Below, one piece after another: positions 1 through 47,092 of a stretch of 47,092 nucleotides of DNA. Position 1 is the stretch's first letter; every line of letters begins with the position of its first letter. The stretch covers positions 1 through 47,092 of the forward strand of contig JAQWBI010000012.1 of NCBI GenBank assembly GCA_028706475.1. The letters run 5' to 3'. Both the position numbers and the translations under genes were made by a program. Below the pieces are notes generated by a model. That model searched no databases and was not told where the DNA came from. It was given only the letters and a program-made list of their open reading frames with translations. The DNA comes from Candidatus Cloacimonadota bacterium (GTDB lineage: Bacteria; Cloacimonadota; Cloacimonadia; Cloacimonadales; Cloacimonadaceae).

Positions 1-215
1 CTGATCGCCAGTCTAAATATCTCCCATATTTGTCAAGAAAAGCTCGCTTGGAACCATCTCGACCTGCTTTTCTCTAAGAACACAAGGAAAGTAGCATAAT
101 GAAGTGGGAGGTATTGAACAGTCTCATATCCTTGTTGCGGGCTCTTGGCGAGAAATGTCTTGACTTGTAGCCATTACACAGGGAAGATGTCCTGCAAAAT
201 TGAATAGGAGAAACC
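1..215. other. Upstream non-coding stretch
   Basis: No credible gene is visible in these first 215 bases. A TTGACT hexamer near 160 could be the -35 box of the caspase-like gene that follows, but no good -10 box sits at the right distance. On the minus strand a TTGACA occurs near 34-39 and could serve a gene beyond the left edge. A clear AGGAGA ribosome site lies just before the ATG at 216. Confidence 0.4.
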
Positions 216-1010
216 ATGAAAAGATATGCGGTTTTGCTAATGTTGATGATTCTCAGCTTTAGTGCTTTTGCTCAGAGGAAAGCATTGGTGATTGGCAACA
301 GCAGATATTACAAAGATGAGATATCCACCAGTTTGAACGATGCTCAGCTAGCTGCGGATGCCTTGAAGGCGATCGACTACGAGGTATCCCAATACAGTGA
401 TTTGGACTACGCTGCCACCATCTCGGCGCTGGATAATTTCAAGAAAAGCCTGGTAAGTGGAGACACAGCTGTGTTTTATTATGCCGGTTTTACGAAGCAG
501 ATTGCCGATAAGAATTATATCCTACCTTATAGCAAGAGTAAATTGGATGATCTGGATGAAACTCTTATTAGCGTGGATGTAGTTTTGGAAGCACTCAGCA
601 GGGCCAGCAATTCCTTCCTTTTTATGGAAAACAGGACTTTGCCCAGTGGTTTCCCAAAATCCCTGTGCCCCAAGGACAAAGGGCTTCAATCCATTCAGCG
701 TCTTAATGCTAATCAAGGCTTTGCCATGGCGTCCGACGTCGGAAAAGAGCTGAGGGCTCAAGGAGAACGTTATAGCATTTTCACCTATTCGCTTTTTAAC
801 AAGATCACCAGCGATATGTACGATTTCCCTGTCTTGATGAAGAGCGTGCAAGATGAGGTTTACAGCTATACATCGAAGGATCAGAAACCTTATTGGCAGA
901 GCAATATGAAGGCTCCGTTCACGTTTTGGGAGCCTACTCAGCAGTTGAAGTTCCGTTTCCGGCTACCTTCCTATCGGGGTTTGGACGGGGGAGGAAGTTA
1001 CAACTTCTGA
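216..1010 (+). CDS. Secreted caspase-like (C14 fold) protein lacking the catalytic dyad
   Basis: A 264-residue protein with an N-terminal signal peptide (residues 1-20, ending FSAFAQ), so probably exported. Residues 21-105 follow the bacterial caspase/metacaspase p20 pattern: ALVIGN, then NDAQLAADAL, then FYYAG and NYILPY. In active members FYYAG is followed by H-G, which supplies the catalytic His; here residues 91-93 are G-F-T. The strand that normally ends in D-A-C-R reads FMENR (136-140), so the Cys aligns with Asn139. The later SIFTYSL segment matches the conserved S-x-FT-x-x-L region. The fold looks intact and the protease chemistry lost. AGGAGA precedes the ATG and a strong terminator follows. 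It stands alone, convergent with sprA. A binding or regulatory role is inference. Confidence 0.8.
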   Translation: MKRYAVLLMLMILSFSAFAQRKALVIGNSRYYKDEISTSLNDAQLAADALKAIDYEVSQYSDLDYAATISALDNFKKSLVSGDTAVFYYAGFTKQIADKNYILPYSKSKLDDLDETLISVDVVLEALSRASNSFLFMENRTLPSGFPKSLCPKDKGLQSIQRLNANQGFAMASDVGKELRAQGERYSIFTYSLFNKITSDMYDFPVLMKSVQDEVYSYTSKDQKPYWQSNMKAPFTFWEPTQQLKFRFRLPSYRGLDGGGSYNF

Positions 1011-1022
1011 TTGATGCATTTC

Positions 1023-1049
1023 GGGCGGTTCTGATGCCGCCCTTTTTTT
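1023..1049 (+). terminator. Rho-independent terminator of the caspase-like gene
   Basis: A perfect 6-bp GC stem, GGGCGG (1023-1028) and CCGCCC (1037-1042), encloses an 8-base loop and is followed directly by seven T (1043-1049). It starts 12 bases after the stop codon. No T run follows it in the opposite direction, so it should not terminate sprA. Confidence 0.88.
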
Positions 1050-1097
1050 ATATCCGTATTTTTACTATCCTTCCCCTTGGTATTAGCGAGATTTGAT

Positions 1098-1155
1098 GTA
1101 GATATCAAGCAGTAATAATGCAGTGCTCACTCGATGATAACACGTTTATATCTGC
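1098..1155 (-). repeat. 58-bp dyad-symmetric intergenic repeat, copy A
   Basis: One of three 58-bp elements in the window (others at 27511 and 36166) that align without gaps. On the minus strand it carries the invariant core GTTATCATCGAGTGA (1127-1141). Its ends form an imperfect inverted repeat, GTAGATATCAA (1098-1108) against TTTATATCTGC (1145-1155). By hand count it matches copy B at about 46 of 58 positions and copy C at about 44. It sits between the convergent ends of the caspase-like gene and sprA. Confidence 0.8.
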
Positions 1156-1195
1156 TTAATATCAGGATGAAGCAGAGGGCTGAGATTTGGGGAGA

Positions 1196-4100
1196 TTACA
1201 AGTTTACTTCCACCCATATTCCCAGGCTAAATATCTGGGAACCGTCGTCCCGCTTGCGGTCAGAATTTACTTCATAACTGGAGCTTAAACCTCCACGGAT
1301 GTTGTGGTCAAATTGGTAACTTGCGCCTGGAGTGATGGAGAGGCGGGAGGTATCTCTGTCCACTTGCGAGTTGTCGCGGCCTTTTGTAACGTCTCTGGTC
1401 TTGTCGTAAGTGATACCCATGGAGGACGATAACTGGTTATTTATGTGAATCTTCTTTCCGGTAAAGGGAATTGTGAATCCGCGCCCAGCAGTGAAGCTGT
1501 ATGTCAGATTACCGTTCATGGTTACGGTGTTACTGGTCTTTACGATATTATAGGTATCCATATCCGTGATGTTTTCGGTCTCAGACATAGAAAAACTTAG
1601 GTTTGTATTCAGCTTGTTCAGAATGTTTCCGGTGAAACCGATCAAGGGGCTCAGAGATATGGTTTTAGCCTCCTGTTTGGGCTTCACCCAGTCGATATCT
1701 CCGCTGGCTCTTGTAGTGTATTGGAATCCTGTGTTTAACCTTGCGCCCTGTAAGTAGTTGGATAAGCCCAACCAGGGTTCCCAGTTCATCAGACTGAGAG
1801 TAATATCAGGGAAAGTGGTGGATTTATTCTGCTGACTGGCAGCTGAGTAACGCCTGTTGAAGCTATGAGCGAAGTTGATAGTGCTGTCCAGATTTCTGCC
1901 AAACATGATGCCGGAAGAGAGAGTGATAGTGTTGTCATTGCCGATTGCATCCATATAATCTCTGGGCATGGAATGAGGTACGCCGAGCTGGAAGGCGAAG
2001 TTTGGCCGATCAGTCTTTCTGGAAAAACTCATGGCATAGCCGTTCTGATATGAGGCAGTAATGTTTTTGATGCGGGAGAGATAATCTACGACTGTTACCA
2101 ATGGATGGAATCCGGAGCCTTCCTCTTCCTCTTCTGTCTCTTTTTCTTCTTTCTCCGGCATTGTTTCGTCTGGATTATTTTCGGGACTGTCTGTGTCCTG
2201 GTCTGGTTTTTCGGGATCCATCATTGCTTCAGAATCCTTCTTTTCAAAAGTATCTTCTGCAGCGTCAGTTGCAGACTTTTCCTCTTCCTCTTTATTTTTG
2301 AGTTCTTCTTCTTTTCGCTGTTCTTCTTCTATTTGCCTGAACTTTTCCTCTTCTTCCTCCTTCTTGAGCTCTTCATCACTGCGGCGACGCTCCTCCTCTT
2401 CCTTCATGGCCTTTTCATCTTTATCCATCTGTTCCTGCTGATTTATCATCTCCTCGAACTGTTTACGCTCTTCATCGCTCATTTGCTCAGGATCCATATC
2501 CCGCATCATATCCTCATCGTAAGTTGGCTTTTGGCTGTCGCCTTTTTGAGGGTACTTGCTTCTGAGCTTCTGTAACCACTGACCAAGCATATTGGAGTTC
2601 ATTAGGGAAAAGTTTGTACGAATGCTTCTATTGGTATTACCATCGCTCTGATACACTTCAACTTGCTCTCCGTCCACTGTTTCATTGTACTTTCGCATCA
2701 AATCGGTGTATCTGGCGCTAACACTGGTGCTGATATTGAATATCCTGGTCAGATAAGTGGGATTGTAGTTCAGACCCAGATCTTGAACGTATTCGGTTTG
2801 TTTACCGATATTGACCGACTTCAGATAGTTCTTCTGCTTGAGATCTCGCTTTGTATTTATTCTACCGGTCAGATTAAGGTCACTCAACAGAGGCCAGGTG
2901 ATATTGTTGTCGCTGGTGAACACCTTGGTGGCTTGAGTGTTTGGACGATCATACCAATCGTACACGCCATCACGCAGTTCCCAATTGTAGCTGTTTGGTT
3001 CGTTGGTGTTTATAGTAAAACTGTTCGTAAAAGCAGTGGGGAAAAAGCCCAAACGATAATTATTGAACAATTTGAAGCTGGTTACATCTGCGGGAAAAGA
3101 GAGGTTGTAGCCCATGGTACCGCGCCAGGTAAGAGTGGTGTCTGCGTTAGTCGCATTACGGCTGTTTATCTGTTGAATGTTTCCGGATAATGTGATCTTG
3201 CCCAGGGTATATTGCAGGATCTTGCTTTTGGGAGCATTGCGCAGACTGTAGCCAAAATCGGCATAATAAGTGGTGCTTTCGGTTGTTTCCCTGGCTTTTT
3301 CCTTGGGATCGGGGATATTGCTCACCACTAGGTCGGAGTTTGCCCGGTACCGAGGTGTGCCTTCAGTGTGATTTCTCCGCAGAGTAACCGGCATATCCAG
3401 ACCCCAGCTAGTTGGGAAGAACTTGTTTAGGAAGTACTTGTTGATAATGTTCAGGCTTTTCGTGCGGGTATAAGTACTGGTTCTGCCCCTTTGGATCACA
3501 GGATTGAAGTTTTCGCTCTTGGATTCGTAATCAATATCCAAGGTCGAAAAATCGGCAAATTTGGAGTTTAGAGTTATTCTTTGTGCTACACCGGTTTCCT
3601 GATAAGGATTGGTCACGCGCATATCGTTGAAATATATGGTGCCGTTCAAGGGCGTATTTTGGGTGTCTGTGCGAGGATTGATCACTCCCAGATACAACTC
3701 CCGGATCGAAGTAAGGGTGGGTCTTCCCTTATAGTAGTATGTTATATCGCCTACAGTGAGAGTATCGGATGTCGCCCCGGGATTCTGTTCTTTTAACGCA
3801 GTAATATCTTGTAACACATACTCAAGCTCCATCCAGCGGTTGCTGTCCATCTTGCTCATATACTCCACAGCGGGAATTCGTTGAGTGATCTGATAGTAGT
3901 TCAACGAGTCCGCTCCGATGCGGATAAAGATATCCAGATCATCGGTAAATGAGCCTTCAGCAGCTTCCGGATATACCCAAAAACGCAGAGTTTCATAGGG
4001 GAGGAGATTGTATGGATCTATCATTCTTTGGCGTAGAAGAACCTGGTGCTCGCTTTGCAGGTTTCGAATATCAAGCGACAAAGCGGATTCTGTGGTTTCT

Positions 4101-7100
4101 CTGCGGTCTTCTACATAAACCGTACCTGGAGGCGAGCTGTAGTGATTGGAGTTTTTCTGGTTGTTTACCAAACCGGAAAGATAGGTAGTATTGAATGCTG
4201 CAAGCTCCGCTTCGGTAAGGATTCTATTGTTTAAATCGCGCACAAAGAAATCCTGCCATTTGTTGCCCACAAGCGATGCATCAGCAACCAGCACGCGAAC
4301 TGGAGTATCGCATTGTACCCACATTCTGGCATAGGATATTTTCTTCAATGTGGGTCCCGCACCAGCTTGATTGTTCACAATCGTGTAGTATTCCGGATCA
4401 GAGATCGGGATGCGATATAGCACCCAGCCATCGTGGTTTTGTCCGGTAGTGTCCGCCAAAGAAATACTGTAGCTGAAGTAGCGATCGAGAGTGTCCAGGA
4501 CGCCGTCGTTATCTATATCCTCAGAGTCCAAAACACGGTTGCCTTCGCTGCCGTTTATCTGGGGATAATCTCCATTGGCATCCATACTGTTATCCGCCAG
4601 ATCAAAGGGATCATGACCTGGTTCACCATGCAAGACACCATCCAGTCCGAGGTCTTCATCCAGAGTGAGTACACCGTCCCTATTGGCATCCTCAGAGTTG
4701 TAATCGCTCTGATCTCCATATTCCGTGTAAAAGTCTTCATTGATGTCGCCAAGATCTATGGTTAGGATTGCATCCGGGCGATTGATGCTATCGTAGTTGT
4801 CTACTTTTACCAATAGTTCTATGTATTTCTTTTGAGTGAAGTCGAGCTGATTGCCCAGGTACTTCATTATGCCACTCCAGCTTTGCACTCCGGCCCCCGG
4901 CATATAGATGCTCCCAGGCCAGTGCTTCATAGCCAGAACGGTAGCGCTTTCCTTTCGTTCCCGCTCTGTAAGGGTGGAGGGATCCTCGATCTGTTCACGG
5001 TAGATATTCTTGGGATTGTACCAATTCATGCGTCCCTTGGAAAGGTTTGTGCCATAGGGTTCACTGCCCATTACCCAGGTAGATAAGGTCACTCCCAAGG
5101 GATAGCTATCCACAATGGACTCCATGTCGTCCACATAGGATATTTTCTTTTTGGTTTCGGAATCTCCGTAGATCGTAGGAATGGTGTAAGCAATCTCACC
5201 ACTGATGGTAAACTCGCTATTGGCAGTGGTTGAGATTAGCGGTAGGGCATCTATCCATCGGGTAACAAAAGCAGGTTTGAAGCCTATCTTCCCGTCCACG
5301 TTTGCCATCCACATCTGGATGTTTTCGTTACCGATCCGGGGTCTCTTGTCGGCAACGGTTTCTGATCTGTATATCAGAGTACCGCCCAACTTGGCGTTAT
5401 CCATCACTTGCCAATCTGCACGCATACCGGCAAGAGTTTTGCTCGCTACACTGAAGAGTGAGCGGCTTTCGTAGTCAATTTCTATCTTTGCATCCGGATC
5501 TTTTCCTGCGGCAGTAAGGAAGGTAATGCGTCCAAAATCGTAGTCTACCAGGTAATCTAAGTTTTCTTTTTGCTCCAAGCCATTTACTTTTACACGTACA
5601 CTACCTTTCAAGATTCCGCTTTGTGAAAGGTCGATTGCTTCTCTGCCAATTTTCCCTTTGACTGCCAGATAAAACTCAATTTCATCAAATCCGATAGATT
5701 CGATTTGCTCTTCATACAGTATCGCCTCTCCCAAAGGTCTGAAAGGCTCTATGAAGGGGAACAAGACAATTCCGGAAGATAGATTTACAGTGGCATCATC
5801 TCCGTTGATAATGCCGTCCCCGGAGCTGTCTAAACGTAGATAATCCATATAAGTTATGAAGTTTCCGGTATTAAGACTGTCTGGTAGGTTGTAGTTGCGT
5901 GTGTTGTCCGAATCCAAGATGTACACATCCAAGCTGAAGCCGTCACTCTTGATATTGGTTTTGTTCATACTATAGATGTTGCGCATCTGGTAGTGCCACA
6001 CGTTGTTGGGATCTTGGGGGTTGTAGTCTTGGTTTCTGCGGCGGATCACAAAAGGATAAATGAGTTCATTACCCGGGATCTGGCTTTCAGTATAGTAATC
6101 AGCGGAATTAACCGGAATGTTGTCCTTTCTAGTATAAGTTACTCCCAGAGTAGTGCTTCTGTCTATAGGACGAAGTAAAGTGATGAATCCGGCGTCATAA
6201 TCGGTTATAAAGTCCGTGCCTTCAATCAATTCCTCATAATAGGGTATATAGCTGTTTGTGGGGCTGATATAGATCGTGTCTCCCTGAGCGAATTTGAAGT
6301 TGTCCAACGGACTTTGAGTGTCCAGCCATACTTTCAACGTACCGTTTTTGGGTAACAGATCCGGATTCTTTATAAACCAAGCTCCAGAGCCGTCTGTGCG
6401 GATAGCATTATTAATCCATCCTGGGGGGTTATCACCGATGTTGCTTTCATCGTATATATCGTACAGCTCGTAGGGATCGCAGATATAATACATTGTGCGG
6501 GGGACATAGTCCTTGCTGCGGAAAACCACGCTATCGGCCTGGGCCTGTCCTACATAGCTCATGCTATTCTTTTGTCCTTCCTCTTTGGAGGCTATCACCG
6601 ACAAATCAAGATCACCCAGTTTGAATTTACTGGTAACGCCAAACAGACCTTGAGAGCTGGTAGAGTAGCTTATATAGCGGCTTCCCGATAGAGACAGGCT
6701 GATGTTTCCTGCTTCAATGGAATGAACAACCTCGTCTTCATCCCCGGTGTATTTGATGTTTACATTGTTGGGATCAAAGAGTTCTTCATCCTGATTTGAG
6801 TTGTACTTTAGGTTTACTGCTATCTTTTCGCCTATAGTTCCGGTAAGCCTCAGATTGGTTTCCTGTTCCATTTTAATGTCGAAAGTGCTGCGGTTTTCAG
6901 TTTCATATATAGGTATCTGTTTGCGCTTTGTGCTGCTTACCTGCAGGGAAATTTTCTGCGTACCATCCAGATTCAGGCGCCCTGCTTTGTTCCCTAATAC
7001 CCGTTTTACTCCGCGGGGAAGAGCGATGGTGGGAAGATCCAACACAAACTCACCAATGAGGCCTGAAGTAGGCAATGTGGCAGTCTGTACGTATTGCTTT

Positions 7101-7450
7101 ATCTGCGCATTCAATGACTTGCGGAAGGTATGTTTCTGCATATTTTCCAGATATTTGTCAAAAGAAAGCGGGATGGGGGGGTGCAGTTGCTGGTTTTCCA
7201 CAAGCGTGTTTATAATAACTCTTTGGTTTTCAAAATCGATCTCTTCATTACGGGGAATGTCTATCGCCGGAATAGCGTAGGGACGCTCTTTAAAGATATC
7301 CAGACCTTTGCCAAGTTTATATATGTCTAGGCGATTGTTTACTATGGGATAATATCCGTCGATATACAAACGCGGCTCGAAGACATTGGCTCCGAGGATG
7401 ATAGGGAACCAGAGCAGGAGAATGAGCCGGCGTTTGAGCGAAGACATCAT
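1196..7450 (-). CDS. sprA: SprA-like type IX secretion outer-membrane translocon protein
   Basis: A 2084-residue protein with a hydrophobic N-terminal export signal (RRLILLLWFPIILGANVF). Residues about 160-330 match the SprA N-terminal family: IPIYETENRSTFDI, then LTGTIGEKIAVNLKYN, then HSIEAGNISLSL and SSQGLFGVTSKF. In Bacteroidetes, SprA is the very large beta-barrel translocon of type IX secretion, usually about 2,400 residues, so this copy is somewhat short. Aspartate-rich EF-hand-like loops occur near residue 540 (DSSGDGIINGDD) and at 915-985 (DANRDGVLTLDED and DIDNDGVLDTLD). Residues about 1645-1785 form a strongly acidic Glu/Lys-rich stretch before C-terminal beta strands. Its ATG overlaps the coaX stop by 4 bases. 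No other type IX gene is in the window. Confidence 0.88.
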   Translation of the reverse strand: MMSSLKRRLILLLWFPIILGANVFEPRLYIDGYYPIVNNRLDIYKLGKGLDIFKERPYAIPAIDIPRNEEIDFENQRVIINTLVENQQLHPPIPLSFDKYLENMQKHTFRKSLNAQIKQYVQTATLPTSGLIGEFVLDLPTIALPRGVKRVLGNKAGRLNLDGTQKISLQVSSTKRKQIPIYETENRSTFDIKMEQETNLRLTGTIGEKIAVNLKYNSNQDEELFDPNNVNIKYTGDEDEVVHSIEAGNISLSLSGSRYISYSTSSQGLFGVTSKFKLGDLDLSVIASKEEGQKNSMSYVGQAQADSVVFRSKDYVPRTMYYICDPYELYDIYDESNIGDNPPGWINNAIRTDGSGAWFIKNPDLLPKNGTLKVWLDTQSPLDNFKFAQGDTIYISPTNSYIPYYEELIEGTDFITDYDAGFITLLRPIDRSTTLGVTYTRKDNIPVNSADYYTESQIPGNELIYPFVIRRRNQDYNPQDPNNVWHYQMRNIYSMNKTNIKSDGFSLDVYILDSDNTRNYNLPDSLNTGNFITYMDYLRLDSSGDGIINGDDATVNLSSGIVLFPFIEPFRPLGEAILYEEQIESIGFDEIEFYLAVKGKIGREAIDLSQSGILKGSVRVKVNGLEQKENLDYLVDYDFGRITFLTAAGKDPDAKIEIDYESRSLFSVASKTLAGMRADWQVMDNAKLGGTLIYRSETVADKRPRIGNENIQMWMANVDGKIGFKPAFVTRWIDALPLISTTANSEFTISGEIAYTIPTIYGDSETKKKISYVDDMESIVDSYPLGVTLSTWVMGSEPYGTNLSKGRMNWYNPKNIYREQIEDPSTLTERERKESATVLAMKHWPGSIYMPGAGVQSWSGIMKYLGNQLDFTQKKYIELLVKVDNYDSINRPDAILTIDLGDINEDFYTEYGDQSDYNSEDANRDGVLTLDEDLGLDGVLHGEPGHDPFDLADNSMDANGDYPQINGSEGNRVLDSEDIDNDGVLDTLDRYFSYSISLADTTGQNHDGWVLYRIPISDPEYYTIVNNQAGAGPTLKKISYARMWVQCDTPVRVLVADASLVGNKWQDFFVRDLNNRILTEAELAAFNTTYLSGLVNNQKNSNHYSSPPGTVYVEDRRETTESALSLDIRNLQSEHQVLLRQRMIDPYNLLPYETLRFWVYPEAAEGSFTDDLDIFIRIGADSLNYYQITQRIPAVEYMSKMDSNRWMELEYVLQDITALKEQNPGATSDTLTVGDITYYYKGRPTLTSIRELYLGVINPRTDTQNTPLNGTIYFNDMRVTNPYQETGVAQRITLNSKFADFSTLDIDYESKSENFNPVIQRGRTSTYTRTKSLNIINKYFLNKFFPTSWGLDMPVTLRRNHTEGTPRYRANSDLVVSNIPDPKEKARETTESTTYYADFGYSLRNAPKSKILQYTLGKITLSGNIQQINSRNATNADTTLTWRGTMGYNLSFPADVTSFKLFNNYRLGFFPTAFTNSFTINTNEPNSYNWELRDGVYDWYDRPNTQATKVFTSDNNITWPLLSDLNLTGRINTKRDLKQKNYLKSVNIGKQTEYVQDLGLNYNPTYLTRIFNISTSVSARYTDLMRKYNETVDGEQVEVYQSDGNTNRSIRTNFSLMNSNMLGQWLQKLRSKYPQKGDSQKPTYDEDMMRDMDPEQMSDEERKQFEEMINQQEQMDKDEKAMKEEEERRRSDEELKKEEEEEKFRQIEEEQRKEEELKNKEEEEKSATDAAEDTFEKKDSEAMMDPEKPDQDTDSPENNPDETMPEKEEKETEEEEEGSGFHPLVTVVDYLSRIKNITASYQNGYAMSFSRKTDRPNFAFQLGVPHSMPRDYMDAIGNDNTITLSSGIMFGRNLDSTINFAHSFNRRYSAASQQNKSTTFPDITLSLMNWEPWLGLSNYLQGARLNTGFQYTTRASGDIDWVKPKQEAKTISLSPLIGFTGNILNKLNTNLSFSMSETENITDMDTYNIVKTSNTVTMNGNLTYSFTAGRGFTIPFTGKKIHINNQLSSSMGITYDKTRDVTKGRDNSQVDRDTSRLSITPGASYQFDHNIRGGLSSSYEVNSDRKRDDGSQIFSLGIWVEVNL

Positions 7451-8247
7451 GCGGATTCGGAGATCAGGCTAATTAGTGCCCAATAAAAGCCCCAGAGAGT
7501 CAGGTCGCTATCTAGGATGTAGTCAGCGGGGCACAAAGCAGCTATACTGGATGCCAGACCGCCTGTGAGGATAACTTTATAAGGTGCGTATTGGGGATAA
7601 TTGTGTCTGATCTCGTCGATAAAAGCTCTTATCATAAGAGCATGGCCCAGAACGATTCCGGAGCGCATAGCTTCCTCAGTGTCGTATCCGACGATGTTTT
7701 TTGGGGCAACGAGGTTGATTTCATTTAATTGAGCGGCCTTCGAGAAGAGCTGGCTTGCGGCTGTTTTCATCCCAGGAGCGATAGCTACTCCGGCATATAG
7801 CGCATCGGCAGTGACCAGTTGGATGGTTGTAGCGGTGCCCAAATCTACTATCAGAGTAGAACTCCTGTACTTTTTCCAGGCTGCAAAAGCATTGGCAACC
7901 AGATCAGCACCTACAGTAGATCTGTCTTTATTTAGATATCTCAATCCAATGGGAGAAAGCCCATTGATAGGATAGATCATGGCGTTGCTGTGTCTGGATA
8001 ACATATCATCCCAAACACTTGTAAGATAGGGAACTACGCTGCCTAATGCGATGTATTTGAAAAGTGCAAGAGGATATTCAGGCATAATCTGCCCGATGCG
8101 GCTGAAATATTCCTGAGTACCGGCATGAATGGTGCTGGGCATACGATAACGAGCAAGTAACTCATTATCTTCAAACACTGCGCACACTATACTGGAATTT
8201 CCGATATCCACTACTAGGATAGGACCTTTCTCATTGTTCATTGGCAT
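7447..8247 (-). CDS. coaX: Type III pantothenate kinase
   Basis: Phosphorylates pantothenate in the first step of coenzyme A synthesis, in the cytoplasm. The ASKHA-fold motifs are clear: VDIGNSSIVCAVF near residue 13 (phosphate loop, Asp14), VGADLVANAFAAWKKY (the conserved G-x-D region), IVDLGTATTIQLV, and the C-terminal TGGLAS. Length 266 is normal. The Arg that usually follows the substrate-binding Asp (GADR) is Leu here. The ATG at 8241 may be the true start, because the AGGG upstream is only 3 bases from the first ATG but 9 from the second. It is translationally coupled to sprA by a 4-base overlap. Confidence 0.93.
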   Translation of the reverse strand: MPMNNEKGPILVVDIGNSSIVCAVFEDNELLARYRMPSTIHAGTQEYFSRIGQIMPEYPLALFKYIALGSVVPYLTSVWDDMLSRHSNAMIYPINGLSPIGLRYLNKDRSTVGADLVANAFAAWKKYRSSTLIVDLGTATTIQLVTADALYAGVAIAPGMKTAASQLFSKAAQLNEINLVAPKNIVGYDTEEAMRSGIVLGHALMIRAFIDEIRHNYPQYAPYKVILTGGLASSIAALCPADYILDSDLTLWGFYWALISLISESA

Positions 8248-8417
8248 AATCCCTGCTCAAACAGAATTTTTGAGTACAAAAAACATTAGGAAAACTCAGC
8301 TGGAGCTAATTTGAGAGAGGGCTCAATTGTGTCAATTGATTTGTAGCCGGAAAAGTCCTTCGAAACGAACTTTTTTTTCTTTTTAGGATACAATCTCTGT
8401 TATATGGCGGTAGTAAT
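8248..8417. other. Spacer between coaX and dppA
   Basis: 170 bases without a gene. On the minus strand a TTGACA lies inside CAATTG-ACA-CAATTG (about 8325-8339) and could be the -35 region of a coaX-sprA promoter, though no strong -10 follows at 17 bases. The + strand T-rich run near 8371 has only a 4-bp stem before it, so I do not call a terminator. Confidence 0.35.
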
Positions 8418-9251
8418 CTATATTCCAGTGGCGTAGGCCAAGGTGATCAAAGCCATCAGGGCATTGAATAATACGGCATAGTCATCGTGTTCATAAACGA
8501 TGGTCTTGCCGTTTATTCGCTTGGTTCCGGGCATCAGCGCCACCACATCCGCCATGGCAGTGGAATAAAATTCGATCTTTAGTCTGATGGGAGCATCAAA
8601 GCAATAGACCTGAAGATTTGTAAAGGCAAGTGATGAACGTACTGCATCTCGCAGTTCCCGGTTTACCCGCGCCAAAGAGTAGTTTTTGGCTGCAAACTTG
8701 GCCAGCCCCTCTTTTGTGCATACATAGTTAATGTCGGGCAGGATGGGTTTTAGCTCGTCTTCCAATGCCTTGTCCCCGGATACCAGGGCTACCGGAACCC
8801 CGTGATATCCAGCATAAGCAGCGTTTATAAGAGCTTCATTCATGGGCCTGTCGTTGATCCAGATATGTTGGACGCGGCTATTGGAATATGTGTGATCCAT
8901 ATTGGCTTTCATAGCCCCTGTACCGGCATGATAACCCAATAAGAACACCAGATTGAATTTGCCGTCAAATCCCGGCATCATATACTCCGGACGGGGAGAA
9001 CCTGAGATGAGATTGATCCTCTCATCGCGGGCAGTAATCTGGTAAAACAGATTGTCGCCATTGCTGTGCGAATCCGCAATGCAGATTTCTTGAAGATCTT
9101 TTGCGACGTGACTTTGCAAAATTTCGTCGATAACGATTTCCACATGATCCATCATGCATTTTCGCACACTGCTGCGATCGATCTTTTCTTGTTCCCAGTT
9201 AAAGGTTCCGGGTATTCCTTCCATGTCCACTGATATGTATATCTTCATCAC
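8418..9251 (-). CDS. dppA: M55 family D-aminopeptidase (DppA-like)
   Basis: A 277-residue zinc peptidase of the DppA family, which releases D-amino acids from short peptides and is thought to help recycle cell-wall peptides. The family metal ligands are all visible: Asp9 and Glu11 in SVDMEG, His62 in ADSH, His108 in GYHAG and Glu139 in MNEALINA. His120 (MDHTYS) matches the catalytic His. No signal peptide is seen, so it is cytoplasmic. The ATG at 9251 overlaps the psuG stop by 4 bases, so the two are co-translated. A second in-frame Met follows the first; the start could be one codon later. Confidence 0.92.
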   Translation of the reverse strand: MMKIYISVDMEGIPGTFNWEQEKIDRSSVRKCMMDHVEIVIDEILQSHVAKDLQEICIADSHSNGDNLFYQITARDERINLISGSPRPEYMMPGFDGKFNLVFLLGYHAGTGAMKANMDHTYSNSRVQHIWINDRPMNEALINAAYAGYHGVPVALVSGDKALEDELKPILPDINYVCTKEGLAKFAAKNYSLARVNRELRDAVRSSLAFTNLQVYCFDAPIRLKIEFYSTAMADVVALMPGTKRINGKTIVYEHDDYAVLFNALMALITLAYATGI

Positions 9252-10174
9252 AACTCCGCTGCAATATGGGCTGCTAGAACTACATTGTTCTTCAGTAGCA
9301 CCAGGTTTGCACTTACAGATTTATTCTCGGTTATTTCTGCTAAAATGGCCAGCAGATATGGGGTTAATGCCTTGCCGGATAAGCCTTTGGCATCGGAGAT
9401 TGCTTGCTGGATATAAGGCTCGATCTCTTCTCGGGCTATTTCCGATTCTTTTGGAATGGGATTGGCTATCAACATTCCAGAGGAGACAAGCGGCAAATCC
9501 TGATGATAACGATAAGCTGTAGCCAGTTCGCTAAGCGAGTCCAAACGATCAACTGTTTGCCCGCTTTGACGACTGTAGAAACTGGGGAATTCCTCTGTTT
9601 GCCATCCATATACTGGAACACCTGAGCTTTCCAGCATCTCCAAGGTCGCAGGGATGTCTAGGATAGCCTTGCAGCCAGCGCATACTACGATCATGGGGAT
9701 ACTCGCCAATGCCTTGATGTCCAGAGAGATATCCATCGTGTTTTGCCATCCGCGATGCACTCCACCGATTCCACCGGTGGCAAACACATCAATGCCCACC
9801 AGATGTGCCAAATACATCGTAGCGGATACTGTAGTCCCGCCACTGTATTTGCGGGCTGCTGCCATAGAGATATCCCTTGAGGTAAGCTTGTGTAAAGCTT
9901 CCGGTTGCATAAATTTATAGGTCAACAACTTGATGTCTTCTGCATCCAAGCCTATGTGAAACACACCATCCAAAGCGCAGATTGTGGCAGGAGTTGCACC
10001 ATTTTCAAGCGCACAGTATTCCAACATGGAAAGAGTCTCCAGGTTCTGAGGATAAGGCAGACCGTGTGTGATTACAGTGGATTCCAGTGCTACTATTGCT
10101 TTATTCTCTGCAAGCGCTAGTCTTACGGGGGCAGATATCTTGAGGGGAAGTGGATAGACTTTTGCCGGTGTCAT
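9248..10174 (-). CDS. psuG: Pseudouridine-5'-phosphate glycosidase
   Basis: Splits pseudouridine 5'-phosphate into uracil and ribose 5-phosphate, allowing salvage of this modified nucleoside. The 308-residue protein is typical in length. Motifs seen are IVALESTVITHGLPYP with Glu31, GATPATICALDG, LTSRDISMAAARKYSGGTT, FATGGIGGVHRG, and CAGCKAILDIPATLE with Lys169, the expected Schiff-base lysine. No PsuK kinase is adjacent, so pseudouridine phosphorylation must be encoded elsewhere or the substrate must come ready-made. It is transcribed with dppA, which it overlaps by 4 bases. Confidence 0.95.
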   Translation of the reverse strand: MTPAKVYPLPLKISAPVRLALAENKAIVALESTVITHGLPYPQNLETLSMLEYCALENGATPATICALDGVFHIGLDAEDIKLLTYKFMQPEALHKLTSRDISMAAARKYSGGTTVSATMYLAHLVGIDVFATGGIGGVHRGWQNTMDISLDIKALASIPMIVVCAGCKAILDIPATLEMLESSGVPVYGWQTEEFPSFYSRQSGQTVDRLDSLSELATAYRYHQDLPLVSSGMLIANPIPKESEIAREEIEPYIQQAISDAKGLSGKALTPYLLAILAEITENKSVSANLVLLKNNVVLAAHIAAEL

Positions 10175-10208
10175 CGTAGAGTTTCGTTACCGGTATCAGA
10201 TATAGCGA

Positions 10209-10706
10209 CTAGTTGCTAGCCAGTTGATCCTGAGGAAGTTCGTTTTCGGGATGTACGATTATAACTTCCACGGGGGCTACTCCGGGTAGGATCAGGCCGA
10301 TCTCTTTCGCAGCAGCATAAGAGAGATCTATGTCTCTTCCATGGGGGAAGGGGCCTCTGTCGTTTACGCGTACTTCAACCGATTGACCATTTTGGGGATT
10401 TGTAACGATAAGTCTGGTGTCAAAGGGGAGAGTTTTGTGTGCGCAGGTCATTGCATAGCGATCGTAAATTTCGCCGCTGGCAGTTCTGCGACCATGGAAG
10501 TACTTCGAGTAGTAGGAAGCGACCATTATTTCCGGATCGATTCCCGGGGGTTCCTGAGTGTGCAATGAATCAATAACCAGAGCGGTCTGATCCTGGCTGA
10601 TCTCCTCATTGCCGATTCCGGCTACAGAATCTGCGATTACCGGCCCTACCAGGAGGACTTGCAATCCCAAAAACGTAACCAATATTTTCTTTTTGAATTT
10701 CTTCAT
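10209..10706 (-). CDS. rlpA: RlpA-like double-psi beta-barrel septal protein
   Basis: A 165-residue exported protein with an N-terminal signal (KKKILVTFLGLQVLLVGPVIA) and one RlpA double-psi beta-barrel domain at about residues 60-155. Visible family motifs are ASYYSKYFHGRRTASGE, AMTCAHKTLPFDTRL, VRVNDRGPF and RDIDLSYAAAKEIGL. RlpA proteins act on peptidoglycan at the septum, some as lytic transglycosylases. There is no SPOR domain and no lipobox, so it is a minimal version. GGAG precedes the ATG by 4 bases. It is separated from psuG by 34 bases and may share its transcript. Confidence 0.88.
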   Translation of the reverse strand: MKKFKKKILVTFLGLQVLLVGPVIADSVAGIGNEEISQDQTALVIDSLHTQEPPGIDPEIMVASYYSKYFHGRRTASGEIYDRYAMTCAHKTLPFDTRLIVTNPQNGQSVEVRVNDRGPFPHGRDIDLSYAAAKEIGLILPGVAPVEVIIVHPENELPQDQLASN

Positions 10707-10966
10707 ATTACTCCAAAATGAGTTCCTAATCTCATATTCGGGTGACAGTGATTTGGAGGTTGATATCTGTCAAGAAAAAATGACAAACTTGGTCTTATTT
10801 CATTGTCATATATATACTAAGGTGATACGATAATCTGTCATGATTGGCTCTGAAATGCTGTGGATTCAGCACTTGAACAAGTGGTCTGTAACTGCGAAAT
10901 GCATCCCAGAAAAACTGGTTTTATTCATGATGCTTTTGAATCAAAATGGCGATGGAATCTACTAAC
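10707..10966. other. Spacer upstream of rlpA
   Basis: 260 bases with no gene. A minus-strand TTGACA (about 10768-10773) lies some 65 bases before rlpA and is a possible -35 box, but I see no convincing -10 at 16-18 bases. No terminator hairpin with a T run is evident for the ABC-F gene that ends at 10967. Confidence 0.35.
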
Positions 10967-12739
10967 TTAATCTGTAACTGTATTTATTTTGTCACTAAGA
11001 TAAACCCAGCGGCTGAAAGCAATCTCGTGTTTTGTGTTGTAGTCATCTATCTCTTTGGCGATGATGGCATATTCATCGTGCTTGAGGCCGCTTTTCCCTA
11101 GTTCTTCCTCGATCCGCAACAGCTCGGCTTCGATTTTCTCGATCTCAGATTCAATTCTTTCGTACTCTCTCTGTTCCTTGTAAGACAATCCTTTGTTTTC
11201 TCGTTTCGGTTTCCAGATTTTTGGCTTTTCACAATCTTCAGTTTCTTCTTCCTGATAGCGTTTTACCAATAGATAATCGGAATAGTTACCGGCAAACTTT
11301 CGGAGCTTGCCATTCTCGAAGATTATCAAATAGTCCACTGTCCGATCCAGGAAATAGCGATCGTGGGATACAATTAACAGGCATCCTTTGAAGGCATCCA
11401 GATAATCCTCTAAAATCTCCAGACTGGGGATGTCCAGGTCGTTTGTGGGTTCGTCCAAAATGATGAAATTTGCGCCGAACAACAGCGATTTTAACAGTTG
11501 TAGACGTTTGCGTTCTCCTCCGGAAAGTGAAGAGAGTCGCTGTTGTTGCATCTTGCCGTCGAAGAGGAAGCGATTGAGCATCTCTGTAGCAGAGACCTTG
11601 CTTCCATCGGCTGTACGGATACTTTCGGCATATTGAGCTATGTAGTCGTAAACACTCATCATTAAGTTCAGGTCTTCTTCTTCCTGCTTATAATAAGCAA
11701 AATGAGTGTTCATACCAACTTTGATGCTGCCGATATCGGGCTTCTCTTCACCGGTAATCAAGCGTAGAAGCGTGGTTTTTCCACATCCATTCGGACCCAA
11801 TATTCCGATGCGTTCCAAGGGCTGAAAGTGATGATCGAGGTCTTCGAACAATGTGTTACCATCGTATGATTTGCTAAGCTTATGCAGTTCCAGGATGGTC
11901 TTTCCTAAACGATCGGTTTGGAAAGAGATATCGAGCTCTTTATTTGAAATCAGGTAGCTCTTGCTTAATAGTTCTTTCACCCGTTCCACATGGTTTTTGG
12001 GCTTTGTGGCTCTTGCTTTTGCACCTCTGGCTAGCCATGCCAATTCCTTGGAGAGCTGCGCTTGGCGGCGGGTTTCCTTGCATTTGCTATCTTGATCCCG
12101 CAAGATTTTGCCCTTCAGATAAGCACTGTAGTTCCCTTCATAAAAGAAAAACTGTTTATTTTCTATGTTCAGGATCTGATTACATACGGTATCCAGAAAA
12201 TAACGATCGTGGGTAACGAATATCAGCGCTATTTTACTGGAGATTAAGGTGTTTTGCAACCATTCGATGCTGTCCAGATCAAGATGGTTTGTAGGTTCGT
12301 CCAGCAGAAGCAGGTCTGGTTCTTGCGCCAAGGCCTTGGCTAGGTCGGCTTTGCGGCGTTGGCCTCCAGAGAGAATGCCCATTTTGGTGTCATAAAGCTC
12401 CATACCCAAGCGACTGAGGATTGCCTTGTAGTGATGTTCTTCTTTCTGGATATCCTTTTGTTTAGGTAACACATGTTCCAATACTGTGCACTCAAGATCA
12501 ATCGGAGCATTTTGTTCCAGATAGGCGATTTTGAGATCTTTACGAGTCGTAATGTTACCGCGGTTGGCTTGGATAATGCCGGCCACTACTTTCAGGAGAG
12601 TGCTTTTACCACATCCATTTACACCTAGTATGCCCAGTTTGTCTTCAGCGTGAATGCCAAAGGATGCATCCTCGATGACAACTTTGTCACCGAAAGCGAC
12701 ATGGATGTTCTCTGCAGTAAGGATTACTTCGTTTGCCAT
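10967..12739 (-). CDS. ABC-F family ATPase (Uup-like)
   Basis: A 590-residue soluble protein with two ABC ATPase domains and no membrane segments, typical of ABC-F factors that act on the ribosome. Domain 1 has Walker A GVNGCGKS (39-46), signature LSGGQRRK and DEPTNHLDL. Domain 2 has GPNGCGKTT, LSGGERKR and DEPTNDLDI. A charged coiled-coil C-terminus (about 510-585) is typical of the Uup subgroup. The start is fixed: an in-frame TAA lies two codons upstream and the next Met is far inside. The ATG is 6 bases after the 3' end of the tRNA-Arg gene, so the only Shine-Dalgarno-like bases (AGGGA) are in the tRNA acceptor stem. Confidence 0.93.
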   Translation of the reverse strand: MANEVILTAENIHVAFGDKVVIEDASFGIHAEDKLGILGVNGCGKSTLLKVVAGIIQANRGNITTRKDLKIAYLEQNAPIDLECTVLEHVLPKQKDIQKEEHHYKAILSRLGMELYDTKMGILSGGQRRKADLAKALAQEPDLLLLDEPTNHLDLDSIEWLQNTLISSKIALIFVTHDRYFLDTVCNQILNIENKQFFFYEGNYSAYLKGKILRDQDSKCKETRRQAQLSKELAWLARGAKARATKPKNHVERVKELLSKSYLISNKELDISFQTDRLGKTILELHKLSKSYDGNTLFEDLDHHFQPLERIGILGPNGCGKTTLLRLITGEEKPDIGSIKVGMNTHFAYYKQEEEDLNLMMSVYDYIAQYAESIRTADGSKVSATEMLNRFLFDGKMQQQRLSSLSGGERKRLQLLKSLLFGANFIILDEPTNDLDIPSLEILEDYLDAFKGCLLIVSHDRYFLDRTVDYLIIFENGKLRKFAGNYSDYLLVKRYQEEETEDCEKPKIWKPKRENKGLSYKEQREYERIESEIEKIEAELLRIEEELGKSGLKHDEYAIIAKEIDDYNTKHEIAFSRWVYLSDKINTVTD

Positions 12740-12745
12740 ATATTA

Positions 12746-12822
12746 TGGCGTCCCTGAGGCGATTCGAACGCCTGACCTTCACCTTCGGAGGGTGCCACTC
12801 TATCCAGCTGAGCTACAGGGAC
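12746..12822 (-). tRNA. tRNA-Arg (anticodon CCG), CCA encoded
   Basis: A complete cloverleaf reads on the minus strand. The acceptor is GTCCCTG paired with CAGGGAC, followed by G and an encoded CCA (12746-12748). The D arm is GCTC/GAGT with loop AGCTGGATA. The anticodon stem has loop CTCCGAA, giving anticodon CCG. The T arm is AGGCG-TTCGAAT-CGCCT. The 27-43 pair is G-A, a mismatch, and 10-25 is a G-U wobble. It lies between thyX and the ABC-F gene. Confidence 0.96.
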
Positions 12823-12827
12823 GCAGA

Positions 12828-12862
12828 ATGATATAGTCATAAGTTTTGGCTATCGGCTTTCT
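12828..12862 (-). promoter_or_regulatory. Possible promoter for the tRNA-Arg / ABC-F unit
   Basis: A perfect TTGACA hexamer occurs on the minus strand directly after the thyX stop, about 40 bases before the mature tRNA 5' end. A T/A-rich TTATGACTATATC follows, but the best -10 match is at 19-20 bases, longer than ideal. The position suits a tRNA promoter; the -10 assignment is uncertain. Confidence 0.35.
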
Positions 12863-12872
12863 GTCAACAGAT

Positions 12873-14282
12873 TTACTTGAAACAGCTTTTACCACAAAGC
12901 ATACGGGACGAATTCGGAGCATGCTTTTTCACAATTTTGCAGATAGCTTCCGAGACCTCGCGAATCTCCCATTGTGCGTGTTCATCGCTGCGTAGGCGAA
13001 TAAAATGGTACAACTCTCTGCAGTTCATCTTCACATATACCTTGCAAATGGAGCCATTTAGTTTTAAATAGTCTTGAACTGCTTCAATGGCTTCTGGGAT
13101 CATGTCCGAAAAGCTGATACATTCCTTGATCATGCTATTCCACTGATCTTCTCTACCAATCATTTTGATGGCTTCCGGAATCAGGAAATTGCCAGAATAG
13201 ACCTTCTTCTTCAGGATTGTGCATTGACGGTGTCTCTTGAATTGAGCCCAGCAGGATTCGCTGATAAAGAGCTCAAACTCAAAATCTGCTGCTTCAAAGG
13301 CGCGGGGTACCTTGTGCCAGCTCTTCATACCGGTAAATACCTGTTGCCATAGCTGTTCTTTAGACAATCTCGGTAAGCGGGAGACTAGCTCCAGGTTGTC
13401 TTGCCAAGAGAGTTCGCTTTCAGGATAAATAAGAGCAGCAAGGATCTGGTCATCAGCGTTTTTCGGAGCGGAGATTAATCTGGCTTTGTTTTCCAGATCT
13501 ATCGCTGCTAGCCAAGGTAATTCCTGTTGTAAGAATCCGCTGAATCCTACTTTATTTACGTCTACCTTCCCTAAGTATCCATCAGATTCTGTGTGACGAA
13601 TCAAAGAGGGGCAGATAGGTTTTACTTCTTTGATGATCAGCTCTTTAAGTTCCAAGGCTTCCTTTAGCGGGATGGTCGCTAATCTGCGTAAAAGCTGTTC
13701 CAAACTGCGGGCATTAATGGTGATGCCCATTTGAGTCTTTGTGGCAAGGGGGAGTATGTAGCGGGCGTCTTCTTTGGCCAGGCATTCCCTGTCCTTTGGT
13801 TTCATATCGGCTTTGTGGATTATATAATACTCATTCAAGGCATTATAGCTGGTTTCATACTCTGTAAACAGACGGTCCATCAAGTCGCAGTACTGTTGCT
13901 TAAGAGCAGTTCTGCGGCTAAGTTCCTTGGGAATCAGGTAGTCCTTGCTAAAGGTCACGTAACGCTGCGACTTCTCTGTGAATGAAGCCAATCGACTGCG
14001 CTGAACACTCTCGGTGAGTAAACGTGAGACATCAATCAGATCCAAGTTGAACACAGCATGCTCTGCAATGGAGGCATGCCCCATTTCGTAGATAATATTC
14101 TCGTTTGAGCTACGGGCTTTTTCCACTGCGCTCAGAGCTTCCTTACGTAAAGTATCCACGCGCTTGTTGCTACGCGAAATGCGGGCATAAGCAGCGGAGA
14201 TTACTTCAGGAGTGGCATTTTTTGCCTTCAGCTCTGCGATCAGTCCTGCATCGATGTTGTATCCTGCAATAATCAGTTTCAT
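12873..14282 (-). CDS. thyX: Tandem-domain ThyX-type thymidylate synthase
   Basis: A 469-residue protein, about twice a normal ThyX (220-250). ThyX makes dTMP from dUMP with FAD and methylene-tetrahydrofolate. The N-terminal half has RSRLASFTEKSQRY (95-108), matching the family motif RHRxxSxNExSxRY with the His replaced by Ser. The C-terminal half has FKRHRQCTI (350-352 = RHR) and MNCRELYHFIRLRSDEHAQWEIRE (419-442), the usual dUMP-binding end, but no SxRY element. Each half therefore keeps a different part of the site, as if two subunits were fused. Six bases separate it from deoC upstream, which also acts in deoxynucleotide metabolism. Activity is likely but not proven, since both halves have diverged. 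Confidence 0.85.
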   Translation of the reverse strand: MKLIIAGYNIDAGLIAELKAKNATPEVISAAYARISRSNKRVDTLRKEALSAVEKARSSNENIIYEMGHASIAEHAVFNLDLIDVSRLLTESVQRSRLASFTEKSQRYVTFSKDYLIPKELSRRTALKQQYCDLMDRLFTEYETSYNALNEYYIIHKADMKPKDRECLAKEDARYILPLATKTQMGITINARSLEQLLRRLATIPLKEALELKELIIKEVKPICPSLIRHTESDGYLGKVDVNKVGFSGFLQQELPWLAAIDLENKARLISAPKNADDQILAALIYPESELSWQDNLELVSRLPRLSKEQLWQQVFTGMKSWHKVPRAFEAADFEFELFISESCWAQFKRHRQCTILKKKVYSGNFLIPEAIKMIGREDQWNSMIKECISFSDMIPEAIEAVQDYLKLNGSICKVYVKMNCRELYHFIRLRSDEHAQWEIREVSEAICKIVKKHAPNSSRMLCGKSCFK

Positions 14283-14288
14283 TTTTAC

Positions 14289-15062
14289 CTACAATAGGGC
14301 TGTTACACTGCTAGCACCAATGCGGTTTGCACCGCTTTCCAGCATCAGTTTTGCAGTTTCAGGATTGCGGATACCTCCGCTTGCTTTTACGCCAAATTTC
14401 TGTCCCACTACTTCCCGCATCAGAGCGATGTCTTCAGCCTTGGCTCCAGCAGTACCAAAGCCAGTGCTGGTCTTCACAAACTTTGCACCGGCCTTTTTAC
14501 TGAAGAGACAGCTGATAATGATCTCTTCGCGACTTAGATAGCAGGTTTCCAGGATCACTTTCAGCAGTACTTTCTCTTCAAGGCATTGGATGGCTACAGC
14601 TTTTATTGTCTCGAGTGCCATATCCCAGTCTTTACTTTTGATTGCGGCGATGTTTTGTACCATATCCAGCTCTTGCACTCCGGCTTCGATTACTGCTTTT
14701 GCTTCTTTTTTCACTGCTTTACGGCTCCCAGCTCCCAAGGGAAAGTTGATTACTGTGCAAGTCTTTACTGGGGGTAACAGGATTTTACTGGCTTGGGGAA
14801 TGAAATATGAATTGATGCAGACAGAAGCGGTTTTATACTCATTTGCCATAGCGCAAAGCTGGGTTATATCCTCTTTTGTGGTATCAGCTTTCAGAACTGT
14901 GGCATCTATCACACTTGCTAGCTCTTGCTTGGTGTCGAATATTTCGTCCGGCTCGTCGGCCCGGCACTTTGCGCAATGCAGGCAAATCTTATGAGCTCCG
15001 CCACAACGGGCCAAGTCCTCGCCTGGGAAAAAGTCTCTGGTAATTTGTTCAATGCTCTTCAT
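14289..15062 (-). CDS. deoC: Deoxyribose-phosphate aldolase with Cys-rich N-terminus
   Basis: Splits 2-deoxyribose 5-phosphate into glyceraldehyde 3-phosphate and acetaldehyde in deoxynucleoside breakdown. The class I aldolase core is intact: IDATVLKADTT, INFPLGAG, ELDMVQN (Asp133), KFVKTSTGFG with Schiff-base Lys197, and VKASGGIR with Lys226. The first 45 residues extend beyond a minimal DeoC and carry Cys20, Cys27, Cys30 and Cys33, a cluster that could bind metal or an Fe-S centre. The gene overlaps the rlmN stop by 4 bases and leads into thyX. Confidence 0.94.
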   Translation of the reverse strand: MKSIEQITRDFFPGEDLARCGGAHKICLHCAKCRADEPDEIFDTKQELASVIDATVLKADTTKEDITQLCAMANEYKTASVCINSYFIPQASKILLPPVKTCTVINFPLGAGSRKAVKKEAKAVIEAGVQELDMVQNIAAIKSKDWDMALETIKAVAIQCLEEKVLLKVILETCYLSREEIIISCLFSKKAGAKFVKTSTGFGTAGAKAEDIALMREVVGQKFGVKASGGIRNPETAKLMLESGANRIGASSVTALL

Positions 15063-16093
15063 GTGTTGTTATCTCCTTTAAGTCCTGCCAATTGTCCGCA
15101 TGCCCCGCATACTTCTGCTCCACGGCTGCGACGCAGAGTTACAGCCTGATTGAGGCTCTGAGCCTTGGCCAGAAAGGTGTCTATCTCAATCTCGCTGGGA
15201 CTGCGAAAAGGCAAATTGGGAACAGTATTGTAGGGGATGAAGTTGATTTTGCAAGACAAGTCTCCTGCAAAGCGTTTCAATGCCGTGATATCTTCATCGC
15301 CCATATTCACTTCCGGGATCATTATATATTCAAAAGTTACACGGAAACTGCTTTTATTGAGGTAGTACCGTAGTGCTTCTTTGAGTTCTGAAAGCGGGAA
15401 AAGTCGGTTTACCGGCATTAAACGTTCCCGTTTTTCATCTATGGCAGAGTTCAGCGAGACAGCCAGTTTTGTCTTTACTCCGCTATCTGCAAGGCGAATG
15501 ATACCTTGGGGAATGCCGCTGGTGGACACTGTGGTTCGCCGCGGGCTAAAGGCTAGTCCTTGCGGAGATTGAATAATCATCAAACTCTCCAATACCGAAT
15601 CCAGATTGTCGAGGGGTTCACCCATGCCCATAAAGACCAGATTACTCAAGCGAGGTTCAGTAGATAAACTTGTAGCCAGCATAATCTGCCCCACAATCTC
15701 ATGAGTATGCAGACTACGCTTCAACCCCAGAGTACCAGTGGCGCAAAAGCTGCATGCCCGGGCACATCCCACTTGCGAGGAAACACAGAGGGTACGCTTG
15801 TTTGCTGATGGGATCAATACCATCTCGACCAAGGAGCCATCCTCCAGCCTAAGGCGGTATTTGGTGGTCTGATCTTCAGCTGTAAGGCTACAATCGATCT
15901 CCGGGAGATGCCAGCTAAAATGATTCATAAGGTATTCCACAAAGTCTTTGGGAAGGTTTGTAGCTTCCCGGGGGTCAAAGACCATCTTTTTGTAAAACCA
16001 ATCTGCAAATTGTTTGTATCGATAGTCTGGAAACTTACCTATCAGGGATGCTTGTATAGTTTCCGGTTTCTGTGCAAAGATATTTACTGGCAT
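15059..16093 (-). CDS. rlmN: 23S rRNA/tRNA (adenine-C2) methyltransferase RlmN
   Basis: A 344-residue radical-SAM enzyme that methylates C2 of A2503 in 23S rRNA and A37 in some tRNAs. The Fe-S ligands are Cys110, Cys114 and Cys117 in VGCARACSFCATG. Cys103 (TLCVSSQ) and Cys332 (GACGQLAG) match the two catalytic cysteines, the second being the one that is transiently methylated. The GMGEPLDN motif is present. The length fits the family. The start overlaps the end of the ricT-like gene by 10 bases, so it is translated from the same transcript. Confidence 0.96.
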   Translation of the reverse strand: MPVNIFAQKPETIQASLIGKFPDYRYKQFADWFYKKMVFDPREATNLPKDFVEYLMNHFSWHLPEIDCSLTAEDQTTKYRLRLEDGSLVEMVLIPSANKRTLCVSSQVGCARACSFCATGTLGLKRSLHTHEIVGQIMLATSLSTEPRLSNLVFMGMGEPLDNLDSVLESLMIIQSPQGLAFSPRRTTVSTSGIPQGIIRLADSGVKTKLAVSLNSAIDEKRERLMPVNRLFPLSELKEALRYYLNKSSFRVTFEYIMIPEVNMGDEDITALKRFAGDLSCKINFIPYNTVPNLPFRSPSEIEIDTFLAKAQSLNQAVTLRRSRGAEVCGACGQLAGLKGDNNT

Positions 16094-16926
16094 GTTTCCA
16101 AGTCTGGAATGCTGATTACTCGGAGTCTGGAGTATTCATCCGGATTCATTTCAACTATAATTTGGTCTTCTGTACTCAGGTAAATCTTTTGTGCCAATAC
16201 ATCAATCCGATACACCATAGCTCGGCTATCGGCATATTGAACACAAGTTCCGATGATGGGAAAACCCTTGCCTTCCTCCACATAAAAATCTTCTTCGAAA
16301 TTCAGGCAGCAGAGCAATCTGCCACATGGTCCGGAGATCTTGGAGAGGTTACCAGCCAGGTTTTGATCTTTAGCCATCTTTATAGTAACCTGATTGAAGC
16401 GCTTCAGAAAGCTGGAACAGCAGTATTGGTGTCCACACATGCCAAAGCCGCCCAAACGTTTTGCTTCGTCGCGCCCGGTTGTCTGATGCAGTTCTATGCG
16501 GGTTTTAAAGATTGTAGCCAATTCGCGCACAAATACCCTAAAATCGATTCTGCCATCTGCAGTGAAGAAGAATGTGAGTTTATTACCGTCAAATTGGAAT
16601 ACTGTTTCGATAAGTTTCATTTCAAAAGGGTATCGCAAAAGCAGGTCATTGAAGGTACGAGAGGCTTTTTCCTCTTCATAGCCGATACTGCGTAGCTTTT
16701 CAAAGTCCTCTTCTGTGGCGCAGCGGCGAATTTTATATATCCTGCCATTACTGTCCGGGATTTCTTTTTCTTCACGGGGAACGGCCATGTGCACTATCTG
16801 AGCGATATCTTCGCCCCGCTCTACTTCGACGATTATCAAGTCTTCAGGGTTTATGGGCAGCTGTTCGGGATTCTGGTAATACCCCATGCGTCCGGAGCGA
16901 AATTCAACTTCTATATAGTCTTGCAT
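16084..16926 (-). CDS. PSP1-domain protein, RicT (YaaT)-like
   Basis: A 280-residue cytoplasmic protein of the PSP1 family. Residues about 65-145 form the PSP1 domain. The downstream half carries the family cysteine clusters MCGHQYCCSSF (Cys164, 169, 170) and GPCGRLLCCLNFEEDFY (Cys201, 206, 207). In Bacillus, RicT works with RicA and RicF in a complex that binds Fe-S clusters and influences mRNA maturation by RNase Y. No ricA or ricF is visible here. It overlaps the GlmU-like gene upstream by 16 bases and rlmN downstream by 10. The family is certain; its role in this organism is inference. Confidence 0.9.
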   Translation of the reverse strand: MQDYIEVEFRSGRMGYYQNPEQLPINPEDLIIVEVERGEDIAQIVHMAVPREEKEIPDSNGRIYKIRRCATEEDFEKLRSIGYEEEKASRTFNDLLLRYPFEMKLIETVFQFDGNKLTFFFTADGRIDFRVFVRELATIFKTRIELHQTTGRDEAKRLGGFGMCGHQYCCSSFLKRFNQVTIKMAKDQNLAGNLSKISGPCGRLLCCLNFEEDFYVEEGKGFPIIGTCVQYADSRAMVYRIDVLAQKIYLSTEDQIIVEMNPDEYSRLRVISIPDLETCQ

Positions 16927-18116
16927 TTATTCTCCATTAGTGTTTTGAGCAGTTCCATCTCTGCCTTGGTCATACCAAGTCCGCGCCTGGATTTGACAAT
17001 TGAAGCGGTTTGGATAAAATCTGGGAATCTATACTCACACAGGTTATCCGCCTCTCCCCAAGAGTAATCCGCTACGAAAGAGCTAAACAGCTTGCTTCCA
17101 TAGATGTTTGAACCTGTCCCAACCACCAAACCGGTATTCATGCTACAATTGATACCTGTTTTCACGTGATCTCCCAATATGCAACCCATAAAACGGTTAC
17201 CGCTATCGATCTGTCTTCTTTCCGGATAAATGTATGTCTTAACGTTCTTGTAGGTGTTTTTCAGGTCACTGTTATTGGTGTCTGCGCCCAGATTTACCCA
17301 CTCGCCTATGTATGCGTGCCCCAAAAATCCATCGTGCTGCTTGTTAGAATAAGCTTGAAAGACACTTCCTTCGATCTCACCACCAACTTTACAGAGCGGG
17401 CCTATGGAAACGCCTCCGTAAATTTTTGCGCCGATCTTTACCAAGCTTTTCTTGCCTATATAAGCAGGACCGGTGATAACGCTGCTTGCCATTACTTTAG
17501 CGCCAGTATCCAATACGATAGGTCCGGAAGAAGCGTCCAAAACCACGTTTGGAGCCAGAGTCACTTCTTCTGCTACCCAGATGTTGTAGGGATTCAATAC
17601 AGTTACTCCCGGTTCGGTCTCAAAGTAGTTTTCCGCCTCATAAAAGACATTCTGAAAGTCCCACTCAATCAGCCGCGCATTATCATGCACCAAATCTGAG
17701 ATGTAGTTGTATAGCAATGTTTGTGCAGCAGTAGTGCTTAGACCTTCGGGGATCGGATCTCCAAAACCAAACGAAGTAGAACTCATACAGGCTACAATGT
17801 CGTCACCCTGTATTAGAGCGGTTTCTGGAGATAGATTTTTGATCTCAGTTATGGCCTCATAGTCCAGTTTGATACGACTATTCAGATATAGCTTCTGCCC
17901 ATCAGGACACACATTGATCTGCCAATCCGGATGACGTTCCCGATAAAGAGCATACAAACGTGGTTCAATGATTACCATGCTATCATCGGAATCAAATACG
18001 AACTGAAGCCGTTGTCTCAGTTTCAGTATTCCACAGCGCAAATCACCCACGCTACGGGTGTGGCTGATGGGGAAGAAGTTGTTGAAGCGTTTATCATCAA
18101 ATATTATTACTTGCAT
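16911..18116 (-). CDS. GlmU-like sugar nucleotidyltransferase / left-handed beta-helix protein
   Basis: A 401-residue protein resembling the alternative GlmU family found in Bacteroidetes and relatives, which is proposed to make UDP-N-acetylglucosamine. The N-terminus VIIFDDKRFNNFFPISHTRSVGDLRCGI fits the short nucleotidyltransferase domain of that family. From about residue 180 on, hexapeptide repeats build a left-handed beta-helix (for example VVLDASSGPIVLDTGAKVMA and IGEWVNLGADTNNSDLKNTY), the acyltransferase-type half. The product would feed peptidoglycan and lipid A synthesis, consistent with the penicillin-binding protein gene two genes upstream. It overlaps the GT2 gene by 20 bases. 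Confidence 0.85.
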   Translation of the reverse strand: MQVIIFDDKRFNNFFPISHTRSVGDLRCGILKLRQRLQFVFDSDDSMVIIEPRLYALYRERHPDWQINVCPDGQKLYLNSRIKLDYEAITEIKNLSPETALIQGDDIVACMSSTSFGFGDPIPEGLSTTAAQTLLYNYISDLVHDNARLIEWDFQNVFYEAENYFETEPGVTVLNPYNIWVAEEVTLAPNVVLDASSGPIVLDTGAKVMASSVITGPAYIGKKSLVKIGAKIYGGVSIGPLCKVGGEIEGSVFQAYSNKQHDGFLGHAYIGEWVNLGADTNNSDLKNTYKNVKTYIYPERRQIDSGNRFMGCILGDHVKTGINCSMNTGLVVGTGSNIYGSKLFSSFVADYSWGEADNLCEYRFPDFIQTASIVKSRRGLGMTKAEMELLKTLMENKCKTI

Positions 18117-19302
18117 TTAATCTCCTTCTTGGGGGCCGTTTCCCATGCCATACAAAGATATTGAACTGCCCCAACAGCATGGTGAAAACCAGCATAAATG
18201 TCTGAATAATCAGCCATATTGGGTAGAAACTCAGCATGCGCGCACTTATGCCAAAGTGTTTGCGGGAATACGATATCATGATCTGTTCGATCAATATCCG
18301 ATACATGAGCACTAGCAAACCAAGCTTCAGGTTGATAAAAAAGAGTATGATGCTGCCCCAATACAAGCATGCCATCGAAAACAGAATGAAGAAAAACTCC
18401 GGATTGAACTTGAGCTGATACTTCATGTTCGAAGCCCAACGGCTGCGTTGATTGATGAACTGTTTCCAACTGGATACTGGATGTGTGTGTACAAAAGATG
18501 CTGGCGAAAAGTTGAATATAATCTTATGTCCCTTACGGCGCATGAGCTGCATCAGATTTACGTCATCCCCGCTCATCAGGTGCCAGATCTTTTTGAATCC
18601 ACCCACATCTTCCCAAGCGCTTTTTCTATAGGCCAGGTTTTGCCCAATGCATGCCCAGCTTTTACCCAGCGTGTATCCTCCACCAAGCACCATATAGGTA
18701 AGCGCAAAATCCAGATGTTCGTATTTCTGCAGGATTCCTGCTTTGCTCCAAACAGGGATCAATGTGCGTGAATATCCGGCCACCATACTCACATCATCTG
18801 TGAAACAAGATACCATGCTGGAGATCCAGGAAAAGGGTACCATGCAATCGGCATCTGTAGTAAGGATGATATCTCCTTCTGCAGCCAGAATTACCTTGTT
18901 CAGAACCATTTTTTTGGGTGATACTACGCCGTCCCGCCCTACAGACTTGATGTAGCGAATATTGTGACCTTGGTTTATATATTGCTGTAAAATGGCTTCC
19001 GTTTCATCTTCGGAATCATCATCACCAAACACAATCTCGTAGAGCTCATTGGGGTAATCCTGAGATAACAGGCAAGTAAGCAGGCGAGGAAGGTTTTTGG
19101 CTTCATTACGCCCCACAACTACCACGGAGACTCTCAGCTTTTTGTGGCTCTTCTTCTGGGACAGGTTTTTCCAGCCAAAGTAGAAACGAATTACAAATAC
19201 TATGTAAGTAACCGCACCTGAAGCAACAAGCGCCAGTAACAGCCAATAGAGATACTGTGTGATCACGATTACTCGAGTTCCAAAGAATCGTTGTAACCCC
19301 AA
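18097..19302 (-). CDS. Membrane glycosyltransferase, family 2
   Basis: A 401-residue GT2 enzyme with one N-terminal membrane segment (about 18-42), a cytoplasmic GT-A catalytic domain and two or three C-terminal membrane segments (about 295-385). Catalytic motifs are VVVGRNEA, GDDDSEDET, TTDADC, SGDDVNLM and QRSRWASN, the arrangement of processive or lipid-linked transferases. The sugar and acceptor cannot be told from sequence. The start shown overlaps the upstream PBP gene by 34 bases; an in-frame GTG near residue 14 is an alternative that would remove the overlap. Neighbours suggest envelope glycan synthesis. Confidence 0.85.
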   Translation of the reverse strand: MGLQRFFGTRVIVITQYLYWLLLALVASGAVTYIVFVIRFYFGWKNLSQKKSHKKLRVSVVVVGRNEAKNLPRLLTCLLSQDYPNELYEIVFGDDDSEDETEAILQQYINQGHNIRYIKSVGRDGVVSPKKMVLNKVILAAEGDIILTTDADCMVPFSWISSMVSCFTDDVSMVAGYSRTLIPVWSKAGILQKYEHLDFALTYMVLGGGYTLGKSWACIGQNLAYRKSAWEDVGGFKKIWHLMSGDDVNLMQLMRRKGHKIIFNFSPASFVHTHPVSSWKQFINQRSRWASNMKYQLKFNPEFFFILFSMACLYWGSIILFFINLKLGLLVLMYRILIEQIMISYSRKHFGISARMLSFYPIWLIIQTFMLVFTMLLGQFNIFVWHGKRPPRRRLNASNNI

Positions 19303-21341
19303 CGAGTTGGGTAGAAGTTATACTGCAGAGTGTCATCCATAACGGGAGGAATGTTCCCTTCGATGAAGTACTCATCAATTCCGCCGCTGCTGGCCAGGAA
19401 ACCGGAACTGGGGTTAATCTTGTAACTCACAATCTTCTCCGGTTTACTAAAGCTGTATCGGGTATCATCCGAACGCGGAATCCTGCCTTTGTTATCCAGC
19501 TTGATACACTGAGTCATAATCTTTCCCCAAATCGGGGTGCAGATGGCACTTCCGGAAATAGTTGCATTATTGTCAAAACCGTTCCAGATACCGAGAGTAA
19601 ACACCGGATTGAAACCGATGAACCAGGCATCACGATGATCGTTGGAAGTACCTGTCTTACCGGCTACCTGCCAATGATAATTGTTTCTCGCAGAAGCTCC
19701 AGTACCGGATGTCGTAACGGACTGCATCATGCTGGTCATGATGTAGGCCACCTCTTCCGTGGTAACCTTACTTTTTGTGCTGAAACCCCTCTCCAGCACT
19801 TTTCCGTTCATATCTTCTACTCTTGTGATGAATACCGGGCTTACTCTGGTTCCTCCATTGGGGAATGTAGTATACGCTGATATCATATTGATGGGAGTTA
19901 CTTCATAAGATCCCAGCGCAGCAGAATAATCCGTAACCTTACGATGGATACCAAACCTGTTGAAGGCATCGGTAAGTGTATCCAGACCCAGATCTATCGC
20001 TGTTTTTACAGCCCAAATGTTGTAAGAATGAGTGATGGCTGTACGCATCCGGGTATAACCATAATATTTCTTGCTATAGTTTGTTGGAGTCCATTTCTTG
20101 CCGTCACCGCCTACTAAAGATATCTCCGCATCGTTGATCACAGTAGCAGGAGTATATCCTTTTTCAACTGCTGCAGTGTAGATAAGCGGTTTTATGGAAC
20201 TACCTGGCTGGCGTTTTGCCTGAGTCATGCGATTAAACTTGCTGTGAGAAAAATTCCTGCCGCCGATCATTACTCTTACAAATCCGGTTTTATTTTCCAT
20301 CAACACCAAGCCGCCTTGAAGGTATCGTGTGTTGATATCAAAGGCGCTGGGGCTCACATCGGCCATCTTGTTTGGATAGTTGTAACGCTTTTCGATGCCG
20401 ATGAGATAATCGTTCAAGACACTATCTGCATAAACGCTAAGGTCTTGATCCAAAGTTGTATAGATGCGCAAACCACCTTCAAACAGGCGGTCTGTGCCAT
20501 ATTTGTGTTCCAGGTACAGACGAATATGCTCGATGAAGTAATCAGACGAAGCTTGACGCATGGAACTACCGATCTTTCGCAAAGGACTCGATACTGCTAA
20601 TTCATAATCTGTATCGCTGATCACTTTGCTTTTTAACATACGCTCCAGTATGTTGTCCCTACGCGCTTTAGCCCGTTCAGGATACTTGATGGGATTGTAG
20701 TAGTTTGGTCTTTGAATCATGCCCACCAGTGTTGCAGACTCTGCCAGACTAAGGTCTTTAGCGTGTTTGCCGTAGTAGTTGAGTGCGGCTGCTTCCACGC
20801 CGTGCAACTGCCCGCCCCAGAATATCTTATTGAAATATATCTCCAAAATCTCATCTTTACTAAATTCGCGCTCAATTCTAAAGGCCAATAGCACTTCCTT
20901 AATCTTACGCGAGATCCGTTTATCCAGGGTCAAAAACATATTACGCGCCATCTGTTGCGTGATTGTGCTGGCTCCTTGAGAGAAATCCATTCTCACTATA
21001 TCGATAACTATAGCGCGGATGTTACCGATGATATCTACACCAAAGTGCTTGTAAAAATTCTTATCTTCAGTAACTACAAGTGCGTCTATCAAATGGGGGG
21101 GCAATTCTTTCAGCGAGACCAGTTTACGCTTTTCAAAGGCAAAGAGATATACCATCTTGCCGTTTCTGTCGTACACTTCGGAACCACTGCGCATAGTGAA
21201 ATTGCGCAATTCACTTGTGGGCGGTAAACCGTCTGAATAAAACCAGACAATACCCAACAGCATACCGGTTAGTATGCAAAAACCAATTCCTACATACAGC
21301 AGGTTTTTGTGTATCTGTGTCTTAGATTTTCTTCGTTTCAT
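19269..21341 (-). CDS. Class A penicillin-binding protein (PBP1a-type)
   Basis: A 690-residue bifunctional peptidoglycan synthase. A cytoplasmic basic tail and one membrane anchor (about 13-35) precede the GT51 glycosyltransferase, with catalytic Glu92 in TEDKNFYKHFG and QGASTITQQ (122-130). The transpeptidase domain has the Ser381-SIK384 box (PGSSIKP), SYN (439-441) and KTGTS (562-566). All catalytic motifs are present, so it should be active in the periplasm. It overlaps both neighbours, the Gx transporter gene upstream by 20 bases and GT2 downstream by 34. Confidence 0.96.
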   Translation of the reverse strand: MKRRKSKTQIHKNLLYVGIGFCILTGMLLGIVWFYSDGLPPTSELRNFTMRSGSEVYDRNGKMVYLFAFEKRKLVSLKELPPHLIDALVVTEDKNFYKHFGVDIIGNIRAIVIDIVRMDFSQGASTITQQMARNMFLTLDKRISRKIKEVLLAFRIEREFSKDEILEIYFNKIFWGGQLHGVEAAALNYYGKHAKDLSLAESATLVGMIQRPNYYNPIKYPERAKARRDNILERMLKSKVISDTDYELAVSSPLRKIGSSMRQASSDYFIEHIRLYLEHKYGTDRLFEGGLRIYTTLDQDLSVYADSVLNDYLIGIEKRYNYPNKMADVSPSAFDINTRYLQGGLVLMENKTGFVRVMIGGRNFSHSKFNRMTQAKRQPGSSIKPLIYTAAVEKGYTPATVINDAEISLVGGDGKKWTPTNYSKKYYGYTRMRTAITHSYNIWAVKTAIDLGLDTLTDAFNRFGIHRKVTDYSAALGSYEVTPINMISAYTTFPNGGTRVSPVFITRVEDMNGKVLERGFSTKSKVTTEEVAYIMTSMMQSVTTSGTGASARNNYHWQVAGKTGTSNDHRDAWFIGFNPVFTLGIWNGFDNNATISGSAICTPIWGKIMTQCIKLDNKGRIPRSDDTRYSFSKPEKIVSYKINPSSGFLASSGGIDEYFIEGNIPPVMDDTLQYNFYPTRWGYNDSLELE

Positions 21342-21849
21342 ATCTGAGTTTCAGGTTTGGTATCCTTTCTTCAATGTAGTAGCATAAACACGCAGTTAAT
21401 ATACCACTAAACAATCCTAATAAGATCAGGATTGGTGTCAACACAAAAAGGCTGTCCTGGGTGATAATAAACCATCGCGCCAGGAACAATTGAGTCAGGT
21501 TGTGACTCACAGCGCCCAGTATGCTGATGCCGGTGACACTCAATCTGGGCCGGATCATTAGTCCTGCGCTCATACAACATACAGCTATGATTCCTCCACC
21601 TAGTGAAAGCAGCATGGCTGGGCTGATCAGAGTGAAAGTGGCGATGCCTCCCACAATTGTCTTTGCAATTGTAACCACATAAGCTTGCCATATTTTGCGA
21701 TGCATTATCAAGTAGAGCATCACTATATTTGCCAATCCCAGCCGCAGGAAGGGAATCGGTAAGGCTCTTAATATCAAGTTTTCAATGATATATACCACGG
21801 AGGCTGTGGCAGTCAGAAAGCCCAAAAACACCAGTTCTTTTGTCTTCAT
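21322..21849 (-). CDS. Gx transporter / heptaprenyl diphosphate synthase component I family membrane protein
   Basis: A 175-residue integral membrane protein with about five hydrophobic segments. It matches the family annotated either as Gx transporter or as heptaprenyl diphosphate synthase component I: LVFLGFLTATASVVYIIE, PIPFLRLGLANIVML and GAVSHNLTQLFLARW are the typical conserved stretches. The molecular function of the family is not settled; the name reflects homology only. The gene starts 4 bases after the MlaF-like ATPase gene and overlaps the PBP gene, so all three are co-expressed. Confidence 0.8.
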   Translation of the reverse strand: MKTKELVFLGFLTATASVVYIIENLILRALPIPFLRLGLANIVMLYLIMHRKIWQAYVVTIAKTIVGGIATFTLISPAMLLSLGGGIIAVCCMSAGLMIRPRLSVTGISILGAVSHNLTQLFLARWFIITQDSLFVLTPILILLGLFSGILTACLCYYIEERIPNLKLRYETKKI

Positions 21850-21853
21850 TTGC

Positions 21854-22570
21854 TCAAGAAAAGTATTTGCGGATTATCGAATTGTCGCTGCTCATCAAGT
21901 TCTTATAGCTATCATAATAGATCTGCTCTCCGTTGTGGATGAACAGTACTTTTTGCCCCAATTGATCGATTGTGCTGATGTCGTGAGTGATAGTGATCAT
22001 GGTTGCAGTATTGTTCTTGATGATCTGAGTCATATAATACAGCGTTTCATTGGCTGTGATGGGATCCAAGCCGGAGACTGGCTCGTCGAAAATGAGGTAA
22101 TCAGGTTTGTACACCAAAGCTCGGGCTATCCCAATACGCTTGCGCATCCCTCCGCTAAGCTCTGCCGGATATAGCTTCAGAGTGTGTTCCAAACCCACCA
22201 ATTGTAGGCATGCCTGCACTCTTTGCCTGATGTAGTTTTCGTCCTTTTCTCCTCGTTCATACAGAGGCAGCGCCACATTTTGAAACACAGTAAACGAATC
22301 CAGAAGAGCGGCATGTTGAAAAACCATCGCAAAACGTTTCTTGATGGAGTTCAGCTCTTCCTTGCTGCAGTTGTAGATATCGATGCCATCTATGATCACG
22401 CTGCCTGCGTCCGGGGGATAGATACCCAGCAGGCTTTTGATCAATACCGTCTTACCACTGCCACTTTTTCCCAATATCACCAGATTCTCACCAAAGGGCA
22501 ACACAAAATCGATACCCTGCAAGATTTCTCTGCCTCCAAGACTGATTCTGAGCTCTTTAACGGCTATCAT
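21854..22570 (-). CDS. ABC transporter ATPase, MlaF-like
   Basis: A 238-residue ATPase with Walker A GKSGSGKT (34-41), signature LSGGMRKR (138-145) and Walker B/D-loop FDEPVSGLDP (161-170). The SGGMRKR signature and DEPVSGLDP are characteristic of the MlaF/Mkl group that powers phospholipid transport between the membranes. The partners normally found beside it (MlaE permease and MlaD substrate-binding protein) are absent from the window, so it is an orphan ATPase here. It overlaps vanZ-like by 4 bases. Confidence 0.88.
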   Translation of the reverse strand: MIAVKELRISLGGREILQGIDFVLPFGENLVILGKSGSGKTVLIKSLLGIYPPDAGSVIIDGIDIYNCSKEELNSIKKRFAMVFQHAALLDSFTVFQNVALPLYERGEKDENYIRQRVQACLQLVGLEHTLKLYPAELSGGMRKRIGIARALVYKPDYLIFDEPVSGLDPITANETLYYMTQIIKNNTATMITITHDISTIDQLGQKVLFIHNGEQIYYDSYKNLMSSDNSIIRKYFS

Positions 22571-22929
22571 TCAACTCTCCGGCGCAGAAACAGAATAGTA
22601 CCGAACCAACCGCAGAAGATACCTGTCCAATTGGCAACAAGATCGTAGAAAGATACATCCCTGCCCGGAATGAAGGCTTGATGATACTCATCAAGTGCTG
22701 CCATTGCCAACAAAAACAGGAGTGTAATTACAAAGCGGATTTTATCTTTAAAACGTGAATCTGCATACAAGCGGTTCAGTATTGCCCATACACCATATAC
22801 AAAAAAATGTGCTGCTTTATCCATCCCAATTATCTGCACTTGGGGCAATTCCCTGGCGGGAAGTGACGAAACCAGCCAAACAATACACATCCACAGGATG
22901 GATATAGTCAGATAGCCGCGTGATTTCAT
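22567..22929 (-). CDS. VanZ-like membrane protein
   Basis: A 120-residue membrane protein with four hydrophobic segments. VanZ-family hallmarks are MDKAAHFFVYGVWA near residue 35 and ALDEYHQAFIPGRDVSFYDLVANWTG at about 78-103, with the conserved Asp-Glu and Arg-Asp pairs. VanZ confers low-level teicoplanin resistance in enterococci, but most family members have no known role. Four-base overlaps with both neighbours mark it as part of the long operon. Confidence 0.87.
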   Translation of the reverse strand: MKSRGYLTISILWMCIVWLVSSLPARELPQVQIIGMDKAAHFFVYGVWAILNRLYADSRFKDKIRFVITLLFLLAMAALDEYHQAFIPGRDVSFYDLVANWTGIFCGWFGTILFLRRRVE

Positions 22930-23633
22930 TTACTTACGCTCATGATATCCCAGCTCATCGATGTCATATTCTTTTTCAAGTATGCCTTCAAGGGTACTCC
23001 GTTCATGGATACCCACAGGCTAAGGATGGTATCCTCATCCAGGAAGTTGAAAGTGAGCATATCGATGTAGGGAGCTTTTTCGGGGCTCAGAGCTTTAAAA
23101 GAAAAGTCATGACGGCGGGCTGTCTGCTTGCCCAAAGCAGTGGAAATCTTCTCTGTTCGCCCTTTGCTAACTCTTACGCGCCATAACCTTCCGTTACCAT
23201 CCACAGTGTAATCGCCTTCAGAATTGGGATCGCTGCTGATCTTCGCCAGAAGGCTGAATACATCGCGTGTATCTGCTTGTACTTTATAGTTATAGATCTT
23301 CCCCGTTAGCTTCTGTTTCATTTGCACACTATTCTTATTATAGACAGTAAATACTGAGTCTTCCAAACTGGATTGTTTTATGATTCTGGTATATTGCAGA
23401 GGCCGATACACATCATCATGGACGATCTTGTATTGGTTATCCAAATGCGGAAACAATGGTACTTTGATGCGGCTCTTCACTGCAATGGAGATTTCGGGAT
23501 GATAGAGTTTCATGTCGATAGTGGCAACATTCAACTTTAGAGAAGTGACTTTATACTTCAGGTGCAAGCCCCACAGACCATGCTGAAAGCTTAGTAAAAT
23601 AGCTAATAGCAACAGCTTACTCGTCATCTTCAC
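22926..23633 (-). CDS. DUF3108-type periplasmic protein
   Basis: A 235-residue protein with a signal peptide (KLLLLAILLSFQHGLWG). The rest is soluble and rich in predicted beta strands, resembling DUF3108 proteins: a repeated substrate-like beta meander with DVYRPLQYTRI, KIYNYKVQADTRDVFSLLAKI and a late LSLWVSMNGVPLKAYL. The family's function is unknown; structures of relatives suggest an outer-membrane-associated beta sandwich. It overlaps the CBS-domain gene by 17 bases and vanZ-like by 4, so it should be made together with other envelope proteins. Confidence 0.75.
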   Translation of the reverse strand: MKMTSKLLLLAILLSFQHGLWGLHLKYKVTSLKLNVATIDMKLYHPEISIAVKSRIKVPLFPHLDNQYKIVHDDVYRPLQYTRIIKQSSLEDSVFTVYNKNSVQMKQKLTGKIYNYKVQADTRDVFSLLAKISSDPNSEGDYTVDGNGRLWRVRVSKGRTEKISTALGKQTARRHDFSFKALSPEKAPYIDMLTFNFLDEDTILSLWVSMNGVPLKAYLKKNMTSMSWDIMSVSK

Positions 23634-24873
23634 AAAACTTCACCTTGATTTGCTTGATGCTTTTCTCGTCGCTATCCATGATTTCCAATTTCATGCTTTC
23701 ATCCAAGTTGTAGATTTCTCCAACTTGTGGCACGTGATTGAACTCTGCCAGAAGGAACTCTGCCATATTATCGTACTCATCCACGGAGATATCCCGGGAA
23801 AATTTCTGATTGAATTGCCGTACGCTATAGTTACCGCTCACCAGGAAGTTGCCGTCTTCACATTCGCTAAATTCCGGTATTTCATCTGCGTCATACTCAT
23901 CCTGGATTTCTCCCACGATCTCTTCCAGAATGTCTTCCAGAGATATTATGCCGGAGGTTCCACCGTATTCGTCAACCACAACGGCGACCTGCAGTTTTTT
24001 TTGCTTAAACTGGTTCAATAGAGTCTGCACTTTCATGTTTTCAGTAATAAACCAAGCAGGACGCATCAGCTTGACTATGCTCGTTTTCTCGGGATACAGG
24101 ATAAGGTCTTTTACATAGATTATGCCCACTATATCGTCGATAGTCTCTTTATACACAGGGATGCGGGAATACCCGCTTTCTACGATCAACTGTCTTAAGT
24201 GGTCCAGACTGTCATTTTCTTCGATGGCAACAATCTTTACCCTTGGTACATAAATCTCGCTAATTTCTGCTTCTCGAAAGCGGAAAAGGCCTACCAGCAT
24301 CCGTCTCTCGTGCTCTTCCAGGGATGCTGATGAAGAGTCACTTTGGATCAGGTTGTGAAAGTCCTCTTCTGTAAAGCGTTTACCGGGATTCTTTTCTCCG
24401 TGTTTGCTGGATACTATGTCGCTCAATTTCACGAATATCCACACTACAGGGCTTATGATAAACTGAATGGCTGCCACAGGATAAGCAAAAACAAGGCATA
24501 ATTCATTGGCTTTTGAAAGTGCTATCAGCTTTGGTACGATCTCACCAAAGAAGAGGATCACGATGGTCACAATGATGATCTGTAAGGTGATGACCAAAGA
24601 TAAATCCCATGCTCTGGATGTGGCTATCTCATAAGCAATAATGGTGCTGAACGATGATATAGCTATGTTTACAAAGGTATTGCCCAGAAGTATTGTCACC
24701 AACAGCTTGCGGGGTTTGGATAGAAGTTTCAGAACCAATAGCTCCCGGCGACCGCCCTTGTTTTCCAATTTCTTGAGATATATTACATTTAGCGAAAACA
24801 GTGTTGTTTCGCTTGCTGAAAAAAAGGCTGATAGGGCTAAAAGAACTACAATATAAATGATTTCGGGCATCAT
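23617..24873 (-). CDS. HlyC/CorC-family membrane protein (DUF21-CBS-CorC)
   Basis: A 418-residue protein with four hydrophobic helices in a DUF21 (CNNM) domain at about 1-185, a pair of CBS domains (about 205-325; YVPRVKIVAIE, SGYSRIPVYKE, VVVDEYGGTSGIISLEDILEEIVGEI) and a C-terminal CorC_HlyC domain (about 340-415). The VVVDEYGGT-x-G motif is diagnostic. Relatives transport or sense Mg2+; some are annotated hemolysins without evidence. YbeY is often encoded beside CorC-type proteins, as here (4-base overlap). Confidence 0.94.
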   Translation of the reverse strand: MMPEIIYIVVLLALSAFFSASETTLFSLNVIYLKKLENKGGRRELLVLKLLSKPRKLLVTILLGNTFVNIAISSFSTIIAYEIATSRAWDLSLVITLQIIIVTIVILFFGEIVPKLIALSKANELCLVFAYPVAAIQFIISPVVWIFVKLSDIVSSKHGEKNPGKRFTEEDFHNLIQSDSSSASLEEHERRMLVGLFRFREAEISEIYVPRVKIVAIEENDSLDHLRQLIVESGYSRIPVYKETIDDIVGIIYVKDLILYPEKTSIVKLMRPAWFITENMKVQTLLNQFKQKKLQVAVVVDEYGGTSGIISLEDILEEIVGEIQDEYDADEIPEFSECEDGNFLVSGNYSVRQFNQKFSRDISVDEYDNMAEFLLAEFNHVPQVGEIYNLDESMKLEIMDSDEKSIKQIKVKFCEDDE

Positions 24874-25310
24874 AAGTCATGCCCTTTCGGAATTTGCCTT
24901 CGGTAATTATCTTCTGCGTCTTCCATTTTTTTCTTGTCCGCGGTTCGGATATGATCATAGCCGGCCAAATGTAGCAAGGCATGAATCAGAACCTGCCAAA
25001 ATTCCTCTTTATAAGTATTTTTTCCCTTTTGTAAAAATACTTGATTTGTGTCAATGATAATATCGCAATACCTGGTCTCAAGTCCCTGAAGCACTAAACT
25101 TTCTCCCACAAAACTAAGCACATCTGTAATCGTATCCATTCCCCGGTATATTCTGTTGATACGCTGCATTTCCTGGTCATTAGTGCAAAGCAGGCTTATC
25201 TCAAAAGCCACGCCCGCAGCTTCTTGAGCCAGAATTCTCCGGGCGATTGCACTTATCTGTTCCTGGCTTATGTCGGGAGGTAAGTCTCCCTGAACCTCAA
25301 CGCTTGTCAT
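24870..25310 (-). CDS. ybeY: Endoribonuclease YbeY
   Basis: A 146-residue metal-dependent endoribonuclease involved in 16S rRNA 3'-end maturation and ribosome quality control. The zinc site HALLHLAGYDH supplies His110, His114 and His120. The DTITDVLSF stretch upstream is also typical. The C-terminus is normal. It overlaps pgpH by 14 bases, a conserved neighbour pair in many bacteria, and the CorC-like gene by 4. The start at 25310 lies within pgpH's end and gives the standard protein length. Confidence 0.96.
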   Translation of the reverse strand: MTSVEVQGDLPPDISQEQISAIARRILAQEAAGVAFEISLLCTNDQEMQRINRIYRGMDTITDVLSFVGESLVLQGLETRYCDIIIDTNQVFLQKGKNTYKEEFWQVLIHALLHLAGYDHIRTADKKKMEDAEDNYRRQIPKGHDL

Positions 25311-27390
25311 GTTCTTCCGGATAATCTAGCCGTTTACGATAGATGCTGCCCAAGACTGGGAGCATGGACTGTTTGATAGTGGAAAGATCTTTCATGGTAA
25401 TCGGTGCTTCATCGAACTGACCTTCTCGGATCAACCGTGAGATAGTATCGTCGATTATTTTTTCGATGTCTTGTTCATTTGTGATAGTTTTGGCTTTTGT
25501 GGTGCTTTCCACGATGTCTGCAATCATCACTAGGGCGGCTTCCTTGCTTTGGGGTCGTGGTCCGGGATATTGATAGTTCTGAGTGTCAGTTGTGATATTC
25601 ATCTTTTCCGCGCGATCATAGAAGTAGCGGATAATGCTATTCCCATGGTGTTGCATGATTACATCTATCACTGGTTGAGGTATCTTATACTTCTTGGCCA
25701 GCGTGATCCCTTCCGACACATGATTTTTGATTAGCGAAGCACTTCTATCCGGGCTCATATCATCGTGAATGTCCGAGGAATCGGCATTATTCTCTGTAAA
25801 GATCTCTGTATTGATAATCTTGCCGATATCATGGTAATAACTGCCTACTCTGGCCAATAGTGGATTTGCTCCGATTGCCTCTGCAGCGCGTTCTGCCAGA
25901 TTACCCACGATCAGGCTGTGATGATAAGTCCCCACTGCCGATGTTGCTAGTTTCTTCAACAGCGGATGATTGAAATCCAATAGTTCCAAAAGAGTCTGCT
26001 TTGTAGCCCTGTTCCATTTCTTTTCGTAATACGGAACCACCATCAAGACTCCCATAATGCTGATTGAACTGGATATCATGCTAAATCCGATATTCCGGAA
26101 CACGATGTTTATGGGATCACTCTTGTAGATCGAAATTGCCAGATTTGCTACACTGGCGCTCACTAACAAATAAAACCAGATCGAAAGGTACTCATGTTGA
26201 GCCTTTTGATGCTTGATGAATATGATTGTGGTGATCGTGCTAAGAATGAAGACCACCTGTGTAAAGGGTTCCCAATTTATAAAAGGACTGATGATCAAAG
26301 CTGAAGTAATGGCATACATGATGCCAAATTCGGCACCCATCAGAATGGCGGCAGATATCACCGTGAGTGAAAAGGGAATCAAAAGCCCATTCAGTCCTAA
26401 AACATGATTTGTAAGAATTGCGAATAGTACCAATAAAACAAAGCCGAGATTGATGGGCAAATAGTCCGAAAATTCCCCCGCGGAATCCTTATTGAATACT
26501 CCATAATAGTGATTTGTCAATAGTAGGATTACAAATACAAAGATCAGCAAGCCCAAGGCCAACAGCATCTGTTGTAATGCGCTTTTTTGTACGTTTCGGT
26601 TTCTATATGCAGTTTGAAGAGACTCTAGTTTTTCGATGTCGGTCTTGGCTACTCTGGCATTTTTGCGAATGATGATCTCATTCTGTAAAACCAAGCCCTC
26701 TGTTTCCGGAATCTGACTTAGCTTGCGTTGGCTCAGTTCGGCCATTAGTTCGTCATCTTTCAAGATGTTTGGCTTGAGTAGTATGCCGTGTACTTCATCG
26801 ATGAAAGAAGCTGCGTTGTTTACTGATTCCTTCAAGCGGGACTGTGCTTCTTCGATGTTGTAAAAATCACTTAAGGGTCGCCGCTCTTCAGTGTCCAGAT
26901 TCCAGATGCTGATGGAGTCTCCTTGAATATCAGCATAAATTCCCTTATTGTAGATATCTGTGACTTCGCTCCGCAGTTTCTCATACACTGCGTCGATTTG
27001 TCCCTGTTGAGCAGCAAATGCCAATGCTTTAGGAGTAAGTTTGATTCCTGCTTTGTCAAACTCTTTTGCCAAGTCCTCACCGTTTGTATCCGGAAAGCGG
27101 TAAAACACAGACCAAATCTGATCTATGGCACTGAGGGCGTCAAACAGCGGTTCATCATTGATGCGGTATGGTGTCGCCAGGCTTTGCACGCTTTCTTCCT
27201 GCTCACGGCTAAGCTGTTCCGGGCTTTTCAATACCGGAAAGTCGAAGGGAGCTATCACCTCGGTATCGGCTACTTGACCTTCCCGTAGCTGGAACTCCGG
27301 GTAGTTGTAGCGTCCAACCGCAAAGATGTGATATAGCCCTACAATCACCAAGGCCGCCAAAGTTATAATCAATAAGTATTTCGAATTCAT
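25297..27390 (-). CDS. pgpH: 7TM-HD family phosphodiesterase PgpH (c-di-AMP)
   Basis: A 697-residue membrane protein with an N-terminal membrane helix (5-25), an extracytoplasmic 7TMR-HDED domain (about 40-265), seven membrane helices (about 270-455) and a cytoplasmic HD domain (about 475-690). The HD metal site is seen in GTYHHSLIVGNLAE, SYYHDIGKI and MQHHG. Listeria PgpH hydrolyses the second messenger cyclic di-AMP, and that is the expected activity. No diadenylate cyclase is in the window. AGGA lies 4 bases before the ATG. The ATG overlaps the stop of a 55-codon open frame upstream, suggesting translational coupling. Confidence 0.94.
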   Translation of the reverse strand: MNSKYLLIITLAALVIVGLYHIFAVGRYNYPEFQLREGQVADTEVIAPFDFPVLKSPEQLSREQEESVQSLATPYRINDEPLFDALSAIDQIWSVFYRFPDTNGEDLAKEFDKAGIKLTPKALAFAAQQGQIDAVYEKLRSEVTDIYNKGIYADIQGDSISIWNLDTEERRPLSDFYNIEEAQSRLKESVNNAASFIDEVHGILLKPNILKDDELMAELSQRKLSQIPETEGLVLQNEIIIRKNARVAKTDIEKLESLQTAYRNRNVQKSALQQMLLALGLLIFVFVILLLTNHYYGVFNKDSAGEFSDYLPINLGFVLLVLFAILTNHVLGLNGLLIPFSLTVISAAILMGAEFGIMYAITSALIISPFINWEPFTQVVFILSTITTIIFIKHQKAQHEYLSIWFYLLVSASVANLAISIYKSDPINIVFRNIGFSMISSSISIMGVLMVVPYYEKKWNRATKQTLLELLDFNHPLLKKLATSAVGTYHHSLIVGNLAERAAEAIGANPLLARVGSYYHDIGKIINTEIFTENNADSSDIHDDMSPDRSASLIKNHVSEGITLAKKYKIPQPVIDVIMQHHGNSIIRYFYDRAEKMNITTDTQNYQYPGPRPQSKEAALVMIADIVESTTKAKTITNEQDIEKIIDDTISRLIREGQFDEAPITMKDLSTIKQSMLPVLGSIYRKRLDYPEEHDKR

Positions 27391-27554
27391 TTTTCCTGTT
27401 TAGGCGTAAGCACAATATTGTCAAGAACCTTCTTGGCCTTGCCTTCTTCACTTCCAGACTGCAACTGCTTGTCTGACCTTTGCTCCCCCTGTTGTTTATC
27501 GGTTACCGAAGTTGATATAATCCCGTTATCATCGAGTGATGACTGCTTAATCAC
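27387..27554 (-). CDS. Possible 55-residue leader peptide or gene remnant upstream of pgpH
   Basis: An open frame from a GTG at 27554 runs to a TGA that overlaps the pgpH ATG by 4 bases, the same coupling seen throughout this cluster. Its second half is hydrophilic and protein-like (for example SDKQLQSGSEEGKAKK and VLDNIVLTPKQEK). The first half lies inside the 58-bp repeat copy B, and no Shine-Dalgarno site precedes the GTG. It could be a genuine small protein, or the surviving 3' end of a gene whose front was displaced by the repeat. No homologue is recognised. Confidence 0.3.
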   Translation of the reverse strand: MIKQSSLDDNGIISTSVTDKQQGEQRSDKQLQSGSEEGKAKKVLDNIVLTPKQEK

Positions 27555-27736
27555 TGCTTTATATCTGCTTCGGTACTACTTGATCTATACGGGATAAGCT
27601 GAGCATATCTTGTTGATGTTTCCTGTTGTATATGTGAGGATTGAGGAGCTCTACAACGCGGAGGGGCGATTTCTGATGTGAGAAACAGTAGTCCTGAAGC
27701 TATTATCGAGTTTGATAACTATCTATCAAGTGGGTC
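27391..27736. other. 346-base spacer between mtaB and pgpH
   Basis: This is the only sizeable break in the otherwise gapless minus-strand run from 35924 to 12873. It holds repeat copy B and the 55-codon frame overlapping pgpH. A minus-strand TTGACA near 27416-27421 could be a pgpH promoter element, though it lies close to the start codon. A short frame beginning ATGCTCAGC on the minus strand ends inside the repeat. I see no terminator after mtaB. Confidence 0.5.
27511..27568 (+). repeat. 58-bp dyad-symmetric intergenic repeat, copy B
   Basis: The core GTTATCATCGAGTGA is at 27525-27539. This copy has the longest inverted arms: ACCGAAGTTGATATAA (27505-27520) against TTATATCTGCTTCGGT (27559-27574), 14 of 16 complementary, so the dyad extends six bases past the 58-bp unit on each side. 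It matches copy A at about 46 and copy C at about 37 of 58 positions by hand count. Confidence 0.82.
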
Positions 27737-29032
27737 TTAATTGGCCTGTACTTCGCAATCCCGAATATTGCAGTTCACCAGCGTGCCCTGAGGATAAGTA
27801 CCGGGAATCCGCAACCGTATATAATGATCGGAGAGTATTTCGGCATATTTCGACGATGTAGATTCATTGATACCTCTGCATACAGTACCGTTATCACGTA
27901 AGCGGGTTATGTATGCTAGCCTTTTACTGTTCGAGAGCTCTGTAAGAGCTTTTACCCTGCGGCTTTTTATTATATTTGGCAGATGGCCGGGCATTTTCTC
28001 CGCTTTGGTATCTTTGCGTTTGGAATAGGGAAATACATGCAAATAGGCGATTGGTAGGCTCTGTAGGAATTGATAAGTCTCATCGAAAAGCTCATCACTT
28101 TCAGCGGGGAAGCCGCAGATGACATCAAAACCTATCGCTGAATCGGGATAATAACTGATGATGCTATCCACGAGTTCCTTGATCAGAAGAGTATTGTAGT
28201 GCCTGCCCATATTCTTCAGAATGCTGTCGCTTCCGCTTTGCAAGGGAATGTGAAAATGAGGGCAGAGCTTCTCCACCGCTTTTAGATTCTGTAGCAATCC
28301 CGTGCTAAGTAACTGTGGCTCAATTGAAGATATGCGAATCAGCTCTATGTCCTGGATCTCTGCGATGCCTGTTACAACATCGGCGAGGTCTTTGTCTCCG
28401 CATTTGTACAAACCCAGATTTACACCTCCAAGCACGATCTCTTTGAAGCCATTGGCAGCGAAAAGCTTGGCCTGTTCAATTACATCCGGAAAGCGGGCGG
28501 AGCGACTGTGTCCTCTGGCGTAGGGTACAGCGCAATATGCACAATAGAAATCGCAACCATCCTGTATCTTTTGAAAAGCCCGTGTATGGCCGAGCATACT
28601 GTCAACTGGCTTGTAGGCAAAATCTGTAGCATCCATGATGTCCGTAAAATGGTTCTCTTTGCCGGCCAGGATATCTGCTATGTCCAGTTTGTTTTGATTA
28701 TCCACCACTAGGTCCACAGCGCCGAGTGCACAGATTTCTTCGAAAGAGCGCTGGGCAAAACAGCCTGTTACCACTACTTTAACGGAAGGCCTGTCAGACT
28801 TGAAAGCCAGGGCTTTGCGAATCAGGTTACGGCTTTTGTAATCTGTACGGTTGGTTACAGTGCAAGTATTTATGATATAGATGTCTGCATTCTGGTCGAA
28901 ATCCACAAGCTCGATGTCGCCAAAGCTTTGGGCGATCACAGCGGATTCGTAGAAATTTGTCTTACAACCCAGAGTGCTAATGGCTATTCTGGGCTTTGTG
29001 CGTTCGGATTTCGGCATAGATGGCAGGTCCAT
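27737..29032 (-). CDS. mtaB: tRNA t6A37 methylthiotransferase MtaB
   Basis: A 431-residue radical-SAM methylthiotransferase that converts t6A to ms2t6A at position 37 of tRNAs reading ANN codons. The N-terminal UPF0004 domain has the auxiliary-cluster cysteines in TLGCKTN, NTCTVTN and VTGCFAQ. The radical-SAM site is DGCDFYCAYCAVPYARG. A C-terminal TRAM-like segment follows. The order and the GCKTN sequence fit MtaB rather than MiaB or RimO. The start shown overlaps purN by 56 bases; an in-frame ATG five codons later would shorten this to 41. Confidence 0.93.
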   Translation of the reverse strand: MDLPSMPKSERTKPRIAISTLGCKTNFYESAVIAQSFGDIELVDFDQNADIYIINTCTVTNRTDYKSRNLIRKALAFKSDRPSVKVVVTGCFAQRSFEEICALGAVDLVVDNQNKLDIADILAGKENHFTDIMDATDFAYKPVDSMLGHTRAFQKIQDGCDFYCAYCAVPYARGHSRSARFPDVIEQAKLFAANGFKEIVLGGVNLGLYKCGDKDLADVVTGIAEIQDIELIRISSIEPQLLSTGLLQNLKAVEKLCPHFHIPLQSGSDSILKNMGRHYNTLLIKELVDSIISYYPDSAIGFDVICGFPAESDELFDETYQFLQSLPIAYLHVFPYSKRKDTKAEKMPGHLPNIIKSRRVKALTELSNSKRLAYITRLRDNGTVCRGINESTSSKYAEILSDHYIRLRIPGTYPQGTLVNCNIRDCEVQAN

Positions 29033-29597
29033 AGATTTGGTGTTCCACTTTCAATACCTTGGCGGCGATCTCTTCCGCGCTGTGGCATTGAGAAATATCC
29101 GTGGTGATCTGTGCTATAATCTCGCCATGATCATAGAGGGGATCCACACGGTGGATGGTGGCGCCGGACACAAGTTCGTGGTTATCAAGCACTTGTCTAT
29201 GCACATTCATGCCGTACATATCCTTCCCACCGTACTTTGGCAACAGGGCCGGGTGAATGTTTAGAATGGGGATTTTTATGTTTACGATGAAGTCCTTGGA
29301 TAACTGCTTCATAAAACCGCAGAGAGCGATCAGAGCGATGTTTTCACGCTCCACCATCGTGGCTAATGCTGCTTCAAATATTGCCATATCTTTGGCACCA
29401 ATCACCACGGAAGGTATGCCTCGTTCTGTGCATAAAGGGATCGCTGGAGCTTTTGCGGAGGTAAAAATGGCGCGATGTACTACCAGTGGAAGCTGCTCAT
29501 CGGTGAAGTAGCTATGAAGCGCAAGGAGGTTTGATCCTCGGGATTTGCCACTGCTAAGAGTGATTATTCGCTGAACTTCAGGTGCAATTCCCGCCAT
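28977..29597 (-). CDS. purN: Phosphoribosylglycinamide formyltransferase PurN
   Basis: A 206-residue enzyme that transfers the formyl group of 10-formyl-tetrahydrofolate to GAR, the third step of purine synthesis. The phosphate-loop region [12 protein letters not shown] and the active-site stretch [17 protein letters not shown] (Asn and His catalytic) are present, as is the late Asp of [16 protein letters not shown] site lies 4 bases before the ATG. The gene overlaps aspS by 34 bases and mtaB by 56. No other purine-pathway genes are adjacent; guaB lies elsewhere in the window. Confidence 0.94.
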
Positions 29598-31342
29598 TGA
29601 TCCTCGTCAACCTCAGAAGGCGCTTGATTCATCAAATCGGTGGCACGCAGTGTTTTGGGAAAGGCGATCACATCGCGTATGGAATCTGCCTGAGTCATGA
29701 TCATGATCAGTCTGTCCAATCCCGGAGCAATACCACCGTGGGGTGGGGTTCCATATTTGAGGGCATCGAGAAAGAATCCAAAGCGGGGCTTCAGTTCTTC
29801 TTCTGTGAATCCCAATACTGCGAATATCTTGCGTTGGATATCGTAGCGGTGACAACGGATACTACCACTGGAAAGCTCCATACCATTGCAAACAAGGTCA
29901 TAGAGTTGACCCAGTATGTCCCCGATCTTATCCGGCTGATCCAGCCAGGGGATGTGTTCTTCCTTGGGCAAGCTAAACATGTGATGGGCAGGCTCCCAAC
30001 CGCTTCCGTCTTCTTTGGCTACGAAAAGCGGAAAATCCGTGATCCAGCAAAAACAGAGAGTGCTGGGGTCGTATAGCTTAAGCAGTTGCCCCATTTCATT
30101 GCGAAGCCCTGCCAGTACTTTGTGAGTAGTGTCCCAAGTGTCGGCAACAATGGCCAACAGATCATTTGGTTTTGCCTTGGAGGCAGCGATCATAGCCTTT
30201 GCCTCATCGGTTGAGATGAACTTTGCGATTCCAGATTCCAGCCCGTTCTCGCTTACTTTGGCGAATGCCACGCCTTTGCCGCCCAGATGTTTGGCTAGTT
30301 CTACCAATTGATCCTGCTGTTTGCGGCTAAATGGGGCTCCACCTGGGATACACAGAGCTTTGATGCAGCCTTTGTTTTCCAGACAGGTCTTGAAGACCTG
30401 AAATTCACTGAGAGTAAGGATATCCGTGAAATCTACCAGTTCGAGGCCAAAGCGCAGATCAGGTTTGTCGCAGCCGTATAAACGCATTGCTTCTGCATAG
30501 CTCAACCGGGGGAAGGGCAAGGGGAGTTCTATGCCTTTTATCTCTTTGAAGATCGTGTACATCAACCTTTCCAGAAGATCAAAGATCTCTTCACAGGTAG
30601 CAAAAGATAGTTCAATATCCAATTGAGTGAATTCCGGTTGTCTGTCTGCACGCAAGTCCTCATCTCTGAAACAGCGAGCTATCTGGTAATAGCGGTCAAA
30701 ACCGGAGATCATCAGTAGTTGCTTGAATATTTGGGGGGATTGTGGAAGGGCGTAGAATTTGCCTGGATGCACTCTGCTGGGCACCAGATAGTCTCTGGCG
30801 CCCTCGGGAGTGCTTTTCATAAGCATGGGAGTCTCGATCTCATAAAAGCCTTCACTATCCAGGAAACGGCGCATGAGGCTGGTTACTTTGGCACGTGTGA
30901 TCAATATCTCCTGCAAGCGCGGACGCCTAAGGTCCAGATAGCGATATGTGAGCCGCAAGTCCTCATCGGCCATTGCGCTGCCATCAATCTGAATGGGAAG
31001 AGGTTGAGTGTCGTTCAAAATATAGAAATCCTGAGCGATAACCTCGAGCTCTCCGGTGAGCATATTCTTGTTCAGATTGGTAGCGTCCCTGCGAGCCAAA
31101 ACACCGCTTACGGCTATCACATACTCATTGCGCACTTTTTCTGCCTTGGCGAAGATTTCTGTAGCTTCAGGGCGCACAACGATCTGAATGATACCTTTTA
31201 CGTCACGGAGATCGATGAAGATCAATCCGCCCAAGTCTCTGCGGCGATGTACCCATCCCATTAGCATTACTCTGGCGCCAATTGTGGCAGAAACCAGATC
31301 AGTGCTGTAGTGACTGCGTTTTAACGATCCGAGATTGTCCAT
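29564..31342 (-). CDS. aspS: Aspartate-tRNA ligase
   Basis: A 592-residue bacterial-type class II synthetase charging tRNA-Asp. Order: OB-fold anticodon domain (about 15-110; [18 protein letters not shown]), class II core with motif 2 [20 protein letters not shown], the bacterial GAD insertion (about 285-410), and motif 3 [10 protein letters not shown]. Length is normal. Whether it also charges tRNA-Asn cannot be decided here; no gatCAB or asnS genes are visible. AAGGAA lies 9 bases before the ATG. It is 14 bases downstream of potD. Confidence 0.97.
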
Positions 31343-31356
31343 TTTATAAAGTTCCT

Positions 31357-32415
31357 TCAGTTCATTTTGATGTCTTCATAGATCTGATCGATATTACGGG
31401 CTTCTTCGCCCAGATATTCGATCATATGGCATTTATCCAAGTACTCATCATCGGGATTGATTAGTTTATTGTATATGAATGCTTCACCCATCATTTGCAT
31501 TGCGGCTTCATTGGGGGTGGGATACATGGTGTATTCACTGTTACGTTTGGCATTCTCGGCGTCCAGTAGGAAGTCGATGAATTTGTACGCTAATTCCTTG
31601 TTCTGAGAGGATTTCAGCATGACCATGTTGTCCATCCACATTGCAGCGCCCTCCTTGGGCAGAATAAAGGCGAGGTCTTCGTTTTCTTGCATCTGCTGCA
31701 GAGCGTCTCCGTTGTAAGCTTGAGCCAGCCAGGTGGTGCCATCTTGCAGCTCGTTTTTATAAGAATCACTATCGAATTGGGTGATGTTTCGATCCCAGAC
31801 CTTCAGGACAGCGTGAGCGGCTTCCAAAGCTTCAGGATTGGTGTCGTTCACAGAGAATCCGCTATAGATCAGGGCAGCGCCTATCACTTCACGGGCATCG
31901 TCCAGCATCGTGATCTTGTTTTTACCATCAAAGAAAGAGTCTCCCAGGATATTCCAACTACCGGATGCAACTATCTCTTCCGGAACAAATTGCTTGTTGT
32001 ACATCAGGCCAGTTAGTCCCCAAGCGTAAGGAACGGAATAGATATTGTCCACATCAAAGGACTGGGCTTTCTTCAGGAGTATAGGGTCTAGATTGCCATA
32101 GTTTGAGAGTTTACTCTTGTCCAGTTTCTCCAAGAGGTCCAGCTCGGCCAATATGCTTACGTGATCTCCGCTGGGGAAGATGATGTCGAAAGACTGAGTG
32201 GAGCTTTTCACCTTGGTCAGCATGTTTTCATTGGAGTCAAATGTGCTGTATTTGACCTTGCAGTCGTTGGCTTCTTCAAACTCTTTGATGAGCCCTGTAT
32301 CGATGTAGTCGCTCCAATTGAAGATGTATAGAGTATTTTTCTTTTTGCTGCAAGCACTCACGAGTGATGCGATGATGATTAGTGCCAAAAGGGGCAGTAT
32401 CATTGTTCTTTTCAT
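31357..32415 (-). CDS. potD: PotD-like spermidine/putrescine-binding lipoprotein
   Basis: A solute-binding lipoprotein of the polyamine ABC importer family, 352 residues from the chosen start. I start at 32415 rather than the longer frame (32463) because GGAGG sits 5 bases before this ATG and the product then begins with a clean lipoprotein signal, [10 protein letters not shown] up to LVSAC with Cys22 as lipid anchor. [22 protein letters not shown] and [14 protein letters not shown] are PotD hallmarks. No PotA, PotB or PotC is encoded nearby, so the importer must be completed from elsewhere. It lies 10 bases after the UMF1 transporter gene. Confidence 0.9.
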
Positions 32416-32425
32416 TGTTCCTCCA

Positions 32426-33673
32426 TCAGGAATGTCGTTTGGCAGTATGTAGGGCATCAGCAATCCCCTTTTGAGGGTTTACGAACTGCAACACTACAAA
32501 ACCGATTATGAAGAAAAATATCAGGGATAATATGGAATAGCGGATCTCACCAGTCTTATGTGCGATCCATCCATATAGCATTGGTCCAATAATTGAGGAC
32601 AGTCTGCCTGTCAAGGTATAAAAGCCAAAGAATTCAGCTTCTCTGGCTCTGGGAGTTAGCATACTCAGCATGGTTCTACTGTTTGCCTGGGAACTCCCTA
32701 TGGCCAATCCCGCAACCAAGCCCACGAAATAGTATTCGAAAGCAGAATTGCAGAAGAAAGCCCAGATAACTACAAGTATCCAGATCAAAATGGAAATGGA
32801 CAGCGATAAACGCACTCCCTTTTTATCGGTAAGCCATCCAAAGACTGCTGAACCCAAAATAGAAGTAAATTGCGCTATAATGAAATAGATCAACATATCT
32901 TTAGTGTCCATCCCAAAGCGGGTGATGCCATAAATTGAGGCAAAGGCAATTACTGTTGTGATGCCGTCGTTGTAGATGAAGTAGCTTAGCATAAACTTCA
33001 GTAATTGCGGATAGTCCTTCAGGTTTTTGATGGAGCTGGACACTCTCATTATGGCTGTCTTGAAGTAGTTTGTGCGTTTGGAGGGACGCTGGACTTCCCG
33101 CAGCCAGAAGAAGGTAAAGAGGCTAAAGACAAAGAAGTGGGCGGAAATAATCGGAAAGATATAGCGGACATCATATTGAATGAGAAACAGGGATACCAGC
33201 AGCGACAAAAGTCCGCCCAGGTAGCCCAAAGCCCATCCGAATCCGGAGACTTTGCCCATGTGTTCCTGAGATGTAATCTCCGGCAAAAAAGCGTCGTAGA
33301 ATACATTGGCAGAATTGAATCCAAAGTTTGCAATGATGAAGAAGATCATGCCTTTATTGATGTCGCCGGGTCCCACGAAATACAGGAGAGCGGTAAAGAT
33401 GACGGTGAGGTAGCAGTTGATAAAGAGAAACTTCTTTTTGGAACGTGAATAATCTGCCACAGCACCCAATACTGGCGCCGTAAGAGCCACCAATGTCATG
33501 GAGATGCCGATGGCTCTGCCCCAAAGCATTTCTGCGTATCCTGGTTCACCTCCAACCACCTGATTCATGAAGTACACGCTGTACACCACCGTTACGATGA
33601 TGGTAGTAAAGGCTGAATTGGCAAAGTCATACATCATCCAGCCAAAGATCTGTCTGTTTATCTTTAGCTTCAT
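32426..33673 (-). CDS. Major facilitator, UMF1 (Atg22-like) family
   Basis: A 415-residue membrane transporter with about 12 hydrophobic helices. The N-terminus FGWMMYDFANSAFTTIIVTVVYSVYF and the later FIIANFGFNSANVFYDAFLPEI are the signature stretches of the UMF1 family, related to the yeast vacuolar amino-acid effluxer Atg22. The motif between helices 2 and 3 (GAVADYSRSKKK) is the usual MFS loop. The substrate is unknown. Its ATG overlaps the recF stop by 4 bases, and potD follows, which may hint at small organic solutes. Confidence 0.88.
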   Translation of the reverse strand: MKLKINRQIFGWMMYDFANSAFTTIIVTVVYSVYFMNQVVGGEPGYAEMLWGRAIGISMTLVALTAPVLGAVADYSRSKKKFLFINCYLTVIFTALLYFVGPGDINKGMIFFIIANFGFNSANVFYDAFLPEITSQEHMGKVSGFGWALGYLGGLLSLLVSLFLIQYDVRYIFPIISAHFFVFSLFTFFWLREVQRPSKRTNYFKTAIMRVSSSIKNLKDYPQLLKFMLSYFIYNDGITTVIAFASIYGITRFGMDTKDMLIYFIIAQFTSILGSAVFGWLTDKKGVRLSLSISILIWILVVIWAFFCNSAFEYYFVGLVAGLAIGSSQANSRTMLSMLTPRAREAEFFGFYTLTGRLSSIIGPMLYGWIAHKTGEIRYSILSLIFFFIIGFVVLQFVNPQKGIADALHTAKRHS

Positions 33674-34743
33674 GCACTACTCCCCAGCCGGATCACGGGC
33701 AGATTGCCAAATATCTGGCGCACATCTTCTTTAGGGCTGGCGACAAATATCTGGTAGTTGTTGTTGCATAGTGCTTTGATCTTCTCGCCATGTACGTAGT
33801 CCAATTCCGCAAAGACATCATCAAATAGCAATATGGGACGAATACCGGTATTGCTCTCAATCAGATGCGCCTGAATCATTTTCAGGATGATTACCGCGAT
33901 CCGTTTCTGCCCCTGAGAAGCACGGGCTCTCATACCAAAATCCTCTATTCGGAAAGAGTAATCATCCAAGTGTGCACCCAACAAACAGCGCTGCCAGAGC
34001 TTCTCGCGATTCTCTAGCATCTGCAGGTGCTTCACGATGTCGTCCGGATCCAGGGCAAAGGCCTCGCGCAAGACCGGAACATAGTTTATCTTCAGGTTTC
34101 TGGTGTTCTCCGAGATTTCCTTGTAGGAACCCATAAACTCATCGTTCAAAAGGTTCAGATACTGTTTTCGATAGGGATACAGAGCGCAGAGGTTTTGGGC
34201 AAATCTGGCATCCCAGCTATTCTTCTCCGACGGGCTGTAGTCACTCTTTAGCAATTGGTTACGCTGATCTACTACATGCAGATAGTCGCGCAGGACAGCG
34301 ATATAATCCGGGAAGATCTGGGATATGGCAAGATCGAAATATTGCCGTCGTATCCGAGGTGAACCATTGATGAGTCCGATGTCATCTGGAGCGCAGTAGA
34401 TTATCTTTACTTCCGAAAAAAGCGCACTCAATTGCCGCTTTACTTCATTGTTGATTTTCAAGACTTTGCGAGCATTCACGTAGCTCAAATGCACTTTTTT
34501 GGGCACATCCAGGTCTGAGTAGTAAAGGGCGTTGATAGCAAATTGCGCTGCAGAATTGAAGACCAGATCCTGATCCTGGTGAAAGCGGATGGATTTGCCG
34601 ATGGAAGTGTAGGCTATTGCCTCCAAAAGATTGGTCTTACCACTCCCGTTAGCCCCGATAATCAAGTTGCCTCCGGGGGTAAATTCAAAACGCTGCTGCC
34701 GGTAATTTCTAAAACAGTGCAGCTCGATAGTATTCAGCTTCAA
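33670..34743 (-). CDS. recF: DNA replication/repair protein RecF
   Basis: A 357-residue SMC-like ATPase of the RecFOR gap-repair pathway. The N-terminus LNTIELHCFRNYRQQRFEF runs into Walker A IIGANGSGKTNLLEAI. The C-terminal part has the signature-like RASQGQKRIAV and Walker B PILLFDDVFAELD. Length is typical. It lies 11 bases after dnaN, the classic dnaN-recF order; dnaA and gyrB, often neighbours in other bacteria, are absent. Confidence 0.95.
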   Translation of the reverse strand: MKLNTIELHCFRNYRQQRFEFTPGGNLIIGANGSGKTNLLEAIAYTSIGKSIRFHQDQDLVFNSAAQFAINALYYSDLDVPKKVHLSYVNARKVLKINNEVKRQLSALFSEVKIIYCAPDDIGLINGSPRIRRQYFDLAISQIFPDYIAVLRDYLHVVDQRNQLLKSDYSPSEKNSWDARFAQNLCALYPYRKQYLNLLNDEFMGSYKEISENTRNLKINYVPVLREAFALDPDDIVKHLQMLENREKLWQRCLLGAHLDDYSFRIEDFGMRARASQGQKRIAVIILKMIQAHLIESNTGIRPILLFDDVFAELDYVHGEKIKALCNNNYQIFVASPKEDVRQIFGNLPVIRLGSSA

Positions 34744-34754
34744 TCTTGGAGGTG

Positions 34755-35924
34755 CTATGAACGCAGAGGCATCAACAGGAATGTAACCTCTTCGTTTTCC
34801 CGGTTGTTCATATTGTAGATCATCAAGGGATCTTTAGAACTTCCCAGTTTGATCACCACTTTATCGCTGTCGATGGCATCCAGAATTCCCAGCATATAGC
34901 GGTAGTTGAAGGATACCCCGGTTTTGCTGCCCTGGAAGTTGTAGTCCTCCAAGTTTTCTTTTGCATCTCCAGTATCCCGATTGCTGGTGTTTACTTCAAA
35001 GGCTTCGCTGTCCAACTCAAAGCGGATGCGCATGTTGTCGTCCGGGGCTACCAGAGCCACTCTGCGGATAGCGCTATGGAGGGCATCCCGATCTATCACA
35101 AACTGGTTTTGCAGATCAGTTACAAAAGCTTTTTGATATTCTGGATATTTGTGTTCAATCACTTGGGAGAAAACCACGTATTTATCGTAACTGAAGATCA
35201 CTTTACTGCGTTCCAGCAAGACCTTGATCTCTTTTGCGCTGTTATCAAATATCTTTTGCAGGAAGGAAAGAGTCTTCACGGGGATGATCTTTTCGTTGAT
35301 ATCTTCATTTGGAGTGTTAAAGATATTCTCTTCGCTGGATGTTTCAGCTTCTGCAGAGGGCAGCAGCTTCACGTTTTTCACGCGGATTTCTGCAACTTTC
35401 CGTCCGTCTGTCGCTGCCATCAAATGCTCGTTTGGCAATATCTTCCAACATACACCCGTGAGCACTGCGCGATTCACGTCCGTTGAAACGGCAAAGGAAG
35501 TTTTGGAAATCATTCGGTTAAAGAGCTGGGCATCAATGCTGATGGCCTTGTCCAAATTCACTTCCGGAACCACAGGGAAGAGGGTGTGATCCGCAATCAG
35601 CAGGTTAAAATCGATCTTAGCACATTGGATCATCAGCAGTTCATCATGACGCCAGAAGTTGATCATAGCTTCGGGCATGTAGTTGATGATCTCATTGAAG
35701 TGCTTTGCGGAAACCGCTATGGTGCCACCTTCACTAACCGCTGCGGCAAATTCCACTACTACAGTGATGTCCAGATCGGATGTAGTAATCTTCACCATAC
35801 CAGTCTCGGCATCGGCAGCGATGAGATAGTTTGTGAGGATGGGGGAGGCGTTTTTTGCTGGAGCTACGCTAGCCAGATGTTGTACGCTTTGCAGTAATTC
35901 CTTCTTTTCTATGGCAAATCTCAT
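34755..35924 (-). CDS. dnaN: DNA polymerase III beta sliding clamp
   Basis: A 389-residue beta clamp with the usual three-domain length (about 370) plus a small insertion near residues 195-215 (SSEENIFNTPNEDINEK). The N-terminus MRFAIEKKELLQSVQHLASV and the C-terminus VTFLLMPLRS are typical. It encircles DNA as the processivity factor for replication. AGGGG sits 5 bases before the ATG. It is the first gene of a seven-gene minus-strand run and faces a 585-base divergent spacer. Confidence 0.96.
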   Translation of the reverse strand: MRFAIEKKELLQSVQHLASVAPAKNASPILTNYLIAADAETGMVKITTSDLDITVVVEFAAAVSEGGTIAVSAKHFNEIINYMPEAMINFWRHDELLMIQCAKIDFNLLIADHTLFPVVPEVNLDKAISIDAQLFNRMISKTSFAVSTDVNRAVLTGVCWKILPNEHLMAATDGRKVAEIRVKNVKLLPSAEAETSSEENIFNTPNEDINEKIIPVKTLSFLQKIFDNSAKEIKVLLERSKVIFSYDKYVVFSQVIEHKYPEYQKAFVTDLQNQFVIDRDALHSAIRRVALVAPDDNMRIRFELDSEAFEVNTSNRDTGDAKENLEDYNFQGSKTGVSFNYRYMLGILDAIDSDKVVIKLGSSKDPLMIYNMNNRENEEVTFLLMPLRS

Positions 35925-36018
35925 GATAACCCCTGTTCATTTTATTCTTCTTTCCAGAATTTTATCTTTTGGTATTCCGTCAAGGATTTCTTTTGAGTTT
36001 ATCACTATGGCAAGTCCG

Positions 36019-36057
36019 CTTGAACAGCTCTTGAGCTACGCTTGAAAACAGTTCAAG
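36019..36057 (+). repeat. 11-bp-phased CTTGA array with inverted end
   Basis: CTTGA begins at 36019, 36030 and 36041, exactly 11 bases apart, and GTTCAAG (36051-36057) is the inverse of CTTGAAC at the left end. A further CTTGG follows at 36063. The repeats lie about 95-135 bases upstream of the dnaN start. Such phasing puts the repeats roughly on one face of the helix, as in protein-binding iterons, but three pentamers may be chance. Confidence 0.4.
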
Positions 36058-36165
36058 TGATACTTGGGATACAGACATGTTATAAAGGTAGTATTAGTGC
36101 AATTGGCAGAGTTGAATGGGATCCACATTTCCAGTATCTCTCCCTTTATATGAAGCTATACTGAA

Positions 36166-36223
36166 GTAGATATCATCGTGTTATCATCGAGTGAGCACCC
36201 GATTATTAACCGATGACATCTCG
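36166..36223 (+). repeat. 58-bp dyad-symmetric intergenic repeat, copy C
   Basis: Core GTTATCATCGAGTGA at 36180-36194. The inverted arms are TAGATATCATCG (36167-36178) against CGATGACATCTC (36211-36222), 10 of 12 complementary although their bases differ from those of copies A and B. The arms have changed together in a way that keeps pairing, which favours a selected or recently mobile palindrome. It shares the longer match TGTTATCATCGAGTGAGCAC with copy A. Confidence 0.8.
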
Positions 36224-36456
36224 ATCGGCAAGCGCTAAAGCAGAGAGCTATGTTAATGAATTCAGACATATCCGATTGACTGATACCTTGTTTACCATGA
36301 TTGCTTAGAATCTCCACGTAAAGAACAAGATGCAGAGATACGCAAAATAACGTCCGTCAGAAACAGACAATCTCTGGAGAATCGGTGACAATCAGGCAGA
36401 AAAGACCTCATCACAGCAATGATTATGAACTATCCCGAGTTGGAGTGGTTTTTGGC

Positions 36457-36490
36457 TTGACAGCATAAGGCATCTATTTTGTTTATCCTT
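36457..36490 (+). promoter_or_regulatory. Candidate promoter of the DUF4175-TPR operon
   Basis: TTGACA at 36457-36462 is a perfect -35 hexamer, about 50 bases before the ATG at 36510. The following region is T-rich (ATTTTGTTTATCC), but no good -10 match occurs at exactly 17 bases; the closest (TATCCT) is at 21. GGGAG lies 7 bases before the ATG. Confidence 0.35.
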
Positions 36491-36509
36491 AAAGATAAGG
36501 GAGAAACAG

Positions 36510-39500
36510 ATGCAAGAGTACAGAGCAGAGTTAAACAAATACCGCACACGCATCAATCTCGGCATTACAATCCGTGCCGTGACAGGCAGTATTATGCTCT
36601 TCATTTGCGGTTTGCACCTGTATTTTATTCTCTGGTTGATCCTGGGGGCTCACTCTCCGGCTTTGCTCTATGCAAATCTGGCCATCCGGGTAGGTCTGGC
36701 CTTATGCATTCTGTACCTAGTCCTGCAAGGCTATCGTGATATGTGGGACTACACAAAGGTGGCGCGTTATCTGGATATGTTGCATGGAGCCGAAGACGAT
36801 CTATATCAGAATGCCTGGGAATTGAGCATAAGGGACGCCCAAAACCCCATCAGCAAGGCCTTGATGGCTTCTGCCATAGATCGGATGCAGCAGCAGAAAT
36901 ATGCTGTACCCCGGATACTGACGGGTAGGGCACTCTTGTTAATAGGCTTTTATCTGCTAGCCGTTTGCGGATTTTGGTATTGGTTTCAAGGGGATTTTGC
37001 AGTCGCTTTCAAACAGTTTTACACCAATAGAGCTCCCAAAATCATTTATAAAGAAGAGATTACGCTTAGCCCCGGCAGCATCACAATCGGTAAGAATGAA
37101 CAGCTATTAATCCGTGTAGAAGATCCCGATCCACGCTTGAATTACAAGTTGTACTTCAGAGTGGGGGATACCTGGCGGGAATTAGGGCTCAGCAGCTATT
37201 CATATCTGTTTCCCCGCCTTGAGCAATCCATAGAATACTACGCTGAAAACGAGATCACCCAAAGCCCTGTATATCGGATTATGGTATTGGACGAGCCCAT
37301 AGTGAAAAAGTGGCAAGTGCATTACTCATATCCTGCCTATACTGCGTTACCAGCATATACAGACAGCCTCAGCTACGGCAACATCGAAGCCTACAAGAGC
37401 AGCGTGGTAAACCTGCGAGTGATCACCAATATTCCTGTTACGCAAGCTACGATGGTCTTTGATGACGCTTCCCGAAAGGATTTGACTGCTCTGAGCGCCT
37501 CTGAGCACCTGGTTCAACTAAAGATAACAAATCCACATACCTGGTACTTGGAACTGGTAGATGAGCTGGGTAGAAAATCCCGTCCTGAAGAGAAATTCAT
37601 CAGAGTAATCCCTGATGATCCGCCTCAGATTCGCATTATCTTTCCTGGAGAGGATACTATACTGAATCAAAACCTGATGCTACCCTTGATAATCAGTGCT
37701 GATGATGATTTCGGTCTGGCAAATTGCATCTTGTATTATCAGGTAAACAGCGATGAAGTAAGGCAAAGTAGTATCCGGCAAGTGATATCAAACAAGATGT
37801 TCAATACAGATTATCTGTGGCATTTGCAAGACTTGGAACTCTTTCCCGGAGATGTGGTAAGTTATTGGGCAGAGATCTACGACAACGCTCTGAAACCGCA
37901 AAAAGGTACTAGTGCCCGGTATCGTGCCAGATTCCCTTCGATTGAGGAAATTTACTCCGAGATTGAGCAGCAGGAACAGCAACGTAAACAAGATCTGGGT
38001 GAGAGCTTGGAAGAAAGTAAGGATCTGCAGGAACGTTTTGAACAGAAGCGAAGGGAATTACTAAAAGATCCGCAACTGGAGTGGGAGGACAAAGAGCAGC
38101 TTCAAGACATACTGTCCAAACAAGAAGAGCTTTTGGAAGAAGTTGATAATATTGCCGGAGATTATCAGGAACTGATCGACAAGATGCAGGCCAACAGCAC
38201 TCTTTCGCAGGAAACCTTGCAAAAGATGATGCGTATACAAGAGCTGATGCAGGAAATTGCTACCGAAGAGATGTTGGAAGCCATGCGTAAACTGGAGCGG
38301 GCTATGGAAAGCGTAGATCCGGCAGCCCTCAAAAAAGCTCTGGAAGAATTCAAGTTTTCTATGGAAGATTTTGCCAAGAATATCGAGCAGACTCTAGCCC
38401 TTCTGGAGAGTATAAAGAACGAGCAAGCCGTGCAAAAGGCCTTGCAGATAGCTGAAGAAATGGAAAGGATGCAGAGTAGTCTGCACGAAAAGACCGGAGA
38501 CAGTAGCCAGGACCATCAGAAACTGGCTAAAGACCAGGATCAGATATCGGAAAAGTATGACACTCTGGCCGAAGAACTGGAAAAGCTACAGGAAATGCTG
38601 AAAGAGGATCCGAATGCCTCCAGGCAATTGCAGGAATTGCTGCAGGACATGAAAAATAGCGACACTAAGCAGGATATCAACAAAAGCCAGCAAGCCTTGG
38701 AACAGAACCAGCGTAGCCAATCCATGCAGTTTCAAGCCTCAGCGATGGAAAAGATGCGGCGTTTCTCCCTGAAACTGGGCGAAATGAAGAGTTCCATGAA
38801 TTCTGGTTCTCAGATGCAGATGAAACAAGCTTTGGAGCAAGCCATTCGCGAGCTTCTGATCTTTTCCAAAAAGCACGAGGAGACTAAAGCACGATATCAG
38901 AACGACATATATCCTTTGGTACCGGAATTCATTTCTTCCTACGAAGGTTTACAGATCATATTGAACAAATTATTTAGCGAAGCTCAAGTGAGCATGGTGA
39001 TTCCACCGAAGTTCTACATGGACCTAAGCCAGACTAATCGGGCTTTCCGGGAGGTATTCTCTGTATTGGGACAAAGCTACAGCCCCAATATCGCGAAGCA
39101 TCTAGAGACCATTCAAGAAAGCTTGAATCTGATGGCACACGACCTGATCCTGGCTCTGCAAAGTTCATCAGCAGGTGGCGGAAGCGGCGGTGGTATGCAA
39201 TCTTTGATGCAGATGCTGGAGCAAATGGGGCAGGAACAGATGGCGATGAATATGCTGACGCAGCAAATGATGATGCAGATGCAAGCCCAAGGATCCAGTA
39301 TGGACAGCGCAACGAGGGAACAGATGGGTAAACTGGCCTCCGATCACGAGAGACTGGCGGAAAACCTGAAACGCGCTCTGCAGCAGGATCCAGAGGCTCA
39401 GAAGCAGGGTAATGCCCTCAAACAAATCATCGAAGAAGCAGAAGCGGTGGCGCGTGCTTTGCGCAACAATCAAATCGATAAAGACCTTTTGAGGCGTCAG

Positions 39501-39737
39501 GAGAATATCCTTAGCCGCCTTTTGGACGCGCAACGCTCTATCAATAAGAGAGATACCAGCGAGCGCAGGCAAGCTACAAGCAGCAGTGGAAAAGCGTCCG
39601 AAAACCAGCCGCAGCAGGTGGATTATGACCGCTTGCGCCGCGCTATGATGCTGGAAGATGATTTTAAGAAATATCCTCGAGAATATCAGCAACTTATAAT
39701 GGAATACTTGAAACTTCTGGAAGAGAGCAGCCAATGA
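36510..39737 (+). CDS. DUF4175 family membrane-anchored coiled-coil protein
   Basis: A 1075-residue protein with two membrane helices near residues 20-75 and a third at about 142-165, then a large part probably outside the cytoplasmic membrane. Residues about 170-480 are beta-rich with Ig-like strands. Residues about 480-770 are long, highly charged, Gln/Glu/Lys-rich coiled coils, followed by a Gly/Ser hinge near 885 (GGGSGGG) and Met/Gln-rich helices. This layout matches DUF4175 proteins. The function is unknown; the TPR gene overlaps it by 4 bases, so the two likely act together at the envelope. Confidence 0.85.
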   Translation: MQEYRAELNKYRTRINLGITIRAVTGSIMLFICGLHLYFILWLILGAHSPALLYANLAIRVGLALCILYLVLQGYRDMWDYTKVARYLDMLHGAEDDLYQNAWELSIRDAQNPISKALMASAIDRMQQQKYAVPRILTGRALLLIGFYLLAVCGFWYWFQGDFAVAFKQFYTNRAPKIIYKEEITLSPGSITIGKNEQLLIRVEDPDPRLNYKLYFRVGDTWRELGLSSYSYLFPRLEQSIEYYAENEITQSPVYRIMVLDEPIVKKWQVHYSYPAYTALPAYTDSLSYGNIEAYKSSVVNLRVITNIPVTQATMVFDDASRKDLTALSASEHLVQLKITNPHTWYLELVDELGRKSRPEEKFIRVIPDDPPQIRIIFPGEDTILNQNLMLPLIISADDDFGLANCILYYQVNSDEVRQSSIRQVISNKMFNTDYLWHLQDLELFPGDVVSYWAEIYDNALKPQKGTSARYRARFPSIEEIYSEIEQQEQQRKQDLGESLEESKDLQERFEQKRRELLKDPQLEWEDKEQLQDILSKQEELLEEVDNIAGDYQELIDKMQANSTLSQETLQKMMRIQELMQEIATEEMLEAMRKLERAMESVDPAALKKALEEFKFSMEDFAKNIEQTLALLESIKNEQAVQKALQIAEEMERMQSSLHEKTGDSSQDHQKLAKDQDQISEKYDTLAEELEKLQEMLKEDPNASRQLQELLQDMKNSDTKQDINKSQQALEQNQRSQSMQFQASAMEKMRRFSLKLGEMKSSMNSGSQMQMKQALEQAIRELLIFSKKHEETKARYQNDIYPLVPEFISSYEGLQIILNKLFSEAQVSMVIPPKFYMDLSQTNRAFREVFSVLGQSYSPNIAKHLETIQESLNLMAHDLILALQSSSAGGGSGGGMQSLMQMLEQMGQEQMAMNMLTQQMMMQMQAQGSSMDSATREQMGKLASDHERLAENLKRALQQDPEAQKQGNALKQIIEEAEAVARALRNNQIDKDLLRRQENILSRLLDAQRSINKRDTSERRQATSSSGKASENQPQQVDYDRLRRAMMLEDDFKKYPREYQQLIMEYLKLLEESSQ

Positions 39738-41458
39738 TGAAGAAGACAATCCTTTTGCTGATTCTTGGGCTTTTCCTGATGCCTCTGGCCGGGCAATATG
39801 ATGAGCGTCAGATATTGGTGCAACAAGCCAATCAACTGATGATGCAAAGACAGTATGACCGGGCAGAAGAAGCTTTTCTACAGATACTGGAGAAGTATCC
39901 GGACGATCTGAATAGTATTTATCAGCTTATCCAGATGTATTTTACTATCTCCAAAGATGCAAAAGTGGAAGCAATGCTGGCGAAATATCAGCGCCCAATA
40001 CCGGAAAACGCATATAGCGAATTCAGAATACGCTTGTTGATCAGTCAGGGCAGGCTCGACGAAGCACATAGTCTGGCAGATTCGTATCTGGATTTGTACG
40101 GCTCAAACCAGTCGAAATATCAGGTGATTGCCGGATTCTTTATCCAAAAGGGAGATTTCAACAGTGCGTTGCGCATCTATGACAAAGGCCGGGAGCGACA
40201 TGGTAATCAGCTCTTTCAATTGGAGATCGCTTCAGCAGCCATGCAGACAGGGCAGTATCAAAGAGCAATGACGGAGTACTTGGATCTGACAAGGAATGCG
40301 CAAAACAGCAATTTGTTTGTGCGTAATCAAGTGGCAGCTATTGTGAAAGAAGACGGCAGCTTGTTACAAATGGTGCAGCAATTGGTTACCGAAACCGATA
40401 ATAATGTGGCCAAAGAGCTGCTCGCTTCCACTCTGCTTGCGCTCGAACGGTATCAGGATGCGTTGGATGTGTATAAGCTACTGCCCATTACCTATATGAA
40501 GAATTTCGCCGCTGAGCAAATGAAACTGCGCAATTATAACATCGCCCGGGATGCTTATCGCTTCCTGATGCAAAACAGCCCGCAAGCTATACAGAGACTT
40601 ACTTATGGCTTTGATCTGGCTACTATCTTTCATCAAAGCGCTCAATATGATTCTTGTGCCGTGGTGTTGGATGAACTGCTGAATGATTCGCTCTGGACAA
40701 AATCTGCCGGAACCCCCAAAAGCAGCATATTGGTGAAACTTCGCAGATTGAGGGCAAACAATGACCTCGCTCTGAGAGTGGAACTGAATCAGGTAAGAAA
40801 ATGGCTGCAAGATACCATTGATTACTGTGTGTATCATGGTGAAGTGCAGGAATTGCAAATGGAACTCGCCAGGCTGGCAATCCTGGACGAAGATTACGAG
40901 AACGCTCAGAGAGCCCTAAAAGGAGCAGTCGGGGGGGAGCTAAGCCCCATGCGGGATTATTTGCTGTATTTATCCCACTTTATGCAAGGGGAAAGCACTA
41001 TTGCTGATTCCCTAATGAATGAGTATGTCTTGCATCATCCTGGTTCGGATTATGCAAACGATATAATCTATCTAAACATGTTGTCCATAGAGATGGATAG
41101 CGCTCAGAAAAGTAGCTTTGGATCGGCTATTCGGGATCTGCATCTGTATAACAGGAGGGGAGTGGATACTCTCGCTCAGCTCTACGAACAAAGCAAAGAT
41201 GAAGAGTTATTGATATTGGCCATCGAATGGGCTGTGGGGCTGGGGGATATAGATAAAGCGGAACAACTGCTAAAACATGAGTTTCAAGACGAATTGGCAG
41301 GAGACTACGCAAGACTCTTGAGCATGTCGCTTTTGCATGATAGTGAAGAGATACAGCAAGGAGCCAGAGAATACCTGAAAGAGAAGCCAAACAGCATCTT
41401 TTCACCACGTTTCCGGCAGATGATAAGCCGTGTGTCCGGAACCCAAATGAGTATGTAA
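39734..41458 (+). CDS. Exported tetratricopeptide-repeat protein
   Basis: A 574-residue protein with a signal peptide (KKTILLLILGLFLMPLAGQ) followed by helical TPR-like repeats throughout. The first is clear: LMMQRQYDRAEEAFLQILEKYPDD at about residues 35-58; others follow near 135-150 (GDFNSALRIYDKGRER) and 230-245 (ERYQDALDVYKLLP). No catalytic domain is seen. The ATG overlaps the stop of the DUF4175 gene by 4 bases (ATGA), so translation is coupled and the TPR protein is a candidate periplasmic partner. Confidence 0.85.
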   Translation: MMKKTILLLILGLFLMPLAGQYDERQILVQQANQLMMQRQYDRAEEAFLQILEKYPDDLNSIYQLIQMYFTISKDAKVEAMLAKYQRPIPENAYSEFRIRLLISQGRLDEAHSLADSYLDLYGSNQSKYQVIAGFFIQKGDFNSALRIYDKGRERHGNQLFQLEIASAAMQTGQYQRAMTEYLDLTRNAQNSNLFVRNQVAAIVKEDGSLLQMVQQLVTETDNNVAKELLASTLLALERYQDALDVYKLLPITYMKNFAAEQMKLRNYNIARDAYRFLMQNSPQAIQRLTYGFDLATIFHQSAQYDSCAVVLDELLNDSLWTKSAGTPKSSILVKLRRLRANNDLALRVELNQVRKWLQDTIDYCVYHGEVQELQMELARLAILDEDYENAQRALKGAVGGELSPMRDYLLYLSHFMQGESTIADSLMNEYVLHHPGSDYANDIIYLNMLSIEMDSAQKSSFGSAIRDLHLYNRRGVDTLAQLYEQSKDEELLILAIEWAVGLGDIDKAEQLLKHEFQDELAGDYARLLSMSLLHDSEEIQQGAREYLKEKPNSIFSPRFRQMISRVSGTQMSM

Positions 41459-41481
41459 GAAAAATAGTAATTGGAGAGACG

Positions 41482-42936
41482 ATGAAGATACGCAAAGCCT
41501 ATACCTTCGACGATGTTTTGCTGTTACCCAAACACTCGGCCGTATTGCCATCCACGGTTGATTTGAATACCAGGATTACTCCAAATATCTTGCTGAAGAT
41601 TCCCTTGCTTTCAGCAGCGATGGATACCGTTACCGAAGCGGATACCGCCATTGCCATCGCTCGGGAAGGGGGATTGGGTGTAATCCACAAAAACCTCAGC
41701 ATCGAATCACAAGCCAATCAGGTGCATATTGTGAAGCGGGCGGAGAGCGGAGTAATAAGCAATCCTTACACCGTTTCACCAGAAGATGACTTGGCAAGAG
41801 TGCTTGCTTTAAAGGAAAAACACGGAATCGGGGGATTCCCGGTGCTGGAAGACGGTAAATTGGTGGGCATTCTCACCAATCGGGACATCCGCTTTGAGAA
41901 CAACCTGAAGCGTAAGGTTAAGGAATTGATGACACCCCGGGATCGCCTGATCACTGCTTCCGAATCCATAGATTGGGAGGATGCAATTCAGCTCTTGCAA
42001 AAGCATCGCATCGAAAAGCTCCTGCTCACGGATTCTCTGGGGGCATTGAAGGGAATGATAACGGTGCGCGATATCATCAAGCGTCAGAATTTTCCGCAAG
42101 CGGTTCAGGATAAGCACAATCGCCTCCTGGTAGCAGCAGCAATCGGAGTATCGGGAGACTATCTGGAACGCGCTCAGGAACTTGCTAAAGCTGGTGTGGA
42201 CCTAATTGTGATGGATACAGCGCATGGTCACCATATCCACTTTCAAGAAGCGCTGCGCAGAGTAAAGCAAATGACCAACATCGAAGTGATGGCGGGAAAT
42301 GTGGCCACAAAAGAAGCTTGCCGCTATCTCATCGATAACGGAGCAGATGCAGTAAAAGTGGGCATAGGTCCAGGCTCTATCTGCACCACGCGTGTAGTTG
42401 CCGGCATAGGTGTACCGCAGCTGTCTGCAGTGATGGATTGCGCAGAGGAAGCAGAAATTGCGAAAGTAGGCATTGTTGCCGATGGTGGTATCAAGTTCTC
42501 CGGTGATGTGGTTAAAGCCTTGGCGGGAGGGGCGGCAGCGGTGATGATTGGTTCCCTCTTTGCGGGTTGCGACGAAAGCCCGGGAGAATCCATCATATAC
42601 AATGGCAGACGCTTCAAGAGTTATCGCGGTATGGGTTCCATCGGAGCTATGAAGCGGGGTAGTAAAGATCGCTATTTCCAAAGTACAAACGACGAAAGTA
42701 AACTGGTTGCCGAAGGAATAGAGGGGATGGTACCCTACAAAGGCCCCTTGAAAGACTATATATATCAGTTGATCGGCGGCTTGCGTAGTGGCATGGGCTA
42801 CATCGGAGCCAAAGATCTGACAAGCCTCAGAAGAGAAGCCGAGTTTGTGGAGATAAGCCCGGCGGGACTCAAAGAATCTCATCCTCACGATGTGCGCATT
42901 ACCAAAGAAACTCCAAACTATCATAGTGGAGATTGA
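41482..42936 (+). CDS. guaB: Inosine-5'-monophosphate dehydrogenase
   Basis: Oxidises IMP to XMP with NAD+, the committed step to GMP. The 484-residue protein has the TIM-barrel start [17 protein letters not shown], two CBS domains inserted at about residues 95-205 (nucleotide regulation), the IMP loop [18 protein letters not shown] with catalytic Cys301, the [17 protein letters not shown] flap, and the C-terminal [19 protein letters not shown] lies 6 bases before the ATG, 23 bases after the TPR stop. The Xer recombinase gene starts inside its 3' end. Confidence 0.97.
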
Positions 42937-43819
42937 TCCCTCTCACATCGCGATGCTATCATCCTTTCTCTACCACCTGAAAGTGGAGCGGGGAATGGCA
43001 AAGAACAGCATTGAGGCCTACGAGCGTGACATCAAGGACTTTCTGGCCTTTGAAGTCAAAGCTCTGGGAGACTACCTGCCCGATGATGTGGTCAAATACC
43101 TCTCAGCCTTGCAGGAAATGGGCATGGAAAAAAGCTCTTTAAGGCGCAAGCGGGTAGCGATAAAGCAGTTCTTTGATTTTCTGTTGGAAAACGATTACCC
43201 TCTGAAGCTGGATTTCGATATGGTACCCGCCATTAAAACCGAGAACTACATGCCGGATACGATATCGGTGGAAGAAATGAAGCAGTTGCTTGATGGCTTG
43301 CCCTTGAACGACAGTCTGGATGTGCGGAACAAACTCATGATGGAATTACTCTATGCTACAGGGATGCGCATTTCGGAGCTTTTGGGACTCAGCATCCACG
43401 ATCTCAAGCGTGAACAGCATATTGTGCTGGTGCGGGGAAAGGGCAGTAAGCAACGCTATGTGCCTTATCTGAAATCTCTTGATCCTTTGCTGGATTCCTA
43501 TTTGAGTACTCATCGTCCCATTCTGCTGAAGTTCAACCAAAGTGATGTCCTGTTCTTGAATCGCTTTAGTAAAAAGCTATCACGCATGGGTTTCTGGAAA
43601 ATCCTGCGGGAAGCGGTGGTCAAAGCCGGCATCAAACATGACATTAGCCCTCATACTTATCGGCATTCGTTTGCCACTCACTTATTGGAAGCTGGAGTGA
43701 ATCTGCGTATTGTGCAGAGTCTTTTGGGGCATTCAAGCATCAATACCACCCAAATCTATACACATGTGGACATGCGTTGGCTGGTGGAAACCCACAGACA
43801 ATTCCATCCCCGCGCATAA
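42890..43819 (+). CDS. Tyrosine recombinase, XerC/XerD type
   Basis: A 309-residue site-specific recombinase, probably resolving chromosome dimers at the dif site. The N-terminal SAM-like core-binding domain (FLYHLKVERGMAKNSIEAYERDIKDF) precedes the catalytic domain. All catalytic residues are seen, numbered from this start: Arg160 (GMRISELL), Lys184 (RGKGSKQR), His255 and Arg258 (HTYRH), His281 (LGHSS) and the nucleophile Tyr290 (TQIYTHV). The start is uncertain: this ATG overlaps guaB by 47 bases, while an in-frame GTG at 42926 (11-base overlap) or the ATG at 42953 would also suit the family length. Assigning XerC or XerD needs a phylogeny. Confidence 0.92.
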   Translation: MCALPKKLQTIIVEIDPSHIAMLSSFLYHLKVERGMAKNSIEAYERDIKDFLAFEVKALGDYLPDDVVKYLSALQEMGMEKSSLRRKRVAIKQFFDFLLENDYPLKLDFDMVPAIKTENYMPDTISVEEMKQLLDGLPLNDSLDVRNKLMMELLYATGMRISELLGLSIHDLKREQHIVLVRGKGSKQRYVPYLKSLDPLLDSYLSTHRPILLKFNQSDVLFLNRFSKKLSRMGFWKILREAVVKAGIKHDISPHTYRHSFATHLLEAGVNLRIVQSLLGHSSINTTQIYTHVDMRWLVETHRQFHPRA

Positions 43820-43852
43820 CGAGATAATGACTTAGGATACATAGGAGAAATA

Positions 43853-44815
43853 ATGAGAAGACTTACACTATTCGCATTGATGCTACTGCTTTTATCTGCT
43901 TGCGGAAAATCAAAGAACGCAGGGGACAAACTGAGCGTAACCCTGGACTGGACTCCAAACACAAATCATACGGGACTGTATGTAGCTCAAGAACTCGGCT
44001 ACTTTGCCGAGGAAGGGCTGGTAGTTGATATCCAGCAGCCGGGGCAAGGAATCACAGATCAGATTGTAGCAACGGGCAAGAGCGAATTTGGCGTCAGCTA
44101 TCAGGAGAACGTGATTCGAGCTCGTAGTGAAGGCATCCCTTTGCAATCCATAGCGGCGGTTATTCAGCACAATACATCCGGTTTTGCTTCTCTGAAGGAA
44201 GCGGGGATAAACAGCCCCAAGGACTTTGAAGGCAAGCGCTATGGCAGTTGGGACAGCCCTTCCGAGTTAGCAATACTGACCAATGTAGTGGAAGGAGTCG
44301 GTGGAGATATCAGCAAGGTGGATGTGATATCAGGAGTATATGACTTCTTCTCCACCATCGGTAAAGATGCAGACGTCGAATGGATATACTATGGCTGGGA
44401 TGGCGTATTGGCAGAACACAGAGGTATAGAACTGAACTATCTTCCGCTAAAAGATCTGAATCCTGTATTTGATTACTATACACCAGTGATCATCAGCAGT
44501 GAGGACTATCTGAGAGATAATCCAGAGACTACTGCCAAGTTTCTGGCAGCAGTGAAAAGAGGCTATGAATTTTGTATAAAAGAGCCGGCTAAAGCTTCGG
44601 AGATCTTACTGAAACACGTACCTGAGCTTAATACAGATCAGGTAAGGCTTAGCATGAACTATCTGGCGGATCAGTATCAGGCCGATGCTAAATACTGGGG
44701 ATATCAGAGTTCGGATGTATGGTTTGGCTTTGCGAAATGGATGAGTGACGAAAAGCTTATCAGCAAATCCATCAATGTAGACAAAGCCTTTACAAACAAG
44801 TACTTGATGCCCTGA
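43853..44815 (+). CDS. NMT1/THI5-like ABC substrate-binding lipoprotein
   Basis: A 320-residue lipoprotein with signal MRRLTLFALMLLLLSAC (lipid-anchor Cys17). The mature part has the NMT1/THI5 pattern VTLDWTPNTNHTGLYVAQELGYFAEEGL and then GQGITDQIVATGKSEFGVSY. Relatives such as ThiY bind a thiamin pyrimidine precursor, others (RibY) bind riboflavin, so the ligand is uncertain. No TPP or FMN riboswitch fits in the 33 bases before it. A strong AGGAGA site precedes the ATG, and the ATPase gene follows with TGATG overlap. No permease is present. Confidence 0.88.
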   Translation: MRRLTLFALMLLLLSACGKSKNAGDKLSVTLDWTPNTNHTGLYVAQELGYFAEEGLVVDIQQPGQGITDQIVATGKSEFGVSYQENVIRARSEGIPLQSIAAVIQHNTSGFASLKEAGINSPKDFEGKRYGSWDSPSELAILTNVVEGVGGDISKVDVISGVYDFFSTIGKDADVEWIYYGWDGVLAEHRGIELNYLPLKDLNPVFDYYTPVIISSEDYLRDNPETTAKFLAAVKRGYEFCIKEPAKASEILLKHVPELNTDQVRLSMNYLADQYQADAKYWGYQSSDVWFGFAKWMSDEKLISKSINVDKAFTNKYLMP

Positions 44816-45534
44816 TGACGATACTATCCGCACATGGAGTAAGCAAATCCTTTATATTCAAAGGCTCGCTATCCCGTGTGCTTAAAGAGATCGATTTTGA
44901 GCTGCAGGAAGGTGAATTTGTGAGCATAGTAGGTGCCAGCGGATGCGGAAAGACCACTTTACTGGAATTGCTTGCGGGTATCACAATGCCGGATAGCGGT
45001 AGCATTCGCTATACCGATGAAGAGATCACGGGAAAGACCGGATATTTGGGCTATATGCCTCAAGATGATCTGCTTTTCCCTTGGTTGAAGGTGATTGACA
45101 ATCTGCTCTTACCGGCAAGGGTCAAGGGCAGAAACATCAAGGAAGAACGCGGAAAAGCTTATTCACTACTACCTGTATTTGGCCTTCAAAATTATGCTGA
45201 TTATCTTCCCTGGCAGCTTTCCGGAGGGCTGCGGCAACGAGTTGCTTTAGCGCGTACCTGTATGACGGGAAGCAAGGTATGGTTGTTGGATGAACCCCTG
45301 GCAAATCTTGATGCACTTACGCGAAACGCTTTACAGGATTGGATTGCCAGCATCGTGAAGAGGCTCAATCTTTCGGTGCTTTTAGTGACTCACGACATCG
45401 ATGAAGCCCTGAAACTATCTGACCGTATACAGGTGATGAAGGACGGTATGTTCTCCGACAACATCAATATAGACAGAAATGCCAATGAACAATACATAAA
45501 GGATTTAAGCTTCACCATCAGGTCGCTCTTGTAG
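44815..45534 (+). CDS. ABC importer ATPase paired with the THI5-like lipoprotein
   Basis: A 239-residue ATPase of the nitrate/sulfonate/pyrimidine importer group (SsuB/ThiZ-like). Walker A is GASGCGKTT (40-48), the Q-loop region is YMPQDDLLFPWLKVIDN, the signature is LSGGLRQR (135-142), and Walker B/D-loop is WLLDEPLANLDA. The ATG overlaps the lipoprotein stop by one base. The permease that would normally be the third gene is missing: a terminator and a convergent gene follow at once. Confidence 0.92.
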   Translation: MTILSAHGVSKSFIFKGSLSRVLKEIDFELQEGEFVSIVGASGCGKTTLLELLAGITMPDSGSIRYTDEEITGKTGYLGYMPQDDLLFPWLKVIDNLLLPARVKGRNIKEERGKAYSLLPVFGLQNYADYLPWQLSGGLRQRVALARTCMTGSKVWLLDEPLANLDALTRNALQDWIASIVKRLNLSVLLVTHDIDEALKLSDRIQVMKDGMFSDNINIDRNANEQYIKDLSFTIRSLL

Positions 45535-45552
45535 ATTGAACTTTACATAAAA

Positions 45553-45582
45553 AAAGGACATCGCGATATGCAGATGTCCTTT
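45553..45582. terminator. Bidirectional terminator between the ABC ATPase and porin-like genes
   Basis: A perfect 10-bp inverted repeat, AAAGGACATC (45553-45562) and GATGTCCTTT (45573-45582), with a 10-base loop. On the minus strand it is followed by a seven-T run, making a strong terminator for the outer-membrane protein gene. On the plus strand the following ACTGTTTCTT is weaker but probably also ends the ATPase transcript. Confidence 0.9.
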
Positions 45583-45603
45583 ACTGTTTCTTAAAGATTT
45601 TAT

Positions 45604-46689
45604 CTAGAATTCTATGGCCATTGTGGTACCAAGTATATAGTTGTTAGTTTCATTGTCGTGTATGCCATAAGCGCCATAGGCAGCCATGTTGAGCAGATCA
45701 GGAATCAGTTCATATTCCATACCGGCATTGAACTCCATTCCGATATCGGTGAGGTAACCAAGAGCACCAAAGAGAGCGATCTTTTCAGCTACTGGAGCGC
45801 GTACATTTCCCACAATGCTCGCGAACATATCGGTGTTACCCTGGTAAGGGGTGTTCCAATAGAGGTTCAAGCCATCATGATGTTTGCCGATTCCATAGAT
45901 GTAGAGACCGTTCTGATACCAGGGGCTCACTGTGCTCAAACCGTTTTCGGAAGCCAGCAGCAGGTCGGCTCCCAGTTCCAGGATATCCATATCTATCTTG
46001 GCTTTCACTGCAGCACCAAAGCCTGTCTCGGTGTCATCATTCTGCATTTGTATATCCATGAAGACATTGGCATCAAATACTGCTGGACCCATTTCCATGC
46101 TCAAATATGGCATCAGAGTAAGATTGCTTGCATCCACATTCTCGTAGTTGCCGAAGAACAGATACATACCCAAAGGCATGTCCGAGTTCATTCTGGCATG
46201 AGCCATGACAACATCATGATCGTCTTTCTGTGTAAGAGTGCCTTCTCTTACTTTCATCCAGGCGAATTCAGTATCAATGGTATCGCCAAACTGCTTCTTC
46301 AACATGATTCCAGAGAAGTAGTCGTCCAACACCAGACTCATTCTGTCATTCCAGTATTGTTGACCTACGATGATGTTGGCATCGATAGCTTCGATATTAA
46401 AATCGAAATTCAATTCTTTGATGTCGAATGCAGCATCTGTTCCGACGGCTCCACCGCCATTTCCCCAAATGATGTCTCCGATCTCTGCAGCAACTCGGAA
46501 TTTCAGGTTTTGGTGAAATTGAGAATCGAAACCTATGTTGAAACGGTTATCGATATGACCGCCATCAACTTCGGTGGCGTCGTTGTAGATAGCCGCTCGG
46601 GCGCGGTTTTCTCCGCTAATGTCAAACTCAACGGCATACAAGCCGGTCAACACCAGTAATGGGATGAGAACAAGAACTAGTTTTTTCAT
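45604..46689 (-). CDS. Outer-membrane beta-barrel (porin-like) protein
   Basis: A 361-residue exported protein from the chosen start. I use the ATG at 46689, not the one six codons upstream, because AAGGAG lies just before it and the product then begins with a normal signal peptide (MKKLVLVLIPLLVLTGLYA). The mature chain shows alternating polar/hydrophobic strands with aromatic girdle residues (for example FRVAAEIGDIIWGN, GLYIYGIGKH, GAAVKAKIDMDILELG) and ends in Phe (MAIEF), as outer-membrane barrels do. No specific family is recognised. It has its own promoter candidate and terminator, so it is monocistronic and may be abundant. Confidence 0.82.
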   Translation of the reverse strand: MKKLVLVLIPLLVLTGLYAVEFDISGENRARAAIYNDATEVDGGHIDNRFNIGFDSQFHQNLKFRVAAEIGDIIWGNGGGAVGTDAAFDIKELNFDFNIEAIDANIIVGQQYWNDRMSLVLDDYFSGIMLKKQFGDTIDTEFAWMKVREGTLTQKDDHDVVMAHARMNSDMPLGMYLFFGNYENVDASNLTLMPYLSMEMGPAVFDANVFMDIQMQNDDTETGFGAAVKAKIDMDILELGADLLLASENGLSTVSPWYQNGLYIYGIGKHHDGLNLYWNTPYQGNTDMFASIVGNVRAPVAEKIALFGALGYLTDIGMEFNAGMEYELIPDLLNMAAYGAYGIHDNETNNYILGTTMAIEF

Positions 46690-46725
46690 TTTTGTCTCCT
46701 TAATCATTATGGGTATTTATACATA

Positions 46726-46754
46726 GGATAAGCGTCCCTGGTTTTTTGTCAAGG
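46726..46754 (-). promoter_or_regulatory. Candidate promoter of the porin-like gene
   Basis: On the minus strand a perfect TTGACA is followed after 16 bases by TATCCT (4 of 6 match to TATAAT), about 35-60 bases before the start codon. This is the best -35/-10 pair in the window and fits a monocistronic gene with its own terminator. Confidence 0.5.
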
Positions 46755-47092
46755 GAAAGGCTTAACTGGCATTCCCCCAAAAAATCGAGTTCTCATGTCT
46801 ATAATAGCAATTAAAGATATGATGTTAGCCATTGCAGATGTCCAGGTATTTCATTTTTCAGATTTGCCACATTCGCTTCAAAATTGGGTTCATGGTAATA
46901 CAGACTTGCCGTTGTAATCACCTCAGGGGCTCATGCGCAACAAAAATGACTACGTGTGTATAGCTTTTACTGGGTCAGAATTTCGTGGCTTTTTGCAGCC
47001 TCTTTTAAAAAAATAGCATTGCGAACACACTTGATCAGGGCAGAAAAACATGACCATTCAGGCTACCTCAGACGCTCATATAGCCCCAAACT
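46755..47092. other. Right-edge stretch without a supported gene
   Basis: About 340 bases with frequent stops in all frames. The only open frame of note starts at an ATG at 47050 on the plus strand and runs off the edge after about 14 codons (MTIQATSDAHIAPN); an AGGG about 9 bases before it is weak support, so I do not call a gene. Confidence 0.4.

Follow-up and report, generated by a model that had tools for sequence, protein, structure and literature searches.

A tRNA-Arg(CCG) gene directly ahead of an ABC-F gene in Cloacimonadota: a candidate for near-leaderless mRNA formation by tRNA processing

The window, by which we mean the whole stretch of 47,092 nt that was analysed, is part of a Cloacimonadota MAG of 2.06 Mb that is 97% complete. 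On its minus strand a thyX gene, a tRNA-Arg(CCG) gene and a gene for an ABC-F ATPase follow one another (Table 1), and the junction between the last two reads ...CAGGGAC-G-CCA-TAATAT-ATGGCAAAC. ARAGORN and a reading of the minus strand agree with a preliminary description of this DNA that the ATG at 12739 lies six bases past the encoded CCA, and that an in-frame TAA (12745-12743) stands two codons before it. No other ATG, GTG or TTG occurs between this TAA and the first ABC domain, and the start of the ABC-F gene is therefore beyond doubt as far as sequence can tell. The ThyX protein has roughly double the common length, matches the ThyX profile in two places and is possibly a fused tandem.

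Table 1. Features around the tRNA-Arg(CCG)/ABC-F junction (positions in the window).
Feature	Positions	Strand	Source
ABC-F ATPase, 590 aa, two ABC domains; ATG at 12739	10967..12739	-	
Possible hairpin GCCAUA-AUA-UAUGGC, discriminator-CCA pairing with start codon in unprocessed transcript	12735..12749	-	
TAATAT, entire intergenic gap; probable minimal A/T-rich tRNA 3′ trailer	12740..12745	-	
CCA of tRNA-Arg(CCG)	12748-12746	-	
tRNA-Arg(CCG), CCA encoded	12746..12822	-	ARAGORN
AGGGA, 3′ strand of acceptor stem; proposed earlier as Shine-Dalgarno site, probably none	12751..12755	-	
TTATGAC, probable -10 region, weakly conserved, position uncertain	12836..12842	-	inference
TTGACA, -35 box of probable tRNA-Arg promoter, 39 nt before the tRNA, just past the thyX stop codon	12862..12867	-	
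ThyX (FAD-dependent thymidylate synthase), 469 aa, upstream	12873..14282	-	TIGR02170, 145.5 bits

The ABC-F protein passes the NCBIfam model NF000355 for ribosomal-protection-like ABC-F proteins (431.7 bits, cut-off 380). It misses the equivalog cut-offs for EttA (NF008775, 444.3 against 599; TIGR03719, 440.1 against 806.75) and for Uup (NF050005, 420.5 against 900), and, among proteins of solved structure, EttA chains come closest to it in sequence. Feedback on the gene through CGG codons was considered and rejected; there are only four of these codons, none of them close to the start, and so there is no sign of autoregulation.

Copies of the ABC-F gene were gathered from named records as well as from 60 relatives. 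In every one of the 31 distinct loci of the same family that reach far enough, tRNA-Arg(CCG) lies immediately ahead of the gene and on its strand, whereas none of the 18 loci in other families of the order has a tRNA ahead of the orthologue. Given these counts, the linkage is not a matter of chance. An ancient, order-wide trait can be rejected, because outside the family tRNA-Arg(CCG) is located elsewhere, among unrelated neighbours. Most simply, the linkage would have arisen a single time, no later than the base of the family, and been retained since. The flanks upstream of the tRNA differ between genera, and the ThyX side is not conserved family-wide.

The length of the gap is less constant. 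The preliminary description had looked to a conserved short junction in related genomes for support; the arrangement itself is kept throughout the family loci, but the exact 6-nt gap is found in only six of 12 congeners, as TAATAT, ACTTAT, TTTATA, GCATTT and, twice, TTAATC. Most species of the family have a gap of 3-22 nt, within an overall range of 3 to 163 nt; one other genus has 3 nt, and much of another has 11-14 nt. Further genera have gaps of 40-163 nt, so that a leader of almost no length is not a constant trait. The longer gaps, too, mostly lack a Shine-Dalgarno (SD) motif. All 44 tRNAs found in the genome encode their CCA, and behind these the GC content is 22% over the first seven bases and 44-51% further on, with a sharp edge between the two. 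This edge indicates that the gap is the usual minimal, A/T-rich tRNA trailer, at the end of which the ABC-F reading frame begins, as does that of a second gene described below.

The TTGACA upstream of the tRNA is identical in 30/30 distinct upstream regions of the family, at a distance of 35-43 nt from the tRNA 5′ end, and its surroundings diverge. Because it stands amid otherwise divergent sequence, tRNA-Arg very probably has its own promoter. The proposed -10 region was placed by local A/T richness and by a G that is favoured 23 nt downstream of TTGACA. On the minus strand, the promoter scan found no promoter-like site near the ABC-F ATG or between the tRNA and the reading frame, and the terminator scan found none between tRNA-Arg and ABC-F. 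The locus thus has the features of a mixed tRNA-mRNA operon, namely a shared strand, a tRNA promoter, no intervening terminator and a conserved gene order. Nor is there a -10 box a few nucleotides ahead of the ATG, as in a leaderless gene made by transcription, since TAATAT abuts the ATG directly. In two sister species with a 40-nt gap (L014 and L015), a promoter-like TTGGCM-17-TATAKC ends four nt before the ABC-F ATG and would itself yield a leaderless mRNA.

Own-gene statistics were drawn from about 368 kb of the genome. No 16S gene was found in the MAG and a standard anti-SD was therefore assumed. SD-like 4-mers precede 36/64 unambiguous starts, compared with 7/64 control stretches, and so the organism uses SD sites at about half of its genes; 44% of these starts have no such motif. 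Among the tRNA-linked ABC-F genes of the family the motif is present in 4/31 (absent in 27/31, the window included), compared with 12/17 unlinked orthologues. The Fisher p value of 9e-5 for this difference overstates the evidence, because the loci are not phylogenetically independent and the counts reflect perhaps one evolutionary change. Nine further junctions from the family also lack an SD. Genes behind other tRNAs of the same genome keep an SD-like site (29 nt after Leu-UAG, 18 nt after Ser-CGA), and tRNA-adjacent genes at gaps of 18-30 nt mostly retain such sequences. No genome-wide signal of leaderless genes, in the form of a TA-rich -10 near the ATG, emerged from 28 SD-less own genes; leaderless initiation is thus not shown to be common in this genome.

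By the promoter scan and the SD motif count, the junction holds neither a promoter nor an SD, in keeping with the preliminary description. That description placed the only candidate, AGGGA, within the 3′ strand of the acceptor stem, and this position (12755-12751) is correct; its proposed role as a ribosome site inside the tRNA does not hold. AGGGA lies 11 nt from the ATG in the window. All family members carry it as invariant acceptor-stem sequence, at distances to the ATG that run from 3 to 163 nt, and it thus cannot be a positioned ribosome site. Moreover, it is locked in the stem, and its predicted pairing with the assumed anti-SD (-4.8 kcal/mol) is weaker than the own-gene median of -5.4. 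We therefore rejected it as a true SD.

The same arrangement is found a second time in this genome. A HAD hydrolase gene (G000:C35:4865-5564; L144, L193) starts seven A/T bases past tRNA-Gly(GCC) with no SD. All congeners found with upstream sequence have a gap of 6-10 nt, and a member of another genus (L162) has one of 7 nt, in each case without an SD. Among HAD orthologues outside the family, an SD is kept in 5/9 and a tRNA lies upstream of none. In 11 congeners we surveyed GTTCGA-type tRNA-like 3′ ends whose CCA is followed by an ATG within 3-9 nt. Of the 38 junctions of this kind, only tRNA-Arg(CCG)/ABC-F and tRNA-Gly(GCC)/HAD, plus one singleton, have long conserved ORFs; a reversed control pattern gave 4 matches against 39. 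As two unrelated genes show the same change, the pattern is more than a single accident. A 318-codon ORF six nt after tRNA-Ser(CGA) was seen in one species only (L210, genome G005).

Taken together, these data suggest, with a probability of roughly 0.55, that ABC-F is the second cistron of the tRNA-Arg(CCG) transcription unit and that tRNA processing leaves a near-leaderless mRNA translated independently of an SD. Gene order, strand, the conserved promoter sequence, the family-wide linkage, the missing SD and the A/T-rich trailer are seen in the sequence itself. The co-transcription of tRNA and ABC-F, and a translation that is SD-independent and near-leaderless, are well supported inferences; the place of the trailer cut and leaderless initiation itself are predicted. 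The TTGACA promoter just before the tRNA would give a single tRNA/ABC-F transcript, from which RNase P would free the tRNA 5′ end. An endonuclease would then cut the A/U-rich trailer past the CCA; RNase E/G is encoded (a match of 468 bits), and RNase E of E. coli processes tRNA precursors by direct entry (PMC3985628). The product would be an ABC-F mRNA with a leader of about 0-6 nt, as predicted from the junction sequence, which lends support to the earlier proposal that 3′ processing of the tRNA would leave an almost leaderless mRNA. Initiation would proceed without SD pairing, as in leaderless or near-leaderless mRNAs. Recombinant tRNase Z of T. maritima cuts immediately past the CCA (PMC3161902), and since all of the tRNAs here encode CCA, a cut of that type would leave a 6-nt leader. 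Unlike in T. maritima, however, the tRNase Z of this genome is uncertain, the best match being a 245-aa MBL-fold protein in which only the N-terminal part of the family is matched, below the cut-off.

The strongest rival is plain operon compaction, in which ABC-F would be co-transcribed with the tRNA and ordinary SD-independent initiation in an A/U-rich, unstructured context would take place on any RNA, with no special role for processing. The many own starts that lack an SD motif fit this explanation, as do SD-less ABC-F starts at gaps of 50-163 nt and a start-region accessibility that does not differ significantly from that of other genes, whether the RNA is processed or fused. However, at gaps of 3-12 nt the folded tRNA would fall within the ribosome footprint and an unprocessed RNA should be a poor template, and the scarcity of SD motifs coincides with tRNA linkage in two unrelated genes. 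We regard compaction as a serious though minority explanation.

A more elaborate scheme would make expression gated by processing. Here the start codon would pair with the discriminator-CCA for as long as the tRNA is attached, in a hairpin that stacks on the acceptor stem. The cut would free the start codon, and ABC-F output would report on tRNA-Arg maturation, a tie that the preliminary description had put forward as possible. A compensating change preserves the 6-bp stem between the window (GCCAUA/UAUGGC) and L013 (GCCAUU/AAUGGC), and mean start-region accessibility is 0.61 for processed and 0.50 for fused RNA. Against this, the hairpin has a predicted energy of -5.3 kcal/mol alone and a z of only -1.2 against shuffles, L012 and L019 do without the pairing although their gap, too, is 6 nt long, the pairing follows from Met-Ala, which is a common protein start, and the HAD junction (TCCA, then ATGAC) has no such pairing. 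The start-codon half of the stem, NTGGC, is present at 11/30 family junctions; with 19/30 lacking it, a masking switch formed by this hairpin would be at best a local feature, and gating of this kind is improbable. Less probable still is an ABC-F promoter and leader of its own with incidental tRNA adjacency, for which the element in L014 and L015 speaks, since in the window, where the scan found none and there is no room, such a promoter would fall inside the tRNA, RNA from the weak TTCGAA-17-TAATAT seen in the sequence would begin within the ORF, and the linkage is conserved family-wide together with an invariant tRNA promoter.

Near-leaderless translation behind a processed tRNA, the reading we prefer, can be set beside several known systems. 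Bacterial mixed tRNA-mRNA operons are known, for example thrU-tyrU-glyT-thrT-tufB of E. coli, and the likeness is that a tRNA promoter drives a downstream translation-related gene from whose transcript the tRNA is cut out. However, tufB has an ordinary leader, whereas here the gap is short in most species and usually SD-less. In bacteria, leaderless mRNAs have mostly been described as arising at a transcription start site. Such transcripts are common in some bacteria, such as mycobacteria (PMC4633059) and P. acnes (PMC3848588), and resemble the proposed ABC-F mRNA in that they begin with the start codon, or very nearly so, and have no SD; their 5′ end is a transcription start, whereas here it would be a processing site. 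A literature search of open-licence papers found no precedent for a leaderless mRNA made by processing behind a bacterial tRNA, and, because the search covered such papers only, its novelty is provisional.

There is also a likeness in layout to tRNA punctuation in animal mitochondria, where a coding region abuts a tRNA, excision would give a leaderless or near-leaderless mRNA, and no SD is present. ABC-F likewise starts directly at a tRNA 3′ end, across a 6-nt gap, with no SD ahead of its start. Unlike the mitochondrial case, this is a bacterium with SD sites at about half of its genes, only two conserved junctions were found, and the cut site is a predicted one. We tentatively propose, as a possibility that we rate well below the reading of the ABC-F locus itself, that tRNA punctuation has a bacterial counterpart in Cloacimonadota, in which 3′ maturation of tRNA-Arg(CCG) and tRNA-Gly(GCC) would make the 5′ ends of leaderless mRNAs and ABC-F output would depend on tRNA processing. 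If tRNA excision does make leaderless mRNAs here, bacteria would share an expression strategy with mitochondria, and a translation factor would have its level tied to the supply of tRNA without a dedicated regulator. The tRNA-Arg/ABC-F and tRNA-Gly/HAD junctions offer clean and directly testable cases of it.
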